A DNA stretch of 56,210 nt from Bacillota bacterium (GTDB lineage: Bacteria > Bacillota > Clostridia > Lutisporales > Lutisporaceae), in NCBI GenBank assembly GCA_022706825.1, contig JAKJBU010000004.1, positions 1 to 56,210 on the forward strand. The letters are read 5' to 3'. Shown in pieces: positions 1 through 56,210 of the stretch. Position numbers and translations under genes: made by a program. Under the pieces are notes generated by a model, which saw nothing but the letters and a program-made list of their open reading frames with translations, had not been told where the DNA came from and searched no databases. Numbering within the stretch: the first letter of the stretch is position 1; each line of letters opens with the position of its first letter.

Positions 1-348
1 GGGTTTGTTTACAATCATCGACTTGATGATGAGCAGGCAGTCCACCTTATCGGTCTTGGTTTTACGGATGTTGGTTTTCCGCAAGGTTGATGTCTGGATC
101 GGGTTGATTACTGAAATGCGGTAGCCTAGGTCAAAAAGATGGCATATGAGGTTTTCGGCATAGTGAGAGGTTGATTCAAGACCGATCAGGGTGTCTGATT
201 TTTCGAAGGATTTAATCTTCGAAAGGAAGAGATTGAATCCTTCAGCATCATTAGTGAAACCGAAAGGTGAGATTAGGACTTCGCCATCAGCAGTCATGGC
301 AGCGGCAAAGTGCTTTTGCTTGGCAATATCAATGCCAACATAAATCAT
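1..348 (-). CDS. IS110-family transposase, N-terminal part (cut by window edge)
   Basis: The minus-strand frame is open for 116 codons from the ATG at 348 to the left edge, so the C-terminal part lies outside the window. The N-terminus is the RuvC-like DEDD domain of IS110 recombinases: YVGIDIAK with Asp7, Glu58 in GLEST, and Asp100 and Asp103 in KTKTDKVD. These residues bind catalytic metal. The start is supported by an AAGGATGTG ribosome binding site just upstream. The protein differs clearly from the second IS110 transposase at 6097, so the two are separate elements. Members of this family use a structured RNA from the element's own non-coding end to choose target sites. Confidence 0.9.
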   Translation of the reverse strand, partial: MIYVGIDIAKQKHFAAAMTADGEVLISPFGFTNDAEGFNLFLSKIKSFEKSDTLIGLESTSHYAENLICHLFDLGYRISVINPIQTSTLRKTNIRKTKTDKVDCLLIIKSMIVNKP

Positions 349-700
349 GGGATCACATCCTTAAGAATTATTAGGCAACTGTTTTGACCCACTTAGTTTT
401 ATCCTCATAGACTTGCGGGAGATAAAAATTTAAAACTTATCCAACTATAAATGATTTAGATAAAACTGTGGCAATACACTCCTTAGAATAGTCAAAGCTA
501 TAGGTGGCTATAAAAAGTCCACAGTGCCTAAATCCATTATATCGGATAAGTCTATACCGGCAAGAAGCCGGTCGAATTTTGAAAGCTTCAGTCGCTACGC
601 TCCTTCAGCTTTCAAAATCTGATAAACACCATGAAGTGAGCGCAAATATTTGAAAGGAATGTATGATTTAGTTGTCTACTATATCATACAAGGTGAGGCT
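349..700. other. Non-coding 5' end of the IS110 element; candidate guide-RNA region
   Basis: There is no convincing gene in these 350 bases. Upstream of the transposase start (minus strand) lie two strong hairpins: ACCGGC/GCCGGT at 556-572 and an 11-bp perfect stem TTTTGAAAGCT/AGCTTTCAAAA at 577-617. IS110-group elements encode their bridge RNA in this position, so this is a candidate RNA region. The outer boundary of the element cannot be fixed. A further hairpin (GTATGAT...ATCATAC, about 660-691) lies just before the toxin gene at 701. Confidence 0.45.
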
Positions 701-787
701 ATGAGTATATATGAGTCCATGAGTGTTATGCTTATGTTCGGCATGTTGATTATAGCTTTGCTGAATTTTCATAAAAAGAAAAATTAG
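701..787 (+). CDS. Putative holin-like small membrane toxin (28 aa)
   Basis: This is a 28-codon ORF, ATG 701 to TAG 785-787, with a good ribosome binding site (AAGGTGAGG, 690-698). The peptide begins MSIYESMSVMLMFGMLI, has one hydrophobic segment (about residues 8-21) and ends in a lysine-rich tail (HKKKN). That matches the layout of the 'putative holin-like toxin' family of Bacillota, whose members typically start M(S/T)xYE-x-L and are toxins of type I toxin-antitoxin pairs. A rho-independent terminator oriented to the minus strand follows at once (789-826), as expected for a convergent antisense antitoxin RNA. The family call comes from length, motif and context only. Confidence 0.65.
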   Translation: MSIYESMSVMLMFGMLIIALLNFHKKKN

Positions 788-788
788 C

Positions 789-826
789 AAAAAAAACCAC
801 CCTGCAGTGCCTTTGCAGGGTTGGTT
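789..826 (-). terminator. Terminator for a minus-strand transcript (possible antitoxin RNA)
   Basis: Arms AACCACCCTGCA (795-806) and TGCAGGGTTGGTT (814-826) pair. Read on the minus strand, the hairpin is followed by a run of eight or more T. It would end an RNA running toward the holin-like toxin gene. Confidence 0.7.
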
Positions 827-840
827 ATACATTTAACTAA

Positions 841-880
841 CCGTTAACGAGGCAACCACATTTGTGGCGGTCTCTTTAGT
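841..880 (+). repeat. attC-like spacer remnant
   Basis: CCGTTA (841-846) is followed by GGCAACCACA and a short palindrome CCACA-TT-TGTGG. CCGTTA and GCAACCAC recur in the spacers at 4265, 5230, 9154, 9930, 10485, 10543 and 17034. It is probably a degenerate member of that spacer family. Confidence 0.4.
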
Positions 881-927
881 ATTATTATACCAAATTGAAA
901 TAATTAATCAACAAATTTTTGTATGGT

Positions 928-1008
928 GTACAAACTTCTATGTGGAGTTTGCAAGTGATTTAAACCTAAGAGAGACGATATATACAGAAGCGACACATAT
1001 CAGGCCCT
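928..1008 (+). repeat. Dispersed ~80-bp repeat, copy 1
   Basis: This is the first of three related copies (4173-4235 and 5769-5851). The conserved core is AGTGATTTAAACC-AAGAGAGAC followed by CACAT-TCAGG. An ACTTC/GGAGT hairpin opens the copy. It lies directly upstream of the YdeI-like gene, and short ORFs across it are artefacts of the repeat. Confidence 0.75.
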
Positions 1009-1069
1009 ATCTTTGGAGATTTCCTGAGTTTTTATTATATAGTGATGATATGAAGGATGGTGCATAAGT

Positions 1070-1627
1070 TTGGAACAAATCTTGTTTGAATCAAGAATGG
1101 ATTTTCGAAATTGGTTATCTAACAATTGTACCACTAGTGGTGGGGTTTGGTTGGTATTCAGTAAACATGCCGGTTTGAAAACGCTTAAGGCTAGTGAAGC
1201 TCTTGAAGAAGCACTGTGTTTTGGTTGGATTGACGGACAAATGCTAAGTATTGACGAAACAAAATACGTAAAATACTTTTCAATCAGAAGAAAAGGAAGT
1301 AAATGGTCAGATAAAAATAAGAATCTCGCAAGAAAGCTAGAATCTGAAGGGTTAATGACTGACTTTGGCCGAATAAAAGTTGAAGAAGCAAAGAGAAATG
1401 GAATGTGGGATGCCCCAAAGTCAACACCTATTTCAGAAGAGGACGTACAAATGTTTACAGAACTAATAAAAGACAAGGAAACGGCATTAACAAATTTTCA
1501 GTCTATGTCGCCTTCTGTTAGAAAAACCTATACGAAGCTATATTTAGAAGCTAAATCTGATGATGCAAAAAAAAGAAGGTTAGAGAAAATAATAGGTAGA
1601 CTGAATTTGAATTTAAAACCAATGTAG
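1070..1627 (+). CDS. YdeI/OmpD-associated family protein
   Basis: 185 aa. The sequence shows the hallmarks of the YdeI/OmpD-associated ('bacteriocin-protection') family: WLxxN near residue 18, GGVWLVFSK, the signature EALCFGWIDGQ (about residues 47-57), and the R-rich F-IRRKGSKWS segment. The molecular function of the family is not established. The start is TTG at 1070, supported by GAAGGATGG 10 bases upstream; there is no better in-frame ATG. It is a single-gene unit between repeat copy 1 and a 150-base spacer with no feature I recognise, low in GC like the other cassette-type genes here. Confidence 0.85.
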   Translation: MEQILFESRMDFRNWLSNNCTTSGGVWLVFSKHAGLKTLKASEALEEALCFGWIDGQMLSIDETKYVKYFSIRRKGSKWSDKNKNLARKLESEGLMTDFGRIKVEEAKRNGMWDAPKSTPISEEDVQMFTELIKDKETALTNFQSMSPSVRKTYTKLYLEAKSDDAKKRRLEKIIGRLNLNLKPM

Positions 1628-1775
1628 TAAAATATCCGAGTAGAATTAAAGAAAATTTCGGTGAATATGTTTTTTTAAATGTTTTGATATCTTATCTTTG
1701 AGCCATATTTACCTAAGGACTAATTATGTTCTTGTGCTTTTATAAGATAGATAACCTGCTTTAGTTGGGGGGAAA

Positions 1776-2264
1776 ATGGTGAATTATGAAATAAGAGAAA
1801 TTAAATCTTCTGAGATATATCTTCTTAAAGACTTTTTATATGAAGCAATTTTTCAAAGGGATGAAGAAAATCTTTTGCCTAAAGATATAATAAATAAGCC
1901 AGAACTGAGGGTATTCATTGATGGGTTTGGGAAACCAGATGATTGTTGCCTTGTAGCTGATATAAATGGTAAGGTTGTTGGTGCTGTATGGACCAGGATA
2001 TTATCTGGTGAGGTGAAAGGTTTTGGCAATGTTGATGAATATACTCCTGTATTTGCAATTTCATTATACAAAAAATATAGGAATATGGGCGTAGGTACTG
2101 CTCTTATGCGCAGAATGTTGGAATTATTAAAAGAGCGGGGATATAAGAAAGCATCTTTAGCTGTTCAGAAGGATAATTATGCTGTTAGTATGTATGAAAA
2201 GGTTGGATTTAAGATAGTTAAAGAGTTAGAAGAAGAATATCTTATGATCTGTGAACTAAACTAA
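1776..2264 (+). CDS. GNAT-family N-acetyltransferase
   Basis: 162 aa with the GNAT fold: a variable N-terminus, then beta4 with LYKKYRNMGVGTALMRRML (motif A, acetyl-CoA pyrophosphate loop R-N-M-G-V-G-T, about residues 108-115) and the C-terminal NYAVSMYEKVGFKIV motif B (about 137-151). It transfers an acetyl group from acetyl-CoA to an unknown amine. The ATG at 1776 follows a TTGGGGGG ribosome binding site. It is a stand-alone gene in the + strand accessory array. The substrate cannot be inferred. Confidence 0.88.
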   Translation: MVNYEIREIKSSEIYLLKDFLYEAIFQRDEENLLPKDIINKPELRVFIDGFGKPDDCCLVADINGKVVGAVWTRILSGEVKGFGNVDEYTPVFAISLYKKYRNMGVGTALMRRMLELLKERGYKKASLAVQKDNYAVSMYEKVGFKIVKELEEEYLMICELN

Positions 2265-2395
2265 TTTTTCTACTAAATTTTCATCTCAGCCAAAGGCAAA
2301 GTGTTATAAATGCGTTTATTGCAAAAAAATGATTATAGATCTTGATGAATAAAAATTATTTTTTGCAGTTGGCAGAATAAGAAAGGATGAATGCC

Positions 2396-3124
2396 ATGTA
2401 TACATTTACAAACCAGTTTATGTCAAATAATAAAAATGTTGAGTTCCTTAAAGCCAATATGATGGGGCCAAACGCCATGCGGTTAGCAGAGGAATTGGCG
2501 TCACACCTGAACATTAATGAGAATATGCGAATTCTTGACCTCGGCTGCGGGTGCGGCCTTTCCACGCTTTTGTTAGTAAAAAAATACGGTGTGTCTGTTT
2601 TTGCCGCCGACCTTTGGATTTCACCAACTGAAAACTATGAGCGTTTTGAGTCCGTTGGAATTGATGAAAAGGCTGTTCCAATTTTTGCAGACGCAACCAA
2701 AGGCTTACCTTTCGCAAACGGATATTTCGACTTGTTGTTCACCGTTGACGCATACCATTATTTTGGTGATACGGCGGAAATGCTTCCATCGCTCATTCCT
2801 TTTGTGAAAAAGGAAGGGCATATCGCCGTGGCTATTCCCGGCTTAAAATACGAATTCGGGAAAAATGTCCCCAGTGAAATGCAACCGTTTTGGAATAGCG
2901 AGATAGAAAGAACCTTGCACTCTCTTGATTGGTGGAAAGATTTATGGAAGAATACAAAGGGCATTGAAGTAATGGACATTCGTGAAATGGGCTGTTGCAG
3001 ACAGGCTTGGGAAGAATGGCTGGCCAGTGATCATCCCATTGCTGCTGAGGACATCAAAATGATGGAAGCTGAGGGTGGGAAGTATTTTAATATTATTCAG
3101 TTGATAGCTAAAGTCAAAAGGTAG
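2396..3124 (+). CDS. Class I SAM-dependent methyltransferase
   Basis: 242 aa. Motif I is [16 protein letters not shown] (about residues 42-57), which binds S-adenosylmethionine. Later come the acidic motif II region (VFAADLW) and a [21 protein letters not shown] segment typical of Methyltransf_11 enzymes. An in-frame ATG nine bases upstream (2387) overlaps the ribosome binding site GAAAGGATG, so 2396 is the better start. The substrate is unknown. It has a single-gene context, with about 120 non-coding bases before it and 35 after it. Confidence 0.87.
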
Positions 3125-3159
3125 TACAGAGGATATTTATCTTATGGGAGGGGTTAAGA

Positions 3160-3603
3160 GTGGAAGTCAAGCCCATTAAAGGAAATAAAAAGCTTTTTTT
3201 AGATTTACTACTACTAGCAGATGAACAAGAAGACATGATTGATAAATATTTAGAACGGGGAGAAGTATTTGCCCTATATGATGGAGATTTAAAAAGCATT
3301 TGTGTAGTAACGCAGGAAGATGAAAATACCTGTGAGCTGAAAAACTTAGCTACATATGAAAAATATCGCGGAAAAGGTTATGGAAAATCCCTAATAAGTT
3401 ATATATTTGAGTACTGCAAGGATAAGTGTAAAACACTATTAGTCGGTACAGGAGACATTCCGTGGATAATTTCATTTTATGAACATTGTGGATTTGAAGT
3501 ATCCCATAAAGTTGAAAATTTCTTTACAAATAACTATGACCACCCTATTTATGAGGATGGAGTTCAATTGGTCGATATGGTTTATTTAAAGAAAGATTTC
3601 TGA
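3160..3603 (+). CDS. GNAT-family N-acetyltransferase
   Basis: 147 aa. Motif A is [21 protein letters not shown] (about residues 62-82) with the R-G-K-G-Y-G pyrophosphate loop. A C-terminal [10 protein letters not shown] follows. It starts with GTG at 3160 after a strong GGGAGGGG ribosome binding site. The acceptor is unknown. It is the second of several acetyltransferases in this array and is not closely similar to its neighbours, so it is not a tandem duplicate. Confidence 0.88.
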
Positions 3604-3721
3604 TAGCGCAAGGGTGCAGATAGCAAAGTCACGAAGCGGGTTCAAGAAGTAGCCGCATGAAGAAGGGTGATGCAAAGGTGGAGGTTAAAAAATGTTTGCA
3701 TACCATAAAGGGGTGAAGGAA

Positions 3722-4174
3722 ATGGAAGTCATATCTATAAAAAAATCTCCTGAGTATAAAGATAAAGCAATTAAATACTTTCAGAGCAAATGGGCATCCC
3801 CAAATAGCATGAAGGTCTATGATGACTGCATATCAAATTGTATTACTACCCCGAGTCCATTGCCGCAGTGGTATCTGTTGATGGATAATGATAGAATAAT
3901 TGGTTGCGCAGGTCTTATAACAAACGATTTTATTAGCCGTATGGATTTATACCCGTGGGTTTGTGCCATATATATTGAAAAAGAATACAGGGGAAATGCT
4001 TATGGTTCTCTTCTGTTAGAACAGGCAAAGATAGACACAAAAGCAGGAGGCTTTTCTCACTTATACCTCTGTACAGACCACATTGGATATTATGAGAAGT
4101 ATGGATTTAAGTTTATCGGTACAGGCTATCATCCATGGGGGGACAGTTCTCGCATATATGAAGCAGCGTTATAA
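3722..4174 (+). CDS. GNAT-family N-acetyltransferase
   Basis: 150 aa from the ATG at 3722, which has GGGGTGAAGGA directly upstream. An in-frame ATG at 3692, also with a good site (GGTGGAGG), would add ten residues; I prefer 3722 because the family fold begins at MEVISIKKSPEY. Motif A is YIEKEYRGNAYGSLLLEQA (about residues 86-104), and YYEKYGFKFIGTGYHPWG closes the domain. Repeat copy 2 starts at the stop codon, as expected if gene and spacer move as one unit. The acceptor is unknown. Confidence 0.85.
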   Translation: MEVISIKKSPEYKDKAIKYFQSKWASPNSMKVYDDCISNCITTPSPLPQWYLLMDNDRIIGCAGLITNDFISRMDLYPWVCAIYIEKEYRGNAYGSLLLEQAKIDTKAGGFSHLYLCTDHIGYYEKYGFKFIGTGYHPWGDSSRIYEAAL

Positions 4175-4235
4175 TTAGTGATTTAAACCTAAGAGAGACA
4201 ATATTCACATAATCAACCCATATCAGGTTCCGGGT
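4173..4235 (+). repeat. Dispersed ~80-bp repeat, copy 2
   Basis: It shares AGTGATTTAAACCTAAGAGA and the CATATCAGG end with the copies at 928 and 5769, but lacks the first ~20 bases. A CCCATAT/ATATGGG stem spans 4217-4246. Confidence 0.75.
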
Positions 4236-4252
4236 ACCTATATGGGCTAAAC

Positions 4253-4345
4253 CACATCCCTTCACCGTTAGGATCGCTCCGCCAGGAAGAGGGCCTTTGT
4301 AGTCCGGTTCAGAGGTGTCGGGTGTGATAATCCGTTATATGAAAT
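4253..4345 (+). repeat. attC-like spacer element
   Basis: AACCACATCCCTTCACCGTTA (about 4250-4270) is followed by CGCTCCGCCAG, which recurs at 14145. Then GGTGTC...CCGTTAT-TGAAA (about 4315-4345) aligns with the 3' ends at 5211-5240 and 10525-10556. The next gene starts about 50 bases later. Confidence 0.5.
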
Positions 4346-4391
4346 CAGGAGCATCATTATGCACAACAAAGCGTTTGGGGGAAAGAATAAA

Positions 4392-5078
4392 GTGAGAATT
4401 GGAATAATAGGTCCAACAGAAAGAGAAATAATGCCATTTGTAAATAAGATTGACAGTAGAGAAACGATTAGGCATGCAAAGATAGACTTTTATTCAGGCA
4501 AATTTGAGAACGTTGATGTTGTAGCAGCATTTTCTGGTGTGTGCAAGGTTAACGCGGCAATTGCTACTCAAATAATGATTGATAGATTTGATGTTACCCA
4601 TATTATTTTGACAGGAGTTGCCGGAGCACTAGACGAAAGGCTTCAGATAGGAGATACGGTAATTGCAAACGAGATTGCATATCATGATGTGGCAAGAGAG
4701 ATTCTAACTGAATATCATCCTTGGATGGAAGATATATATTTCAAGTCAGATATGAAAATGCTTAATGATGCCAGTCTCATTGCAGGATCTCTTAACTTGA
4801 AGAACAAATGCTTCATTGGGAGAATCATCACCGGAGAAGCATTTATAACAGAAAATGAACGATATAAATTAATTCAGGACTTTGAACCATTGTGTGCAGA
4901 CATGGAAAGTGCCGGTGTAGCACATGTATGTTATGCTAACAATGTTCCTTTTCTTGTAATTCGGTCAATATCCGACTTTGCTAATGAAGATGGTCCAGAG
5001 TCATTTGAAAATAACATAGGAAACGTATCATTTAATTCATTGCATATAGTTGAAGAGCTAATAAAGGAATATGCATAA
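4392..5078 (+). CDS. 5'-methylthioadenosine/S-adenosylhomocysteine nucleosidase-like protein
   Basis: 228 aa, the usual size for the MTAN/PNP-UDP phosphorylase fold. With the GTG start at 4392, Glu12 falls in GIIGPTEREI exactly as in MTAN. ADMESAG carries the ribose-binding Glu and RSISDFAN the catalytic Asp. The expected reaction is hydrolysis of MTA or SAH to adenine and the thioribose product. An ATG at 4359 (site AGGAG) would add eleven residues, but its first codons read like the spacer motif AACAAAGCG; the 4392 start has GGGGGAAAG upstream. SAH removal would suit the nearby methyltransferases, though there is no operon link. Confidence 0.85.
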   Translation: MRIGIIGPTEREIMPFVNKIDSRETIRHAKIDFYSGKFENVDVVAAFSGVCKVNAAIATQIMIDRFDVTHIILTGVAGALDERLQIGDTVIANEIAYHDVAREILTEYHPWMEDIYFKSDMKMLNDASLIAGSLNLKNKCFIGRIITGEAFITENERYKLIQDFEPLCADMESAGVAHVCYANNVPFLVIRSISDFANEDGPESFENNIGNVSFNSLHIVEELIKEYA

Positions 5079-5128
5079 GATATCAGGCTATTTTACTTCG
5101 CAAGGTTTTTATCAGGGATTGTCGGGGC

Positions 5129-5238
5129 TCCTAACTTCACATAACAAAGCGCTCACGCTGCAGAAGGGCAACCCCATCTGCGACGCTAAGAGATGTCGCT
5201 CTAAGCGTCTCGGTGTCTTGAGTAAGGAACCGTTAGGT
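5129..5238 (+). repeat. attC-like spacer element, fullest copy
   Basis: It opens TCCTAAC, then ATAACAAAGCGCTCACGCTG, has a stem GACGCTAAGAG/CTCTAAGCGTC (5182-5192/5199-5209, one mismatch), continues TCTCGGTGTC and closes with CCGTTAGGT (GTTAGGT fits the integron core GTTRRRY). From 5178 it matches the copy at 10491 at about 54 of 63 positions. VCR-type integron sites also begin TAACAAA. The array as a whole is treated in the findings. Confidence 0.6.
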
Positions 5239-5320
5239 GATAGTTGATGTAGATTTTTGTGGAATACTATTCTAACCTCACATACACAAATGATTCTCTA
5301 AAGAAAGGCAGGACTTATAT

Positions 5321-5734
5321 ATGATTAGTTCCATAAGCCATATTACTTTTGTTGTGAAGAATTTGGATAAAACAACTGAACTGTATAAAGAACTGTTTAA
5401 CGCTAGGGAAGTTTATTATAGCGGTGAAAAAAAGCACTCTTTGTATAAAGAGCGGTTTTTTATTATTGGTGATCAATGGATAGCGCTAATGGAAGATAGT
5501 AATATAATTAATAGAACCTATCATCACATAGCATTTAAAATACCAGAAACTGATGTAGATTATTACCTAGCTAAAATTAAAGATCTGAATTTAGAACTAA
5601 AGCCGCCAAGGGAGCGAGTACAAGGGGAAGGCTATTCCATCTATTTCTATGACTATGATAATAATCTGTTTGAACTACATACAGAAACGCTAGAACGAAG
5701 GCTGACTTCGTATGCAGAAGTAGATAATATATAG
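5321..5734 (+). CDS. fosX: FosX-type fosfomycin resistance hydrolase
   Basis: 137 aa, full length for FosX, a dimeric Mn-dependent glyoxalase-fold enzyme that adds water to the epoxide of fosfomycin. The metal ligands sit at the FosX positions: His7 (ISHITF), His69 (YHHIAFK) and Glu118 (LFELHTE). Glu44 (SLYKERFF) matches the FosX general base that distinguishes water addition from the glutathione or thiol transfer of FosA/FosB. The KPPRERVQGEGYSIYFYD segment is also family-typical. The ATG at 5321 has AAAGGCAGG upstream. It is a single gene between an attC-like element and repeat copy 3. Resistance activity is inferred, not shown. Confidence 0.88.
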   Translation: MISSISHITFVVKNLDKTTELYKELFNAREVYYSGEKKHSLYKERFFIIGDQWIALMEDSNIINRTYHHIAFKIPETDVDYYLAKIKDLNLELKPPRERVQGEGYSIYFYDYDNNLFELHTETLERRLTSYAEVDNI

Positions 5735-5768
5735 TATTCATTAATATAGCGGCATAAAGTTCTACAAG

Positions 5769-5851
5769 GTACAAACTCCTATGCGGAGTATGTTTAGTGA
5801 TTTAAACCCAAGAGAGACAGTATCTGCACAAGCGGCACATGTCAGGTCCGG
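5769..5851 (+). repeat. Dispersed ~80-bp repeat, copy 3
   Basis: This is the best preserved copy. It has a hairpin ACTCC-TATGC-GGAGT (5776-5790), then GTTTA/TAAAC pairing, AAGAGAGACAGTAT and CACATGTCAGGTCC. It starts 35 bases after fosX and precedes the IS110 element. Confidence 0.75.
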
Positions 5852-6096
5852 GGTGCCGGGAGCGGTATTAAAAGGTATAATTCAAGGCGTTGCGGGGCAT
5901 TACGCATCATAGCAAATTGAGTGATATTCACATGCATAATATTAGTAGTTTGGATTTTATAGTGTAATCTGTATATATGGAGCATTCCTGTAAAGAAAAT
6001 AAATGAACTTTGAAAAATAAGACACCTCGCAATAAAATAGAGATGTGCTGATCAGGACAAGAAAGGCACAAAACTATAATATTGGAGGCGTCATAT
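5852..6096. other. Non-coding 5' flank of the second IS110 element
   Basis: No gene is seen. The left end of the IS is probably somewhere in this stretch but cannot be placed, because IS110 elements generally lack terminal inverted repeats. GGAGG at 6084-6088 is the transposase ribosome binding site. Confidence 0.4.
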
Positions 6097-7371
6097 ATGA
6101 AGCGTACACAAAATGAAAAGATTTTGCAAATTAAATTTGAGACATTGGTAGTAGGAATTGACATTGGGAAGGACACACACTATGCGAGAGCTTTTGATTG
6201 CAGGGGAATCGAGCTGTCAAAACTCCTTAGATTTAGCAACACAAATCAAGGTTATGAAGCCCTTGAGGACTGGATGCAGGAAATAATGAAGGATAAAGGA
6301 AAAACCGAGGCAATAGTAGGCTTTGAGCCTACAGGACACTACTGGTTTACGCTTGGTGATCACTTGCAGAGAAAAGGCCATAGATTGGCAATAGTTAATC
6401 CGTTTCATGTGAAGTGTACGAGAGAGCTTGATGACAACAGCCAGACAAAGAATGATAAAAAGGATCCTAAGACCATAGCAATGTTGGTCAAAGACGGTAG
6501 ATTCAGGGATGTGTACATACCAGAGGATGTATACCAGGAACTTCGTGAGGCGGTCAGTGAAAGGGAACGTCTGGTTGAACAGATGATAAGCCTGAGCAAT
6601 CAGGTCATACGATGGTTGGACATAAGATTTCCTGAGTTTAATCAAGTATTCAAGAATTGGCGTGGCGAGGCAGCATGGCTTACACTTAGGTACTTCCCAA
6701 CTCCTGCGAAAGTAGCTGCTGCAGGTGCTTTAAGCATAGTAAGTACATGGCGAAAGAAAATGAAGAAGCCGAGCCTTAAGAAGGCTGAAAAGCTTGTTAA
6801 CTTAGCTATTAGCTCAATAGGAAGAACTGCTGGAAATGAGGCAGCGGAAGCAGCTTTGCAGAACCTGTTGACACAGTATGAAATGGTGATGCAACAGAAG
6901 CAAGACATAGAGCAACTGATGCAGGAACTGCTCATAAAGGTTCCAAACGCATCAAAACTTGTAGGTATCAAAGGAATGGGAATGGTAGCAGCGGCGGTCA
7001 TTGCTAGCGAAATCGGAGACATCAGCCGATTTAACGATCCCAGGCAGATACAGAAGATGGCTGGACTGAGCTTGCGTGAGAATAGTTCAGGCAAGCACAA
7101 AGGTAAAACGACAATAAGTAAACGAGGGCGAAGGCGCTTAAGAGAAGGGCTTTTCAGAGCTATGATAACGATGTTGGCAACAAACTCAGAGTTTCGTCAA
7201 ATACATCAAAGAAATCTTAGCAGGGAACAGAACCCTCTTAACAAAATGGAATCCATAGTAGCCCTTTGCGGCAAGCTTATTCGAGTTATTTTTGCGATAC
7301 TGACAAAAGGTAATGACTACGATGCGGATAGGATGCTAAATGATATGAAAAGGTCGATGAAGGCTGCATAA
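6097..7371 (+). CDS. IS110-family transposase, complete
   Basis: 424 aa from the ATG at 6097, which follows TTGGAGG by 8 bases; an upstream TTG (6082) overlaps that site. The N-terminal DEDD domain starts VVGIDIGKDTHYARAF, with Glu in VGFEPTGHY and Asp residues in NDKKDPKTIA. The C-terminal Transposase_20 domain has LVGIKGMGMVAAAVIASEIGDISRF and the GLSLRENSSGKHKGKTTISKRGRRRLR block that carries the conserved serine. No frameshift or internal stop is seen, so the element may be active. It sits between the fosX unit and the DUF5680-like gene and breaks the run of cassette-type genes. Confidence 0.93.
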   Translation: MKRTQNEKILQIKFETLVVGIDIGKDTHYARAFDCRGIELSKLLRFSNTNQGYEALEDWMQEIMKDKGKTEAIVGFEPTGHYWFTLGDHLQRKGHRLAIVNPFHVKCTRELDDNSQTKNDKKDPKTIAMLVKDGRFRDVYIPEDVYQELREAVSERERLVEQMISLSNQVIRWLDIRFPEFNQVFKNWRGEAAWLTLRYFPTPAKVAAAGALSIVSTWRKKMKKPSLKKAEKLVNLAISSIGRTAGNEAAEAALQNLLTQYEMVMQQKQDIEQLMQELLIKVPNASKLVGIKGMGMVAAAVIASEIGDISRFNDPRQIQKMAGLSLRENSSGKHKGKTTISKRGRRRLREGLFRAMITMLATNSEFRQIHQRNLSREQNPLNKMESIVALCGKLIRVIFAILTKGNDYDADRMLNDMKRSMKAA

Positions 7372-7828
7372 TAGCCGGAGATTAGCAATTAGTAATTAGC
7401 CACATGTAGCCACAAGCAATCACTCTGAAGACCGCAACAGAGAAAGATGCATTCAAGCTATAGAATTAAGTTTTAGCAGTATTTGCACCTTGAAATGTAG
7501 AGCCGGGGCAGTCAAGTTGAATTTTACCTTTAGGGCAAAGACCCAGTTTAGGAGCATGATTGACGTTCCACCTCTAGGATAAGCAGGACGAAGGAATTAG
7601 GCACAATTGATGCCGGAAGACATGGGAGGTTTGCTACCTGGAGTTGATGTGGAATCCCGACGGCCGAGATAGAAAAACACATGCGGTTTATTTTCTCTGC
7701 CTGAAACCACAGAACTACCAGATTTATGCAATATCTAGGGGGAAAGCTTAAGCAAATCAAAGTGAAATTCTGCGAAAAACGAAGATAAGTGAAGAAAACG
7801 AGAGTATATTAAGGGAGGTATTTGAAGT
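7372..7828 (+). other. 3' non-coding end of the IS110 element; candidate guide-RNA region
   Basis: These 457 bases have no credible ORF. The stretch after the stop contains purine-rich conserved-looking blocks (about 7500-7680: GGGCAAAGACCCAG, GGAGGTTTGCTACCTGG) that suggest a structured RNA. IS1111-group elements carry their guide RNA on this side of the transposase gene. The right end of the IS cannot be placed; the ribosome binding site of the next gene is at about 7815. Confidence 0.4.
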
Positions 7829-8320
7829 ATGATTTCTAAAGAAATATTAATAAAAACAATCATAAAAGGCAGGTACGAGTGTTATGTCAGAAAGAACTCT
7901 GCATATAACCCCTATAGGAAATCTGAAATTTACGACTGGGAATTTAAACTGGAAACAGATGGCCTGGTATTCACAGATTCATACAGAGGGTTTAATCCTT
8001 ATAGTGGTGTAGAATATATCTATGAAAAGGGTTATAGTATTCCTGTCTGGTCATGTGATTATGTTGGATATGTAAAGCAAAATGCGGATGTATCTGCTGA
8101 AGAAATATATAAATTTTTAAAGGAATCAAGAGGAGATCATTTAAAGAATTGTGGATATAATCTGTTTTCAAATCACAGGTATGAAAATGGTATGTTTAAG
8201 TATGAAACAGTTTTTCAAGGAGACGCAAATTCATTATTACAAATAGAGGATTTTTACTATAACAACTTACTGGCAGCACAACAAATTACAGCGGGTAGAC
8301 TAAAGCAGCACGCAGAATAG
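7829..8320 (+). CDS. DUF5680-like protein of unknown function
   Basis: 163 aa, soluble, no signal peptide. The order DGLVFTDSYRGFNPYSGVEYIYEKGYSIPVWSCDYVGYV (about residues 46-84) resembles DUF5680 proteins, in which an aromatic Y-D-x-Y-x-G-F-G-E-V-PVW-YxG core is typical. The function is unknown. The ATG at 7829 has AAGGGAGG 11 bases upstream. It is a single gene between the IS110 element and the next unit. The family call rests on motif memory only. Confidence 0.55.
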   Translation: MISKEILIKTIIKGRYECYVRKNSAYNPYRKSEIYDWEFKLETDGLVFTDSYRGFNPYSGVEYIYEKGYSIPVWSCDYVGYVKQNADVSAEEIYKFLKESRGDHLKNCGYNLFSNHRYENGMFKYETVFQGDANSLLQIEDFYYNNLLAAQQITAGRLKQHAE

Positions 8321-8402
8321 CAAGGACACAACATACGTTGGGACAGGCAATACGGAACTGTTATCCGAAATGGTTTGAAACAAATGAACAGGGGGAAATT
8401 GA

Positions 8403-9077
8403 ATGCTATTGATATCTGAAAAATTGAAAACTGCATATCCCGGTGGATTAATTGGAGCAGTTCTTATTAAGAATGCAAGCAACTCTGAGTTTAATACAGG
8501 ATTAGAAAAGAAAAAGGAAGAGCTTGAAAACGATTTGAGAACCAGGTATGAGAATATTAACCGAACCGATCTGAGTTTAACAGAACCGATTAAAACCTAT
8601 GTTAACTATTACAAGCGCTTCAAGAAAACATATCACGTGCTGCTTCAATTGGAATCCGTTGTTTTAAAAAAGAAATCCATACCGAATGTTGCCCCGTTAG
8701 TAGAAACAATGTTTATGGCTGAACTAAAGAATCTTTTACTTACAGCCGGTCATGATATGGATGCTGTTAGGCTGCCAATAATGGTAGATTTATCACAAGG
8801 AAATGAACGTTATATATTATTGAACGGGCAAGAGAAAAAATTAGCCCCAGGTGATATGATGATGGTTGACGGGAGTGGGATCATATCCAGTATTATTTAT
8901 GGACCTGATAATCGAACCCAAATAACGCAAAATACAAAGAATGTTTTATTTGTTGTATATGCTCCGCCGGGCATTAATGAAGGCTTATTAGAGCAGCATC
9001 TGCAAGATATAAATCAATATGTAAAAATTGTTTCACCGGACGCCATATTAGAAACGCAAAAAGTATATAGAATTTAA
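8403..9077 (+). CDS. B3/B4 tRNA-binding domain protein
   Basis: 224 aa. The segment KTYVNYYKRFKKTYHVLLQ...KSIPNVAPLVETMFMAEL (about residues 62-110), followed by a GHDMDAV motif, fits the B3/B4 domain of phenylalanyl-tRNA synthetase beta chains. Stand-alone versions are common and are thought to bind or edit tRNA. The ATG at 8403 follows AGGGGGAAATTGA. It is one of three tRNA-associated pieces in this array, with the AlaX remnant at 14450 and the CsaA-like gene at 14651. Its function here is not known. Confidence 0.75.
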   Translation: MLLISEKLKTAYPGGLIGAVLIKNASNSEFNTGLEKKKEELENDLRTRYENINRTDLSLTEPIKTYVNYYKRFKKTYHVLLQLESVVLKKKSIPNVAPLVETMFMAELKNLLLTAGHDMDAVRLPIMVDLSQGNERYILLNGQEKKLAPGDMMMVDGSGIISSIIYGPDNRTQITQNTKNVLFVVYAPPGINEGLLEQHLQDINQYVKIVSPDAILETQKVYRI

Positions 9078-9081
9078 TAAG

Positions 9082-9162
9082 ATTTAACTTGGCCACTTTG
9101 GATAATCATGGCTTCACATCCGGCTCGAAAGCAGGGGCGTCGTGAAGCCTAGACCGTTAGAC
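9082..9162 (+). repeat. attC-like spacer element
   Basis: ATTTAAC (9082-9088, fits RYYYAAC) opens it and GTTAGAC (9156-9162, fits GTTRRRY) closes it. Between them is a perfect 8-bp stem GGCTTCAC/GTGAAGCC (9110-9117/9142-9149). It begins 5 bases after the stop codon of the preceding gene, and the following gene starts 55 bases after it. This is the copy that best fits the integron recombination-site layout. Confidence 0.6.
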
Positions 9163-9216
9163 GGCATGGGACGAGCACTATAAAACCGGCATCTTTGCTA
9201 AAAAATGGAGGTTAAT

Positions 9217-9918
9217 ATGATAAAAGGCAGTATCGGAATATTAGCAGGTATGGGACCGCGATCAACCACTCCTTTTCTGGAATTGGTTCTCGATCAATGT
9301 CAAATACAATATGGTGCAAAGTATGATATAGATTATCCACACATTATAGTATATTCACTTCCAACTCCATTTTACATTGATAGGGAAATAGACCATTCAT
9401 TAATGAAACGGGCTATAATAGATGGTTTGAGAAAGTTGGAATCAACAGGAGTAAGCTTTATAGCTATGCCTTGTAATTCGGCACATGTGTATTTTGATGA
9501 GTTGAAGAACTCAATTAAGATACCCTTATTAAACATTGTGGAAGAAACAGTAAGTTGTCTGCCAAATAGTAAGCAACTCACCACGATATTTGCCACCGAA
9601 ATAACTGTTAAGTCTGAATTGTACCAGAAAGGTATTATATCTGCCGGACATGAGTTTATTTTTATGGAGCAGTGGCAAGCGAAGATAAATAGTATTATAG
9701 ATGCAGTAAAAATGAAGCGGGATAGAGGATTTATCAACTCATTATGGAATGAGCTTATCTATGAAGTTAAGAATCAACGTATAGATAGTGTAATAATGGC
9801 ATGTACCGATTTAAGTATTTTGAGTAATGTCAAAGGGTTAAAACTGAATATATATGATTCGTCGGAAGCTTTAGCAAAATCTGTAGTTAAGAAATATCTA
9901 AGATGTGCAGCACTATAG
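9217..9918 (+). CDS. Aspartate/glutamate racemase-family protein
   Basis: 233 aa. It has the two catalytic-Cys motifs of the Asp/Glu racemase superfamily: MPCNSAH (about residue 87) and MACTDLS (about residue 196). The N-terminal SIGILAGMGPRST is typical of the aspartate racemase branch. Such enzymes interconvert L- and D-amino acids without cofactor; the exact substrate is unknown. An upstream in-frame ATG (9205) spells the ribosome binding site TGGAGGT, so the start is the ATG at 9217. It is a single gene preceded by an attC-like element and followed by another. Confidence 0.85.
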   Translation: MIKGSIGILAGMGPRSTTPFLELVLDQCQIQYGAKYDIDYPHIIVYSLPTPFYIDREIDHSLMKRAIIDGLRKLESTGVSFIAMPCNSAHVYFDELKNSIKIPLLNIVEETVSCLPNSKQLTTIFATEITVKSELYQKGIISAGHEFIFMEQWQAKINSIIDAVKMKRDRGFINSLWNELIYEVKNQRIDSVIMACTDLSILSNVKGLKLNIYDSSEALAKSVVKKYLRCAAL

Positions 9919-9924
9919 TTTGAC

Positions 9925-9962
9925 TTAAGCAGCAACCACACCCCTTCACCGGGAGCAGAGCC
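9925..9962 (+). repeat. attC-like spacer remnant
   Basis: TTAAGCAGCAACCACACCCC-TTCACCGGG recurs in part at 4250 (AACCACATCCCTTCACC), 10475 (TTAAGCAGCAACCACGCC) and 17034 (GCAACCACACC). It is a short, probably truncated member of the spacer family. Confidence 0.45.
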
Positions 9963-10002
9963 ATAGAATTTTGCGAAATGTAATTGGTAGGAGGAAATAT
10001 GA

Positions 10003-10410
10003 ATGAGACAAAAAATGAGCAAAGTTTTATTAGGGGTATATGACTTATTTTTATCATTAGGTGCTATTTATATCGGAATAATGATGGTTTCAGGCAAGGG
10101 TATATTTTCTGAGTATCCAAAAGAATGGCTGTCTAAAGTTCCTTTTGACAGCTGGGTTATCCCTGGGCTAGTTGCAATTGTTGTATTTGGCTTAGGAAAT
10201 ATTATAGCAGCAATATTTAGTATTGGAAAAAAAGGCAACAAATCATGGTATACTTCTGCTATAGTGGGCGTTATATTTTTTGTAAGTCTGGTTGTTCAAG
10301 TATTAGTATTGGGAGAAGTTTACTTAGCGACTGCTGAATTTTTTGTTTTAAGTTTAATTCAGTTATGTCTTTGTGGCAACGTATTTTTGAGTTACAAAAA
10401 AAACCAGTGA
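10003..10410 (+). CDS. Small integral membrane protein, unknown function
   Basis: 135 aa with four predicted membrane segments (about residues 8-26, 48-68, 82-103 and 108-128), separated by short charged loops. I do not recognise the family. The ATG at 10003 is 7 bases from TAGGAGG; an overlapping ATG at 9999 is in the wrong frame. It is an isolated gene in the + strand array between two spacer elements. Confidence 0.75.
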   Translation: MRQKMSKVLLGVYDLFLSLGAIYIGIMMVSGKGIFSEYPKEWLSKVPFDSWVIPGLVAIVVFGLGNIIAAIFSIGKKGNKSWYTSAIVGVIFFVSLVVQVLVLGEVYLATAEFFVLSLIQLCLCGNVFLSYKKNQ

Positions 10411-10474
10411 GTGGTAGGATATAAATAACATAAAACCTTGGGTTGCGAAGGATTGGTAGAACTGTAGACTTTCT

Positions 10475-10556
10475 TAAGCAGCAACCACGCCTGCGACACT
10501 AAGAGACATCGCTCTAAGCGTCTCGGTGTCTTGAATGCGAAACCGTTATCTGAAAA
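10475..10556 (+). repeat. attC-like spacer element
   Basis: TTAAGCAGCAACCACGCC is followed by the stem GACACTAAGAG/CTCTAAGCGTC, TCTCGGTGTC and CCGTTATCTGAAA. Over 63 bases it is about 86% identical to 5178-5240. The following gene starts at 10587. Confidence 0.6.
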
Positions 10557-10586
10557 CGGTCCTATATGTAAAAAAGAGGGAAAAAG

Positions 10587-11309
10587 ATGAGCAAAATTCA
10601 AGAATATATTGAGAAATTACAAAACTTGGAGGACTGGGACGAATATTTAATGCAAGAATCTGCTCTGCCGGGCCCAAGAGCTAACTTAGAATTAATACAA
10701 GCTGTCGCAGAAGTTGGGGATGAGAAGACATTTCTGCATTTACTTAGTTATACACCTGATATTGCCCCCGTCAATACACAACAGGGATATTTAGCTTGCT
10801 GCGGAACCGTAGGATTAGGAAAACTCGTAAAAAGTGGGAAGACTAAATATCTTGAACGTTTGCGATTACTAGCCTCTGACCCCCGGTGGCGAATACGCGA
10901 ATGCGTTGCAATGGCGCTTCAGATTTATGGGGATGAGCATATGGGAGAACTGATAACGGAAATGGAAATGTGGGCAAAAGGCAATAGCTATGAAAAAAGA
11001 GCAGCGGCAGCTGCACTCTGCGAACCAAAATTATTAAAGCATAAAGAACAAGTATCCAAAGTGTTACAAATACTTGATAGTATCGCATGCTCAATAAAGG
11101 GGATTCCGGATAGAAAAGATGAAGGATTCAAAGCATTGAAAAAAGGAATGGCATATTGTTGGAGTGTTGCCATTGTTGGTTTCCCGGAGGAGGGAAAACA
11201 ACGATTTGAAAAATGGATGACTTGTGATGACAAGGATATTAACTGGATCATAAAAGAGAACCTCAAAAAGGAAAGACTGAAAAAATGGATCAAGAATGGA
11301 CAGAATTGA
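10587..11309 (+). CDS. HEAT-repeat protein
   Basis: 240 aa, alpha-helical. DPRWRIRECVAMALQIYGDE (about residues 99-118) and the following YEKRAAAAALCEP are HEAT-like helices of the DNA-alkylation-repair/HEAT solenoid class, but I do not see the full AlkD active-site set. It is likely a protein- or nucleic-acid-binding scaffold. The ATG at 10587 follows AGAGGGAAAAAG. It stands alone, directly after an attC-like element. Confidence 0.7.
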   Translation: MSKIQEYIEKLQNLEDWDEYLMQESALPGPRANLELIQAVAEVGDEKTFLHLLSYTPDIAPVNTQQGYLACCGTVGLGKLVKSGKTKYLERLRLLASDPRWRIRECVAMALQIYGDEHMGELITEMEMWAKGNSYEKRAAAAALCEPKLLKHKEQVSKVLQILDSIACSIKGIPDRKDEGFKALKKGMAYCWSVAIVGFPEEGKQRFEKWMTCDDKDINWIIKENLKKERLKKWIKNGQN

Positions 11310-11385
11310 TGAAGCAAAGGATTAAATGAAGGACGCCGTCATGCTTGACTAATAATGATTGACTAGAGTTTTTTATGGAGGGCAT

Positions 11386-12165
11386 ATGAAGAGGATTTAC
11401 TTAGTAACGGTCTTAATTTGTATTATCATGTTGTTTACATCATGTACAATTAATGAGGATGTATCAAAAAATGCAGTAGTCGAAGAACAAGTATTGGCAA
11501 GTGGTTCTGAGGATTCTAATTATGTTGAGTTGAACAGAGTTAAAGACAATATTTGGGTACATACCACTTATACAAACTATAATGGATATAGAACCCCATC
11601 AAATGGTCTGGTTATAGAAACTTCGGACGGATTAGTAATGATTGATACTCCATGGAACAATGAACAAACAAAAGAACTAATTAAACTTACGAAAGATACG
11701 TTTAACAAAGATTTTTCCCTAGCCGTTATAACTCATGCTCATGAGGACAGAATTGGCGGAATCGATGCATTGCTTGATAATAAGATTGATGTTAGGAGCA
11801 CAATGCTGACTGCAGAGCTTGCAGAAGAGAATGGTTACAAGAAGCCTACACCATCACTTGATTCGGATCCAAATATTAAAATTGGAGATGTTGCTATAGA
11901 AGTATTTTATCCTGGGGAAGGGCATTCTGCAGATAACATAGTTGTTTGGCTTCCAAATGACAGGGTTTTATTTGGCGGTTGTATAATCAAAGATTTGAAT
12001 TCAGAAGGATTGGGAAGTACAACAGATGCAAACATACAGCAGTGGCCAATTTCACTTAATAAGCTGTTGGAAAAGTACTCAGATGCTGATGTTGTTATAC
12101 CGGGACATGGTAAATGGGGCGATATTGGATTAATTAAACATACTTTAGAGTTATTAAAGCAGTAA
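11386..12165 (+). CDS. Subclass B1 metallo-beta-lactamase, lipoprotein
   Basis: 259 aa. The N-terminus is a lipoprotein signal peptide (MKRIYLVTVL..., lipobox LFTSC with Cys20), so the enzyme should be anchored outside the membrane. The zinc sites match subclass B1: His117-x-His119-x-Asp121-Arg (THAHEDRIGG), His180 (GEGHSADN), Cys199 (GGCIIKD) and His241 (PGHGKWGD). B1 enzymes hydrolyse penicillins, cephalosporins and carbapenems. The ATG at 11386 has GGAGGG upstream; the longer ORF from TTG 11359 has no site. It is a single gene in the array. Actual activity is not shown; other hydrolase roles remain possible, but the Asp-Cys pair favours a true lactamase. Confidence 0.87.
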   Translation: MKRIYLVTVLICIIMLFTSCTINEDVSKNAVVEEQVLASGSEDSNYVELNRVKDNIWVHTTYTNYNGYRTPSNGLVIETSDGLVMIDTPWNNEQTKELIKLTKDTFNKDFSLAVITHAHEDRIGGIDALLDNKIDVRSTMLTAELAEENGYKKPTPSLDSDPNIKIGDVAIEVFYPGEGHSADNIVVWLPNDRVLFGGCIIKDLNSEGLGSTTDANIQQWPISLNKLLEKYSDADVVIPGHGKWGDIGLIKHTLELLKQ

Positions 12166-12176
12166 TAGTAGAAAGC

Positions 12177-12215
12177 ATTTCGGTGTCGTAAGTGCTGAAC
12201 TTTTAGCTGACGCGT
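12177..12215 (+). repeat. attC-like spacer remnant
   Basis: TTTCGGTGTCGTAAGT-GAAC-TTTTAG-TGA aligns with the 3' half of the 5129 and 10475 elements, with several substitutions including loss of CCGTTA. It begins 10 bases after the lactamase stop. Confidence 0.45.
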
Positions 12216-12248
12216 AGATAAAATTTTAATTATAAAGGAGGAGAGAAT

Positions 12249-13001
12249 ATGAGATTAGCTGAGATAGAGAGATTCATTATAAGTTTGTTTGAAAGCGATG
12301 AGAATGAACATTTCCATGAACAAAGCGGAATTACAGTAAGGGGTACAGAAGATATTAGAAGGATAGGGTATTGTACAAATTTAACTCTTGATACAATTGA
12401 AGAAGGCAGAAAAAATAACGTTAACCTGATTATAACTCATCATGATGCATGGGATTTTATATTTGGCCTTAAAGAGGCATGTCGAAAAAAATTAACGGAA
12501 TACAACATGTCACATTATTTTACTCATCTGCCATTAGATGATTGTAATTTTGGGACAAATAATTCTTTAATTGAAAAGCTGGGGTTAAGTATTATCAAGA
12601 AATCTCATAATGAAGACGGATTCTATTGCGGAAGAATAGCTGAGTTTGATGAAGAGATAGAATTTGAAGAGCTAGTGAGAAAATTGGAGATGATTCTTGA
12701 AGAACCAACAAAGGCATGGAGATTCAAAGATGGCCGTATAAAAAGAGTTGGTTTAGTTTGTGGGGGTGGGGGTTCAACTGCAGATGTAAGAGAGGCATTT
12801 GAGAAAAATTGTGATGTATATATAACTGGCGAGAAGGTCCTTTACACTATTGAGTATGCTAAATTTGTGGGAATGAATTTAATAATTGGCAGTCATACCT
12901 TTACTGAACTATTGGGGATTGAGAGTCTTGCCGGAAAAATTGCTGACAAGTACAGCGATGTTAATATTATAAGGTTATCCGAAGAGCACCTTGAAGCATA
13001 A
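12249..13001 (+). CDS. Nif3-like dinuclear metal centre protein
   Basis: 250 aa, the usual length of single-domain Nif3/YbgI proteins. Metal-binding features are NLIITHHDAWDF (His-His pair, about residues 64-75), the LPLDDCNFGTNN segment, and the C-terminal IGSHTFTELLGIE with His and Glu. The family assembles as a toroidal hexamer with a two-metal site and is often labelled GTP cyclohydrolase I type 2, but its reaction is unsettled. The ATG at 12249 follows AAAGGAGGAGAG. The preceding spacer is an attC-like remnant. Confidence 0.88.
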   Translation: MRLAEIERFIISLFESDENEHFHEQSGITVRGTEDIRRIGYCTNLTLDTIEEGRKNNVNLIITHHDAWDFIFGLKEACRKKLTEYNMSHYFTHLPLDDCNFGTNNSLIEKLGLSIIKKSHNEDGFYCGRIAEFDEEIEFEELVRKLEMILEEPTKAWRFKDGRIKRVGLVCGGGGSTADVREAFEKNCDVYITGEKVLYTIEYAKFVGMNLIIGSHTFTELLGIESLAGKIADKYSDVNIIRLSEEHLEA

Positions 13002-13050
13002 AAATGTTTATTTTGTCAATAAAATAATAGATTTTGAGGAGTGTAATATT

Positions 13051-13587
13051 ATGAAACAGATTGAATCACGAAGAAGTATAAGGAAATATACCGATAAGCC
13101 AGTAGAAGATGAAAAAATAACTCAGTTAATTGAAAGTGCTAGACTTGCTCCATCCGGAAGCAACACACAACCTTGGCATTTCATTGTAGTGAAATCTAAA
13201 TCAAGCAGAGAAAGTCTGGCTGAAAAATCAAATAATCAGAATTGGATGCTTTCAGCTCCGGTCTTCATCGTGTGTGTTGCGGATATACGTTCTAGAATAA
13301 AAGATGATATAGAAATATTTCTAAATGAAAATAGCCCCCAGCAAGCACTAAAACAAATAATAAGAGATACAGCAATTGCAATCGAGCATATTGTATTAGA
13401 AGCGGAAGTCTTAGGATTAAGTACTTGTTGGGTTGCTGATTTTATGCAAGAACAAATTAGGCCAGTTTTAAATATCCCAGCTGATAAATACGTGGTTTGT
13501 ATTTTAACTCTTGGCTATGCAGATGAGTCACCTAAAGCGCGACCCAGAAAGAGACTTGAAGATATAGTACATTATGAAAATTGGTAA
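13051..13587 (+). CDS. Nitroreductase-family FMN oxidoreductase
   Basis: 178 aa. IESRRSIRKYTDKPV (about residues 4-18) and LAPSGSNTQPWHFIVV (about 33-48) are the FMN-binding motifs of the nitroreductase family; GLSTCWVADF and ILTLGYADESPKARPRK complete the C-terminal half. It reduces nitro compounds, quinones or similar with NAD(P)H, substrate unknown. The longer ORF begins at a TTG (12991) inside the preceding gene; the ATG at 13051 has TTGAGGAG upstream and fits the family start. It lies close behind the Nif3 gene (49 bases), so the two may be co-transcribed. Confidence 0.9.
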   Translation: MKQIESRRSIRKYTDKPVEDEKITQLIESARLAPSGSNTQPWHFIVVKSKSSRESLAEKSNNQNWMLSAPVFIVCVADIRSRIKDDIEIFLNENSPQQALKQIIRDTAIAIEHIVLEAEVLGLSTCWVADFMQEQIRPVLNIPADKYVVCILTLGYADESPKARPRKRLEDIVHYENW

Positions 13588-13620
13588 AGGATCATATATA
13601 AGTTTCTATGGGGGATTCAA

Positions 13621-14139
13621 ATGAGTGCATTCGTATTGGCTATACCGATAATTATTATAAGATATGCTTTTTTAAGCATGGTCAACAAAGAAGCTCTCAA
13701 ACGTGCAGCATACTTTGCGCCATTAGTAGGGAGGGAAAGAATTGCATATTGGGTATACCAAGCTGCAACACTGTTCATTATGTTGGATTTGATATTACTA
13801 AAAATCAAAGTTGATTCGGATTGGTTTTACATAGGTGTAGTAACATACAGTTTTGGGCTTGTTTTATATGCTATGTCGATGCTGGATTACGCGAGACCTA
13901 AAACAAATGGAATGAATGTAAAAGGCTTATACCGAATATCCCGCAATCCTATGTACATTGCATATTTCATTTGTTTGTTAGGATGTGTACTTATATCAAA
14001 CTCATGGGCGTTATTTACATTATTGATAGTTTTTCAAATATCTTCCCATTGGATTATACTATCGGAAGAAAGATGGTGCATCAAGAAATTTGGAGAAGAA
14101 TATATGAGATATATGAATAAGGTCAGACGTTATATATAG
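13621..14139 (+). CDS. Isoprenylcysteine carboxyl methyltransferase-like membrane protein
   Basis: 172 aa with five likely membrane segments. The C-terminal half has the ICMT/PEMT signature: KGLYRISRNPMYIAYFICLLG (about residues 101-121), then HWIILSEERWCIKKFGEEYMRYMNKVRRYI at the end, which forms the SAM- and substrate-binding region. It is likely a membrane methyltransferase for a small or lipid-like substrate. The ATG at 13621 follows ATGGGGGATTCAA. It is 33 bases after the nitroreductase and possibly in the same transcript. Confidence 0.8.
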   Translation: MSAFVLAIPIIIIRYAFLSMVNKEALKRAAYFAPLVGRERIAYWVYQAATLFIMLDLILLKIKVDSDWFYIGVVTYSFGLVLYAMSMLDYARPKTNGMNVKGLYRISRNPMYIAYFICLLGCVLISNSWALFTLLIVFQISSHWIILSEERWCIKKFGEEYMRYMNKVRRYI

Positions 14140-14140
14140 G

Positions 14141-14393
14141 GCCGCTCCGCCAGTATATCAATAAAAAGTATGAGGGTGATAAATTTCCATGCAGAAGATT
14201 GAAGCAACTGGATAAACGATACCGAACAAAATATCACATGAGCATGATTGAAAATCTTGAGAATATTAAGCAAAACGGTATGAAAGAATTCCTGAAGAAT
14301 GAGGAGGCTCGATGGGCTTGCATTGAATGCGGCAATATTGTTAGCGTACACATAAATGCTTGTCCTATATGTAAAACGCAATATATAGAGTAA
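14141..14393 (+). pseudogene. DUF3795-type protein, C-terminal remnant
   Basis: The frame read through KFPCRRLKQLDKRYRTKY, NLENIKQNGMKEFL and RWACIECGNIVSVHINACPICK to the TAA at 14391-14393 matches the C-terminal half of DUF3795 proteins, including the CxxC zinc/cluster knuckles. The N-terminal Cys-rich half is absent, and the frame runs back into the end of the preceding gene without a start; a TTG at 14199 is the only candidate and has no good site. CGCTCCGCCAG (14145-14155) matches the spacer at 4273, so the deletion may have fused a spacer to the gene remnant. Confidence 0.65.
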
Positions 14394-14449
14394 CAGCAGC
14401 TATACTGCATACTTGTAGAATTGTAATATATAAAGTACATGTGAAAGAG

Positions 14450-14626
14450 AGGCTATATGATGAGGAGTGTTAAGAAAATATTTTGGGAAAACCCATAGAA
14501 GGGTTTGCCAAAGTTCCCTGCGGAGGGACGCATTTAAAAAAAACAGGAGAAATTAGTTCTATATCCTTAAAAAGAAACAATTTGGGCAGTGGTAAAGAAA
14601 GAATTGAGATATACATACAATCCTAA
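14450..14626 (+). pseudogene. Alanyl-tRNA editing protein (AlaX-like), C-terminal remnant
   Basis: The frame from 14474 to the TAA at 14624-14626 reads ILGKPIEGFAKVPCGGTHLK, KTGEISSISLKRNN and GSGKERIEIYIQS. This is the second-domain (tRNA_SAD) core with the zinc-binding CGGTH motif of AlaX and AlaRS editing domains. A TAA at 14471-14473 interrupts the frame, with a few plausible codons (ERLYDEEC) before it; no N-terminal domain is found. It is a decayed gene in the spacer between the DUF3795 remnant and the CsaA-like gene. Confidence 0.75.
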
Positions 14627-14650
14627 ATAATTTACGAAGGAGAGAGTGCA

Positions 14651-15001
14651 ATGAGTGCTTCAGTAAAGCCTAATATTACAATAGATATACTTGATAAAAT
14701 TGATATTCGGGTAGGAACTATAATATCAGTTGAGGACATAAAAGATTCAAATAAGCTGGTTAAACTTTCAGTTGATTTTGGTGACTTTTTGAGGACTATA
14801 TTAGTTGGGATGAAAGGTGAAAGAGAGAATCCAAAAGAGATAGAAGGACAGCAGGCGTTATTTGTTGTTAACCTGGCTCCTAAGAAAATGGCAGGAGAAC
14901 TTTCCGAAGGGATGTTATTTGATATTGGATATGCAGATGGTATTGTTCCTGTATTGGCTCAGCCGGAAAAAGCTGTACCTAATGGCACAAGAGCTGGATA
15001 G
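14651..15001 (+). CDS. CsaA-like tRNA-binding (EMAP-II/OB-fold) protein
   Basis: 116 aa, one tRNA_bind OB-fold domain: IDILDKIDIRVGTIISVEDI (about residues 10-29), SNKLVKLSVDFGD, LVGMKG, and NLAPKKMAGELSEGMLFDIG (about 75-94). Stand-alone members (CsaA, YgjH, Arc1p-like) bind tRNA as dimers; CsaA has also been described as a secretion chaperone. The ATG at 14651 follows GAAGGAGAGAG. It sits 24 bases after the AlaX remnant, a possible relic of a two-gene tRNA unit. Confidence 0.85.
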   Translation: MSASVKPNITIDILDKIDIRVGTIISVEDIKDSNKLVKLSVDFGDFLRTILVGMKGERENPKEIEGQQALFVVNLAPKKMAGELSEGMLFDIGYADGIVPVLAQPEKAVPNGTRAG

Positions 15002-15062
15002 GGCTTATTAGTTCGCAATTATATGCAATAAACACCGAAAGAATTTTTAGGGAGATATCTTT

Positions 15063-15905
15063 ATGTTCAATAATTTAAAAGCAATCAATGAAAGGCCAAA
15101 ACCATTTCAGTATTATACTGCCGCAGAACTATGGACCGATGAACATACATCAAAAAAGATGCTGGATTATCATCTTAATGAAGAGATAGACGTTTCCTCT
15201 CGAAATGCTCGTTTTATTAACCGATCTGTATCCTGGATAATCGAAAAGTTTAATCTCAATAACAAATCAAATGTTTTAGATTTTGGATGCGGCCCGGGAC
15301 TTTACACTAATAGGTTTGCAGAAAGGGGTATTAACGTTACCGGAGTAGACTTTTCAAAAAGATCAATTGAGTATGCCGCACAGATAGCTTCAAGCAAAAA
15401 CTTGAAAGTTAATTATATTCACAAAAATTATCTTGAGTATGAAACACAAGACAGGTTTGATCTAATTACAATGATTATGTGTGATTATTGTGCGTTGAGT
15501 CCCAAACAAAGGGGTATTATGTTAAACAAATTTAAAGAGCTTTTGAAACCTTCAGGAAATGTTTTACTTGATGTCTACTCATTAAAATCATATAACCAGA
15601 GAGAAGAAATCGCCGCTTATGAATTCAACCATCTAAATAATTTTTGGTCTCCGGAGGATTATTATTGCTTTGTTAATACGTTTAAGTACTGCGATGAGAA
15701 AATAATACTTGATAAATACACAATTATTGAAAAGGCTCAAACGCGAGTTATATATAATTGGCTGCAGTATTACAGTGTTGAAACACTCAGAAGGGAATTT
15801 GAGGACAATGGCCTTGAGGTTTTGGAGTTTTATTCGGATGTATGCGGACTGCCTTACGATGCAGAGTCATTAGAATTTGCTGTTGTAGCAAGGCAAAAGA
15901 ACTAA
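15063..15905 (+). CDS. Class I SAM-dependent methyltransferase
   Basis: 280 aa. Motif I is NVLDFGCGPGLYTNRFAERG (about residues 69-88), followed by VTGVDFSKRSIEYA (motif II, Asp binding the SAM ribose) and FDLITMIMCDYCALSP (motif IV region). The N-terminus contains TAAELWTDEHTSKKMLDYHL, found in a group of uncharacterised Methyltransf_25 proteins. The substrate is unknown. The ATG at 15063 follows TAGGGAGA. It is a single gene, and the spacer after it carries an attC-like start. Confidence 0.87.
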   Translation: MFNNLKAINERPKPFQYYTAAELWTDEHTSKKMLDYHLNEEIDVSSRNARFINRSVSWIIEKFNLNNKSNVLDFGCGPGLYTNRFAERGINVTGVDFSKRSIEYAAQIASSKNLKVNYIHKNYLEYETQDRFDLITMIMCDYCALSPKQRGIMLNKFKELLKPSGNVLLDVYSLKSYNQREEIAAYEFNHLNNFWSPEDYYCFVNTFKYCDEKIILDKYTIIEKAQTRVIYNWLQYYSVETLRREFEDNGLEVLEFYSDVCGLPYDAESLEFAVVARQKN

Positions 15906-15930
15906 TGGAGTATAGTATAGCGTACTTACT

Positions 15931-15970
15931 GCATCAAACAATGCCCTCACGCTGCGGCATGGGCGGCAAT
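15931..15970 (+). repeat. attC-like spacer remnant
   Basis: AAACAATGCCCTCACGCTGC and GGCATGGGC resemble the 5' half of the element at 5141 (AACAAAGCGCTCACGCTGCA) and 17021 (AACAATGCC). ATGCC/GGCAT forms a short stem. No matching 3' end is visible. Confidence 0.45.
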
Positions 15971-16005
15971 ATGGTTATAGCTGTACCTATCGAATATCAT
16001 GAAGT

Positions 16006-16116
16006 AATGAAAAGTACCCGGGCGGTATTGATCAACAAAAGATGATGCTTGAAATTGAAAACCATAAAGTAATAAAGAAAGGCAAGCGATATTTTGTGGA
16101 AGACTATGAAAAATGA
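16006..16116 (+). pseudogene. Remnant ORF of unknown family
   Basis: An open stretch ends with MMLEIENHKVIKKGKRYFVE and a TGA at 16114-16116; ATG codons at 16042 and 16045 would give about 24 residues. It reads like real protein (charged, ending FVEDYEK) but is too short and has no ribosome binding site. It is probably the tail of a lost gene between the methyltransferase and the CPBP protease. Confidence 0.3.
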
Positions 16117-16154
16117 TTCTTTCAACTGCAGTGATTTATTTGAAGGAGAAGAAT

Positions 16155-17006
16155 ATGACAAAAGGTGAAAAAGAAAAAATGTCATCGGGAGATTATTATA
16201 GTGCTGTTGACGAAGAGCTAGTAAGAGAAAGAGATTATGCAAGGAATTTGACTTACGAGTTTAACCATACAAGACCAACTGAAAAAGAGAGAAGGCTGGA
16301 AATTATTGTATTGTCGCTATTGCCGGGCATTTTGATTTTAGCATTCTACTCACTGGTTAGCTGGTACGCGGTTCCGTTTTCAATACCTTCAATTTTAGTT
16401 ATTTTTGCTGCAATTGCAATAATTTTAGTTCCCTTTGAATTGGGATTTTTGATTTATCAAGGTAGAAAGGTGAACAAGAGAATATCCCTTAATAATGTGG
16501 TGCTATTTAGAGAAAAGGTGCCTGTCATTCAATTTATTATTTTTGTCGTCATACTGATAAAGTGGAGTGAATTTGTTTTCAGATGCCTGTCTACCAGGAT
16601 TGACACATTATTCGTTAACAATTTTTTTTATTGGGTCCCGAAATGGTTTTTCCTTGATAGCTTTTATCAACATATTAGCCAATACTCTAAGACAGTCTTA
16701 TTGGTTACGTGGATTCTTGGCCTGATTTTTAACGGGATAATCGGGCCAATAGTAGAGGAACTCTACTTCAGAGGTTATTTACTACCCAGGATGAAGCATA
16801 TGAAAGGATGGGCGCCAATAATCAACGTATTGTTGTTTTCTCTTTACCACTTCTTCACTCCCTGGCAGAATGTTACTAGAATAATAGCACTATTACCTCT
16901 TGTTTATGTGGTTTGGTGGAAAAGAAATATTTACATTGGCATTGTAACACACTGTGCATTAAATATAACTGGAATGATTGGGATGTTACCGATAGTTTTA
17001 AAGTAA
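16155..17006 (+). CDS. CPBP-family intramembrane glutamic endopeptidase
   Basis: 283 aa with about six to seven membrane segments. The Abi/CPBP signature is clear: GPIVEELYFRGYLLPRM (Glu-Glu and Arg of motif 1, about residues 196-212), then LLFSLYHFFTPWQN with the motif 2 His, and ITHCALNITG with the motif 3 His and Asn. Bacterial relatives are linked to bacteriocin self-immunity and prenyl-protein-type proteolysis. The ATG at 16155 has GAAGGAGAAG upstream; the longer ORF from 16113 lacks a site. The stop is followed after 10 bases by an attC-like start. Confidence 0.85.
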   Translation: MTKGEKEKMSSGDYYSAVDEELVRERDYARNLTYEFNHTRPTEKERRLEIIVLSLLPGILILAFYSLVSWYAVPFSIPSILVIFAAIAIILVPFELGFLIYQGRKVNKRISLNNVVLFREKVPVIQFIIFVVILIKWSEFVFRCLSTRIDTLFVNNFFYWVPKWFFLDSFYQHISQYSKTVLLVTWILGLIFNGIIGPIVEELYFRGYLLPRMKHMKGWAPIINVLLFSLYHFFTPWQNVTRIIALLPLVYVVWWKRNIYIGIVTHCALNITGMIGMLPIVLK

Positions 17007-17016
17007 AAGCACTTAC

Positions 17017-17060
17017 GCCTAACAATGCCTCATGCAACCACACCTCATAAACCCTCAATA
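17017..17060 (+). repeat. attC-like spacer element, 5' part
   Basis: GCCTAAC (17017-17023) fits the integron consensus RYYYAAC exactly. It is followed by AATGCCTCATGCAACCACACC, which recurs at 9930 and 10481. The 3' core GTTRRRY is not evident before the next gene at 17094. Confidence 0.5.
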
Positions 17061-17093
17061 GGTAATTTATAGTAATTAAAAGGAGGAATATCA

Positions 17094-17588
17094 ATGGTTG
17101 AGATCATAAAAGCGTCGGAAGAATACGCTGAAAGCTTCTATCAAGCGCTTGACATCGTAGCAAGGGAACGTAAGTATTTAGGCATTGTCAAGGGATTTCC
17201 GCTGGAAGGGGTAAAAGATTTTGTCAGTATGAATGTAGCAAATGACTATGCCCAATATTATGCTATTGATGGAAATAAAGTTATCGGATGGTGTGACATA
17301 ATTCCAAAAAGAAATGAAGGTTTTACTCATGTTGGAATACTGGGCATAGGCTTATTGAGCGAATATAGAAACCAGGGTATAGGCAGCAAGCTGATTGAAA
17401 AGGCTATGGAACATGCAGTGAAGAAGAATGGTATTGAGAAGGTTGAACTTGAAGTATTTGAAAGCAATATCAATGCTATAAGGCTTTATGAGAAGTTTGG
17501 ATTTGTTTACGAGGGGAAGAGAATAAAATCTCGTAAGCTTGACGGTGTTTATGATAATGTGGTGATGATGGGAAAGGAAGTATTATGA
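17094..17588 (+). CDS. GNAT-family N-acetyltransferase
   Basis: 164 aa. Motif A is IGLLSEYRNQGIGSKLIEKAM (about residues 84-104, loop R-N-Q-G-I-G-S); motif B is ESNINAIRLYEKFGFVYEGK (about 123-142). The layout is close to RimI- and PhnO-like acetyltransferases of unknown acceptor. The ATG at 17094 follows AAAGGAGGAATATCA. Its stop overlaps the next start by 4 bases (ATGA), so it opens a three-gene operon: acetyltransferase, putative immunity protein, acetyltransferase. Confidence 0.9.
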   Translation: MVEIIKASEEYAESFYQALDIVARERKYLGIVKGFPLEGVKDFVSMNVANDYAQYYAIDGNKVIGWCDIIPKRNEGFTHVGILGIGLLSEYRNQGIGSKLIEKAMEHAVKKNGIEKVELEVFESNINAIRLYEKFGFVYEGKRIKSRKLDGVYDNVVMMGKEVL

Positions 17589-18160
17589 TTAGGGAGAAGA
17601 CAAGCACTATGTTCTCGGATGTAGAAATCAAATTAAAGAAAAGAAATAAAATATTGTTTTCCCGCGACAGCAAATGTTTGCAAGAGCTGATAAAGCTTAT
17701 TCAGCTGCAAAATCACCGAACCCTGGTGATGTGGGCACTGGATTGCGCAAAACTGCCTTTGGAGCAATTTGAAGCAAAGTATCCTGATGAACGGAGGCCA
17801 AGAATATGTTTGGAGCTTAGTGAGGCTTGGGCAAGAGGCAAAATCAAAATGCCCGCGGCAAAAAAGGCTATCTTGAATTCACATGCAGCGGCAAAAGAAA
17901 TCAATGACAGTGAATATGGCGCTTTGTGCCACGCAATCGGTCATGCCGGAGCAACCGTGCATGTAGGGACACACGCCTTGGGGCTGCCTATGTATGAATT
18001 GACGTCAATTGTTTTAAGGTACGGAAAGGATAACTTTTCAATACCGGTCAGTGAAAAGATAAATTACTACTATAACCGCCTGCTGTACTGGCAAGAAAAT
18101 ACCGATAAACTTAAACTTGATTGGGCGGACTTTTTGTTAAGGGGTGATTTTAATGAATGA
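17585..18160 (+). CDS. Putative immunity protein (Imm-5-like)
   Basis: 191 aa. The blocks HRTLVMWALDCAKLPLEQFE, KYPDERRPRICLELSEAWARG, AAAKEINDSEYGALCHAIGH and AGATVHVGTHALGLPMY match the all-helical proteins named 'putative immunity protein' in databases; evidence that these neutralise a toxin is weak. The start overlaps the preceding stop by 4 bases, with AAAGGAAG as its site. The end overlaps the next acetyltransferase by 8 bases. No toxin gene lies beside it, so an immunity role is not supported by context. Confidence 0.7.
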   Translation: MIREKTSTMFSDVEIKLKKRNKILFSRDSKCLQELIKLIQLQNHRTLVMWALDCAKLPLEQFEAKYPDERRPRICLELSEAWARGKIKMPAAKKAILNSHAAAKEINDSEYGALCHAIGHAGATVHVGTHALGLPMYELTSIVLRYGKDNFSIPVSEKINYYYNRLLYWQENTDKLKLDWADFLLRGDFNE

Positions 18161-18683
18161 TTATCAGATTGGTAGGCCAAAGCTGGAGGAAATATGTTCA
18201 ATAAATGAGTTTTTTGAGATTGTGGTAAGGGATACATTTGTGAAAAATGGTATTTCCCATTTGGCGGAGCTGATGGAAGGCGAAATTGAGTGCAAGAAGA
18301 AGTATCTTATGCAGGATATGGATAGTGAAGGCCGTGATAGGTTTTTTATAGTCGTAAGGGATAAAGGCAGGATCATAGGCACTATTGAATACGGCAGGCC
18401 AAATGAATTGATTATGAAATGCACAAAGGGAAGATACATTGACGTTATAGAAATAGGGACAGTGTTTGTTCATCCGGATTATCAATATAAAGGAATAGGA
18501 AGCATGATGCTCAGGATGATGTACGATGAGTTGAAAAATAAGGGATATACCGAGTTTTGCCTTGACAGCGGGTATAAGACTGCACAGAAGGTTTGGACCG
18601 GCAAGTGGGGCAAACCGTCTTGCATAATGGAGGACTACTGGGGCAAGGGAGCACACCACATGGTATGGCGTGTGGATTTATAG
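18153..18683 (+). CDS. GNAT-family N-acetyltransferase
   Basis: 176 aa. EIGTVFVHPDYQYKGIGSMMLRMMYDELKNKGY (about residues 100-132) holds motif A with the Q-Y-K-G-I-G-S loop; a C-terminal LDSGYKTAQKVWTGKWGKPS follows. It starts at the ATG 18153 after GGGGTGA; an in-frame GTG (18144) is part of that site. It is the last gene of the overlapping three-gene operon. The acceptor is unknown. Confidence 0.85.
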   Translation: MNDYQIGRPKLEEICSINEFFEIVVRDTFVKNGISHLAELMEGEIECKKKYLMQDMDSEGRDRFFIVVRDKGRIIGTIEYGRPNELIMKCTKGRYIDVIEIGTVFVHPDYQYKGIGSMMLRMMYDELKNKGYTEFCLDSGYKTAQKVWTGKWGKPSCIMEDYWGKGAHHMVWRVDL

Positions 18684-18731
18684 GGGATAGCATTAAAAAT
18701 ATGTTGTGATTAATTGGGTCAGGGGTGTTCT

Positions 18732-19337
18732 ATGAGTATTAAACTTAAAAAGATCTTAACCGGTATCATCGGAATATCAATAGTTTTGGTTCTGACGGCA
18801 GTTATGTTTCTTTCGGGCATAAGGGGGGAATTCGCCGGTTACCTGAATGAAAGGTATCCGGATTTATCCTTTGAAGTAGGATTCGCCAAAATTGATCCTA
18901 TATACGGAAAGTACTATGCATTAGTTACATGCCTGGATGACGGCACTTCATTTCCGATTGCGAAAAGCTTCAATTCAAAGAAAATACACGATGATTATCC
19001 TCAGTACAAAAGCCGCAACCAATACAATTCGAAAATTCAAGGCGTCTTTTCAGGAAGCGGCATTGAGAGCTCAATAAAAAGCGTTACCGGGGGAGGGAAG
19101 AAACCTTTTGAAGCCGGCGCAGCATATGAGCAAATAAATATTCATATTGCAGATGATGCGGAACACTTGGCAGTTGTAAAAGAAGTATTATCCTTATTGG
19201 CAAAGAACGATATAGCTGCTGAAAGAGTGATATTTACATATGAAAAAGACAAGCATGTATATGAATTGTGGGCATCCCCGGAAGAGCATAGCTTGACTGA
19301 AGATGAATTGAAGGCAAAGGTTAGAAATATCAAATGA
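18732..19337 (+). CDS. Membrane-anchored extracellular protein, unknown (YfjL-like?)
   Basis: 201 aa. One N-terminal hydrophobic anchor (about residues 8-28) is followed by an extracytoplasmic domain with YLNERYPDLSFEVGFAKIDP and DDGTSFPIAKSFNSKKIHDDY. That pattern recalls the YfjL-like lipid- or cell-surface proteins of Bacilli, but no function is known. The ATG at 18732 follows CAGGGGTG; an upstream in-frame TTG at 18714 is less likely. It stands alone 48 bases after the acetyltransferase operon. Confidence 0.6.
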   Translation: MSIKLKKILTGIIGISIVLVLTAVMFLSGIRGEFAGYLNERYPDLSFEVGFAKIDPIYGKYYALVTCLDDGTSFPIAKSFNSKKIHDDYPQYKSRNQYNSKIQGVFSGSGIESSIKSVTGGGKKPFEAGAAYEQINIHIADDAEHLAVVKEVLSLLAKNDIAAERVIFTYEKDKHVYELWASPEEHSLTEDELKAKVRNIK

Positions 19338-19416
19338 AGCTTTTGAAAATTATGGATGATGCAATATGGGGTAATAATATTCTGTGCAAATGATAAAATG
19401 AAGAAGGTGGAATCTG

Positions 19417-19773
19417 ATGGACAGGAAAAAGGAATTAAAGCTGCAGTATAAACAAACGAAGCCGGATATGGGGATATTCATTATTCGTTCCAAAGAAAAA
19501 AACAAATGCTATGTTGAAGCGACCAAGGATCTAAGGGGCAGAATCAATGGTACTAAAGTGAGATTGAATGCGGGTATGCATCCCAATAAAGAGCTTCAAA
19601 AGGACTGGACAGATTCAGGTTCAGAGAATTTTACCATTGAAATTCTTGATAATCTTCAATACGACAAGGATGAGTCCAAGACAGACTATACGGAAGAACT
19701 GGCTCTGTTGCAGATGATCTGGGAAGAAAAACTGCAAAAAGAAAACATGGAGCTCTACAGAAAAAATATGTAG
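19417..19773 (+). CDS. GIY-YIG nuclease-like protein with altered motif
   Basis: 118 aa, one small domain. MGIFIIRSKEKNKCYVEATKDLRGRINGTKVRL (about residues 18-50) aligns with the GIY-YIG nuclease core, but GIY reads GIF and YIG reads YVE. The catalytic-type Arg is present (DLRGRINGT). AGMHPNKELQKDW and FTIEILDNLQYD complete the fold. Related proteins in Bacillota are annotated as GIY-YIG family; whether they cut DNA is unknown. The ATG at 19417 follows AGAAGGTGG. It is the last of the low-GC cassette-type genes. Confidence 0.65.
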   Translation: MDRKKELKLQYKQTKPDMGIFIIRSKEKNKCYVEATKDLRGRINGTKVRLNAGMHPNKELQKDWTDSGSENFTIEILDNLQYDKDESKTDYTEELALLQMIWEEKLQKENMELYRKNM

Positions 19774-19806
19774 TAAAAGGCTGTTTCATTATTACTTGTG
19801 TAAAAT

Positions 19807-19834
19807 TTGGGTCAAAAACATTCCGGCGTTGACA
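19807..19834 (+). repeat. 28-bp direct repeat, left copy
   Basis: It is identical to 21161-21188 (starts TTGGGTCAAA, ends GCGTTGACA). The two copies bracket the EamA transporter gene. Confidence 0.9.
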
Positions 19835-19880
19835 AATTGGGCATATCTGATAGTGCTGTTGATGTATTCCCGTACTTAAG

Positions 19881-19908
19881 CTACTGATAAATCAGTAGTT
19901 TTTTTTGT
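19881..19908 (+). terminator. Rho-independent terminator
   Basis: Stem CTACTGAT/ATCAGTAG with a short AA loop is followed by eight T. It ends transcription after the GIY-YIG-like gene. Confidence 0.85.
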
Positions 19909-19989
19909 ATCTCATTTTATATATCAGTGATATAATTGAAAAGAGAATAACTCATTCTGGAAAATGCAGGCAGAAGTTTATGCTAAACA

Positions 19990-20021
19990 AAATCTGTTTA
20001 AGCAACCCTGAAACAGATTTG
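19990..20021 (+). repeat. Hairpin AAATCTGTTT/AAACAGATTT, left copy
   Basis: This is the same stem as the terminator at 21098, but without a T-run. With the 28-bp repeats it gives a mirrored order (repeat, hairpin, EamA gene, hairpin, repeat). The rest of 19909-20103 holds no gene I can support. Confidence 0.6.
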
Positions 20022-20103
20022 TGTTACCTTGATATTCTTTGCGGCGGAGCAATCTGCATTAGCGTAAATCCATCGCAAATTATGTATGAAAGGAACAGTT
20101 GAT

Positions 20104-21051
20104 ATGAGAATTGGCTTTGGGAAATTCAAGTATGTATCCTTCGTACTGCTTCAAAGTGTCGTTTATGGGTTCGGGAACCCGCTTACCAAGATAGCCTATG
20201 AGAGTATTACACCCTTCTGGCTGCTAACCTTCAGGTTTACCATTGCACTAATAATTTTCCTGATATTTTTTGGCCGGAGCATCATCTCACAACTGAAGTC
20301 TGCAAAGCCATCCCAATTTCTTCCGGCCAGCCTTTGTATGGCGGTTGCATACATCACTTGCAATCTGGCGCTAAAGTGGACCTCTGCCACTAATGTGGGC
20401 TTTCTGATGTCCTTGCCGGTCATCTTTGCACCGGTGCTCGTGGTACCCATTTTAAAAATAAAATATAACTTCAAATACCTGCCTCTGCAGCTTGTTGTTG
20501 TATTAGGCCTATACCTGCTATGCTCCAATGGCGGCAGGTTCCAGTTCAATATAGGCGATCTGTTTGCCCTGACCACAGCGATAGCTATTTCAGGTGCCCT
20601 GGCCTTCGGTGAAAAATCCCTGGAGTCCATGGATGCCTTCGCCATATCTGCCTCCCAGGCCGGTATAACTGCGGTAGTCAGCTTTGCATGCGCCCTGCTG
20701 TTTGATGATTTTTCCGTCATACCCCGGGTAGCACCGGAAGCATGGATGGTTATCAGTTATCTGGCCCTGGCCTGCACCTGTGCGGCCTATGTGCTTCAAA
20801 ACTCAGCCCTGGCTCATCTGTCCTCAGGCACAGTCTCCATGCTGCAGTGTACACAGCCGATACTGACTGCGTTATGCTCCTTTATTCTGTTGGGAGAGAC
20901 CCTGAGCTTTATTGGACTGCTTGGAGCATTCATTATATTAGGCGCTCTGCTGGTATTGAATCTTATGGAGCAAAAAGGCTCCCGGCAAGAAAAACCGGAG
21001 CCGGGAACCAATGTTTTGATAAATGAGAACAGTGAACAGGAAGGTATATAG
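20104..21051 (+). CDS. EamA/DMT-family transporter
   Basis: 315 aa with ten predicted membrane segments in two EamA repeats: the first begins VLLQSVVYGFGNPLTKIAYE with TPFWLLTFRFTIA, the second begins IGDLFALTTAIAISGALAF and ends LGAFIILGALLVLNLMEQ. It is a drug/metabolite-type exporter or amino-acid/nucleoside permease, substrate unknown. The ATG at 20104 follows GAAAGGAACAG; an ATG at 20086 is that site's own upstream codon. GC content is visibly higher than in the cassette genes. It is bracketed by matching repeats and hairpins, which suggests it came in as a unit. Confidence 0.88.
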   Translation: MRIGFGKFKYVSFVLLQSVVYGFGNPLTKIAYESITPFWLLTFRFTIALIIFLIFFGRSIISQLKSAKPSQFLPASLCMAVAYITCNLALKWTSATNVGFLMSLPVIFAPVLVVPILKIKYNFKYLPLQLVVVLGLYLLCSNGGRFQFNIGDLFALTTAIAISGALAFGEKSLESMDAFAISASQAGITAVVSFACALLFDDFSVIPRVAPEAWMVISYLALACTCAAYVLQNSALAHLSSGTVSMLQCTQPILTALCSFILLGETLSFIGLLGAFIILGALLVLNLMEQKGSRQEKPEPGTNVLINENSEQEGI

Positions 21052-21097
21052 TGTAAAGGGATTAGTCGGATTTTACTGATTGGAAATGTACTATACT

Positions 21098-21132
21098 AAA
21101 TCTGTTTAAGCATAGCTGAAACAGATTTTTTT
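21098..21132 (+). terminator. Rho-independent terminator after the EamA gene
   Basis: AAATCTGTTT/AAACAGATTT stem with loop AAGCATAGCTG, then a run of T. It is nearly the same hairpin as at 19990. Confidence 0.85.
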
Positions 21133-21160
21133 CAATGCGACGGCGATACTTGAACGGCAA

Positions 21161-21188
21161 TTGGGTCAAAAACATTCCGGCGTTGACA
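21161..21188 (+). repeat. 28-bp direct repeat, right copy
   Basis: It is identical to 19807-19834. Confidence 0.9.
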
Positions 21189-21281
21189 GCTGCAGTTATA
21201 GTATGTATTATTCCATATTCAATATGGTATAGTATATATTGAATATTACAAGGTTTTAAATGAAGCATATGAAAATTGCAG

Positions 21282-21779
21282 GTGAAGCTTTTGAGTTTAC
21301 TTTTTTTAATTTTAAGCTCAGCAATCATGTTGACGGGCCTTGCAGGAGTTTTCCTTCCGGTGCTTCCCGGAGTACCTCTTGTGTTTGCAGGGGCATTTAT
21401 ATATGCATGGAGCACGAGCTTTGAGGTTATTACTATAGGGAACATCGTACTTTTTGCTGTTCTCACTGCCATAGCTTCAGCAGTGGACTATGTTGGAGGC
21501 CTTATAACTGCCAGGAAGTATGGCGCGTCCAAGTATGGCCTTATAGGCGGATTCCTCGGGGGAATACTTGGGCTTATTGCTTTAGGCATACCCGGGCTTA
21601 TAATCGGACAGCTTGCAGGGGTTATACTGGGGGAACTGTATTTTGGCAAGCAGATGAAGGAATCCTTTACCTCAGGCTTCGCCATGTTCATAGGTTACAT
21701 TCTTGGCAGCACCATCAAAGTATTTTTTGCAGGGCTGATAGTTATTATATTCTATATTAAAATACTGGGAGCACTGTGA
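21282..21779 (+). CDS. DUF456 membrane protein
   Basis: 165 aa. It has four to five membrane segments with the glycine-rich DUF456 core: LTGLAGVFLPVLPGVPLVFAGAF (about residues 16-38), then the GGFLGGILGLIALGIPGLIIGQLAG repeat (about 86-110). The function of the family is unknown. The start is uncertain: GTG at 21282 or TTG at 21291, which is 6 bases after AGGTGAAG. It is a monocistronic gene upstream of the guanine riboswitch. Confidence 0.85.
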   Translation: MKLLSLLFLILSSAIMLTGLAGVFLPVLPGVPLVFAGAFIYAWSTSFEVITIGNIVLFAVLTAIASAVDYVGGLITARKYGASKYGLIGGFLGGILGLIALGIPGLIIGQLAGVILGELYFGKQMKESFTSGFAMFIGYILGSTIKVFFAGLIVIIFYIKILGAL

Positions 21780-21837
21780 ACAGGAGTATCGGCATATGAG
21801 CAACTCTGTAACTGGGTTCTGCAAAGTCAGAAATAAT

Positions 21838-21866
21838 TTGACAAAAACTGCAGCATTAAATATACT
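21838..21866 (+). promoter_or_regulatory. Promoter of the guaB leader
   Basis: TTGACA (21838-21843), 17-base spacer, TATACT (21861-21866). The transcript would start about 15 bases before the riboswitch. Confidence 0.75.
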
Positions 21867-21886
21867 ATTAAAAATACGTTTTTTAA

Positions 21887-21955
21887 ACTCATATAATTTC
21901 GAGGATATGGCTCGGAAGTATCTACAACATAACCGTTAATTATGTTTCTATGAGT
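21887..21955 (+). ncRNA. Guanine-class purine riboswitch
   Basis: P1 is ACTCATA/TATGAGT (21887-21893/21949-21955). P2 is CGAG/CTCG with loop GATATGG; J2/3 is GAAGTATCTAC; P3 is AACATAA/TTATGTT with loop CCGTTAA. The two loops are the conserved kissing-loop pair. The specificity base in J3/1 is C (TCTATG), which pairs with guanine; adenine switches have U there. It controls guaB, consistent with guanine feedback on GMP synthesis. Confidence 0.93.
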
Positions 21956-21996
21956 GAAATTTCTTGTCTGCAATTTCACTATTGCAGACTTTTTTC
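21953..21996 (+). terminator. Riboswitch terminator with competing antiterminator
   Basis: The terminator is GTCTGCAAT/ATTGCAGAC (21966-21974/21981-21989) plus TTTTTT. The antiterminator is AGTGAAAT/ATTTCACT (21953-21960/21973-21980), which takes bases from both P1 and the terminator stem. Guanine binding should stabilise P1, free the terminator and switch the gene off. Confidence 0.88.
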
Positions 21997-22006
21997 TACA
22001 AATTAA

Positions 22007-23479
<1,473 letters not shown>

Positions 23480-23569
23480 GGAACTAATGTTATCTATATT
23501 AGGAATATGCAAAGATGCACGGGCTGCGAGCCGTGTGCCGCGAGGCAGCTAATGAATGGAGAGTGTAAT

Positions 23570-25102
23570 ATGGCAGACAAGGAACTGGTATTGATACTGG
23601 ACTTCGGGGGTCAATACAATCAGCTTATTGCCCGAAGAGTAAGAGAGGCCAATGTATATTGTGAAGTTGTGCCTTATGATTACAGCCTGGATGAAATAAG
23701 GAAGAAGAATCCCAAAGGGATAATATTCACCGGCGGGCCTGCAAGTGTATATGAAGAGGAGGCTCCCAGGTGCGATCCCGGGGTGTTTGAGATGGGAGTA
23801 CCTATCCTGGGTATATGTTACGGAGCGCAGCTTATGGCTCATATGCTGGGAGGAAAGGTTGCAAGGGCTGTTAAGAGGGAATACGGAAAGACGCAGGTGA
23901 AGCTTCTGGAGAATACTCTTTTCAGAGAAGTACCACAGAACAGTATATGCTGGATGAGCCACACCGTTTACGTAGATACTCCTCCGGCCGGATTTGACAT
24001 CATTGGAGCTACGGAGACATGTCCTGTAGCGGCCATGGGAAGCAAGTCCGGGAAGCTGTACGGAGTTCAGTTCCACCCGGAAGTAGAGCATACTGAGTAT
24101 GGGAAACAGATATTGAGAAATTTCCTTTATGATATATGCGGGCTTTCAGGGGATTGGACAATGGGAAATTTCATTGATGAAAATATAGAGCGGATAAAAG
24201 AACTTGCCGGAGACAAGAAGGTAATATGCGCCTTAAGCGGCGGTGTTGATTCCTCAGTAGCGGCAGTATTGGTGCATAAAGCCATAGGAAATCGCCTGAC
24301 CTGCATATTTGTCGACCACGGTTTGCTGAGAAAAAATGAAGCGGAGCAGGTAGAAGAAGTGTTCAGGAAACGTTTTGACATCAACCTTATTAAGATTAAC
24401 GCCCAGGACAGATTCCTTGACAAACTGAAGGGAGTATCGGAACCAGAGAGAAAAAGAAAGATAATAGGTGAAGAATTCATCAGGGTTTTTGAGGAAGAGG
24501 CAAATAAACTTGGAGAGATTGACTTCCTGGTGCAAGGTACCATTTACCCTGATGTTATTGAAAGCGGAACCAAGACTGCGGCTGTAATAAAGTCCCATCA
24601 TAATGTGGGCGGCCTGCCTGAAAACATGCGGTTAAAGCTTATTGAGCCTTTAAGGGAACTCTTCAAGGATGAGGTAAGGCTGGTTGGCCTGGAGCTTGGC
24701 CTTCCGGAGGATTTGGTATGGAGGCAGCCCTTCCCGGGACCGGGACTTGGCATAAGGGTATTGGGAGAAATAACAAAGGAAAAGCTTCACATAGTAAAGG
24801 AAAGCGATGCAATTCTCAGGGAAGAGATAAAGAATGCAGGATTGGAAAGATGCATATGGCAGTACTTTACTGCCCTGCCCGACATAAGAAGCGTAGGGGT
24901 AATGGGGGACGAGCGAACCTATTCCCATACGGTGGCAATCCGTGCCGTTACCAGCTCCGATGCCATGACTGCCGATTGGGCAAGGATACCCTATGAAGTA
25001 CTTGAGAAAATATCCAACAGGATAGTAAACGAAGTGGAGCATGTTAACCGCGTAATGTATGATATAACAAGCAAACCACCGGCAACCATAGAGTTTGAAT
25101 AG
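23570..25102 (+). CDS. guaA: GMP synthase (glutamine-hydrolysing)
   Basis: 510 aa. It converts XMP to GMP with ATP and glutamine. The N-terminal class I amidotransferase starts [21 protein letters not shown], with Cys83 in GICYGAQ and the His-Glu pair in [12 protein letters not shown]. The ATP pyrophosphatase P-loop is [10 protein letters not shown] (about residue 225); the C-terminal dimerisation domain ends [18 protein letters not shown]. The ATG at 23570 has GGAGAG upstream; the open frame before it (from 23507) has no site. It lies 90 bases after guaB, so it likely shares the riboswitch-controlled transcript. Confidence 0.97.
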
Positions 25103-25126
25103 AAGTACATGAAGTCCAGAAAAGTG

Positions 25127-25180
25127 AAGTACACCCCAAATGTCAGATAAAAAATCTATCATTTGGAGGTGTACTTTTTT
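25127..25180 (+). terminator. Strong rho-independent terminator after guaA
   Basis: A 16-bp near-perfect stem (AAGTACACCCCAAATG at 25127-25142 with CATTTGGAGGTGTACTT at 25160-25176) is followed by a T-run. Confidence 0.92.
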
Positions 25181-25227
25181 GCGGGACAGGTCGGATATAT
25201 ACTACTGGCAGAGGACGGAAATAATAA

Positions 25228-25255
25228 TTGACATATGTCATAAATACCTTATAAT
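25228..25255 (+). promoter_or_regulatory. Promoter with TGACATATGTCA operator over the -35 box
   Basis: TTGACA (25228-25233), 16-base spacer, TATAAT (25250-25255). The 12-bp perfect palindrome TGACATATGTCA (25229-25240) covers the -35 box, so a bound protein would block polymerase. The same layout recurs at 26868. Confidence 0.8.
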
Positions 25256-25300
25256 TGAAATTGAAGGAATTAACTTAAAAATAATTAAGGGGGGTTTTCT

Positions 25301-26854
25301 ATGTCATATAGTCCATCCTTAGGAAGTTCTTTAACCAATACAAAAATGAGGACTCCGGAGCATATTTCCGATTTCTCGGGAATGTGTTCGGTATGTACTG
25401 CAAGCTGCATCGGAACTTGTGAAATAGGCCTGTCTGCTGTCAGAGGTTCAGAGGCCATATATCCCTTTGAAACAGACAAAAACCAGTTTGCCTCTGAAAA
25501 AAGCTATCCTCTGGATTTTTCCCACTTTAATATCAACGGCAGGGTCTTTGGCGCGCTCGGCTGCCCGGAGGATGCAAATGAAGCAACATTTCCCAAGGCC
25601 AATATTGCTGTGGATTTCGGAATCAACAACAAAATCAAATTAAAGGCGCCAATAATCCTGCCTGCCATGGCCAAGCTGAACTGGAAGGATTATTATGCAG
25701 GAGCTGCATTGTCAGGGGTGCTGGTTGTTATTGGAGAAGATGCTGTGGCGAAAGATAAGGAACTGGTACTGGAAAATGGGAAGGTCGCCGGCTCTCCGCT
25801 GCTGAAGGAAATGGTATCATCCTTCAGGCAGTATTACAGAGGATTTGGAGACATAATACTCCAGGGGAATTACGATGATGAAAACCTCGGCGTATTGGAT
25901 TATGCAATTAAAGAACTTGGGGTAAAAACCGTCGAACTGAAGTTCGGACAGGCAGCCAAGGGAATTCAAGGAATGGGGAGAGTTAAGGATATAGATGCTG
26001 CTCTTGAATACCAGAAGAAGGGCTACTTAGTTTACCCTGACCCGTCGGATCCTGAAATAGCAAAAAATTATAAAGAGGGAAAAGGACAGGTATTTGAGAA
26101 AATAGGCAAGCTTCCTATGTGGAACGAAGATATACTGATTAATCGGGTAAAAGAATTAAGAAAGCTTGGAGCTGAGCGCATATGCTTCAAGACAGGCCCC
26201 TTTGACCCTAGGGATTTAATAAGGATTCTCAAGATAGCTTCAAAGGCAGGAGTGGATTTGGTAACCTTTGACGGAGCCGGAGGAGGATCAGGGAACAGCC
26301 CTGTCAAGATGATGAATGAATGGGGAATTCCGACAGTATACTTGGAGAGCCTGTTGTATAACATTTTAAAGAGAATGAAGGAGAAGAACTATAATCTTCC
26401 GCAGGTTGCAATAACCGGTGGCTTTGCCATGGAGGATCAGGTATATAAAGGATTGGCGTTAGGTGCCCCATATATAAATATTGTCGGCATAGGAAGGGCG
26501 GCAATGGCAGCAGCCATGGCAGGCAAGCAGATAGGAGATTTAATGAAGGAAGGAATGACTCCCAAAGAATATCTGAGGTTTGGCACTGCCAAGGAAGAGG
26601 TATTCGGAGACATTAGAGAGCTTAAACTGCTGTATGGGGAAGATGCTTTGAATATTTCCACCGGAGCGGTAGGGTTATATTCATACATAAACAGGATTGC
26701 TGCAGGGTTAAAGCAGCTTATGGCACTGAACAGGAAATTCTCTCTGGAGTATATTGACAGAAGCGATATAATCCCCTTGACCGAAATAGCTTCAAAGGTT
26801 ACAGGATTAGAGGCAGTATACCGGTATAATAACGAGTTGGATAAGGAAATCTAA
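25301..26854 (+). CDS. FMN-binding glutamate-synthase-family protein
   Basis: 517 aa. The central and C-terminal part is a glutamate-synthase-type TIM barrel: LKAPIILPAMAKLNW, KFGQAAKGIQGMGRV, VTFDGAGGGSGNSPV and VAITGGFAMEDQVYKGLALGA, which bind FMN. The N-terminus has a tight cysteine cluster CSVCTASCIGTC (about residues 28-39), likely an Fe-S site. The amidotransferase domain of GltB is missing, so it cannot take NH3 from glutamine by itself. The role is unknown; the shared operator with the next operon suggests a link to the ORP-like system. The ATG at 25301 follows AAGGGGGG. Confidence 0.8.
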   Translation: MSYSPSLGSSLTNTKMRTPEHISDFSGMCSVCTASCIGTCEIGLSAVRGSEAIYPFETDKNQFASEKSYPLDFSHFNINGRVFGALGCPEDANEATFPKANIAVDFGINNKIKLKAPIILPAMAKLNWKDYYAGAALSGVLVVIGEDAVAKDKELVLENGKVAGSPLLKEMVSSFRQYYRGFGDIILQGNYDDENLGVLDYAIKELGVKTVELKFGQAAKGIQGMGRVKDIDAALEYQKKGYLVYPDPSDPEIAKNYKEGKGQVFEKIGKLPMWNEDILINRVKELRKLGAERICFKTGPFDPRDLIRILKIASKAGVDLVTFDGAGGGSGNSPVKMMNEWGIPTVYLESLLYNILKRMKEKNYNLPQVAITGGFAMEDQVYKGLALGAPYINIVGIGRAAMAAAMAGKQIGDLMKEGMTPKEYLRFGTAKEEVFGDIRELKLLYGEDALNISTGAVGLYSYINRIAAGLKQLMALNRKFSLEYIDRSDIIPLTEIASKVTGLEAVYRYNNELDKEI

Positions 26855-26867
26855 TTCAAATTAGTTA

Positions 26868-26919
26868 TTGACATATGTCAGAAACATAGTATAATAAAAA
26901 TTGAAAGTGACATATGTCA
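26868..26919 (+). promoter_or_regulatory. Promoter with two TGACATATGTCA operators
   Basis: TTGACA (26868-26873), 16-base spacer, TATAAT (26890-26895). Operator 1 (26869-26880) covers the -35 box; operator 2 (26908-26919) lies just past the expected start of transcription. Two perfect sites around one promoter fit repression, perhaps autoregulation by the DUF134 gene that follows. Confidence 0.8.
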
Positions 26920-26942
26920 TAAACTATTTGGAGGTGAATCAT

Positions 26943-27296
26943 ATGCCAAGGCCAAGAAAATGGAGAAAAGTATGCTGCCTGCCGGAATGCAACCGCTTCG
27001 GCCCTCTGGATTCCCAGGCAGACCAGGCGAATTATGTTGTTATGACCGTTGACGAATATGAAACAATAAGGCTGATTGATCTGGAAGGATTTACTCAGGA
27101 GGAGTGTGCCAGCCGGATGAATATTGCACGCACAACCGTTCAAGGCATTTATAACGACGCAAGAAAAAAACTTGCAGAGTCACTGGTGAACGGAAAGGTG
27201 CTGTGGATTGAAGGCGGTGAATACAGGCTTTGTGACGGCAGCGGCAGCGGATGCGGAGGCGGAGGATGCCGAAGGCGAAGGCATGGCAGCAAATAG
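26943..27296 (+). CDS. DUF134 family DNA-binding regulator
   Basis: 117 aa. The start [23 protein letters not shown] is the hallmark of DUF134. A sigma-70 region 4-like helix-turn-helix follows: [46 protein letters not shown] (about residues 37-82). The tail is rich in Gly and Cys (GSGCGGGGC), a possible metal or cluster sensor. The ATG at 26943 follows TTTGGAGGTGAATC; an upstream in-frame TTG is ignored. Two palindromic operators sit in its own promoter. It heads an operon with NifX-like and MinD/Mrp genes, a common neighbourhood for this family. Confidence 0.88.
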
Positions 27297-27310
27297 AATG
27301 GAGGATTCTT

Positions 27311-27679
27311 ATGAAAATAGCAATACCCGTAGATGAAAAAAATATGGAAGCAAATGTATGCATATCCTTTGGGCGAACACCATATTTTCTAATTCATGAT
27401 ACGGAATCAAAGGAATGTTCATTTTTGGACAACAGCGCGGCATCCAGTCAGGGAGGTGCCGGCATTAAAGCGGCACAATTCCTTGTAGACAATAAAACTG
27501 ATATACTGCTGACACCCCGCTGCGGAGAAAATGCAGCCCAGGTAATAAAAGCTGCAGATATCAAGATGTATAAAACCATACCCGGTTCCGCCAGAGACAA
27601 CATAAATGCATTTGCAGAAGGAAAATTGCCTGTGCTTGAAGAAATCCATGCCGGGTTTCACGGCCATGGAGAAAAATAG
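27311..27679 (+). CDS. NifX/NifB-type cluster-binding protein (ORP-like)
   Basis: 122 aa, one dinitrogenase iron-molybdenum cofactor domain: MKIAIPVDEKNMEANVCISFGRTPYFLIHD, then GAGIKAAQFLVDNKTDILLTPRCGENA. The family carries Fe-Mo precursors or, in the orange protein of Desulfovibrio, a Mo-Cu-S cluster. The tail is His-rich (HAGFHGHG). The ATG at 27311 has GGAGGA upstream. It is 14 bases after the DUF134 gene and 1 base before the first ATPase. Which metal it binds cannot be told. Confidence 0.85.
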   Translation: MKIAIPVDEKNMEANVCISFGRTPYFLIHDTESKECSFLDNSAASSQGGAGIKAAQFLVDNKTDILLTPRCGENAAQVIKAADIKMYKTIPGSARDNINAFAEGKLPVLEEIHAGFHGHGEK

Positions 27680-27680
27680 C

Positions 27681-28541
27681 ATGAAAATTGCTGTATTAAG
27701 CGGCAAGGGAGGCACGGGGAAAACTTTGGTATCGGTGAATTTGGCTTCGGCGGCAGAGGAATCTGTTTATTTGGATTGTGATGTGGAGGAGCCCAATGGG
27801 CATCTTTTTTTCAAGCCGGAGAATTTATGGGAAGAAGAGATATCAGTTAAAATTCCTGCAGTACATGAAAAACAATGCAGCGGATGCCGGGTTTGTGTTG
27901 ACTTATGCAAATTCAATGCTCTTGCTTATATAAAAAACAGACTGGTAGTTTTTGATGAGGTTTGTCATTCCTGCGGCGGATGTATTCTGCTTTGCCCGGA
28001 AAAGGCAATGAATGAGAAAGAAAAAATTATCGGGAAAATTCAGAAAGGTGTTTCAGGGCAAGTGACTGTATATACGGGAATGATGAATACCGGTGAAGCA
28101 TCCGGTGTCCCCATTATTAAGAAGCTGCTGAATGACAGCAGAAAAGCAAAAGGAATAACTGCCTTTATTGATTGTCCCCCCGGAAGTGCTTGTACAGTGA
28201 TGGAAAGCATCAGGGATGCGGATTATTGTATCCTGATAGCTGAACCCACATTGTTCGGTGTCCATAATCTTAATATGGTTTACGAACTGGTAAAGCTGTT
28301 TCGCAAGCCTTATGGGGTGGTTCTTAACAAATGCCAGGAGGGAGAAAACCCGGCAGAGAGGTTTTGTGAAGAAAAGGGCATCAGGATTTTAGGTAGAATT
28401 CCCTTCGATAATGAGCTTGGAGCACTGAATTCAAATGCAAAGATAGCTGTAAGAGAAAGTGAAAAGTACAGAACCGTGTTTTTATCCCTGCTTGAAACCG
28501 TGAAAAAGGAGGTGCGGCATGAAGCAGCTGTTAATCCTTAG
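27681..28541 (+). CDS. MinD-type ATPase with inserted ferredoxin domain (1)
   Basis: 286 aa. The deviant Walker A is VLSGKGGTGKTLVSVNLA (about residues 5-22). Two [4Fe-4S] motifs are inserted at about 63-105 (CSGCRVCVDLCKFNA and CHSCGGCILLCPEKA). Walker A' is FIDCPPGSACTV. Such CobQ/MinD ATPases pair with a second copy and are thought to load metal clusters on the NifX-type partner. It starts 2 bases after the preceding stop and overlaps the next gene by 23 bases, so translation is coupled. Confidence 0.88.
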   Translation: MKIAVLSGKGGTGKTLVSVNLASAAEESVYLDCDVEEPNGHLFFKPENLWEEEISVKIPAVHEKQCSGCRVCVDLCKFNALAYIKNRLVVFDEVCHSCGGCILLCPEKAMNEKEKIIGKIQKGVSGQVTVYTGMMNTGEASGVPIIKKLLNDSRKAKGITAFIDCPPGSACTVMESIRDADYCILIAEPTLFGVHNLNMVYELVKLFRKPYGVVLNKCQEGENPAERFCEEKGIRILGRIPFDNELGALNSNAKIAVRESEKYRTVFLSLLETVKKEVRHEAAVNP

Positions 28542-29394
28542 CGGAAAAGGCGGAACGGGGAAAACGACAATTGCCGCTGCATTTATAAAGCTTTCTGCTG
28601 CAAAGGCATATGCGGATTGCGATGTTGATGCACCCAACCTACATTTGATTATGGGTCAGAATTCAGAACCGGGGGAAATAGATTTTTACGGCCTCCCAAA
28701 AGCCGAAATAAATCGGGAATTATGCATTAAGTGTGACCGGTGCAGGCAAAACTGCCGGTTTGATGCAATCCTGGTAAATGAAGAATACTTAATAGATGCT
28801 TTTGCCTGTGAAGGCTGCGGGGTCTGTGAGGCCCTTTGCCCTGTGGGAGCTGTTGCCTTAAAACCCGCAGTTGCAGGGGAATTGATGCTGTATTTGGATA
28901 AAGGCAGAATTTTTTCAACAGCCCGGCTTAAAATGGGAAGCGGTGCCTCCGGTATGCTGGTTACCGAGGTAAAAAAGCAGATGAGATCAGCGGCTGAAAA
29001 TGCAGAGCTTGCAATTATTGACGGCTCTCCCGGAATAGGATGTCCTGTTATTGCATCACTAAGCGGTGCTGACATGGTATTAATAGTAGCAGAGCCTTCC
29101 GTTTCGGGCATCAGTGACATGGAGCGCATAGAAAAAACTGCGGCGACATTTCAGACAAAAGCAGCAGTTTGCGTTAATAAATATGATGCAAACATTGCAA
29201 ATACGGCGAGGATAGAAGAATATTGCCGGACAAATAATCTGCCCTTTGTGGGGAGGATACCTTTTGATCCGGAGGCAGTGAAAGCGATTAATGAGGGCCT
29301 TACTGTTATCGATATTGATTGTCCGGCAGGCAATGCAGTCAGAGAGGTTTTTAACAAAACCACGAAGCTGCTTTTTGATACTTCAACAATATAA
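28519..29394 (+). CDS. MinD-type ATPase with inserted ferredoxin domain (2)
   Basis: 291 aa, paralogue of the preceding gene. Walker A is ILSGKGGTGKTTIAAAFI (about residues 6-23). The inserted 2[4Fe-4S] domain has CIKCDRCRQNCRFDA and CEGCGVCEALCPVGA (about 64-115). LAIIDGSPGIGCPV is Walker A'. It likely forms a hetero-oligomer with the upstream ATPase, as in the Desulfovibrio ORP complex. The ATG at 28519 follows AAAAGGAGGTG inside the previous gene. Confidence 0.88.
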   Translation: MKQLLILSGKGGTGKTTIAAAFIKLSAAKAYADCDVDAPNLHLIMGQNSEPGEIDFYGLPKAEINRELCIKCDRCRQNCRFDAILVNEEYLIDAFACEGCGVCEALCPVGAVALKPAVAGELMLYLDKGRIFSTARLKMGSGASGMLVTEVKKQMRSAAENAELAIIDGSPGIGCPVIASLSGADMVLIVAEPSVSGISDMERIEKTAATFQTKAAVCVNKYDANIANTARIEEYCRTNNLPFVGRIPFDPEAVKAINEGLTVIDIDCPAGNAVREVFNKTTKLLFDTSTI

Positions 29395-29417
29395 TATTTA
29401 CATGAAGGAGACAAAAA

Positions 29418-30257
29418 ATGAGTGAACAATGCAATCAGAACTGCAGCAGCTGTTCGGAAAGCTGCACTGAAAGAAAAGAGGAATTTGATTTTTCAGAAAA
29501 ACCACATGCATTAAGCAGCATTAAAAAAGTAATCGGTGTTGTCAGCGGAAAAGGAGGAGTAGGCAAATCATTGGTTACATCAATGCTCGCTGTCACAATG
29601 AACAGAATGGGCTATCATTCAGCCGTATTGGATGCCGATATAACAGGCCCTTCAATTCCCAAAGCCTTTGGTATAAGGGAAAAGGCCAGAGGCAGCGAAA
29701 AGGGATTATATCCGATAAAAAGCCATACAGGTATTGACATTATGTCCATAAATCTGCTTATGGATAATGACAAGGACCCGGTAGTATGGAGAGGCCCCAT
29801 ATTGGCCAATACGGTAAAACAATTCTGGTCGGAGGTCATATGGAGTGATGTTGATTTCATGTTCATTGATATGCCTCCGGGAACCGGTGATGTGCCTCTT
29901 ACTGTTTTTCAATCAATAGCAATGGATGGAATCATTATAGTTACATCTCCCCAGGAGCTTGTTTCAATGATTGTATCCAAGGCGGTCAGGATGGCGGAGA
30001 TTATGAATATTCCCATAATCGGCCTGGTGGAAAACATGTCGTATTTTAAATGTCCTGATAATGATAAGGAATACAAGATATTTGGAGACAGTCATATAGA
30101 TGAAATTGCCGAAGAACATAATCTTAAGGTTCTTGCCAAGCTGCCCATAGACCCGAGACTATCTGCAGCCTGTGACAAAGGGATGATAGAACTTTTTGAA
30201 GGCGATTGGATGGAGCCTGTCGGGAAAATATTAGAAAATATGGAGGATAAAAAATGA
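29418..30257 (+). CDS. Mrp/NBP35-family Fe-S cluster carrier ATPase
   Basis: 279 aa. The N-terminus is cysteine-rich (CNQNCSSCSESC, residues 5-16), like the NBP35 cluster site. Then come Walker A GVVSGKGGVGKSLVTSML (about 40-57), VLDADITGPSIPKAFG, and Walker A' FMFIDMPPGTGDVPLT. The C-terminal CxxC of typical ApbC/Mrp is altered: NMSYFKCPDNDKEYKIFGDSH has a single Cys. It moves Fe-S clusters to target proteins. The ATG at 29418 follows GAAGGAGAC. It overlaps the next gene by 4 bases. Confidence 0.9.
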   Translation: MSEQCNQNCSSCSESCTERKEEFDFSEKPHALSSIKKVIGVVSGKGGVGKSLVTSMLAVTMNRMGYHSAVLDADITGPSIPKAFGIREKARGSEKGLYPIKSHTGIDIMSINLLMDNDKDPVVWRGPILANTVKQFWSEVIWSDVDFMFIDMPPGTGDVPLTVFQSIAMDGIIIVTSPQELVSMIVSKAVRMAEIMNIPIIGLVENMSYFKCPDNDKEYKIFGDSHIDEIAEEHNLKVLAKLPIDPRLSAACDKGMIELFEGDWMEPVGKILENMEDKK

Positions 30258-30613
30258 TTAAGATAGCGGTAGCAAGTGAAAATGATATGGTAACGGAACA
30301 TTTCGGACATTGCATGAACTTTAACATCTTTGAAGCTGAGAATGACCGGATAGTAAAAAGCGAATCTATTTTGAATCCGGGACATAGGCCCGGTTTTCTC
30401 CCCAACTTTCTGAATGATATGGGAGTAAATGTAATTATATCAGGAGGTATGGGCGGCGGCGCCATTGACATATTTAACGAAAAAGGCATAGAGGTTATTT
30501 TAGGTGCAAGGGGTTATGCCAAGGAAGCTGCGGAAGCATATCTGAAAGGCACATTGAAATCTACCGGTTCTGTTTGTCATGAACATCAGCATCATGATGA
30601 ATGCGGAAAATAA
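30254..30613 (+). CDS. NifX/NifB-type cluster-binding protein (ORP-like)
   Basis: 119 aa. MIKIAVASENDMVTEHFGHCMNFNIFEAE is the classic N-terminus of ORP-type proteins, with His and Cys at the cluster-binding loop. GVNVIISGGMGGGAIDIFNEKGIEVILGARG follows. The tail CHEHQHHDECGK is a His/Cys metal-binding stretch. It starts inside the Mrp gene (ATGA overlap). In Desulfovibrio the equivalent protein sits beside an Mrp-type ATPase gene, as here. Confidence 0.88.
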   Translation: MIKIAVASENDMVTEHFGHCMNFNIFEAENDRIVKSESILNPGHRPGFLPNFLNDMGVNVIISGGMGGGAIDIFNEKGIEVILGARGYAKEAAEAYLKGTLKSTGSVCHEHQHHDECGK

Positions 30614-30629
30614 CAAGGAGGATTTGCCT

Positions 30630-31103
30630 ATGACAGCGGCTCTATATGTTATTGCGATAATGGCACTTTCGGTCTCACTTCTTAAAAGCAAGGAAAAAAC
30701 TATACTTGCTCTGAAGAAGGCATGGAAGTCCTTTGAAAACATACTACCCCAATTTTTGTCCATTTTAATTATAATAGGCATATTATTGACAGTTTTATCC
30801 CCCGAGCAGATCTCAAAATTGCTGGGAAAAGAATCCGGCTGGTACGGTGTGCTGATTGCTGCAGTTATAGGTTCTGTTACTCTAGTTCCCGGATTTATAG
30901 CATTTCCATTGGCGGCAGCATTGTTAAAAAGCGGCGCCGGTTATATGCAAATAGCAGCTTTTATTTCTGCACTAATGATGGTTGGTATTGTAACGATTCC
31001 GGTGGAGGTGGAATACTTCGGGAAAAAGGCAGCCGCGGTTAGGAACATAGCAGCCTTTGTATTTTCATTGATTGTAGCTTTGGTTATGGGGGTGGTTATG
31101 TGA
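30630..31103 (+). CDS. Half-size permease (ArsP/DUF318-like), first subunit
   Basis: 157 aa, about five membrane segments. ILPQFLSILIIIGILLTVLSPEQISKLLGKESGWYGVLIAAVIGSVTLVPGFIAFPLAAALLKSG resembles one half of predicted permeases of the ArsP_1/DUF318 family. The ATG at 30630 follows AAGGAGG. It overlaps the second half-permease by 4 bases. The pair ends the ORP-like operon. Transport of a metal, sulfur or cluster precursor would suit the context, but no substrate is indicated by the sequence. Confidence 0.75.
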   Translation: MTAALYVIAIMALSVSLLKSKEKTILALKKAWKSFENILPQFLSILIIIGILLTVLSPEQISKLLGKESGWYGVLIAAVIGSVTLVPGFIAFPLAAALLKSGAGYMQIAAFISALMMVGIVTIPVEVEYFGKKAAAVRNIAAFVFSLIVALVMGVVM

Positions 31104-31645
31104 AGACTAAAGAAGCGCGGTTGGTCAAAAGATATAGAATATTCTTTTTACTTGTTGCACTTAACATAGCTGTACTCATTTTTTTCCCTGCGGTCGGCAG
31201 CAAGTCATTACAGCTGACATGGTCGAATTTACTTGAGATGATGTCAATATTGCCTCCTATTTTTATTCTGCTTGGCCTGCTGGATGTATGGGTGAAGCGT
31301 GAAACCATGATCAAGTATATGGGTGACGATTCAGGAATAATTGGTGTACTGCTGGCATTCTTTCTTGGCTCTGCCGCTGCCGGCCCGCTGTATGCAGCAT
31401 TTCCTGTTGCCGGTGTGCTGCTGAAAAAAGGAAGCAAATTGTCAAATGTGTTTATTATGCTGGGAGCCTGGTCAACCACAAAGATACCCCTGATACTATT
31501 TGAAGCCTCTTCCCTTGGCCTGAAGTTCATGCTTATAAGAATGGTCATGGATTTGATAGGAATAGCTGTTATTGCATATTTTACCGAAAGGATGTTGCCT
31601 AAAGGTGAAATTGAAGCAATATATCAAAATGCATCAAACCGTTAG
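31100..31645 (+). CDS. Half-size permease (ArsP/DUF318-like), second subunit
   Basis: 181 aa, about five membrane segments. MMSILPPIFILLGLLDVWVKRETMIKYMGDDSGIIGVLLAFFLGSAAAGPLYAAFPVAGVLLKKG parallels the core of the preceding gene, so the two look like the two halves of one transporter. It starts with GTG at 31100 overlapping the previous stop. It is the last gene of the DUF134 operon. Confidence 0.75.
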   Translation: MKTKEARLVKRYRIFFLLVALNIAVLIFFPAVGSKSLQLTWSNLLEMMSILPPIFILLGLLDVWVKRETMIKYMGDDSGIIGVLLAFFLGSAAAGPLYAAFPVAGVLLKKGSKLSNVFIMLGAWSTTKIPLILFEASSLGLKFMLIRMVMDLIGIAVIAYFTERMLPKGEIEAIYQNASNR

Positions 31646-31679
31646 TCTGAGGGGTATTGAGTATTGACGGCATACATGC

Positions 31680-31688
31680 TGATATAAT
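31680..31688 (+). promoter_or_regulatory. Extended -10 promoter for fni
   Basis: TGATATAAT (TGn plus TATAAT). TTGACG at 31664 is too close (13-base spacing) to be a normal -35. Confidence 0.45.
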
Positions 31689-31743
31689 AGAATACGTATA
31701 ATAATATTAAATATTTGGCAGTAGTGATATGGAGGTGGTTCAA

Positions 31744-32796
31744 ATGGAAGATCAGAAATCAGCCCGTGAGAAACGCAAGGATGAGCATCTGAAGTATTTT
31801 CTTTTGAGTAAGCCTTCAGGATACAACGGCTTTTCCGATGTGGTACTGCAGAATAATTCCCTCCCTGATGCCGATTTTGATGAAATAAGCACAGAGTGTG
31901 TGTTCCTGAACAAATATATTGACAGCCCCCTGATGATTAATGCAATGACCGGAGGGACAGAGTATTCCGGCGATATTAACAGGAAGCTGGCAAGGCTTGC
32001 GGTCAAATTCAACATTCCGATTGCCGTGGGTTCGCAGACGGTAGCTTTTGACAATCCCAAGGCCGCTGATACCTTTAAGAGGGTAAGGGAAATACACAGG
32101 GATGGAATAGTGATTGCCAATCTGGGTGCAAACCGGGATATAGAGGATGTTTACAAGGCAATAGACATGATTGATGCAGATGCGGTACAGCTTCACATAA
32201 ACATAGTCCAGGAAATGTGCATGGCGGAAGGAGATCGGAACTTCAGGGGTGTGCTGGAGAATATCAAAAAGATTGCCGCACTGGCTGAGGTTCCGGTAAT
32301 AGTTAAAGAAACAGGCTTCGGAATATCCTTTGAAACTGCCGGAAAGCTTCAGGCGGCAGGAGTAAAATATATAGACATCGGAGGCAAAGGCGGAACTGAC
32401 TTTGTGAGCATTGAAAGCTTGCGGAACAGCGAAAGGGAATGCCCCTTCCTGGAGAATTGGGGCATACCCACTGCCCTGAGCCTTTTTCAGTGCAGAAAGG
32501 CAAGCAGTGATATGTTCATAATCTGCTCGGGGGGCATATCAAAGGCGGAAGAAGTGGTTAAAGCCCTCTGCATGGACGGAGACATGGCGGCATTGGGAGG
32601 AACAATACTGAGGATACTGCTGGAGCAGGGCTATGATGCTGCAGAAAAGTACATGGCAGCCCTTTTGTACGAAATCAGGGTGCTTATGCTGTTATTGGGA
32701 GCCAAGGATATAACAGATCTGAAAAACGTATCTTACCTGCTGAAAGGGGAGCTTGGGGAGCTAGTGCTCTCCCTCAAGAAGCTCTATAAATTTTGA
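31744..32796 (+). CDS. fni: Type 2 isopentenyl-diphosphate delta-isomerase
   Basis: 350 aa. It is an FMN- and NADPH-dependent enzyme that interconverts isopentenyl and dimethylallyl diphosphate. Motifs are RKDEHLKYF (N-terminus), MINAMTGGTEYSGDINRKLA, VGSQTVAF, LHINIVQEMCMAEGDR (Gln and Glu of the active site), KETGFGIS and IDIGGKGGTDFVSIE. The ATG at 31744 follows GGAGGTGG; the in-frame ATG at 31729 overlaps that site. It is monocistronic and overlaps the convergent LysR gene tail to tail by 36 bases. Confidence 0.93.
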   Translation: MEDQKSAREKRKDEHLKYFLLSKPSGYNGFSDVVLQNNSLPDADFDEISTECVFLNKYIDSPLMINAMTGGTEYSGDINRKLARLAVKFNIPIAVGSQTVAFDNPKAADTFKRVREIHRDGIVIANLGANRDIEDVYKAIDMIDADAVQLHINIVQEMCMAEGDRNFRGVLENIKKIAALAEVPVIVKETGFGISFETAGKLQAAGVKYIDIGGKGGTDFVSIESLRNSERECPFLENWGIPTALSLFQCRKASSDMFIICSGGISKAEEVVKALCMDGDMAALGGTILRILLEQGYDAAEKYMAALLYEIRVLMLLLGAKDITDLKNVSYLLKGELGELVLSLKKLYKF

Positions 32797-33654
32797 TGCT
32801 GCTACAGGCAGCGGAATATTTGAATGTATGACGAATCCCAGATTTCTTTCGGGGATTTCTTCTTTTATATCAATTATGAATACATCATCCTTCGCAAGCC
32901 CAATCCTGACACATTCATCCGGCACGAAGGCTATTCCGAGTCCTATCTTTGACATTTCCATCAGTATATCTATACTCCCAAGCTCAATTTCCGGCTTTAT
33001 GGATACCTTGTGCTTTGCCATCAGGCTGTCGAAGAATTCTCTGGTGGTGGAGTTCCTCTCCAATACAAGAAGGGGGTACTCTTCCAGTTCCTTCAGCTGC
33101 ACCTTCCTGCCTTTCAGCTCTTTAAAATTCTCATTTGCTATGAATACATCCCTGACTCTTTTGGTATTTTTTACAATAATATTGCTGTAATTAAGTTTTT
33201 CGGGAATGTTTATAACGCTCAGATCCACACTGCCTTTTCTCAAAAGCTCTATGCACCTGGGGGAAGTCCTGTTTGTCAGGTGAATCTTTATATTGGGGTA
33301 AGCCTGGTTGAAGCTTTTGATAAAGGGCATAAGATAATATTTGCATATGGTATCGCTGGTTCCAATCCTGATTTCACCCTGGGTAAGGGAATTTCTTTCC
33401 TCAAGTATTCTTTCACCGGATTTTATGAAATTAAAGGCTTGCTCAATATGACTATATAATATTTCCCCTTCCCTGGTAAGTTTTACTCTCTTGGTATTCC
33501 TGAAAAAAAGCTTACACTTGAGTTTTTCCTCCAGAAGTTTTATGGACTGGCTTACTGCCGACTGGGTTATGAAAAGCTCCTCCGAGGCCTCGGAAAAACT
33601 GAGGGATTTTGATACATAATAAAAAACCTTATACAGTTCAAAGTTTATATCCAT
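32761..33654 (-). CDS. LysR-family transcriptional regulator
   Basis: 297 aa. The N-terminal winged helix has FELYKVFYYVSKSLSFSEASEELFITQSAVSQSIKLLEEKL (about residues 5-45). The substrate-binding domain starts near GEIRIGTSDTICKYYLMPF. The ATG at 33654 fits the family start and has AAGGGC upstream; the longer ORF to 33849 would cover the promoter region and is rejected. It is divergent from purL, with AT-rich palindromes in between that fit LysR sites. The effector is unknown; control of its own gene and perhaps the purine operon is inferred from position. Confidence 0.9.
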   Translation of the reverse strand: MDINFELYKVFYYVSKSLSFSEASEELFITQSAVSQSIKLLEEKLKCKLFFRNTKRVKLTREGEILYSHIEQAFNFIKSGERILEERNSLTQGEIRIGTSDTICKYYLMPFIKSFNQAYPNIKIHLTNRTSPRCIELLRKGSVDLSVINIPEKLNYSNIIVKNTKRVRDVFIANENFKELKGRKVQLKELEEYPLLVLERNSTTREFFDSLMAKHKVSIKPEIELGSIDILMEMSKIGLGIAFVPDECVRIGLAKDDVFIIDIKEEIPERNLGFVIHSNIPLPVAASKFIELLEGEH

Positions 33655-33673
33655 ATATAAGCCCTTCTTATCA

Positions 33674-33692
33674 TTAATATTAAAAATATTAA
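33674..33692 (+). promoter_or_regulatory. AT-rich palindrome, likely LysR-type site
   Basis: TTAATATT-AAA-AATATTAA is perfect and has the T-N11-A form of LysR boxes. AATTATTT-TA-AATAATT follows at once, and TTATCAT/ATGATAA arms enclose both (about 33668-33718). Confidence 0.5.
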
Positions 33693-33737
33693 TTATTTTA
33701 AATAATTTTACTATGATAAAATCAAATTGTAAAGTAG

Positions 33738-33778
33738 GGACACCATACATGGTGTCCGCATCATACATGGTGTCCGCA
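33738..33778 (+). promoter_or_regulatory. Palindrome and 17-bp tandem repeat upstream of purL
   Basis: GGACACCAT-AC-ATGGTGTCC (33738-33757) is a perfect 9-bp inverted repeat. CATACATGGTGTCCGCA occurs twice in tandem (33744-33760 and 33762-33778). It lies about 60 bases before the purL start, where a purine-operon operator or leader element would be expected. No PurR box or riboswitch is seen. Confidence 0.5.
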
Positions 33779-33838
33779 GAAACCGGTGAATAACAGCACC
33801 GTATTAAAGAGATATTAGTATAAATGAGGTGAAGTGGG

Positions 33839-36800
33839 ATGAATGGCAATGTAAGAAGGATATTTGTGGAGAAAAAGGACGATTATGCCGTTTCCGCAAA
33901 GGACTTGTTCAATGATATCAGGGAAAACCTTGGGATAAAGAGCCTCACAAATCTTAGGATAGTAAATCGTTACGACATTTCCGGAATCACCGACAGTGAA
34001 TACAATTCAGCCAAGAATACAATCTTTTCAGAACCTCCCGTAGATAATTCCTATGATGAAAAAATCATAATCGATAAAAATGATAGATTGTTTGCAATTG
34101 AGTACCTTCCGGGACAATTCGACCAGAGGGCGGATTCAGCCGCCCAATGCCTTCAGATATTGACCCAGAAGGAAAGGCCCAAGGTTGTGACTGCGAAACT
34201 GATTATACTTTCGGGAGAAATTTCCGATGCTGAATTTGAAAAAATCAAAAATTATTGCATTAATCCTCTTGAATTAAGGGAAGCAAGCCTGGAAAAGCCT
34301 GAAAGCCTGGAGGCTGTTTATCCGGAACCGGGGGATATAAAAGAAGTCAAAGATTTTATAACCATGGATGAGGCCGGACTTGCAAGGCTTATGGAAGTTA
34401 TGGGTTTTGCAATGAGTTCCGAAGACCTCCGGTTCTGCCAGGAATACTTCAAGACGTCGGAAAAAAGGAACCCTACGGTAACTGAGTTAAGAGTAATCGA
34501 CACCTATTGGTCGGATCACTGCAGGCATACCACCTTCAACACATTAATAGAAAAAATAGAAATTGAGAAGGGCAAATATACCGAAGCTATTGAAAAAGCC
34601 CTGTTAAGGTATATGGACGCAAGAGCCTTTGTATACGGAGACTCCGAAAGGGATATCAGCCTTATGGACATGGCAGTAATGGGCATGAAGGAAATGAGGA
34701 AAAAAGGGCTTCTTGATGACCTTGAGGTTTCCGATGAGATAAATGCCTGCAGTATTATCGTTAATGCGGATATTGACGGGAAACGGGAGGAGTGGCTTGT
34801 GATGTTCAAGAATGAAACACACAACCATCCGACAGAGATAGAACCCTTTGGAGGTGCAGCAACCTGTCTCGGGGGAGCAATAAGGGATCCCCTGTCCGGC
34901 AGGTCCTATGTGTACGGTGCCATGAGGGTTACGGGAAGCGCAGACCCAAGGGCAAGCATAGAAGAAACGCTGCCCGGAAAACTTCCCCAGAGGAAAATTA
35001 CCACAGGGGCAGCCGCAGGCTACAGCTCATACGGCAATCAGATCGGCCTTGCCACAGGACAGGTTGCGGAGGTTTACGACGAGGACTTTGTGGCAAAAAG
35101 AATGGAAATCGGCGCGGTTATAGGTGCGGCGCCTAAAAGCAATGTTATCAGGAAAGCACCCTCAGAGGGTGATGTAATAATACTCCTGGGAGGAAGGACC
35201 GGAAGAGACGGCTGCGGCGGAGCTACAGGCTCATCAAAGGAGCATACCGAGGAGTCGATACAGAGCTGCGGAGCGGAAGTGCAAAAAGGCAATGCTCCCA
35301 CAGAGAGAAAGATTCAAAGACTGTTCAGAGACCCCATGGTCAGCAGGATGATAAAAAAGTGCAATGATTTCGGTGCCGGCGGTGTATCGGTGGCAATCGG
35401 AGAACTGGCCGACGGGCTTTTAATAGACCTTGACGCAGTTCCCAAGAAATATGAAGGCTTGGACGGAACCGAACTGGCCATATCGGAATCCCAGGAGAGA
35501 ATGGCAGTTCTTTTGGCTCCGGAGGATGCGGAAAGCTTTATAAATCATGCTGCCGCTGAAAACCTTGAAGCAGTGGTTGTAGCGAAGGTAACAGGGGACA
35601 ACAGGCTTCGGATGCAGTGGCGGGGACAAACAATAGTTGATATAAGCCGTGACTTTTTGAACACCAACGGTGTAAGACAGAGTACACGGGTGCTGATAAA
35701 GTCTCCGGATGCGGAGAGCTGCTTCAATAAGCTGCAGGCTTGGGAAAAGAGCAAGGAGGACTTGAAGGGAAAATGGCTTGAGAACCTTAAGGATCTCAAT
35801 GTATGCAGTCAGAAGGGGCTTGTCGAAAGGTTCGACAGTACCATAGGCGCAGGAACAATACTGATGCCCTTCGGAGGCATATACCAGGAAACTCCTTCGG
35901 AAGGACTGGCAATGAAGCTGCCGGTGCTTTCCGGAGAGACAAATACGGCAACGGTAATGACCTACGGATATAATCCGAAGCTTGCAAAGTGGAGCCCCTT
36001 CCACGGAGCGGTATATGCAGTGGTTGAGGCGGTTGCAAAGGTTGCAGCCCTTGGAGGGGATTACGGCAGAATAAGGCTTACACTTCAGGAATACTTCGAG
36101 AAGCTGGGCAAGGTTCCCGAGAAGTGGGGAAAACCTGCCGGTGCGCTTCTTGGTGCCTTCTACGCCCAGATGATGCTGGGGGTTCCTGCCATAGGGGGTA
36201 AGGACAGCATGTCCGGTACCTTCAAGGACCTTAATGTGCCTCCTACCCTGGTTGCCTTTGCGGTTGACACAGCGGAAGCCGGCAGGATAGTATCACAGGA
36301 GTTTAAAAAATCCGGAAGCAAGGTGATACTTTTAAGGGTTGAAAGAGATGACAAGGACCTGCCGGATTTTGAAAGGCTTCATAATATATTTTCAAAGGTA
36401 CATGAATTGATACAGAAAGGTTTGGTGCTTTCATCAGCAACAGTAAAACTTGGCGGAATTGCGGCGGCAGTCAGCAAAATGTGCTTCGGAAACAAGCTGG
36501 GCTTCGCCTTTGAAAAGGGCTATGAGGAAAAGGATCTGTTTACTCCCGAATACGGTTCAATTATTCTGGAGATGGATCAGTCCTGCGACCTGAACGGCGT
36601 ATTCAGCGGCATGGATTATGAAATTATTGGAGTCACGGAAAGCACCGGATATATAAGCATAAAAGGTATAAAAATTGAGCTTGAAGAAGCGCTTAAGGCA
36701 TGGAAAGCTCCTTTGGAGAGGATATTCCCAACCCATTCAGGGGATAATGATGACAAACCGCAGAATATATACTATAATAGTACAAATATTGTCAAATCCT

Positions 36801-37612
36801 CCGCGAAAATTGCACGGCCCAAGGTATTCATACCGGTATTCCCCGGTACAAACTGCGAGTACGATACTGCAAGAGCCTTTGAAAAAGCAGGAGGCGAGCC
36901 TTCAATTTTCGTATTCAGAAATATCAGCCCTTCAGATATAGAAGCCTCCATAAATGAAATGGTAAGGCTAATTGGAAATACTCAGATAATAGCACTTCCG
37001 GGAGGCTTCAGCAGCGGCGACGAGCCGGACGGTTCAGGCAAATTCATTGCGACAGTATTCAGGAACCCCCGGGTTAAGGAAGCGGTTATAAAATTCCTGC
37101 AGGAAAAGGACGGCTTGATGCTTGGAATCTGCAACGGCTTCCAGGTGCTTATTAAGCTGGGGCTTCTGCCCTACGGCGAAATCATGGACATGGACGAAAG
37201 CTCACCGACCCTGACCTTCAACAAGATAGGGCGGCACGTATCCTGTATGGTAAGGACAAAGGTGGCATCTTCACTGTCTCCGTGGCTCAGCAAGTCCAAA
37301 GTCGGGGATATTCACACCATAGCGGTATCCCACGGGGAAGGAAGGTTCGCAGCAAGCAGGGAAATTATGGGCAGACTTATAAAAAACGGCCAGGTTGCCA
37401 CACAATATGTGGATTTAAACGGCAATCCGACATACGATTCTGCCTTTAATCCAAACGGCTCCATAGAAGCCGTAGAAGGAATAACAAGTCCCGACGGAAG
37501 GATTTTCGGCAAGATGGGGCATTCGGAAAGAACCGGGGCCAACGTCGGCAAGAATGTGCCCGGAGACAAGGAACAGCTGATATTCAAGGCGGGAGTGGAG
37601 TATTTCAGCTGA
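33839..37612 (+). CDS. purL: Phosphoribosylformylglycinamidine synthase, large single-chain type
   Basis: 1257 aa. It makes FGAM from FGAR with ATP and glutamine. The single chain joins the PurS-like N-domain, two AIR-synthase-like halves (YWSDHCRHTTF at about 225; FKNETHNHPTEIEPFGGAATCLGG at about 325; a second half with GGKDSMSGTF) and a C-terminal glutaminase with nucleophile Cys1098 in GICNGFQ and His in SHGEGRF. Most Gram-positives use separate PurS, PurL and PurQ; this long form, normal in proteobacteria, also occurs in Clostridia. The ATG at 33839 follows GAGGTGAAGTG. It is the first gene of the purine operon. Confidence 0.96.
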   Translation: MNGNVRRIFVEKKDDYAVSAKDLFNDIRENLGIKSLTNLRIVNRYDISGITDSEYNSAKNTIFSEPPVDNSYDEKIIIDKNDRLFAIEYLPGQFDQRADSAAQCLQILTQKERPKVVTAKLIILSGEISDAEFEKIKNYCINPLELREASLEKPESLEAVYPEPGDIKEVKDFITMDEAGLARLMEVMGFAMSSEDLRFCQEYFKTSEKRNPTVTELRVIDTYWSDHCRHTTFNTLIEKIEIEKGKYTEAIEKALLRYMDARAFVYGDSERDISLMDMAVMGMKEMRKKGLLDDLEVSDEINACSIIVNADIDGKREEWLVMFKNETHNHPTEIEPFGGAATCLGGAIRDPLSGRSYVYGAMRVTGSADPRASIEETLPGKLPQRKITTGAAAGYSSYGNQIGLATGQVAEVYDEDFVAKRMEIGAVIGAAPKSNVIRKAPSEGDVIILLGGRTGRDGCGGATGSSKEHTEESIQSCGAEVQKGNAPTERKIQRLFRDPMVSRMIKKCNDFGAGGVSVAIGELADGLLIDLDAVPKKYEGLDGTELAISESQERMAVLLAPEDAESFINHAAAENLEAVVVAKVTGDNRLRMQWRGQTIVDISRDFLNTNGVRQSTRVLIKSPDAESCFNKLQAWEKSKEDLKGKWLENLKDLNVCSQKGLVERFDSTIGAGTILMPFGGIYQETPSEGLAMKLPVLSGETNTATVMTYGYNPKLAKWSPFHGAVYAVVEAVAKVAALGGDYGRIRLTLQEYFEKLGKVPEKWGKPAGALLGAFYAQMMLGVPAIGGKDSMSGTFKDLNVPPTLVAFAVDTAEAGRIVSQEFKKSGSKVILLRVERDDKDLPDFERLHNIFSKVHELIQKGLVLSSATVKLGGIAAAVSKMCFGNKLGFAFEKGYEEKDLFTPEYGSIILEMDQSCDLNGVFSGMDYEIIGVTESTGYISIKGIKIELEEALKAWKAPLERIFPTHSGDNDDKPQNIYYNSTNIVKSSAKIARPKVFIPVFPGTNCEYDTARAFEKAGGEPSIFVFRNISPSDIEASINEMVRLIGNTQIIALPGGFSSGDEPDGSGKFIATVFRNPRVKEAVIKFLQEKDGLMLGICNGFQVLIKLGLLPYGEIMDMDESSPTLTFNKIGRHVSCMVRTKVASSLSPWLSKSKVGDIHTIAVSHGEGRFAASREIMGRLIKNGQVATQYVDLNGNPTYDSAFNPNGSIEAVEGITSPDGRIFGKMGHSERTGANVGKNVPGDKEQLIFKAGVEYFS

Positions 37613-37646
37613 TAAAATAAAATAGCAATAAGAAGGAGTGATGCTT

Positions 37647-38150
37647 GTGTCTTCAGATAAACCAAAGGCTGCGGTCATAATGGGCAGTGACTCGGATCTG
37701 TCCGTTGTAAGAAAGGCAATTGAAATTTTAAAGGCTTTTGAAGTAGACTATGAGGTTAATGTAATATCTGCGCACAGGACACCGGACAGGGCTGCGGAAT
37801 ATGCAAAAAAAGCGGAAGAAAACGGTTTTGAGGTTATAATTGCTGCGGCAGGGAAGGCGGCGCATCTTCCCGGGGTTTTGGCGGCATTCACAACGCTTCC
37901 GGTTATAGGGATACCTATAAAATCGTCGGTTTTGGACGGCTTGGATTCTCTTTTGTCAATAGTACAGATGCCTTCAGGAATACCTGTGGCCACTGTTGCC
38001 GTTGACGGCGCAGAAAACGCAGGGCTTCTGGCGGTTCAGATTCTATCGGTAAAGTACGGCAATTTAAAGGATAAGCTTAAGGCCTACAAGGAAAAGATGA
38101 AACAGGATGTAATTAAGAAGGACGAGAAGATAAAAGAGGAGGTTTTCTGA
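37647..38150 (+). CDS. purE: N5-carboxyaminoimidazole ribonucleotide mutase
   Basis: 167 aa. It converts N5-CAIR to [20 protein letters not shown] (about residues 9-24), [13 protein letters not shown] with the catalytic His, and [14 protein letters not shown] are the class I PurE signatures. Class I enzymes work after PurK, which is not in the window. The GTG at 37647 is 8 bases after AAGGAG; GTG 37638 and ATG 37641 overlap the site. It overlaps purC by 1 base (TGATG). Confidence 0.94.
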
Positions 38151-38854
38151 TGAAAAGGCTGGAAATGATATATGAAGGAAAAGCAAAAAAAGTATACAAA
38201 ACAGATGATGAAGCACTGTATATAGTTGAGTACAAAGACGATGCGACAGCATTCAACGGCCTTAAAAAAGGAACCATAATAAATAAGGGTGTTATGAACA
38301 ACCGGATATCGGAAAAGCTCTTTAGGCTTCTTGAAGAAAAAGGCATAGACACTCATCAGGTTGAAAGGATAAGTGACAGGGAGGTAGTCGTCAAGAAGGT
38401 AAAAATAATTCCTCTGGAAGTGCTGGTCAGGAATTATGCTGCCGGCTCCCTTTCAAAGAGATTAGGCCTTGAGGAAGGTGTTAAGCTTAATTCCACAGTG
38501 CTGGAGTTTTCCTACAAGAATGACGAACTGGGAGATCCCATGGTAAATGATTATCATATAAAGGCAATAGGTATAGCAACAGAGCAGGAAGTAGCAAAGA
38601 TTACCGAAATGGCTCTGAAAATCAATGAGATTCTGAGTGAATTTATGCTTACCAAAGGCATTCTGCTGGTGGATTTCAAGCTTGAATTCGGCAAGACTCC
38701 CGACGGGAAAATAATCCTGGCGGATGAAATTTCTCCGGATACCTGCAGGCTTTGGGATGCGGTGACCCTTGAAAAGATGGATAAGGATAGGTTCAGAAGG
38801 GATATGGGCAAGGTAGAAGAAGGATATATGGAAGTAGTAAAAAGGTTGTGTTAG
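38150..38854 (+). CDS. purC: SAICAR synthetase
   Basis: 234 aa, standard length. It joins CAIR and aspartate with ATP. Motifs are [13 protein letters not shown] (N-terminal lobe), [21 protein letters not shown] (about residues 84-104), [40 protein letters not shown] (metal and ATP site). It starts on the purE stop codon and is followed by the purF/M gene after 10 bases. Confidence 0.96.
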
Positions 38855-38864
38855 GAGATAAGCC

Positions 38865-41330
38865 ATGGACAAACTAAAGGAAGAATGCGGGATAATAGGT
38901 ATATACGACAAAGGCAACATGGAAATAGAAAGCCTTACCTATTACGGCCTCATTGCCTTGCAGCACAGGGGGCAGGAGAGCGCAGGGATTGCCGTCAACA
39001 GGGACGGGGTCATAACCTGTTATAAGGAAATGGGCCTGGTGTCCGAGGTTTTTGATGACAAGATATTGAACCTTTTAAAGGGGGATATCAGCATCGGCCA
39101 TGTAAGGTACTCAACAACCGGGGACAGTTTTGCCCACAATGCACAGCCCCTTTTAGTCAAGTACAAGAAGGGGAGCATAGCCCTTGCCCATAACGGGAAT
39201 CTGGTGAATGCAGGTTCGGTGCGGGAAGAGCTGGAGGACCAGGGTATGATTTTTACCACCACTATAGACAGCGAGGTTATTGCGGGCCTTATAGCAAGAA
39301 GCTGCAGCAAAGGCATTGAGGATGCCATACTGGATACCATGGACATTATCCGGGGCTCTTATTCCCTGGTTATAATGACCGATGACAAGCTTATAGGGGT
39401 GAGGGACAGTCACGGGCTGAGGCCGCTGGTTATAGGAAGGATAGGAAACGGTTACGTGCTGGCTTCCGAAACCTGTGCCCTGGACACCATTGGTGCAAGC
39501 TTCATAAGAGATGTCAGGCCAGGGGAGATAATAATCATTGATGAAAACGGTATGCGGAGCATACAGTGCAGGTCAACAGGGAAGCAGGCCGGATGCATTT
39601 TTGAATATATTTATTTTGCAAGGCCGGATAGCATTATGGACGGCATTAGCGTATACCAGGCCAGGGAAAAGGCAGGCAGGATACTGGCAGAGGAACAGCC
39701 TGCCGACGCGGATGTTGTTATCAGCGTGCCCGATTCGGGGACTCCTGCGGCAATAGGTTATTCGCTTCAGTCAGGAATTCCCTATGCAATAGGTTTGATA
39801 AAGAACAGATATATAGGAAGGACCTTCATACAGCCTTCCCAGGTTACCAGGGAAATAGGGGTAGCCTTGAAACTGAATCCTCTAAAGGCGAATATCGAAG
39901 GAAAGCGTGTTGTAATGGTTGACGACAGCATAGTGAGAGGCACTACCAGCAGGAAGATCGTGCAGGCCCTGAAGGCTGCGGGGGCAAAAGAGGTTCACGT
40001 AAGAGTAAGCTCCCCGGTAATCACCCATTCCTGCTATTTCGGCATAGAAACTTCAAACAGAGATGAGCTTGTGGGCGCGACCAGTGTATTGGAAGCAATA
40101 AGGGAAAAAATAGGAGCGGACAGCCTTGGATATCTCAGTTATGACGGAATCCTGCGGTCGGTGGGAAGCACGGGTGAGGGCTTCTGTACCGCATGCTTCT
40201 CAGGAAGGTATCCTATGGATATACCGGAAAATTGCAGCAAGGATGTTTTCGAGAGAAAAAATAATTTTGAAACAGAGGTGTGGGATCCTATGGATGAAAA
40301 ATTGACATACAAGGCTGCGGGAGTAGATGTGGAGGCAGGCTATGAAGCAGTGAAGCTGATGAAGCAGCATACAAAACGCACCATGATACCCGGAGTGCTT
40401 GGAGAATTGGGCAGCTTCGGCGGGTTTTTCGAGATAGACAGGGAAAGCTATAAGAACCCTGTCCTGGTTTCCGGAACTGACGGAGTAGGAACCAAGCTTC
40501 AGATCGCTTTTATGACAGGAAAGCATGATACAATCGGGATTGATTGTGTGGCAATGTGTGTCAATGATGTAGCCTGTCATGGGGCAAAACCCCTATTCTT
40601 TCTTGATTACATCGGGACAGGCAAGCTTATGCCGAATATAGCGGCTGACATAGTAAAGGGCGTGTGCGACGGCTGTGTTGAAGCAGGCTGTGCTTTGATT
40701 GGGGGAGAAACCGCAGAAATGCCGGGCTTCTATAAGGATGGGGAATATGACCTGGCCGGTTTTGCCGTAGGAATAGTGGACAAGGACAGTGTGATAAACG
40801 GTTCTAAAGTAAAAGAGGGGGATGTGCTGATAGGCATTGCTTCCAGCGGCATACACAGTAACGGGTATTCCCTGGTAAGAAAGCTCTTTTTCGGGATAAA
40901 CAATTTTGATATAAACACCAGATTTGACGAGCTGGAGGGCACCCTTGGAGAAGAGTTGCTGAAGCCCACAAAAATATATGTGAGGACAGTACAGTCCTTG
41001 ATAGCAAAACACAGGATAAACGGCATAGCCCATATTACCGGAGGCGGCTTCATAGAAAACATCCCCAGGACACTGCCCGCAGGGCTCAAGGCTCAGATAG
41101 ACCTCGGAAGCTGGGATATCCCTCCGGTGTTCAGGCTGATGCAGAGGTTGGGAAGCATAGAGAAAAAAGAAATGTTCAACACCTTCAATATGGGCATCGG
41201 ATTGGTACTGGCAGTCGGAAAACAGGACGCGAAAGGAATTCTCGGCACTCTTGAGGAACTGGGTGAAAAAGCCTATATCATAGGCAGTGTTGCCAGAGGT
41301 GAAGGGGGTATAGAATTTTGCGGAAGGTAA
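38865..41330 (+). CDS. purF-purM: Fused amidophosphoribosyltransferase - FGAM cyclo-ligase (PurF-PurM)
   Basis: 821 aa in one uninterrupted frame. Residues 1-~465 are PurF: a short propeptide then Cys8 ([10 protein letters not shown]), [13 protein letters not shown] loop [16 protein letters not shown], and Fe-S cysteines including SCYFG and CTACFSG. A linker of ~10 residues leads to PurM (476-821, 346 aa, normal length): [58 protein letters not shown]. The two catalyse steps 1 and 5 of purine synthesis. An old-looking start survives inside the linker: GAGGTG (40275-40280) and ATG at 40290, so separate PurM could still be made. The ATG at 38865 follows TAGGAGATAAGCC. Confidence 0.93.
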
Positions 41331-41935
41331 GGATAGCTGTCCTAGTTTCGGGAGGCGGAACAAACCTGCAGACCTTGATTGATGCTGCAGAAAAAGGCGA
41401 TATAAACGGGGAAATAGCAGCAGTGATATCCGATAACGAAAATGCATATGCCCTGGAAAGGGCAAGGAAGCACGGCATCAAGGCAATTTATATCAACAGG
41501 AAACAGCTTGCCGAAAGGCTTATTATTGAGCTTCAAAGGCTGGATATTGAGCTGGTGGTCCTGGCAGGTTTCCTTTCCATACTGGACAGAGAGTTGGTAA
41601 AAGCCTATGAAGGGCGGATAATAAACATACATCCTTCATTGATACCGTCTTTCTGCGGCAAGGGATTTTACGGGGAAAGAGTACATAAGGCAGCTTTGGA
41701 ATACGGGGTAAAAGTATCGGGGGCTACCGTCCACTTTGTGGATGAAGGCACCGACAGCGGCCCAATAATATTTCAGGAGGCTGTGCCGGTTTATTTTGAA
41801 GATACTTCTGAAACTCTGGCTGCGAGAGTGCTTCAGGTGGAACACAGGCTGCTGCCGGCTGCGGTAGGGCTGTTTTGCGAAGGAAGGCTCCGCATAGAGG
41901 GGCGGAAGGTTAAAATATTAAAGGAAGAGGTGTGA
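41318..41935 (+). CDS. purN: Phosphoribosylglycinamide formyltransferase
   Basis: 205 aa. It transfers a formyl group from 10-formyl-THF to [21 protein letters not shown] (about residues 6-23), [21 protein letters not shown] and [18 protein letters not shown] (active-site Asn and His) with [15 protein letters not shown] (Asp) are diagnostic. It starts with TTG at 41318, 9 bases after GAAGGGGG, and overlaps the purF/M end by 13 bases, so translation is coupled. Confidence 0.95.
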
Positions 41936-41942
41936 TGCCGGT

Positions 41943-43484
41943 ATGATAAAGAGGGCGCTTATAAGCGTTTCGGACAAAACCGGAATAGTTGATCTGGCCA
42001 GGGAACTGGCAAAGCAAGGGGTGGAGATAATTTCAACAGGGGGTACTGCAAAAGCCCTTGAAGATGCAGGGATAAAAGTTATCGGAATATCCGACATAAC
42101 AGGCTATCCCGAGTGCCTTGACGGAAGGGTAAAGACACTGCATCCCAATATCCACGGCGGGCTTCTGGCAATAAGGGACAAGGCGGAGCATATGGATAAG
42201 CTTCGTGAATTGGGGATAGAGACTATAGACATGGTGGTTGTTAATCTTTATCCCTTCAGAAAAACCATAGAAAAAGAAGGCACAGAGCTTCCTGAAGCTA
42301 TAGAAAACATAGACATCGGCGGCCCTTCGATGCTCAGGGCGGCAGCCAAAAACTACAAGTATGTAACGGTTGTCGTGGATCCCGGGGACTATTCCAAGGT
42401 GCTTTCCGAGATTAATAACAACGGAGATACAACTGAAGCAACAAGGTTTGAGCTTGCTGCCAAGGTTTTTTCACATACCGCCAGCTATGATGCTTTGATA
42501 GGCAATTACTTGTGGGATAAGGCCGGATTGCCGAAGTATCCGGAGACAGTGACCATGACCTTTGAAAAAGTTCAGGACCTTAGATATGGAGAAAATCCTC
42601 ATCAAGGGGCAGCATATTACAAGGAAATGAAAAAGGTCAGCGGCAGTATTGCTGCAGCAGTGCAGCTTCACGGCAAGGAGCTTTCCTTTAATAATATAAA
42701 CGATGCCAATGCAGCACTGGAAACCCTGAAGGAATTCGACGAGCCCGCAGTTGTTGCATTAAAGCATGCAAATCCCTGCGGAGTAGGTGTCGGAGACAGC
42801 ATATATGAGGCATATATGAAAGCTTATGAAGGGGATCCCGTATCCATATTTGGAGGCATTATAGCCCTGAACAGGGAAGTGGATGAAAAAACTGCAACAG
42901 AAATCGGAAAGATATTTGTGGAAATAGTGATTGCGCCCTCCTATTCGGAAGAAGCAATGAATGTCCTTACCGGCAAGAAGAACATCAGAATAATGAAGCT
43001 TGAGGATATAGGCCGCAAGCCGGAGGCAGACATAGATGTGAAGAAGGTAGGAGGCGGGCTGCTTATTCAGGATGCAGACTGGGCGGATTTTGACATGGCT
43101 GATATAAATTATGTAACTGATAGAAAGCCTACCGAGAAGGAAATGCAGGATATGCTTTTTGCATGGAAAGTGGTAAAGCATGTAAAGTCCAATGCCATTG
43201 TAGTGGCCAAAGACGGTATGACTCTTGGCATAGGACCCGGCCAGACCAACAGGATATGGTCTGCAAATATGAGCCTTGAGCGATCCGGAGAAAAGGCAAA
43301 AGGAGCCGTAATAGCCTCAGATGCATTCTTCCCCTTCGGCGATGTGGTGGAATCCGCCGCAAAGGCAGGAATAACGGCAATTATCCAGCCGGGAGGCTCC
43401 TTAAGGGATCAGGAGTCCATAGAAGGATGCAACAATCATGGAATTGCGATGATATTTACCGGGGTACGGCATTTTAAGCATTAG
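41943..43484 (+). CDS. purH: Bifunctional AICAR transformylase / IMP cyclohydrolase
   Basis: 513 aa, normal length. It performs the last two steps to IMP. The N-terminal cyclohydrolase has [36 protein letters not shown] and [14 protein letters not shown]. The transformylase half has [27 protein letters not shown] (Lys-His pair) and [18 protein letters not shown]. The ATG at 41943 lies 7 bases after purN, with GAGGTG upstream. Confidence 0.97.
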
Positions 43485-43485
43485 G

Positions 43486-43610
43486 TTTAAGCCATTATAA
43501 GCTTCAGATTTCTGCGTTGTACTGCGGATTCGGTGTCTTCACGTACTATTGTGTACGCTCCGGGCACCTCACCTCGTACGCCTTGAACTCCTCGCTTCTA
43601 ATGGCTTAAA
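43486..43610. repeat. 125-bp palindromic element between purH and purD
   Basis: Perfect 12-bp ends TTTAAGCCATTA (43486-43497) and TAATGGCTTAAA (43599-43610) enclose GC-richer sequence with an inner CGTAC/GTACG stem. It starts 1 base after the purH stop and stops just before the purD ribosome binding site. It looks like a small non-autonomous insertion or an RNA-processing element; no T-run follows. Confidence 0.7.
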
Positions 43611-43624
43611 AAGGAGGTAAGAAT

Positions 43625-44887
43625 ATGAAGGTACTTGTAGTCGGAAGCGGCGGAAGGGAACATACCCTTGTATGGAAGATAGCTCAGAGTAAGCTGGCGG
43701 ATAAAGTATACTGCGCGCCGGGGAACGGCGGAATCAGTGAACTGGCCGAATGCGTGGACATAAAGGCCGACGATATTGACGGACTTTTGGAATTTGCCAA
43801 AACCGAAGGGATCGGGCTTACGGTGGTTGGCCCGGAGGCGCCTTTGAGCCTGGGTATTGTAGATTGTTTTGAGAAAAATGGCATGAGAATATTCGGGCCT
43901 TGCCGGAAAGGAGCAATGCTTGAAAGCAGTAAGGCCTTTTCAAAGGACTTTATGATAAGAAACAAAATACCTACCGCAGCTTATAAGGTATATTATGAAG
44001 CTGAAAAAGCCAAGGCAGGGCTTGATGATTTTGGTTTTCCTGTTGTTATCAAGGCTGACGGGCTTGCGGCAGGAAAGGGTGTAATAATAGCCCAGAACAG
44101 AGAAGAAGCAATCTCCGCCATTGATGATATGCTCATGGTCAGGAAGTTTGGCGAAGCAGGCTCAAAGATTGTCATCGAGGAGTTTCTTGTTGGCAAAGAA
44201 GCTTCGATACTTGCTTTTGTTGACGGAAAAACTGCAGTGCCCATGGTAAGCGCCCAGGATTACAAAAGGGCATTGGACAATGACGAAGGGCTGAACACAG
44301 GGGGAATGGGCGCAGTATCTCCCGCATTCTATTATGATGAAAAAACGGCTGCTGTAGTGGAAAGGGATATAATCCGGCGTACTGTAGATGCTTTAAAGGC
44401 AGAAGGCATCTGTTACAAAGGAGTATTATACTTCGGAATCATGATAACCGAGAAGGGCCCCAAGGTATTGGAATACAACGCCAGGTTCGGGGATCCCGAG
44501 ACAGAGGTGGTGCTTCTGAGGCTTGAGTCGGACTTGGTTGAAATAATGAATTCGGTAATAGACGAAAAGCTTGAAGCTCAGAAAATCCAATGGAAAGATG
44601 AGCAGGCAGTCTGTGTTGTAATGGCATCCGGCGGGTATCCGGAGCATTACGAAAAGGACTATGAAATAAAAGGCCTGGATGAAGCCGCTGAAATTGACGG
44701 AGTAACGGTTTTCCATGCGGGAACAAAAAAGGCTTCCGGAAAAACTGTTACTGCCGGAGGCCGGGTGCTTGTAATAAGCGCTGCTGCAAAAAATTATAAA
44801 GAAGCAAGAGATAAAGCATATAGCGCAATTAGCAGTATAGCTTTTGAAAAAGCCCATTACAGGAAAGACATAGGGAAAAAAGATTAA
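43625..44887 (+). CDS. purD: Phosphoribosylamine-glycine ligase
   Basis: 420 aa. It makes GAR from phosphoribosylamine, glycine and ATP. MKVLVVGSGGREHTLVWK, VVGPEAPLSLGIVD, the ATP-grasp core FPVVIKADGLAAGKGVIIA (about residues 138-156), AQDYKRALDNDEGLNTGGMGAVSP and LEYNARFGDPETEVVL are all present. The ATG at 43625 follows AAAGGAGGTAAGA. It is the last gene of the purine operon. Confidence 0.97.
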   Translation: MKVLVVGSGGREHTLVWKIAQSKLADKVYCAPGNGGISELAECVDIKADDIDGLLEFAKTEGIGLTVVGPEAPLSLGIVDCFEKNGMRIFGPCRKGAMLESSKAFSKDFMIRNKIPTAAYKVYYEAEKAKAGLDDFGFPVVIKADGLAAGKGVIIAQNREEAISAIDDMLMVRKFGEAGSKIVIEEFLVGKEASILAFVDGKTAVPMVSAQDYKRALDNDEGLNTGGMGAVSPAFYYDEKTAAVVERDIIRRTVDALKAEGICYKGVLYFGIMITEKGPKVLEYNARFGDPETEVVLLRLESDLVEIMNSVIDEKLEAQKIQWKDEQAVCVVMASGGYPEHYEKDYEIKGLDEAAEIDGVTVFHAGTKKASGKTVTAGGRVLVISAAAKNYKEARDKAYSAISSIAFEKAHYRKDIGKKD

Positions 44888-44903
44888 ATCATTGAACTTA
44901 TTG

Positions 44904-44925
44904 CAAAGTCCCGTAAGGGGCTTTG
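44904..44925 (+). terminator. Hairpin after purD (possible weak terminator)
   Basis: CAAAGTCCC-GTAA-GGGGCTTTG forms a 9-bp stem with one mismatch, 16 bases after the stop. No T-run follows, so termination is uncertain. Confidence 0.4.
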
Positions 44926-44949
44926 AGACTGATGAAAAACCTCCGATAT

Positions 44950-45166
44950 AAGAACAGCAATGTATAGTCTCGCATAGGTATACAAAAATTGATGGCTCTA
45001 ATTCCACTCAACTAAGAAAAACCTAACGCTGTCAAAGGTCGTCCGTGACCGTGACAGCTTGCTCGGCCTCCATGCCTCGCATACGGTTGTTTCTAAGTCG
45101 AGCGAGATTTGAGCCATTAACAATTTTTGCATAAGCATGCTCTGACTATACATTGCTGTTCCTATT
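44950..45166. repeat. ~215-bp long inverted-repeat element after purD
   Basis: The outer arms AGAACAGCAATGTATAGTC (from 44951) and its complement (to about 45162) are perfect over 19 bases. Inner arms CAAAAATTG...ATGGCTC and GAGCCAT...CAATTTTTG continue the pairing with small bulges, then AACTAAGAAAAACC pairs with GGTTGTTTCTAAGT. The middle is GC-rich. It contains no ORF. It is a MITE-like or structured non-coding element. The remaining bases to 45260 hold nothing I recognise. Confidence 0.7.
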
Positions 45167-45267
45167 CTGAGATTTGTCTGCAAACTGAAAGTCCTGAAAA
45201 GGGCTTTATTTTTTACTATAAAGATTTTTTTCCGCCGGTATTTTGTGATTAATAATACACGCTTAAG

Positions 45268-45308
45268 TGACATATATCACAGCTAAGTTATTTTAACGGG
45301 GATATAAT
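45268..45308 (+). promoter_or_regulatory. Promoter with variant TGACATATATCA site
   Basis: TGACATATATCA (45268-45279) differs by one base from the operators at 25229 and 26869. The -10 is TATAAT (45303-45308) with no good -35. The site centre would lie near -41.5, a position typical of activators, not over the -35 as in the other two promoters. GTGA-N6-TCAC also fits CRP/FNR-type sites. Confidence 0.55.
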
Positions 45309-45340
45309 AAAACCAAAGAAAAAATTTGGAGGTAAATAAA

Positions 45341-46111
45341 ATGATAAGAAAAATTGTTAAGATTGATGAAGATAAATGCAACGGCTGCGGGCTTTGTGTG
45401 CCCAACTGCGCTGAAGGTGCCATAAAGATAATAGACGGAAAAGCAAGGCTCATAGCAGATAATCTTTGCGACGGCCTGGGTGCATGTCTTGGAGAATGTC
45501 CCCGCGGTGCAATCACAATTACTGAAAGAGAAGCGGATGAATTTGACGAAACAGCTGTACATGAGCATCTTGACAGGAAGGAAGCAAAACCTGAAGTGAA
45601 GCAGGAAGCCCATTCCTGCAGCGGGCATGCACATATTGGCGGCGGATGCCCGGGAAGCATGGCAAGGGAAATAAAATTACGCGAGAATCCCGCAGAAGCA
45701 GCAGCAGTGACTTCCGGAGATATCGAAGTAAAGATTAAGTCACAACTGACTCAGTGGCCGGTACAATTGATGCTGGCTCCCCAAAAAGCACCGTATTTTG
45801 AAAATGCGGACCTTTTGATTACTGCAGACTGTGTGCCCTTTGCTTATCCCAACTATCATCTGGAGCTGTTGAAGGGTAAGAAGGTTGTAGTGGGATGCCC
45901 CAAGCTGGACGATATAGGCTATTATATGGAGAAGCTTACAGGGATAATAAGAAATAATGATATAAAAAGCGTAACAGTGACATTTATGGAGGTCCCCTGC
46001 TGCGGCGGAATTGTAAGGGCGGCTGAAACTGCCCTGGAGATGTCAGGCAAGAATATTCCCCTTCACAAGATCAGAATAAAAATCAACGGAGAAGCTGAGA
46101 AGATCAGCTGA
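45341..46111 (+). CDS. 2[4Fe-4S] ferredoxin-domain iron-sulfur protein
   Basis: 256 aa. Two cluster motifs sit at the N-terminus: [20 protein letters not shown] and [19 protein letters not shown] (about residues 9-55; the second has an expanded first spacing). A middle Cys/His stretch [14 protein letters not shown] (about 93-106) follows. The C-terminal half has [26 protein letters not shown] and EVPCCGGI, further cysteine sites. It is likely an electron-transfer or cluster protein in the cytoplasm; no exact role is known. The ATG at 45341 follows TTGGAGGTAAA. It is monocistronic, with an operator-like site shared with the ORP-type operon. Confidence 0.82.
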
Positions 46112-46124
46112 ATCCGTTAAAATA

Positions 46125-46151
46125 CAGGGGCGGCCATCATCGGCCGCCCTG
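46125..46151 (+). terminator. GC-rich hairpin terminator
   Basis: CAGGGGCGGCC/GGCCGCCCTG stem with a short ATCATC loop. The following bases are only partly T-rich. Confidence 0.65.
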
Positions 46152-46188
46152 TTATGCAATATATTTTTATTTATATATGATAATACTA

Positions 46189-46217
46189 TTGATAGGATTG
46201 AATGAAGCATATATAAT
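46189..46217 (+). promoter_or_regulatory. Promoter of the cobalamin-controlled operon
   Basis: TTGATA (46189-46194), 17-base spacer, TATAAT (46212-46217), about 20 bases before the riboswitch. Confidence 0.8.
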
Positions 46218-46235
46218 AAAACTATAACTTAATAC

Positions 46236-46407
46236 TGATCAGGTGCCGGTTTGTTTATGAATAATCTGCCGGCTAAAAGGGAAGTCGGGTGAAAATCCCG
46301 CGCGGTCCCGCCGCTGTAAAAGAGGAGTTCTCCTTAAGATGTCACTGAGTAGATTGGGAAGGCAAGGAGAATGATGATGCTTGAGCCAGAAGACCTACCT
46401 GGTTTAT
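46236..46407 (+). ncRNA. Cobalamin riboswitch
   Basis: The conserved order of the B12 element is present: AGGTGCCGGTTTG, AAAAGGGAAGTCGGGTGAAA, TCCCGCGCGGTCCCGCCGCT (B12 box region), GTAAAAGAGGAG, and the 3' block GCCAGAAGACCTACCTG that closes P1. It precedes a terminator, so binding of a B12 cofactor should lower expression of the uptake operon that follows. Confidence 0.95.
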
Positions 46408-46478
46408 AACACTAAATACTCTACGAGAGATAGGGGGGTGTTCTTATATGCAGGATGATTATAGTCATTTTGTCACAT

Positions 46479-46516
46479 AACCTCTTAACTATTTAGTTAA
46501 GAGGTTTATCTTTTTA
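46479..46516 (+). terminator. Riboswitch expression-platform terminator
   Basis: Perfect 12-bp stem AACCTCTTAACT/AGTTAAGAGGTT with loop ATTT, followed by TATCTTTTT. It lies 72 bases after the riboswitch core. Confidence 0.9.
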
Positions 46517-46547
46517 TTAAGAAAGAAAGCATGGAGGTTGTATTTGT

Positions 46548-49500
46548 ATGGGCAAGGCGTATTCATACAGGCGTGTATCAGCTATTATGCTGATAATGAT
46601 ATTTCTAACGGTAATTGCTCCTGTTGATTTGTATGGAACTGATTATACAGGAGTGCTTGACGATGTTGTTAATTATTATAAGTCAGATAAGCCCGGCCTT
46701 GATTCATGGTGGGAGCTTGTGGCGTTAAAAGGTACGGGACAGAACCTGAGTGATGACAGCTGGATACTTCCTCAGTGGGAAAGCGAGGATTTGCCTGCCG
46801 CAGCTGCAAATCCGGCAGATTATTCAGGATTTATACTGGGGCTTATGGCAATGGATGAAAATCCGCAAAATGCCCTTGGAGGCAGGAACCTGACGGAGGA
46901 ATTGGCAGGCAGGCAGGAGGAGGGCGGCGCTTTTGGCAATGGTGCAATTAATATGCATATATGGTCAATGGTTGCGTTAGATGCAGCAGAGGAGAATTAT
47001 GACAGGGAAAGCGCCGTTGAATGGTTACTGAGCAATCAGAAGGCCGATGGGGGTTTTGCTCTGTCCGGCATCAACGGCGATCCTGATATGACAGGAATGG
47101 CGCTGCTGGCATTATCTCCATATATAAATCAGGCTGATGTAAGCAGTGCTGTATCTCAGGCAGTTGAATATCTGGAAAATGCCCAGTGCGAATCAGGAGG
47201 CTACAGCTCATGGGGCATCGAAAATTCCAACAGTGCGGCGATGGTTATTTCGGGGCTTGTTTCTGCCGGCCAGGGTGTGAGCAGCTCCATTCTTGATGCG
47301 CTGCTGGAATATAGGCTGCCTGACAATACATTCAGTTATCAGAAAGGCGGCGCTACAAATTTCCTTTCTACCGCACAGTCCCTTATAGCACTGGGAGACA
47401 TAATTGAGAATAAGAGTATATTCCAAAGATTGAGCATTTCTCAGCAGCCCACGGATGGAGAGAAAGTCAGGATTCGGGTAGAAGGCAGCAGCTATAGCAT
47501 GGTAAATAAGGAAATAACAGTAACCTCTGCAGTGTATGCGGTAGATGCCTTGAAGCAGGTATTGGATTCCGAAAATATCACCTATGATATACAAGACGGC
47601 GTGTGGGGACAGTATATTAATGGCATTGACGGAGAAACCGCAGGAAAGTTCGGTGGTTATGACGGTTGGTTATATCTGGTTAACGGAGAAATGGCATCGG
47701 TGGGTGTAGGTGAATATAAAATCGAAGACGGAGATGAACTGGTATTTTATTATGGCATGTATCCACCGGATACTTTGATTCCCCAAGTGGATATACAACC
47801 TGTAAATCCTAAGGTAGGAGACAATTTAACGATTACTGTCACTTCAAGCTATTATGACTGGAATACCGGCAGTACGGTTGAGCTTAAAGTTCAAAATGCT
47901 GAAATAAGCTTCAACGGCAAGACCTATGCCACGGATGCCAATGGGCAGGCAATTGTGCCAAGTCCGGCTGATAAGGGTACATACACCTTGAAAGTAAGTA
48001 AGGATAACGATGGCAGTTATCCCAGCATCGTCCGCATCCCAGGTATTAATGTTATATATAGGGCGAATGGTAATGGCGGCGGAGGCAGCGGCAGCGGAGG
48101 CAGCGGTTCCGGCAGCGGCGGCTCTGCAGAAACTGCAACATTATCAGTGGAAGGTGACAGCCGTAAAGGTACGATATTGCCTGCTGTCCAAGTATTATTG
48201 CGGGATGGGGATACTGCTTACAGCATACTTGCAAGAAAAATGGGAAGTAAGGTAAAGGCTAAAGGCTCCGGCTCAAACATATATGTCTATGAGATTGACG
48301 GCTTGGCTGAGTTTGACAGGGGTCCGTCAAGCGGCTGGATGTTTGAGGTCAACGGGAGAAATCCTGATATTAGCGCTTCTGCCTATGTATTGAAGGATAA
48401 GGATGTTGTCAATTGGTATTATTCATCCGATTCCAATGAGAGCTTGGGTGCAACCGGTCAGACAGGAACTGCACAGTCAGGGAATAGCAGCGCGGAAATC
48501 AGCAGCACGTCAAATGAGGCAATAAAGAAAGCATTGTCAGAGAATATTCAGAATTCAGCTAATAAAATACTCACACAGGAAAACATTTCGGATTGGTCTG
48601 TTTTCGCACTGCAAAGGGCAGGCCGGAGCATACCCGAAAAATATATTGAATCCCTAAAGGTATACATTAATGAACATGCAGCGGGTTCCGGAAGTGCAAC
48701 CGATATTGCAAGGATGGTTCTGGCTGCAAGTGCAGCAGGAATGAATCCTGCGAACATAGACGGAAATAATCTGATTGAAAAGCTGTTCAGCATGGAGAAA
48801 ATCGACAGGCAGGGAGTCACAGGGCCGGTTTTTGCGCTGATAGCATTGGACAGCGGACCTTACAGTATTCCGTCAGGCGCAAGGTGGACGAGAGATAAGC
48901 TTGTTTCACTGATACTTGAATACCAGAATGAAGACGGAGGCTTCTGCCTTGCAAAAGATGAGAAAAGCGACATAGATTTGACAGCTATGGCACTGCAATC
49001 ACTGTCCGGTTACAGCAGCGAAAGCGCTGCTTCATCCGTAGAGAAAGCTATTGATTGGTTATCTAACCTGAAACCGGAAGAGGAGCAAACCAGTGAGAGC
49101 ATTTCACAGATTATCATAGCTCTTACATCTCTTGGTAAGGATCCGGGAAGCATACAGTTCGGCATGTATGATGGGGATTTGCTGACCTGCCTGCTGAAAT
49201 ATAAAAAGGAGGACGGCGGATTTTCACATACATTGGATGGAGACAGTGATGAAATGGCCACGGAACAGGCTTTAATGGCCATCACTTCATACAGCATGTA
49301 TGTTAACGGTTCAGGCAAGCTTTATTCCCTGCAGGTTCCTAATGGGGCATATTCAGACCTTCATGCGATTTCCGAATGGGCACTGCCGTATGTTGCCAAG
49401 GCCTCTGAGCAGGGACTGATGGAAGGGATAAAAACAGATGCTTCAGGGCAAAGGTTTGAGCCCAGGAGGAACATTTCAAGGGCAGAGCTTACTGCGCTGC

Positions 49501-49892
49501 TTTTAAGGATTTTGGGAGAAGAACCGTCAAAGAGCTTTACGCCGGTATACAATGACATAAAAGAGGGTTCATGGTATTCAGGATACGTTCTGAGGGCCAG
49601 AGAAAAGGGTATCATTAACGGTGTTACAGAAGTCACCTTCGACCCCAACAAACCGGTTACAAGGCAGGAGATGGCTGTCATGACGGCCAGAGCTTTTAAT
49701 CTTGGTGAAAAAGCATCAGGCAGCAGGATAAATGACTTGGACATTGCTTCGGAATGGGCAAGGCAGGCTATTGAGGCTGTTTACGATAACGGTATTATGA
49801 TGGGGGAAAGTAATATGTTCAACCCGAAGGGTTATGTCAGCCGTGAAATGGCAGCAGCTGTCGGAGTAAGACTCTATAATATGAAGCAATAA
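46548..49892 (+). CDS. SLH-anchored protein with two alpha-barrel and two DUF4430 domains; candidate surface B12-binding protein
   Basis: 1114 aa with a signal peptide (residues 1-~30). Order: helical repeats of the prenyltransferase/squalene-oxidase barrel type (~35-295; SNQKADGGFALSG); DUF4430 (~305-405; GYDGWLYLVNGE, VGVGEYKIEDGDELVFYYG); an Ig-like domain (~410-505); a Gly/Ser linker; a second DUF4430 (~530-625; GPSSGWMFEVNGR); a second helical barrel (~655-925; YQNEDGGFCLA, YKKEDGGFSHT); three SLH repeats (~935-1114). An alpha6-alpha6 barrel plus a DUF4430-like beta domain is the architecture of transcobalamin and intrinsic factor. With the cobalamin riboswitch and the ECF genes behind it, surface capture of B12 is the best inference. 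The ATG at 46548 follows GGAGGTTG. Confidence 0.85.
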   Translation: MGKAYSYRRVSAIMLIMIFLTVIAPVDLYGTDYTGVLDDVVNYYKSDKPGLDSWWELVALKGTGQNLSDDSWILPQWESEDLPAAAANPADYSGFILGLMAMDENPQNALGGRNLTEELAGRQEEGGAFGNGAINMHIWSMVALDAAEENYDRESAVEWLLSNQKADGGFALSGINGDPDMTGMALLALSPYINQADVSSAVSQAVEYLENAQCESGGYSSWGIENSNSAAMVISGLVSAGQGVSSSILDALLEYRLPDNTFSYQKGGATNFLSTAQSLIALGDIIENKSIFQRLSISQQPTDGEKVRIRVEGSSYSMVNKEITVTSAVYAVDALKQVLDSENITYDIQDGVWGQYINGIDGETAGKFGGYDGWLYLVNGEMASVGVGEYKIEDGDELVFYYGMYPPDTLIPQVDIQPVNPKVGDNLTITVTSSYYDWNTGSTVELKVQNAEISFNGKTYATDANGQAIVPSPADKGTYTLKVSKDNDGSYPSIVRIPGINVIYRANGNGGGGSGSGGSGSGSGGSAETATLSVEGDSRKGTILPAVQVLLRDGDTAYSILARKMGSKVKAKGSGSNIYVYEIDGLAEFDRGPSSGWMFEVNGRNPDISASAYVLKDKDVVNWYYSSDSNESLGATGQTGTAQSGNSSAEISSTSNEAIKKALSENIQNSANKILTQENISDWSVFALQRAGRSIPEKYIESLKVYINEHAAGSGSATDIARMVLAASAAGMNPANIDGNNLIEKLFSMEKIDRQGVTGPVFALIALDSGPYSIPSGARWTRDKLVSLILEYQNEDGGFCLAKDEKSDIDLTAMALQSLSGYSSESAASSVEKAIDWLSNLKPEEEQTSESISQIIIALTSLGKDPGSIQFGMYDGDLLTCLLKYKKEDGGFSHTLDGDSDEMATEQALMAITSYSMYVNGSGKLYSLQVPNGAYSDLHAISEWALPYVAKASEQGLMEGIKTDASGQRFEPRRNISRAELTALLLRILGEEPSKSFTPVYNDIKEGSWYSGYVLRAREKGIINGVTEVTFDPNKPVTRQEMAVMTARAFNLGEKASGSRINDLDIASEWARQAIEAVYDNGIMMGESNMFNPKGYVSREMAAAVGVRLYNMKQ

Positions 49893-49901
49893 TAATATTA
49901 A

Positions 49902-49932
49902 GCCTCCTGCCTGTAAAAATACAGGCAGGAGC
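49902..49932 (+). other. Intercistronic hairpin
   Basis: CTCCTGCCTGT/ACAGGCAGGAG is an 11-bp perfect stem between the surface-protein gene and the lipoprotein gene. No T-run follows, so it may protect or process the mRNA, or terminate partially, giving more of the first product. Confidence 0.6.
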
Positions 49933-49962
49933 AAAATCCATTATTTAATGCGGGAGAGTAAT

Positions 49963-50565
49963 ATGAGAAGATTCACATTTTTATTATATGCAGTACTTCT
50001 GATAATTTTATCAGGGTGCGGCAATGCAGCAGATGCGGACATTCCGAATTCGGAGAAGATTTCAAAGCCGGTATTGTCTGATGAAAGCAATTGCATAAAG
50101 GGTACAAAAAAAGAAGATATCCCGGATGGTAAAACAAGTATTAAACCGGAGAGTAAATCGGAAAGTAAAAATAATGAAGAGCATGTAGTAAATCAAGAAG
50201 CAGCAACTGCCAAGGTACATATTTCCATTACGGGACATAAGGATGTGGGGATAATTCTTGCAGATACGGCAGTAAATATTGATGAGGGGGATACGGTAAT
50301 TGATGTTTTGAAAAGAACTGCAGAACTAAACAGTATACAGCTGGAATGCAGCGGAATCAAAGCCATGGCATATGTAAAAGGCATTGGGAACACCTATGAA
50401 TTCGATTACGGTCCCAAGAGCGGCTGGATTTACAGAGTAAACGGGGAAATATCCAATGTAGGTGCGGGCAAATATGAAGTGAAAGACGGAGATTATATCG
50501 AATGGCTGTATACGGTGGATTTAGGAAGGGAGTTTGATACGGAATCAGGAGGAGCTCAGGAATGA
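49963..50565 (+). CDS. DUF4430 lipoprotein, candidate B12 shuttle
   Basis: 200 aa. The lipoprotein signal is MRRFTFLLYAVLLIILSGC with Cys19 in the lipobox. A charged, Lys/Ser/Glu-rich linker (~25-80) precedes one DUF4430 domain (~85-195): DEGDTVIDVLKRTAE, FDYGPKSGWIYRVNGEISNVGAGKYEVKDGDYIEWLYT. The same domain occurs twice in the upstream surface protein. Its place between the wall protein and the ECF genes suggests a membrane-anchored relay for cobalamin; this is inference. The ATG at 49963 follows GGGAGAG (the ATG at 49948 overlaps it). The stop overlaps the next start by 4 bases. Confidence 0.82.
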   Translation: MRRFTFLLYAVLLIILSGCGNAADADIPNSEKISKPVLSDESNCIKGTKKEDIPDGKTSIKPESKSESKNNEEHVVNQEAATAKVHISITGHKDVGIILADTAVNIDEGDTVIDVLKRTAELNSIQLECSGIKAMAYVKGIGNTYEFDYGPKSGWIYRVNGEISNVGAGKYEVKDGDYIEWLYTVDLGREFDTESGGAQE

Positions 50566-51440
50566 ATGCAGGATTTTCGTCGGTACATCCCGGAGTATGC
50601 TTTACATATTATACCGTAATAATGGCTTTTGCAATGATTTTGTACCATCCTGCTTACCTGGCCTCAATGCCCATAGCTTTGATAACCTGGCTATTGCTGC
50701 ATGAAAAGGGCAGAAGCCTGTCCGGTTCATGGCATTATTACCTGCTGACAGGTATTGCGGTACTGATAATAAATCCTCTCATAAACCACAGAGGGGAGAG
50801 GGTTCTGTTTTTTCTCGGTGAACAGGCTGTGACCTTTGAAGCTGTTGTATACGGATTCACTATGATGCTGTCGATGCTGACAATACTTATTGCATTTATT
50901 TGTTTCCGTCAGGCAGTGGATAATCATAAATTCCTGTATCTTTTCTCATCCATCCTTCCCAAAACAGCATTCCTGATAATGATGTCAATGGGCTTTGTCC
51001 CTTTGCTTACTGACAGGATGAAGCAGATATCCATTGTTCAGAAAGCCAGGGGGCTGGATATGACGGAAGGAACTGCCGTAAAGAGGGCAAAGGACGGTAT
51101 GCAAATATTGAAGATTCTTATTTCCTGGTCTCTTGAAGGAGCACTGCAAACTGCCGATTCGATGAAAGGGAGAGGCTATGGAATTGCAAAAAGGAGCAGC
51201 TATATGAAATACAGGATAGATGGCAGGGATTGGCTGATTATGGCATCAATTGCAATACTATCGGCTATCACTTCCATTGGTTTATATTTTGGATATGGAA
51301 AGCTTGTGATTTTTCCGTCCTTGGAAATCATAAGCATGGATATTACCGGCATTGTTTTTTATTCTGCCTTCTGTTTGCTGTTGCTTATACCAATAATTGT
51401 TGAGGGAAGGGAAATCTTAATATGGCACTGTTACAAATAA
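50562..51440 (+). CDS. ecfT: ECF transporter transmembrane component (EcfT)
   Basis: 292 aa with about five to six membrane segments. The two coupling-helix motifs of EcfT/CbiQ proteins are present: QKARGLDMTEG (about residues 163-173) and ADSMKGRGYGIAKR (about 202-215); their Ala-Arg-Gly and Gly-Arg-Gly cores dock on the ATPases. It starts inside the lipoprotein stop (ATGA) with GGAGCTCAGGA upstream and overlaps the ATPase gene by 19 bases. Confidence 0.92.
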   Translation: MNAGFSSVHPGVCFTYYTVIMAFAMILYHPAYLASMPIALITWLLLHEKGRSLSGSWHYYLLTGIAVLIINPLINHRGERVLFFLGEQAVTFEAVVYGFTMMLSMLTILIAFICFRQAVDNHKFLYLFSSILPKTAFLIMMSMGFVPLLTDRMKQISIVQKARGLDMTEGTAVKRAKDGMQILKILISWSLEGALQTADSMKGRGYGIAKRSSYMKYRIDGRDWLIMASIAILSAITSIGLYFGYGKLVIFPSLEIISMDITGIVFYSAFCLLLLIPIIVEGREILIWHCYK

Positions 51441-53086
51441 ACAACTTTAATTTTACTTATGCGGGAGATACAAAAAAGGTTCTTTCAGGAATAAATCTTA
51501 CCGTCGGGCAAGGAGAGTTTATTGTATTATGCGGACCATCAGGTTCAGGGAAAACGACACTTCTCCGTAATATAAAAAGAGAGATAAGTCCTGCGGGCAT
51601 TAAAACCGGAGATATACTGTACAAAGGTATGGCCTTAGATGAATTAAAGGCTGAGGTAAGTGCAAAAGAGATAGGAATGGTGTTCCAGGAACCGGACAGC
51701 CAGATTGTCATGGATACGGTGATTCATGAGCTGGCCTTTTCCCTTGAGAATTTTGGGTATGCACCTGATTTTATAAATAAGAAGCTATCCGAAATGGCCG
51801 CTTTTTTCGGATTGACTGAATATCTGCATAAGCCGGTGCAAGAACTGTCAGGAGGCCAGAAGCAGGTAATAAACATCTGTTCTGTCATGCTAACAGAGCC
51901 GAAGCTGCTTTTATTGGATGAGCCTACATCTCAGCTTGATCCGGTAGCAGCCCGTGAACTTATAAGCTTGATTCATCAGATAAACCGGGAATTTTCTGTT
52001 ACTGTAATAATTAGCGAACACAGGCTGGAAGAGCTTTTTTCAATAGCAGACCGGGTTGTTTATATGGATGGGAGTATTATTAAGTATTGCAATTCTCCGG
52101 ATGGGGTATCAAAGGAGATTATGGAAGCCAAAGACGAATATGCAGTTAAATCTATCCCTCCAATAGTACGTTTGTTTTTCAGCCTTTCAAAGGAGAAAGG
52201 CAAAGGCCCAGGGTGCGGCATTCCCATGAGCGTAAGAGAAGGAAAGCAGTTTATGCAAAATATCAGATGCAGTGTTAACGGGTTGACTGATATGGAAATC
52301 AAGAAGGATTGGGTTGAAGAGATCATTAACTGTAAGGATATCGGCTTTAGATATGCCAGGGAAGAGCCCATGGTTCTAGAGAAACTGACACTTAAAATAA
52401 TGAAAGGGGAATTCATGGCTATACTGGGCGGCAACGGGTCAGGCAAAAGCACGCTGCTGCTGGCGATGGCCGGGCTGATAACCCCGCAGCAGGGCAGCAT
52501 CTGTGTCAGAAAGAAGAATATCACCTATATGAAACAGTCTGAAAGAAACGGTATAATAGGCTATGTTGCGCAAAATCCTTTGCTTCATTTCACATTGGAT
52601 ACAGTAAAGGAGGAGCTTGAATTTGCATTGCAGAACTCATTAAAAACCGGAAGCAAAGCAAAAATGGAAGAGCTTATTGAACTATTCGGCTTGAAGGATT
52701 TAACGGACAGGCATCCCTATGATTTGAGCGGAGGCCAGCAGCAAAATCTGGCTGTCGCATGTGCTTTGATTCATGAACCGGAGATACTGTTGATTGATGA
52801 ACCTACCAAGGGGCTTGACAGCATATCAAAGGAAAAACTTGCAGAATTGTTAAAAAGCCTTAAGGGTAAAGGTACTTCCGTAGTTATGGCAACCCACGAT
52901 ATTGAGTTTGCAGCACACTATGCTGAAAAATGCGCAATGCTGTTTGACGGTTCTATATCAGATTGCGCTGAACCTTCAAGGTTTTTCAGCGGCAATTACT
53001 TTTATACTACTTCGATTAACCGGGCGGTAAGGGATTATCTGCCTCACGCAATAACATATGAGGATGTGATAAGGGCATGCCTATGA
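51422..53086 (+). CDS. ECF transporter ATPase, two nucleotide-binding domains in one chain
   Basis: 554 aa. Domain 1 (~1-240): Walker A LCGPSGSGKTTLL, Q-loop FQEPDSQIV, signature ELSGGQKQ, Walker B LLLLDEPTSQLD, switch His in SEHR. Domain 2 (~305-545): ILGGNGSGKSTLLL, AQNPLLHFT, DLSGGQQQN, ILLIDEPTKGLD and ATHD. It is equivalent to EcfA1 plus EcfA2 fused. It powers solute release from the S component. It overlaps the S-component gene by 10 bases. Confidence 0.94.
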   Translation: MALLQINNFNFTYAGDTKKVLSGINLTVGQGEFIVLCGPSGSGKTTLLRNIKREISPAGIKTGDILYKGMALDELKAEVSAKEIGMVFQEPDSQIVMDTVIHELAFSLENFGYAPDFINKKLSEMAAFFGLTEYLHKPVQELSGGQKQVINICSVMLTEPKLLLLDEPTSQLDPVAARELISLIHQINREFSVTVIISEHRLEELFSIADRVVYMDGSIIKYCNSPDGVSKEIMEAKDEYAVKSIPPIVRLFFSLSKEKGKGPGCGIPMSVREGKQFMQNIRCSVNGLTDMEIKKDWVEEIINCKDIGFRYAREEPMVLEKLTLKIMKGEFMAILGGNGSGKSTLLLAMAGLITPQQGSICVRKKNITYMKQSERNGIIGYVAQNPLLHFTLDTVKEELEFALQNSLKTGSKAKMEELIELFGLKDLTDRHPYDLSGGQQQNLAVACALIHEPEILLIDEPTKGLDSISKEKLAELLKSLKGKGTSVVMATHDIEFAAHYAEKCAMLFDGSISDCAEPSRFFSGNYFYTTSINRAVRDYLPHAITYEDVIRACL

Positions 53087-53637
53087 TAAGATTCGAGACA
53101 AAAAAGCAGGACCCGCGGGAATTGGTTCTGATTTCGATGCTTGCAGCAATAGCGGCAATCAGCAGAATATTGTTCGCACCTCTGCCGAATTTTAAACCAA
53201 TGTCTTTTGTTATTATTGTTACCGGCATTGTATTCGGCCCGGAATCCGGCTTCATGGTGGGATCTGTATCGGCAATCCTGTCAAATATTTTTTTCGGCCA
53301 GGGTCCGTGGACTTTACTGCAGATGCTTGCCTGGGGATTGATGGGGCTTACGGCCGGACTTTTAAGAAATACGGTCTGGATTAAAAGCAGGTATGGAATA
53401 TTAATGTTTGGATTCTCCTGGGGATTCATATTCGGTTGGATAATGGATGCATGGTACATCATAGGATTCATAAGGCCGTTGAACCTGATGACAATTATTG
53501 GAGGCCTTTCTGCTAGCTTTTATTTTGATTTGATGCATGCGCTTGCAAATACTTTTTTCCTGGGAATTTTTTCAAAGAGCTGGATAAAGCTGTTTAATCG
53601 CATAAAGATAAAATACGGTTTACTGGAAGACTCTTAG
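53077..53637 (+). CDS. ECF transporter substrate-binding (S) component, likely cobalamin-specific
   Basis: 186 aa with six predicted membrane segments. The N-terminus RELVLISMLAAIAAISRILFAPLPNFKP has the Ala-rich helix-1 motif by which S components meet EcfT. Then FVIIVTGIVFGPESGFMVGSVSAILSNIFFGQGPWTLLQMLAWGLMGLTAGLL, a block common to CbrT-like and related S proteins. Specificity for cobalamin rests on the riboswitch and operon context; a precursor such as cobinamide is also possible. It is the last gene of the operon. Confidence 0.85.
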   Translation: MPMIRFETKKQDPRELVLISMLAAIAAISRILFAPLPNFKPMSFVIIVTGIVFGPESGFMVGSVSAILSNIFFGQGPWTLLQMLAWGLMGLTAGLLRNTVWIKSRYGILMFGFSWGFIFGWIMDAWYIIGFIRPLNLMTIIGGLSASFYFDLMHALANTFFLGIFSKSWIKLFNRIKIKYGLLEDS

Positions 53638-53663
53638 ATATATAATGCTATATCGGAGGAACC

Positions 53664-54104
53664 TCATTTTACGAATTTTATCATGAAAATACCTATTCCA
53701 ATTAGTATCAGATTGCCCGCCTTTAGCCCGGAATCGCTCTCAAGTGCGTTTATATGGGGTAAAGCCTTGAAGTATCTGATTGGAGTCATTCTGATGTTTG
53801 AGTCCGATACTTTAATATAAACCGCATCACGTATATCATAAGTAAATCCGTCTATTTTCTCTCCGTCAGGAAGCGTGAAAGCATAGTTTACAACATAGGT
53901 GTACCTGTTGGGTATTGCTTCGCCTCTTTCGCCACCCTGCCTTCGAATGCCGGTTATTACAGCAGTGTCCTTTTCACCGGCAAACCCCAGGGAAATCCGC
54001 AGCAAGCCCAAGGCAATCATCATAACTGCAATAAGCATTACTAATAAAGGCCCGATTCTTTTTTTCAGATTAGTTCTGAACATACGGCTATTCCCCATTT
54101 GCAT
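53664..54104 (-). CDS. DUF3592-like small membrane protein
   Basis: 146 aa. Two membrane segments (about residues 16-40 and 126-144) flank an extracytoplasmic beta-rich domain with NRYTYVVNYAFTLPDGEKIDGFTYDIRDAVYIKVSDSNIRMTPIRY. That pattern (Y-x-V-x-Y-x-F, DG, G-T, then x-V-x-Y/P) recalls DUF3592 proteins. The function is unknown. It overlaps the next minus-strand gene by 17 bases, so it is the second gene of a two-gene unit. It converges on the B12 operon. Confidence 0.55.
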   Translation of the reverse strand: MQMGNSRMFRTNLKKRIGPLLVMLIAVMMIALGLLRISLGFAGEKDTAVITGIRRQGGERGEAIPNRYTYVVNYAFTLPDGEKIDGFTYDIRDAVYIKVSDSNIRMTPIRYFKALPHINALESDSGLKAGNLILIGIGIFMIKFVK

Positions 54105-54660
54105 TGAATTTGCTTAATATAATGTCACTAACCAGATGAAAGTTGTCCTCATTACAGAACAAAGCGATTTTTTCCGCAAAACCCCCAATAACAACTATAG
54201 ATCTCGATTTGGGATATACTTTTACTTTTCTTATGCTTTTCCATGCTATAAATACCGATTGCCTTGTTTGAGCCAGCAATCCGGCACCTGCTGCAGAGGG
54301 CCTTTTTGAAAACAGCCCGATGATAATGAGCAATGAGTTTACAATAAGGTTTTTCTTCGCTTGCTTCCTTTGAGTGTAGTTGAGGATTCCGTTCTTATCA
54401 ATTAGATAACCGGCAGAGTATCTGCCCCCATATACAACCATGATAAACAGAAAACCCGCAATAAATAATAGACCGATTAAGGTCAGGGGATATTTTATTC
54501 CGTCAGCGGAAACGTCGCCTCCTGAAGCAATAAAGAGAATGAGGATAAGCAGCCCGAAGGGAATTCCCAGCGCAATTCCCAGATCCTTTAAAATCGCATT
54601 ATTCTTGAATATGGGCACATCAATTTCCCAATAGAATTTGGTTTGTTTATATTCATCCAT
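54088..54660 (-). CDS. Membrane protein with PH-like C-terminus, unknown
   Basis: 190 aa. Two hydrophobic segments (about residues 26-47 and 60-78) are followed by a cytosolic part with KNGILNYTQRKQAKKNL, SVFIAWKSIRKVKVYPKSRSIVVIGGFAEKIALFC, which reads like a YcxB- or PH-type domain. I do not recognise the family with confidence. It has the first position in the two-gene minus-strand unit. Confidence 0.55.
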   Translation of the reverse strand: MDEYKQTKFYWEIDVPIFKNNAILKDLGIALGIPFGLLILILFIASGGDVSADGIKYPLTLIGLLFIAGFLFIMVVYGGRYSAGYLIDKNGILNYTQRKQAKKNLIVNSLLIIIGLFSKRPSAAGAGLLAQTRQSVFIAWKSIRKVKVYPKSRSIVVIGGFAEKIALFCNEDNFHLVSDIILSKFNANGE

Positions 54661-54747
54661 AATTATATACTCCGTTTATCTAGTATAAATTGGTAATGCA
54701 ATAACGGCAATAACTGCAGCAGATGGCATACAGTAATACCCATTTTT

Positions 54748-55239
54748 TCAGCCGGCCAATTCCGGAATGATGCCTGTCTCACGGCGGAATTTCTCAATGA
54801 TATCCCGGAGTTCAGGTTCATTAATATTGCTATGCAGCAGTCTTATAGTTTTATACTTTTCTCCCTTACCATAGGCCAATAGGATATAATCATGTCCGAC
54901 TTCAACTTTTTTCAGGCTGATTCCTTCGGTATTGAATTTAATTATCTTTGAATCAAGCAGAATTCCAAAACAGGATACAAAGATTTCAATAGACTTATTC
55001 ATTTTGGATTCGGATTCTGTTTCAGCCGCTTCAATATGAATGATTTTATTTTCTATTATCAGCCTTGCAAAGGCATACCTTCTGTATTCATTCAGAGAGA
55101 ATACCAAGAGCAGGATAGTTGTCAGAATCGAGAATACAACAACTATATGGAAATACCCGGCAAAGAGCGTAAAGGAAATAAGAATCCCAAAACTGCTCAG
55201 CATCATATAAATCATAAGTTTACGCTTAATTGTATTCAA
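54748..55239 (-). CDS. Membrane protein of unknown function
   Basis: 163 aa. Two N-terminal membrane segments (about residues 8-48) are followed by a soluble C-terminal domain with IIENKIIHIEAAETESESK and ISLKKVEVGHDYILLAYGKGEKYKTIRLLHSN. The layout is the same as the neighbour at 54088 (membrane hairpin plus small beta domain), which suggests a related role. The family is not recognised. It starts at the ATG at 55239 with an AAGGGGGATA site upstream on the minus strand. Confidence 0.55.
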   Translation of the reverse strand: MNTIKRKLMIYMMLSSFGILISFTLFAGYFHIVVVFSILTTILLLVFSLNEYRRYAFARLIIENKIIHIEAAETESESKMNKSIEIFVSCFGILLDSKIIKFNTEGISLKKVEVGHDYILLAYGKGEKYKTIRLLHSNINEPELRDIIEKFRRETGIIPELAG

Positions 55240-55257
55240 AGCGCTATCCCCCTTTAG

Positions 55258-55292
55258 GAATAAAGCTCCTCCCCTTTTTACGGAGAGGAGCT
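55258..55292 (-). terminator. Terminator of the stalk-protein gene
   Basis: On the minus strand AGCTCCTC-CC/GG-GAGGAGCT pairs around GTAAAAA and is followed by TTTATT. It sits 21 bases after the stop. Confidence 0.75.
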
Positions 55293-55312
55293 GATATTAT
55301 CCATACTCAGGA

Positions 55313-56210
55313 TTATTCTTCGTATACTATGACTGCTTCCTTGGTGCTGTTAATCCAGTCCACTTTGCAGTTGAGGTTCTCTGCTGCAAATCTTACCGGT
55401 ACAAAGGTTCTTCCGTTCTTAGATACGGGGGCTACATCCATTTTCTGGCTGACTCCGTTTATTTTTATATCAGTTTTGTCCAACCACATTTCAACCACAT
55501 TTCCTCTGGCTGTTAGTGTTATCTTACGTGTGTCTTGCTCCCATCCTATCGTGCCTCCCATGGCTTCCACGACGGCACGGATTGGTACCATTGTTCTTCC
55601 TGCAATGGTCATAGGTGAGGTGCTGCGTCCCGGGTCCACTTCCTGGATTACTCCGTCCACACTCATATTCGGGTTGTCAAGCTTGAGCATGATGAAGTGC
55701 TTAAAGCTTCCGGGCTTGTAGACCTGGCTGCCTGTTGTTACTGTATATGTGGCAATTGCAGCACCCAGTTTTTCATCTATTCCTTCGAAGGGTTTTGCTT
55801 CTGCGAGTACCGGCTTTACAGTGTAATAGTAAGTGGTGTTGGCTTCAATATTTACATCAGCATAAGAGGTGCCGGTTATATAAAAGTCAGTTACTGATAT
55901 GCCAAGGTCACTTTTGGAGGTTGACCTGAACAGCCTGTATCCCAATCCGTCAGCAGGCTGCCACATTATCCTTGATCCGGATTCAAATGTTTCTGCATTG
56001 CTTCCTGCCGAATTGGCCTGAGTTGTTGTAATTACAGGTGCAGGAGATGTTGCTGCCGGTTTTGGTGCGGGAATAACCTCAGTAATACGCATGCTGCCAT
56101 CCCAATTACTCCAGCTTCCTTCTGAACCGTAGCGCCATCTGCCGGTAAAGCTTTTCCCGTCGGCGGACATTGTAAGCTCCATGTCACCGGCATCGGACGG
56201 TGGTGAATAG
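55313..56210 (-). CDS. Copper-amine-oxidase-like stalk-domain protein (cut by window edge)
   Basis: The minus-strand frame is open through the right edge, so the N-terminus is missing; at least 298 residues are visible. The C-terminal ~110 residues are the copper amine oxidase N-terminal-like 'stalk' domain: LDNPNMSVDGVIQEVDPGRSTSPMTIAGRTMVPIRAVVEAMGG, VVEMWLDKTDIKINGV, DVAPVSKNGRTFVPVRFAAENLN. Before it is a fibronectin-like segment (YRLFRSTSKSDLGISV, NTTYYYTVKPV). Such domains serve as wall or surface modules in Clostridia, with no oxidase activity. The stop is at 55313-55315. Confidence 0.85.
   Translation of the reverse strand, partial: YSPPSDAGDMELTMSADGKSFTGRWRYGSEGSWSNWDGSMRITEVIPAPKPAATSPAPVITTTQANSAGSNAETFESGSRIMWQPADGLGYRLFRSTSKSDLGISVTDFYITGTSYADVNIEANTTYYYTVKPVLAEAKPFEGIDEKLGAAIATYTVTTGSQVYKPGSFKHFIMLKLDNPNMSVDGVIQEVDPGRSTSPMTIAGRTMVPIRAVVEAMGGTIGWEQDTRKITLTARGNVVEMWLDKTDIKINGVSQKMDVAPVSKNGRTFVPVRFAAENLNCKVDWINSTKEAVIVYEE

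Follow-up and report, generated by a model that had tools for sequence, protein, structure and literature searches.

A five-gene operon in the window (the 56,210-nucleotide stretch of DNA analysed here) probably encodes a system for scavenging B12, or corrinoids more broadly, in which a riboswitch controls surface clamps, a lipoprotein, and an ECF importer. This reading is well supported by the riboswitch itself, the CbrT-type identity of the S-component, the anchors of the extracellular proteins, and the likeness of those proteins to animal B12 carriers. Gut and soil communities are shaped by competition for B12, and how the vitamin passes the thick wall and S-layer of Gram-positive cells has been little studied. 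The operon offers a clear and testable case in which domains known from human B12 carriers form part of a putative bacterial capture chain supplying an ECF importer.

A riboswitch-led operon with wall and lipid anchors

Sequence analysis establishes which genes the operon contains and how they are arranged, as well as its riboswitch, the wall anchor and the lipid anchor of its extracellular products, and the relationship to CbrT (Table 1). In the leader, the aptamer aligns with the full RF00174 model (1-189 of 189) at 109.2 bits (E=1.7e-26; gathering score 31.5), and a terminator hairpin with a T run lies between the aptamer and the first gene, in a region with a folding energy of -34.8 kcal/mol (z -4.0). 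Riboswitches of the RF00174 class sense AdoCbl. We infer that transcription is controlled by this ligand, with low AdoCbl allowing readthrough, and the position of the terminator agrees with such control. Five open reading frames follow in a row and, from the lipoprotein gene onward, neighbours overlap by 4 to 19 bases.

Table 1 Features of the operon and its leader.
Feature	Position	Strand	Basis
Sigma-A-type promoter, TTGATA-17-TATAAT	46189..46217	+	Consensus scan, 11/12 matches, best site in region; pattern match only
Cobalamin riboswitch aptamer (AdoCbl class I type)	46224..46416	+	RF00174
Intrinsic terminator of riboswitch expression platform, 12-bp stem, tail TATCTTTTTA	46479..46506	+	Terminator scan
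Secreted SLH-anchored surface protein, 1114 aa	46548..49892	+	ORF; Pfam DUF4430 x2, SLH x3, Prenyltrans/SQHop toroid
Alpha6/alpha6 barrel 1, residues ~35-300	46650..47447	+	AlphaFold2 pLDDT 91.2; Foldseek/VIA matches
DUF4430 domain 1 (SLBB, transcobalamin beta-domain type)	47538..47756	+	PF14478, 59.8 bits
DUF4430 (SLBB) domain 2, preceding barrel 2	48207..48425	+	PF14478, 59.9 bits
Alpha6/alpha6 barrel 2, residues ~654-920	48507..49307	+	AlphaFold2 pLDDT 87.4; barrel matches
Three S-layer homology repeats, cell-wall anchor	49368..49877	+	PF00395, 3 stretches, E=5.4e-28
DUF4430 lipoprotein, 205 aa, lipobox LSGC, Cys24	49948..50565	+	PF14478, E=9.6e-20
EcfT transmembrane coupling protein	50562..51440	+	Orthologue alignment, conserved ADSMKARGYG motif
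Fused EcfA-EcfA' ATPase	51422..53086	+	Two ABC_tran stretches, 1.3e-63
CbrT-type S-component, predicted B12-binding membrane protein	53077..53637	+	PDB 6fnp match

The surface protein consists of a signal peptide, barrel 1, a DUF4430 domain, an Ig-like stretch, a second DUF4430 domain, barrel 2, and three SLH repeats. Its N-terminal hydrophobic segment is visible in the sequence, and Pfam detects both DUF4430 domains (4.9e-30), the SLH repeats, and a Prenyltrans toroid (1.8e-11). The SLH repeats also match the solved SLH unit of the S-layer protein sap (E=3.5e-13). For the lipoprotein, a single-sequence search against the PDB gave nothing meaningful, and a profile of its 25-member subfamily found no solved structure at E<=0.01; among the lipoprotein-type genes of relatives, 54 of 91 have a recognisable lipobox.

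The EcfT of the operon alone has no Pfam match, and in the alignment of its family CbiQ/EcfT (CbiQ PF02361) is recognised in 9 of 12 members, with 2.2e-12 as the best value. The fused ATPase scores above the cut-off of NCBIfam TIGR04520 (ECF_ATPase_1). The S-component, assigned to ECF_trnsprt by Pfam (2.8e-12), matches the ECF-CbrT structure 6fnp with E=7.9e-12 as a single sequence and 1.5e-20 as a family profile (A1), for which the next best solved structures are 4hzu (9.5e-5) and 3p5n (1.3e-3). As judged from these comparisons, CbrT is by far its best match among solved S-components. The preliminary description had proposed a riboswitch-led operon, anchoring of its first product by SLH repeats, and a full ECF transporter (T, fused A-A', and S), and each part was located: the leader with its aptamer, a secretion signal with three PF00395 stretches, and all of the transporter subunits.

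In Lactobacillus delbrueckii, ECF-CbrT (Santos et al, 2018; 6FNP; PMC5997447) has an S-component of the same family together with T and two A units, and carries cobalamin and cobinamide. There, CbrT is encoded in the locus nrdJ-cbrS-cbrT-pduO and shares a common ECF module with other S-components, whereas here the T and A genes lie in the same operon, after the riboswitch and two extracellular DUF4430 genes.

Relationship of the extracellular domains to animal B12 carriers

Profile comparisons show that DUF4430 and the beta domain of the animal carriers are homologous. PF14478 is above cut-off in all three DUF4430 domains of the operon, two in the surface protein and one in the lipoprotein, and the DUF4430 profile (A6) matches transcobalamin-2 (3.6e-8), transcobalamin-1/haptocorrin (4.5e-7), and intrinsic factor (2.6e-4). 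The motif VWGQYINGI in DUF4430 domain 1 aligns with SWGPYITCI of haptocorrin and LSGPYLTSV of transcobalamin, and its Trp is kept in 26/26 surface DUF4430 domains. The alpha/alpha barrel alone is a common fold. In the sequence profile of module 1, which comprises barrel 1 and the DUF4430 domain after it, terpene cyclases dominate and intrinsic factor appears only at 0.023 (A3), so that the barrel sequence alone is no argument for B12. VIA-align likewise places terpene cyclases ahead of intrinsic factor when given the barrel, a ranking that we do not use as an argument.

Predicted structures support the view that both folds are related to those of transcobalamin, haptocorrin, and intrinsic factor. 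A ligand-free AlphaFold2 model of module 1 (pLDDT 91, pTM 0.76) was compared with the PDB by Foldseek, and each of ranks 1-15 is a transcobalamin, haptocorrin, or intrinsic factor structure, matched over the whole module (1.3e-12 to 2.5e-10) with barrel and beta domain in the same chain order; the next family follows at 7.9e-6. Barrel 1 by itself matches intrinsic factor, transcobalamin, and terpene cyclases in Foldseek and VIA. Rigid superposition of the whole ligand-free module on transcobalamin gives ~20 Å rmsd while the domains match individually, which suggests that the domains are differently placed in the model, and because no single rigid superposition fits, the model does not show a closed B12 pocket. 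Module 2, in which the beta domain precedes the barrel, has weak and mixed structural matches, with transcobalamin (4.1e-4 to 4e-3) found alongside farnesyltransferases and terpene cyclases, and the sequence profile built on its beta domain is positive. The transcobalamin fold proposed in the preliminary description thus holds for module 1 in its single domains and whole-module matches, while their mutual placement in the ligand-free model does not superpose, and for the second module the structure check finds transcobalamin only among other weak hits.

Transcobalamin, haptocorrin, and intrinsic factor share with module 1 an alpha6/alpha6 barrel and, after it, the beta domain. They are, however, soluble proteins with one barrel/beta pair that serve receptor-mediated uptake, whereas the surface protein of the operon is anchored in the wall and carries two such pairs, arranged in opposite orders, and a further beta domain stands alone on the lipoprotein. 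In transcobalamin, the beta domain binds cobalamin even when isolated, and the alpha domain assembles on it (PMC5599065), which makes a lipoprotein with a lone beta domain plausible.

Conservation of the operon and its candidate ligands

The combination of genes and B12 riboswitch, proposed for a check in relatives, recurs widely. In loci picked by the S-component alone, counted where at least 7.5 kb of upstream DNA was present (71 loci), a DUF4430 gene and EcfT occur in 71/71 each, a B12 riboswitch in 65/71, and a barrel gene, mostly fused to DUF4430, in 62/71; DUF4430, barrel, and riboswitch occur together in 60/71. All 69 riboswitch hits lie on the operon strand and none on the opposite one, and the association of genes and riboswitch is far above chance. 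Since the barrel is absent from 9 of the 71 loci and the riboswitch from 6, the surface part is not indispensable. In the reverse test on 46 genomes, a same-strand B12 riboswitch lies within 8 kb upstream of 20/25 strong DUF4430 hits and 4/11 weak ones. A Lactococcus lactis control genome has a DUF4430 hit and no B12 riboswitch hit, so in some cases DUF4430 may have a different ligand. Wall anchors in relatives take two unrelated forms (29 SLH, 24 LPXTG). Each of nine genomes carrying the operon genes encodes B12-binding enzyme domains, and CbiD was not found in six of them.

An alternative is that the operon imports, and its surface proteins are adapted to, a different ligand: a corrinoid other than complete B12 (cobinamide or a form of pseudo-B12, for instance) or a precursor of the vitamin, for example a lower-ligand base. 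We consider this unlikely, as the S-component profile fits CbrT far better than other solved S-components, although cobinamide is also carried by ECF-CbrT (PMC5997447) and WGQYI of the surface protein resembles WGPYI of haptocorrin, which binds many corrinoids. In addition, contig C142 of the same genome carries a BtuF-BtuD-BtuC set behind a second B12 riboswitch, and the two importers may split ligands between them. The riboswitch class does not decide the matter, since AdoCbl sensing would suit any of these ligands.

It is considerably less probable that B12 transport is confined to the ECF part and the lipoprotein, the barrel protein being a passenger of the operon with another task at the wall, for example that of an adhesin or an enzyme of the terpene cyclase/prenyltransferase fold. 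Terpene cyclases and prenyltransferases do share this fold, and some loci lack the barrel protein, but where it is present it is mostly DUF4430-fused and behind the same riboswitch, the best full-length module matches are B12 carriers, and a terpene cyclase would be unexpected on a secreted wall-anchored protein. Import of cobalt by a CbiMNQO-like system is highly improbable given a CbrT-like S-component whose match to CbiM (E=0.049) falls under the family cut-off. The T and A subunits are of the CbiQ/CbiO type, and cobalt importers also occur under B12 riboswitches (PMC11477304), but such importers do not need transcobalamin-like proteins.

A putative extracellular relay and its relation to known systems

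If the operon scavenges B12, low intracellular AdoCbl would let transcription proceed past the terminator. Each of the two barrel/DUF4430 pairs of the SLH-anchored protein would then close around a corrinoid in the manner of the two transcobalamin domains, alpha and beta, and the membrane-held lipoprotein would take the corrinoid over with its lone beta domain and present it to the dedicated ECF transporter (T, fused A-A', and CbrT-type S) for import. We infer corrinoid binding, the clamp mechanism, and the passage of the ligand from the wall protein through the lipoprotein to CbrT. The complete proposal, a three-step relay in which double clamps, one pair in each order, pass their ligand to the lone-beta lipoprotein and on to CbrT, and in which the animal carriers are soluble offshoots of the clamps, is put forward tentatively. 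ECF uptake normally proceeds without an outside binding protein, so a dedicated lipoprotein and a wall receptor ahead of CbrT, in an arrangement conserved across Bacillota, would notably extend this picture; if the relay is true, ECF uptake here would depend on a dedicated extracellular binding chain.

The idea of B12 scavenging is not new, its core having been predicted in 2007. Burroughs, Balaji, Iyer, and Aravind (2007; PMC1796856) described secreted proteins of Gram-positive bacteria that combine a toroid, on either side, with SLBB (equivalent to DUF4430), in operons that also encode CbiO/CbiQ and a further SLBB protein, predicted a role in B12 scavenging, and proposed a Gram-positive origin of the animal B12 carriers. 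As described there, these operons are the same system as the one in the window. The main text of that paper, published before the CbrT S-component was known and before predicted structures were available, does not mention SLH, and its passages on these operons give no link to a riboswitch. The present analysis adds that the riboswitch link is near-universal, that the S-component is of the CbrT type, that the wall anchors are of SLH or LPXTG type, and that predicted structure matches the animal carriers. The only prior art found in the freely searchable literature was the 2007 SLBB papers, with no experimental test among it; subscription papers or preprints may hold some.

In Bacteroides, BtuG/BtuB (Wexler et al, 2018; PMC6143338) likewise pairs a surface-exposed B12 catcher with an importer encoded alongside it, but this is an outer-membrane system with a TonB-dependent BtuB, and the parallel would be functional only. 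The BtuFCD set of the same genome is, like the operon, a riboswitch-controlled B12 importer with a lipoprotein binding component, but it is an ABC importer with a binding protein of the BtuF fold, whereas the operon combines an ECF transporter with DUF4430.

The operon and its importer

Behind a class I-type cobalamin aptamer, five genes form a single transcription unit (table). From the lipoprotein gene through that for the S-component, neighbouring open reading frames share a few bases, an arrangement that speaks for a single mRNA. The surface protein consists of a signal segment, barrel 1, a DUF4430 domain, an Ig-like stretch, a second DUF4430 domain, barrel 2, and three SLH repeats. The second gene encodes a lipoprotein with one DUF4430 domain, and the remaining three encode EcfT, a fused EcfA-A', and the S-component. 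The parts named in the preliminary description were all confirmed.

Features of the window and of two other loci
Feature	Position (strand)	Detail
Purine riboswitch aptamer	21869-21970 (+)	RF00167, 83.8 bits; no further Rfam match in window besides cobalamin
purH and purD	41943-44887	
261-aa protein	45326-46111 (+)	directly upstream of operon; N-terminal 2[4Fe-4S] ferredoxin-like part, unnamed C-terminal part
Palindromic hairpin	46128-46149	between 261-aa protein gene and operon
Transcription unit	46189-53637	promoter to stop codon
Cobalamin aptamer	46224-46416	RF00174, 109.2 bits
Terminator hairpin	46479-46506	12-bp stem and T run; 3' of aptamer, 5' of five genes
Second B12 riboswitch locus, own genome	L050 1680-5201	contig C142
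Multi-riboswitch locus, another genome	L048 937-19942	

The S-component matches the solved CbrT of Lactobacillus delbrueckii (6FNP) with E=7.9e-12 as a single sequence and 1.5e-20 as a family profile, with the next solved S-components at 9.5e-5 and 1.3e-3. The 6FNP structure is that of the ECF-CbrT complex, which imports cobalamin and cobinamide (PMC5997447), and from this match the membrane part of the operon is best read as a B12 importer. The earlier proposal that the operon serves B12 or corrinoid uptake is well supported, though not new in kind. We infer that the DUF4430 domains of the surface protein and lipoprotein would bind corrinoids and relay them from wall to membrane.

The genome assembly, a draft of 180 contigs, is 71% complete. 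Its second B12 riboswitch precedes genes for BtuF, for a BtuD-type ATPase with an additional C-terminal portion, and for BtuC, so that two different B12 importers stand behind switches of one kind. A search turned up four B12-binding enzyme domains but not CbiD, whose absence from such a draft is weak evidence. Among nine genomes with these operon genes, B12-binding domains occur in all nine and CbiD is missing from six, an absence that is likewise weak where genomes are incomplete.

Relation to animal B12 carriers

The surface DUF4430 profile matches transcobalamin-2 (3.6e-8), haptocorrin (4.5e-7), and intrinsic factor (2.6e-4); the sole other significant match in this search was one bacterial protein of unknown role. 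An aligned Trp is kept in 26/26 surface DUF4430 domains. A Tyr of the pre-strand/strand-3 region, present in 25/25 lipoproteins, aligns by eye with that of transcobalamin LSGPYLTSV, and VWGQYINGI in the window's first DUF4430 domain stands where haptocorrin has SWGPYITCI.

The predicted resemblance to transcobalamin held for the fold of module 1 (barrel 1 and the first DUF4430 domain). The best PDB matches of its model (28 sequences, pLDDT 91.2, pTM 0.76) were 15 chains, all transcobalamin, haptocorrin, or intrinsic factor, at 1.3e-12 to 2.5e-10 over the full module length, with the next family at 7.9e-6. Superposed on holo carriers the model gives an rmsd of about 20 Å, so its two domains are placed differently. 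In transcobalamin a flexible linker joins the domains, whose assembly is believed to occur when B12 binds; the beta domain by itself binds cobalamin with its shape almost unchanged (PMC5599065). The open model therefore decides neither for nor against a clamp closing on the ligand. For module 2, with reversed domain order, structural matches are weak and mixed; its family profile gives a clearer sequence match to the animal carriers.

Burroughs and colleagues (2007, PMC1796856) describe transcobalamin-type SLBB domains, named DUF4430 in Pfam, fused to alpha/alpha toroids on either side in Gram-positive bacteria, with operons that also hold a second SLBB protein and CbiO/CbiQ genes. Key enzymes of B12 synthesis are usually missing from these bacteria, according to the paper, which concludes that such bacteria scavenge B12 or its precursors and proposes that animals acquired their carriers from them. 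Given the same domains and operon make-up, the window's operon belongs to that system as described there. Beyond that paper, we show that a B12 riboswitch is nearly always present, identify the S-component as CbrT, and add the SLH anchor and a structure prediction. The literature searched, of limited coverage, yielded no experimental test of this 19-year-old idea, which the evidence assembled here makes straightforward to test.

Neighbourhoods and anatomy in relatives

In a scan of a single genome from each species, searched with nothing but the S-component alignment and hence blind to DUF4430 and riboswitches, we found relatives at at least 595 loci and retained the best 80, mainly from Paenibacillus, Bacillus-like genera, Desulfosporosinus, Clostridia, and lactobacilli. 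Among the 71 of these with at least 7.5 kb upstream, DUF4430 and EcfT genes each occur in 71/71, a barrel gene in 62, and a B12 riboswitch in 65, detected here not by the covariance model but by a nucleotide profile of Rfam-confirmed members. DUF4430, barrel, and riboswitch occur together at 60/71 loci; as the closest sequence relatives were sampled, these proportions hold for this subfamily, not for all CbrT. Riboswitch matches lie on the operon strand in 69 cases and opposite in none, mostly 20 to 300 bases 5' of the first gene. A separate, Rfam-checked set of surface-protein relatives agreed with this across several families of the class. Conversely, in 46 related genomes a same-strand B12 riboswitch lies within 8 kb upstream of 20/25 strong DUF4430 matches and of only 4/11 weak ones. 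In the family to which the window's genome belongs, the operon is distributed patchily, with DUF4430 in 4/22 genomes.

Surface proteins carry SLH repeats in 29 cases and an LPXTG-type tail in 24; that two unrelated anchors serve one module argues that being placed in the wall is important. Three loci (L071, L074, L077) have only a DUF4430 lipoprotein and ECF genes behind the riboswitch, with no barrel surface protein, and others, including L070 and L113, encode barrel and DUF4430 as separate genes. The common core is therefore lipoprotein plus ECF, and the barrel protein is an outer addition.

Four lactobacillus loci (L070, L113, L122, L124) have T-A-S and DUF4430 genes with no recognisable B12 riboswitch. 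In the Lactococcus lactis control genome, DUF4430 is matched but a cobalamin riboswitch is not, and the domain may therefore have a different ligand in that genome. At L048, three cobalamin riboswitches and several DUF4430/barrel genes surround a single ECF set, and one open reading frame is about 2500 aa long.

What the first reader, a model, noticed from the sequence alone, without database searches (positions are those of the whole stretch)
46548..49892. Mirror-image double transcobalamin-like architecture in one chain
The domain order is barrel, DUF4430, Ig-like, linker, DUF4430, barrel, SLH x3. The second unit is inverted relative to the first. In transcobalamin B12 is clamped between barrel and beta domain, so this chain could make two separate clamps or one four-part site. 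The Gly/Ser linker near residue 515 is the mirror point.
Basis: partly seen in the sequence, partly recalled or inferred. Interest (0 to 1): 0.55.

Follow-up and report, generated by a model that had tools for sequence, protein, structure and literature searches.

The report
Mirrored double vitamin-B12 clamp surface protein
A bacterial cell-wall protein carries two B12-clamp-like units, one barrel-then-cap and one cap-then-barrel, behind a B12-sensing RNA switch and beside a vitamin importer; it looks like a two-headed vitamin B12 catcher, a variant of a known kind of scavenging system.

Summary
Window 46548-49892 encodes 1114 aa: barrel (54-286), DUF4430 (321-402), Ig-like region, Gly/Ser linker (503-533), DUF4430 (549-628), barrel (682-926), SLH x3. 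Both barrels model as alpha/alpha toroids, and the N-terminal unit's 15 best Foldseek chains in the PDB are all transcobalamin, haptocorrin or intrinsic factor. The order is shared with two full-length orthologues (L130, L223) and a fourth chain (L225), all with riboswitch and importer. It is not an inverted duplication: the barrels are 25% identical and fall in different subgroups. Each unit also occurs without the other (L060, L005), favouring two separable clamps over one four-part site; binding was not tested. Both orders in separate bacterial proteins, and a B12-scavenging role, were proposed in 2007 (PMC1796856). Verdict: a real new variant of a known kind; stoichiometry and specificity are open.

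The parts
46189..46217 (+). promoter-like site (11 of 12 consensus bases)
   Evidence: consensus match only: 1 found, 1.4 expected in shuffles of the region
46224..46416 (+). cobalamin riboswitch aptamer RF00174
   Evidence: 109.2 bits, cut-off 31.5, E 1.7e-26
46479..46506 (+). terminator-like hairpin (12 pairs) followed by a T-rich tail, possible expression platform
   Evidence: 2 terminator-like sites found, 0.2 expected; read
46548..49892 (+). mirror chain, 1114 aa
46548..46637 (+). probable Sec signal peptide, residues 1 to about 30
   Evidence: inspection of the translation; no predictor run
46707..47405 (+). barrel 1 (alpha/alpha toroid), residues 54-286
   Evidence: model; VIA squalene-hopene cyclase Z 18.4, intrinsic factor Z 17.2, transcobalamin Z 17.2
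47508..47753 (+). DUF4430 domain 1, residues 321-402
   Evidence: (59.8 bits)
47763..48047 (+). Ig-like region, residues 406-500
   Evidence: weak Pfam hits under cut-off; mostly strands in the model
48054..48146 (+). Gly/Ser-rich linker, residues 503-533
48192..48431 (+). DUF4430 domain 2, residues 549-628
   Evidence: (59.9 bits)
48591..49325 (+). barrel 2 (alpha/alpha toroid), residues 682-926
   Evidence: model pLDDT 84.6; VIA squalene-hopene cyclase Z 20.5, haptocorrin Z 17.8
49356..49871 (+). three SLH motifs, residues 937-1108
   Evidence: S-layer protein Sap E 3.5e-13 over residues 943-1103
49948..50565 (+). third DUF4430 protein, lipobox-like LSGC, probable lipoprotein
   Evidence: 71.3 bits; lipobox by inspection
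50562..51440 (+). EcfT-like membrane protein
   Evidence: no Pfam hit itself; its counterparts in 4 of 5 other loci scanned match CbiQ PF02361 over cut-off
51422..53086 (+). fused two-domain ECF ATPase
   Evidence: TIGR04520 347.8 bits, cut-off 315; two ABC_tran stretches
53077..53637 (+). ECF S component
   Evidence: PF12822 47.4 bits (cut-off 30.7), PF07155 39.2 (26.7); folate-family TIGR04518 32.7, under its cut-off of 60

Best explanation
It is a cell-wall-anchored corrinoid-capture protein with two separable transcobalamin-like clamps. When B12 is low the riboswitch lets the operon be made (inferred from the riboswitch and the terminator-like hairpin). The chain is exported and held in the wall by its SLH motifs (inferred). 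Barrel 1 with DUF4430-1, and DUF4430-2 with barrel 2, each sandwich one corrinoid (inferred from homology). In human transcobalamin the two domains share a very small interface and come together only when cobalamin is added (PMC5599065, passages), so the order in which they are strung should matter little; that would explain why barrel-cap and cap-barrel both occur and shuffle freely. The third DUF4430, a probable lipoprotein at the membrane, then receives the corrinoid, perhaps by replacing the cap on a loaded barrel, and hands it to the ECF importer (the most speculative step).
For: B12 control: RF00174 at 46224-46416, 109.2 bits, with promoter- and terminator-like sites. Importer genes follow with overlaps or short gaps. 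Recurrence: of 62 riboswitch matches at E <= 1e-4 in 94 loci (61 distinct), 57 lie on the same strand within 900 nt upstream of a barrel or DUF4430 gene (overlap with the called start of up to 250 nt allowed), in 56 of 94 loci. All four complete mirror chains found have riboswitch and ECF genes. Folds. Both barrels keep the most conserved polar residues of 97 aligned barrels, these two included: D180/D810 (93 of 97), T182/T812 (88 of 97), Q277/Q907 (95 of 97), W55/W683 (85 of 86). Separable units: L060 is barrel-DUF4430-SLH, 39% identical to residues 8-502, and its genome (94% complete) has no match to the C-terminal unit at E <= 1e-20; L005 is DUF4430-barrel, with a DUF4430 match that covers model positions 23-71 of 72. 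A barrel-DUF4430 fusion stands directly before EcfT in L084, L122 and L126, which suggests that a barrel and the ECF-side DUF4430 work together. The own genome has one pyruvyl-transferase-family gene (PF04230), of the kind SLH anchoring needs (recalled).
Against: No binding was tested. Sequence cannot say whether both clamps bind, whether they bind the same corrinoid, or whether domains pair within or across units. The N-unit model is weak (pLDDT 65.4, pTM 0.47) and its Foldseek superposition with transcobalamin is loose (rmsd about 20-22 A), so the clamp geometry is not shown. Both barrels fit squalene-hopene cyclase at least as well as B12 binders (barrel 2 Z 20.5 against 17.8; barrel 1 Z 18.4 against 17.2). 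The whole chain by itself finds transcobalamin in the PDB only weakly (E 0.27 and 0.72). The S component reaches no B12-specific model and resembles folate and riboflavin families. The genome has a second cobalamin riboswitch before a BtuF-like protein and an ABC ATPase, so this is not its only candidate B12 importer. In 14 of 88 loci with a barrel neither EcfT nor a counted riboswitch lies in the stretch fetched.
Confidence: 0.62

Rival explanations
1. One four-part site: both barrels and both DUF4430 domains close around a single corrinoid (or a corrinoid-carrying partner), the linker acting as a hinge.
For: The B-D...D-B order is kept in three orthologues from three families (window f1, L130 f75, L223 f92), as if both halves were needed together.
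Against: Each half occurs without the other elsewhere (L060, L005). The number of DUF4430 copies between the barrels varies from 2 to 4 in the four complete chains. The linker differs in make-up and L223 lacks the Gly/Ser run. In transcobalamin one barrel and one cap sandwich a single B12 (PMC1796856, passage).
Confidence: 0.08
2. Only one unit is a working B12 clamp; the other binds something else (wall glycan, another cofactor, a partner protein) or is a spacer.
For: The barrels are only 25% identical and of different subgroups; both match terpene cyclases at least as well as B12 binders; DUF4430-2 is nearer the third DUF4430 protein (36% over 91 columns, E 7e-17) than DUF4430-1 (32% over 47 columns).
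Against: Both barrels keep the most conserved D-x-T and T-x-Q residues; both DUF4430 domains share the seven columns invariant in 14 aligned copies, themselves included; both halves persist in the orthologues.
Confidence: 0.2
3. The barrels are cyclase-type or complement/thioester (TED)-type domains with a function unrelated to B12.
For: Squalene-hopene cyclases and alpha-2-macroglobulin or complement-like chains are among the profile hits of both barrel types, and the best ones are cyclases; Pfam TED_complement passes its cut-off in L130 (33.8 bits, cut-off 22), though not in the window (18.2).
Against: The sequence shows D-x-D-[LM]-T where cyclases carry D-x-D-D (motif recalled; aligned stretches), and no Cys-Gly-Glu-Gln thioester motif (recalled) occurs in the chain (inspection). 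The cobalamin riboswitch and DUF4430 partners point to B12.
Confidence: 0.05

Closest known systems
Animal transcobalamin, intrinsic factor and haptocorrin
   Same: alpha/alpha barrel followed by a DUF4430-type beta domain (N-terminal unit); the 15 best Foldseek chains for that unit are all of this group
   Different: two units in one chain, the second in reverse order; Ig-like region, linker, SLH anchor; bacterial operon with importer
Bacterial transcobalamin-like SLBB proteins of Burroughs et al. 2007 (PMC1796856; abstract, passages and section 7 part 1 seen; its Figure 2A not held)
   Same: toroid before or after the beta-grasp domain in different proteins, Ig fusions, second extracellular SLBB protein in the operon, CbiO/CbiQ genes, B12 scavenging proposed
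ECF transporters for B12 such as ECF-CbrT (PMC5997447; passages seen)
   Same: EcfT, ATPase and S component
   Different: in those passages the S component itself is the substrate-binding protein and no surface capture protein is described; the present S component matches no B12-specific model
SCO2321 family membrane protein, NCBIfam NF053823
   Same: best NCBIfam match of the chain, three stretches, 57.3 bits
   Different: far below the curated cut-off of 300 bits, so not a member
Bacteroides surface B12-binding lipoproteins (PMC6143338; search listing only)
   Same: surface capture of corrinoids
   Different: different bacterial group; not compared at sequence level here

Membership tests
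Transcobalamin-type two-domain B12 binder | alpha/alpha barrel domain | tested here: met
   both barrels:
Transcobalamin-type two-domain B12 binder | beta domain of the DUF4430 type (PF14478) | tested here: met
   two copies over the Pfam cut-off; a profile of 16 barrel-DUF4430 units hits transcobalamin-2 over the DUF4430 part, E 6.6e-4. Weaker: a DUF4430-only profile reaches transcobalamin-2 at E 0.078, behind designed Scone proteins at E 0.0046
Transcobalamin-type two-domain B12 binder | order barrel then beta domain | tested here: inconclusive
   met in the N-terminal unit, reversed in the C-terminal unit
Transcobalamin-type two-domain B12 binder | binds cobalamin between the two domains | not testable with these tools
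   no ligand modelling or assay
SLBB superfamily, transcobalamin-like clade | two conserved glycines of the superfamily | tested here: inconclusive
   two glycines are invariant in 14 aligned DUF4430 copies; they were not mapped onto those named in the paper
SLBB superfamily, transcobalamin-like clade | beta-hairpin insert after the helix | not tested
   strands follow the helix in both models, but this part was not superposed
Cobalamin riboswitch RF00174 | covariance model score over the gathering cut-off | tested here: met
   109.2 bits against 31.5
ECF importer | T, two ATPase domains and S component together | tested here: met
   ATPase TIGR04520 over cut-off, S component PF12822 over cut-off, T only through its relatives' CbiQ matches
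ECF importer | S component specific for B12 | not testable with these tools
   only general Pfam models and a folate-family model under its cut-off match; the same in L223 and L130
SLH surface protein | three SLH motifs | tested here: met
Terpene cyclase (squalene-hopene type) | catalytic DxDD motif (recalled) | tested here: not met
   DPDMT (178-182) and DIDLT (808-812) stand where cyclases have D-x-D-D-T (inspection)
TED/complement thioester protein | CGEQ thioester motif (recalled) | tested here: not met
   absent from the chain by inspection

The most novel reading that the evidence does not exclude
The chain is a two-headed relay with two different heads: each clamp is tuned to a different corrinoid or affinity, and because barrel and cap meet only through the bound vitamin, the third, membrane-side DUF4430 takes the vitamin by swapping places with the cap on a loaded barrel. 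Domain order is then free to shuffle, and the number of caps per barrel sets how the relay works.
Probability: 0.25. Interest if true: 0.7.

Novelty: new variant of a known kind. Interest (0 to 1): 0.42.

Why it matters
The papers seen here say little about how Gram-positive bacteria gather corrinoids at the wall before an ECF importer. This chain gives a single-protein test: stoichiometry tells at once whether the transcobalamin clamp works in either domain order. It also shows that the fold known from human B12 carriers is a shuffled module set in bacteria, with a two-barrel mirror form in several families of one phylum, which bears on the proposal that animals took the gene from bacteria (PMC1796856).

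Tried and rejected
Inverted duplication of one unit: rejected, because barrels 1 and 2 are 25% identical and group with different relatives. Chance or assembly artefact: rejected by L130 and L223. Whether the shared order came by vertical descent or transfer was not tested. L225 shares the order but its first barrel groups with L226 and not with the other first barrels, so it may be a separate assembly; its second barrel is unresolved. Taken as sets of five, neither the first nor the second barrels of window, L130, L223, L224 and L225 form one clade (fewest changes 4 and 3). L224 lacks a detectable first DUF4430 and lies on a 3.7 kb contig, so it was not counted as complete.

How rare the mirror form is was not measured. 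In one search, 86 of 391 genomes of the class matched the C-terminal unit at E <= 1e-20 and only part of them was fetched, 8 of 398 genomes of the phylum (own included) matched at E <= 1e-40, the other seven were fetched, and two of the seven (L223, L225) hold a complete mirror chain.

Viral contigs: two scans found no relative. Literature: eight searches; judged from the listings, none reports a chain with both orders. The library holds open-licence papers only; one search listed 20 of 34 papers and one search listed 15 of 58. De novo B12 synthesis: no CbiC in the own genome, but that genome is 71% complete, so the absence is weak.

Alignment A4 (N unit) has the tails of its three barrel rows misplaced over the DUF4430 region; a trimmed version, A6, had lower identities for those rows and was not used. 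In one search the rows span model residues 118-390 mainly and residues 1-264, so the DUF4430 domains were hardly tested there; DUF4430-2 rests on the profile match. Trees are quick ones with SH-aLRT support only; two long-branch rows (L145_B204, L082_B95) were left out. The DUF4430 tree has 86 columns for 148 rows and resolves little.

Riboswitch count: model R1 was built from 7 sequences that are themselves among its 62 counted matches; 8 of 70 matches with E above 1e-4 were dropped; L211 overlaps L130, so one match is counted twice and the 94 loci are 93 distinct stretches. The loci were chosen for matching the chain or DUF4430, so 56 of 94 is a description, not a controlled test. The lipobox pattern was found in only 19 of 77 stand-alone DUF4430 proteins as called here, with uncertain start codons, so 'lipoprotein' is not claimed for the family.
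Full report
What was checked. The ORF 46548-49892 (+) codes for 1114 aa. Pfam finds two DUF4430 stretches, three SLH stretches and two Prenyltrans (alpha-alpha toroid) stretches, each family over its cut-off for the whole protein. Scored one by one, the DUF4430 copies reach 59.8 and 59.9 bits. Profiles made here place B54-286, D321-402, D549-628, B682-926 and SLH937-1108. A Gly/Ser-rich linker spans 503-533.

Surroundings. A cobalamin riboswitch (RF00174, 109.2 bits) lies at 46224-46416, 131 nt before the start codon. A promoter-like site (46189-46217) precedes it and a terminator-like hairpin (46479-46506) follows it; both are consensus matches. Downstream come a third DUF4430 protein with a lipobox-like LSGC, an EcfT-like protein, a fused ECF ATPase and an S component. 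The EcfT-like protein has no Pfam hit itself, but its counterparts in L223, L130, L225 and L004 match CbiQ over the cut-off, while that of L007 does not. The own genome (1.8 Mb held, 71% complete) has one other cobalamin riboswitch, before a BtuF-like protein (PF01497) and an ABC ATPase, four B12-binding-domain matches, no CbiC match and one pyruvyl-transferase-family gene.

Folds. The C-terminal unit (535-935) was modelled with mean pLDDT 84.6 and pTM 0.69. Its barrel matches squalene-hopene cyclase (Z 20.5), haptocorrin (Z 17.8, 237 aligned, rmsd 3.4), intrinsic factor (17.5) and transcobalamin (17.4). The N-terminal unit (31-500) was modelled less well (pLDDT 65.4, pTM 0.47), yet its 15 best Foldseek chains in the PDB are all transcobalamin, haptocorrin or intrinsic factor (best E 5.1e-10, 405 columns). 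The large rmsd (about 20-22 A) means that the relative placing of the two domains does not agree. Barrel 1 in the second look matches squalene-hopene cyclase at Z 18.4 and intrinsic factor and transcobalamin at Z 17.2, beside epimerases and other proteins of the same general fold, so the fold alone does not name the ligand. A profile of 16 barrel-DUF4430 units hits transcobalamin-2 over the DUF4430 part with E 6.6e-4; a DUF4430-only profile is weaker (E 0.078).

Relatives. Counting 93 of them (L211 left out), 30 chains have the single-pair order barrel-DUF4430 and 12 the order DUF4430-barrel; three are DUF4430-barrel-DUF4430-barrel and three barrel-DUF4430-barrel, SLH motifs ignored. Eleven chains with two or more barrels were found among those loci and 23 further named loci. 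A search of 398 genomes of the phylum added L223, L225 and the partial L224. Complete mirror chains ending in SLH x3 are thus the window, L130 (three DUF4430 copies), L223 (exactly the window's order, 41% identity over 6-1113) and L225 (four DUF4430 copies). All four have a cobalamin riboswitch upstream and T, ATPase and S genes downstream.

Origin. In the barrel tree the first barrels of window, L130, L223 and L224 fall in one 11-row set (SH-aLRT 98) together with seven other barrels, and the second barrels of window, L130 and L223 form a group (91) outside it. The chain therefore joins two barrel types that had already diverged. L225's first barrel groups with L226, so its mirror order may be separate, and L224's second barrel groups with L075. 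The DUF4430 tree has too few columns to resolve much; pairwise, DUF4430-2 is closest to the third DUF4430 protein (36% over 91 columns, E 7e-17) and DUF4430-1 is more distant.

B12 link across the family. Riboswitch model R1 finds 62 matches at E <= 1e-4 in the 94 loci (61 distinct); 57 sit on the same strand within 900 nt upstream of a barrel or DUF4430 gene, in 56 of 94 loci. Sixty-one of 88 loci with a barrel also hold EcfT; 14 of 88 show neither EcfT nor a counted riboswitch in the stretch fetched, several of them short contigs. Barrel-DUF4430 fusions stand directly before EcfT in L084, L122 and L126, whereas in L073, L079, L081 and L086, for example, the barrel and the DUF4430 protein before EcfT are separate genes. 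That is the pattern expected of partners.

How it most likely works. Shown: the domain order, the folds of the barrels by model, the riboswitch, the importer genes, the recurrence. Inferred: export and wall anchoring; capture of one corrinoid by each barrel-cap pair; hand-over through the third DUF4430 protein to the importer. The reason offered for tolerating either order is that in human transcobalamin the two domains share a very small interface and assemble only on adding cobalamin (PMC5599065, passages seen). The conserved D-x-T and T-x-Q residues are present in both barrels, so neither looks decayed. Occurrence of each half without the other (L060, whose genome has no match to the C-terminal unit at E <= 1e-20; and L005) argues for two clamps.

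What is known. Burroughs et al. 2007 (PMC1796856; abstract, passages and section 7 part 1 seen; its Figure 2A could not be seen) described toroids before or after the beta-grasp domain in different bacterial proteins, operons with CbiO- and CbiQ-like genes and a second SLBB protein, and proposed B12 scavenging. The present chain combines both orders in one molecule; judged from their listings, the eight literature searches made hold no report of that. It is a new variant of a known kind.

Verdict. Observation confirmed; interpretation partly supported. Interest 0.42: a clean, testable natural design, but its parts and general function were foreseen.

Noticed in passing
window 38865-41330: One ORF holds glutamine amidotransferase domains (PurF-like start) followed by both AIR synthase domains (PurM-like), an apparent PurF-PurM fusion among purine genes.
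   Followed up: partly
window 21869-21970: Purine riboswitch aptamer RF00167 (83.8 bits) on the + strand.
   Followed up: no
L159 (own genome contig C142): Second cobalamin riboswitch of the genome, before a BtuF-like binding protein and an ABC ATPase: a possible second B12 import system.
   Followed up: partly
L225:5803-11109: Related chain with four DUF4430 copies between two barrels; its first barrel groups apart from the other first barrels, so the mirror order may have arisen twice.
   Followed up: partly
L084, L122, L126: Barrel and DUF4430 fused in one protein directly before EcfT, where other genomes have them as two genes.
   Followed up: partly
L130:17993-18188 (-): A further cobalamin riboswitch on the same contig as the L130 chain, about 3.75 kb from the nearest same-strand gene among the families scanned.
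   Followed up: no
window 49904-49931: Perfect 12-pair hairpin between the mirror chain and the lipoprotein gene; the terminator-like call is on the - strand only.
   Followed up: no
window 55313-56182 (-): Protein with a copper amine oxidase N-terminal-type domain (PF07833, 106 bits) near the window's end.
   Followed up: no
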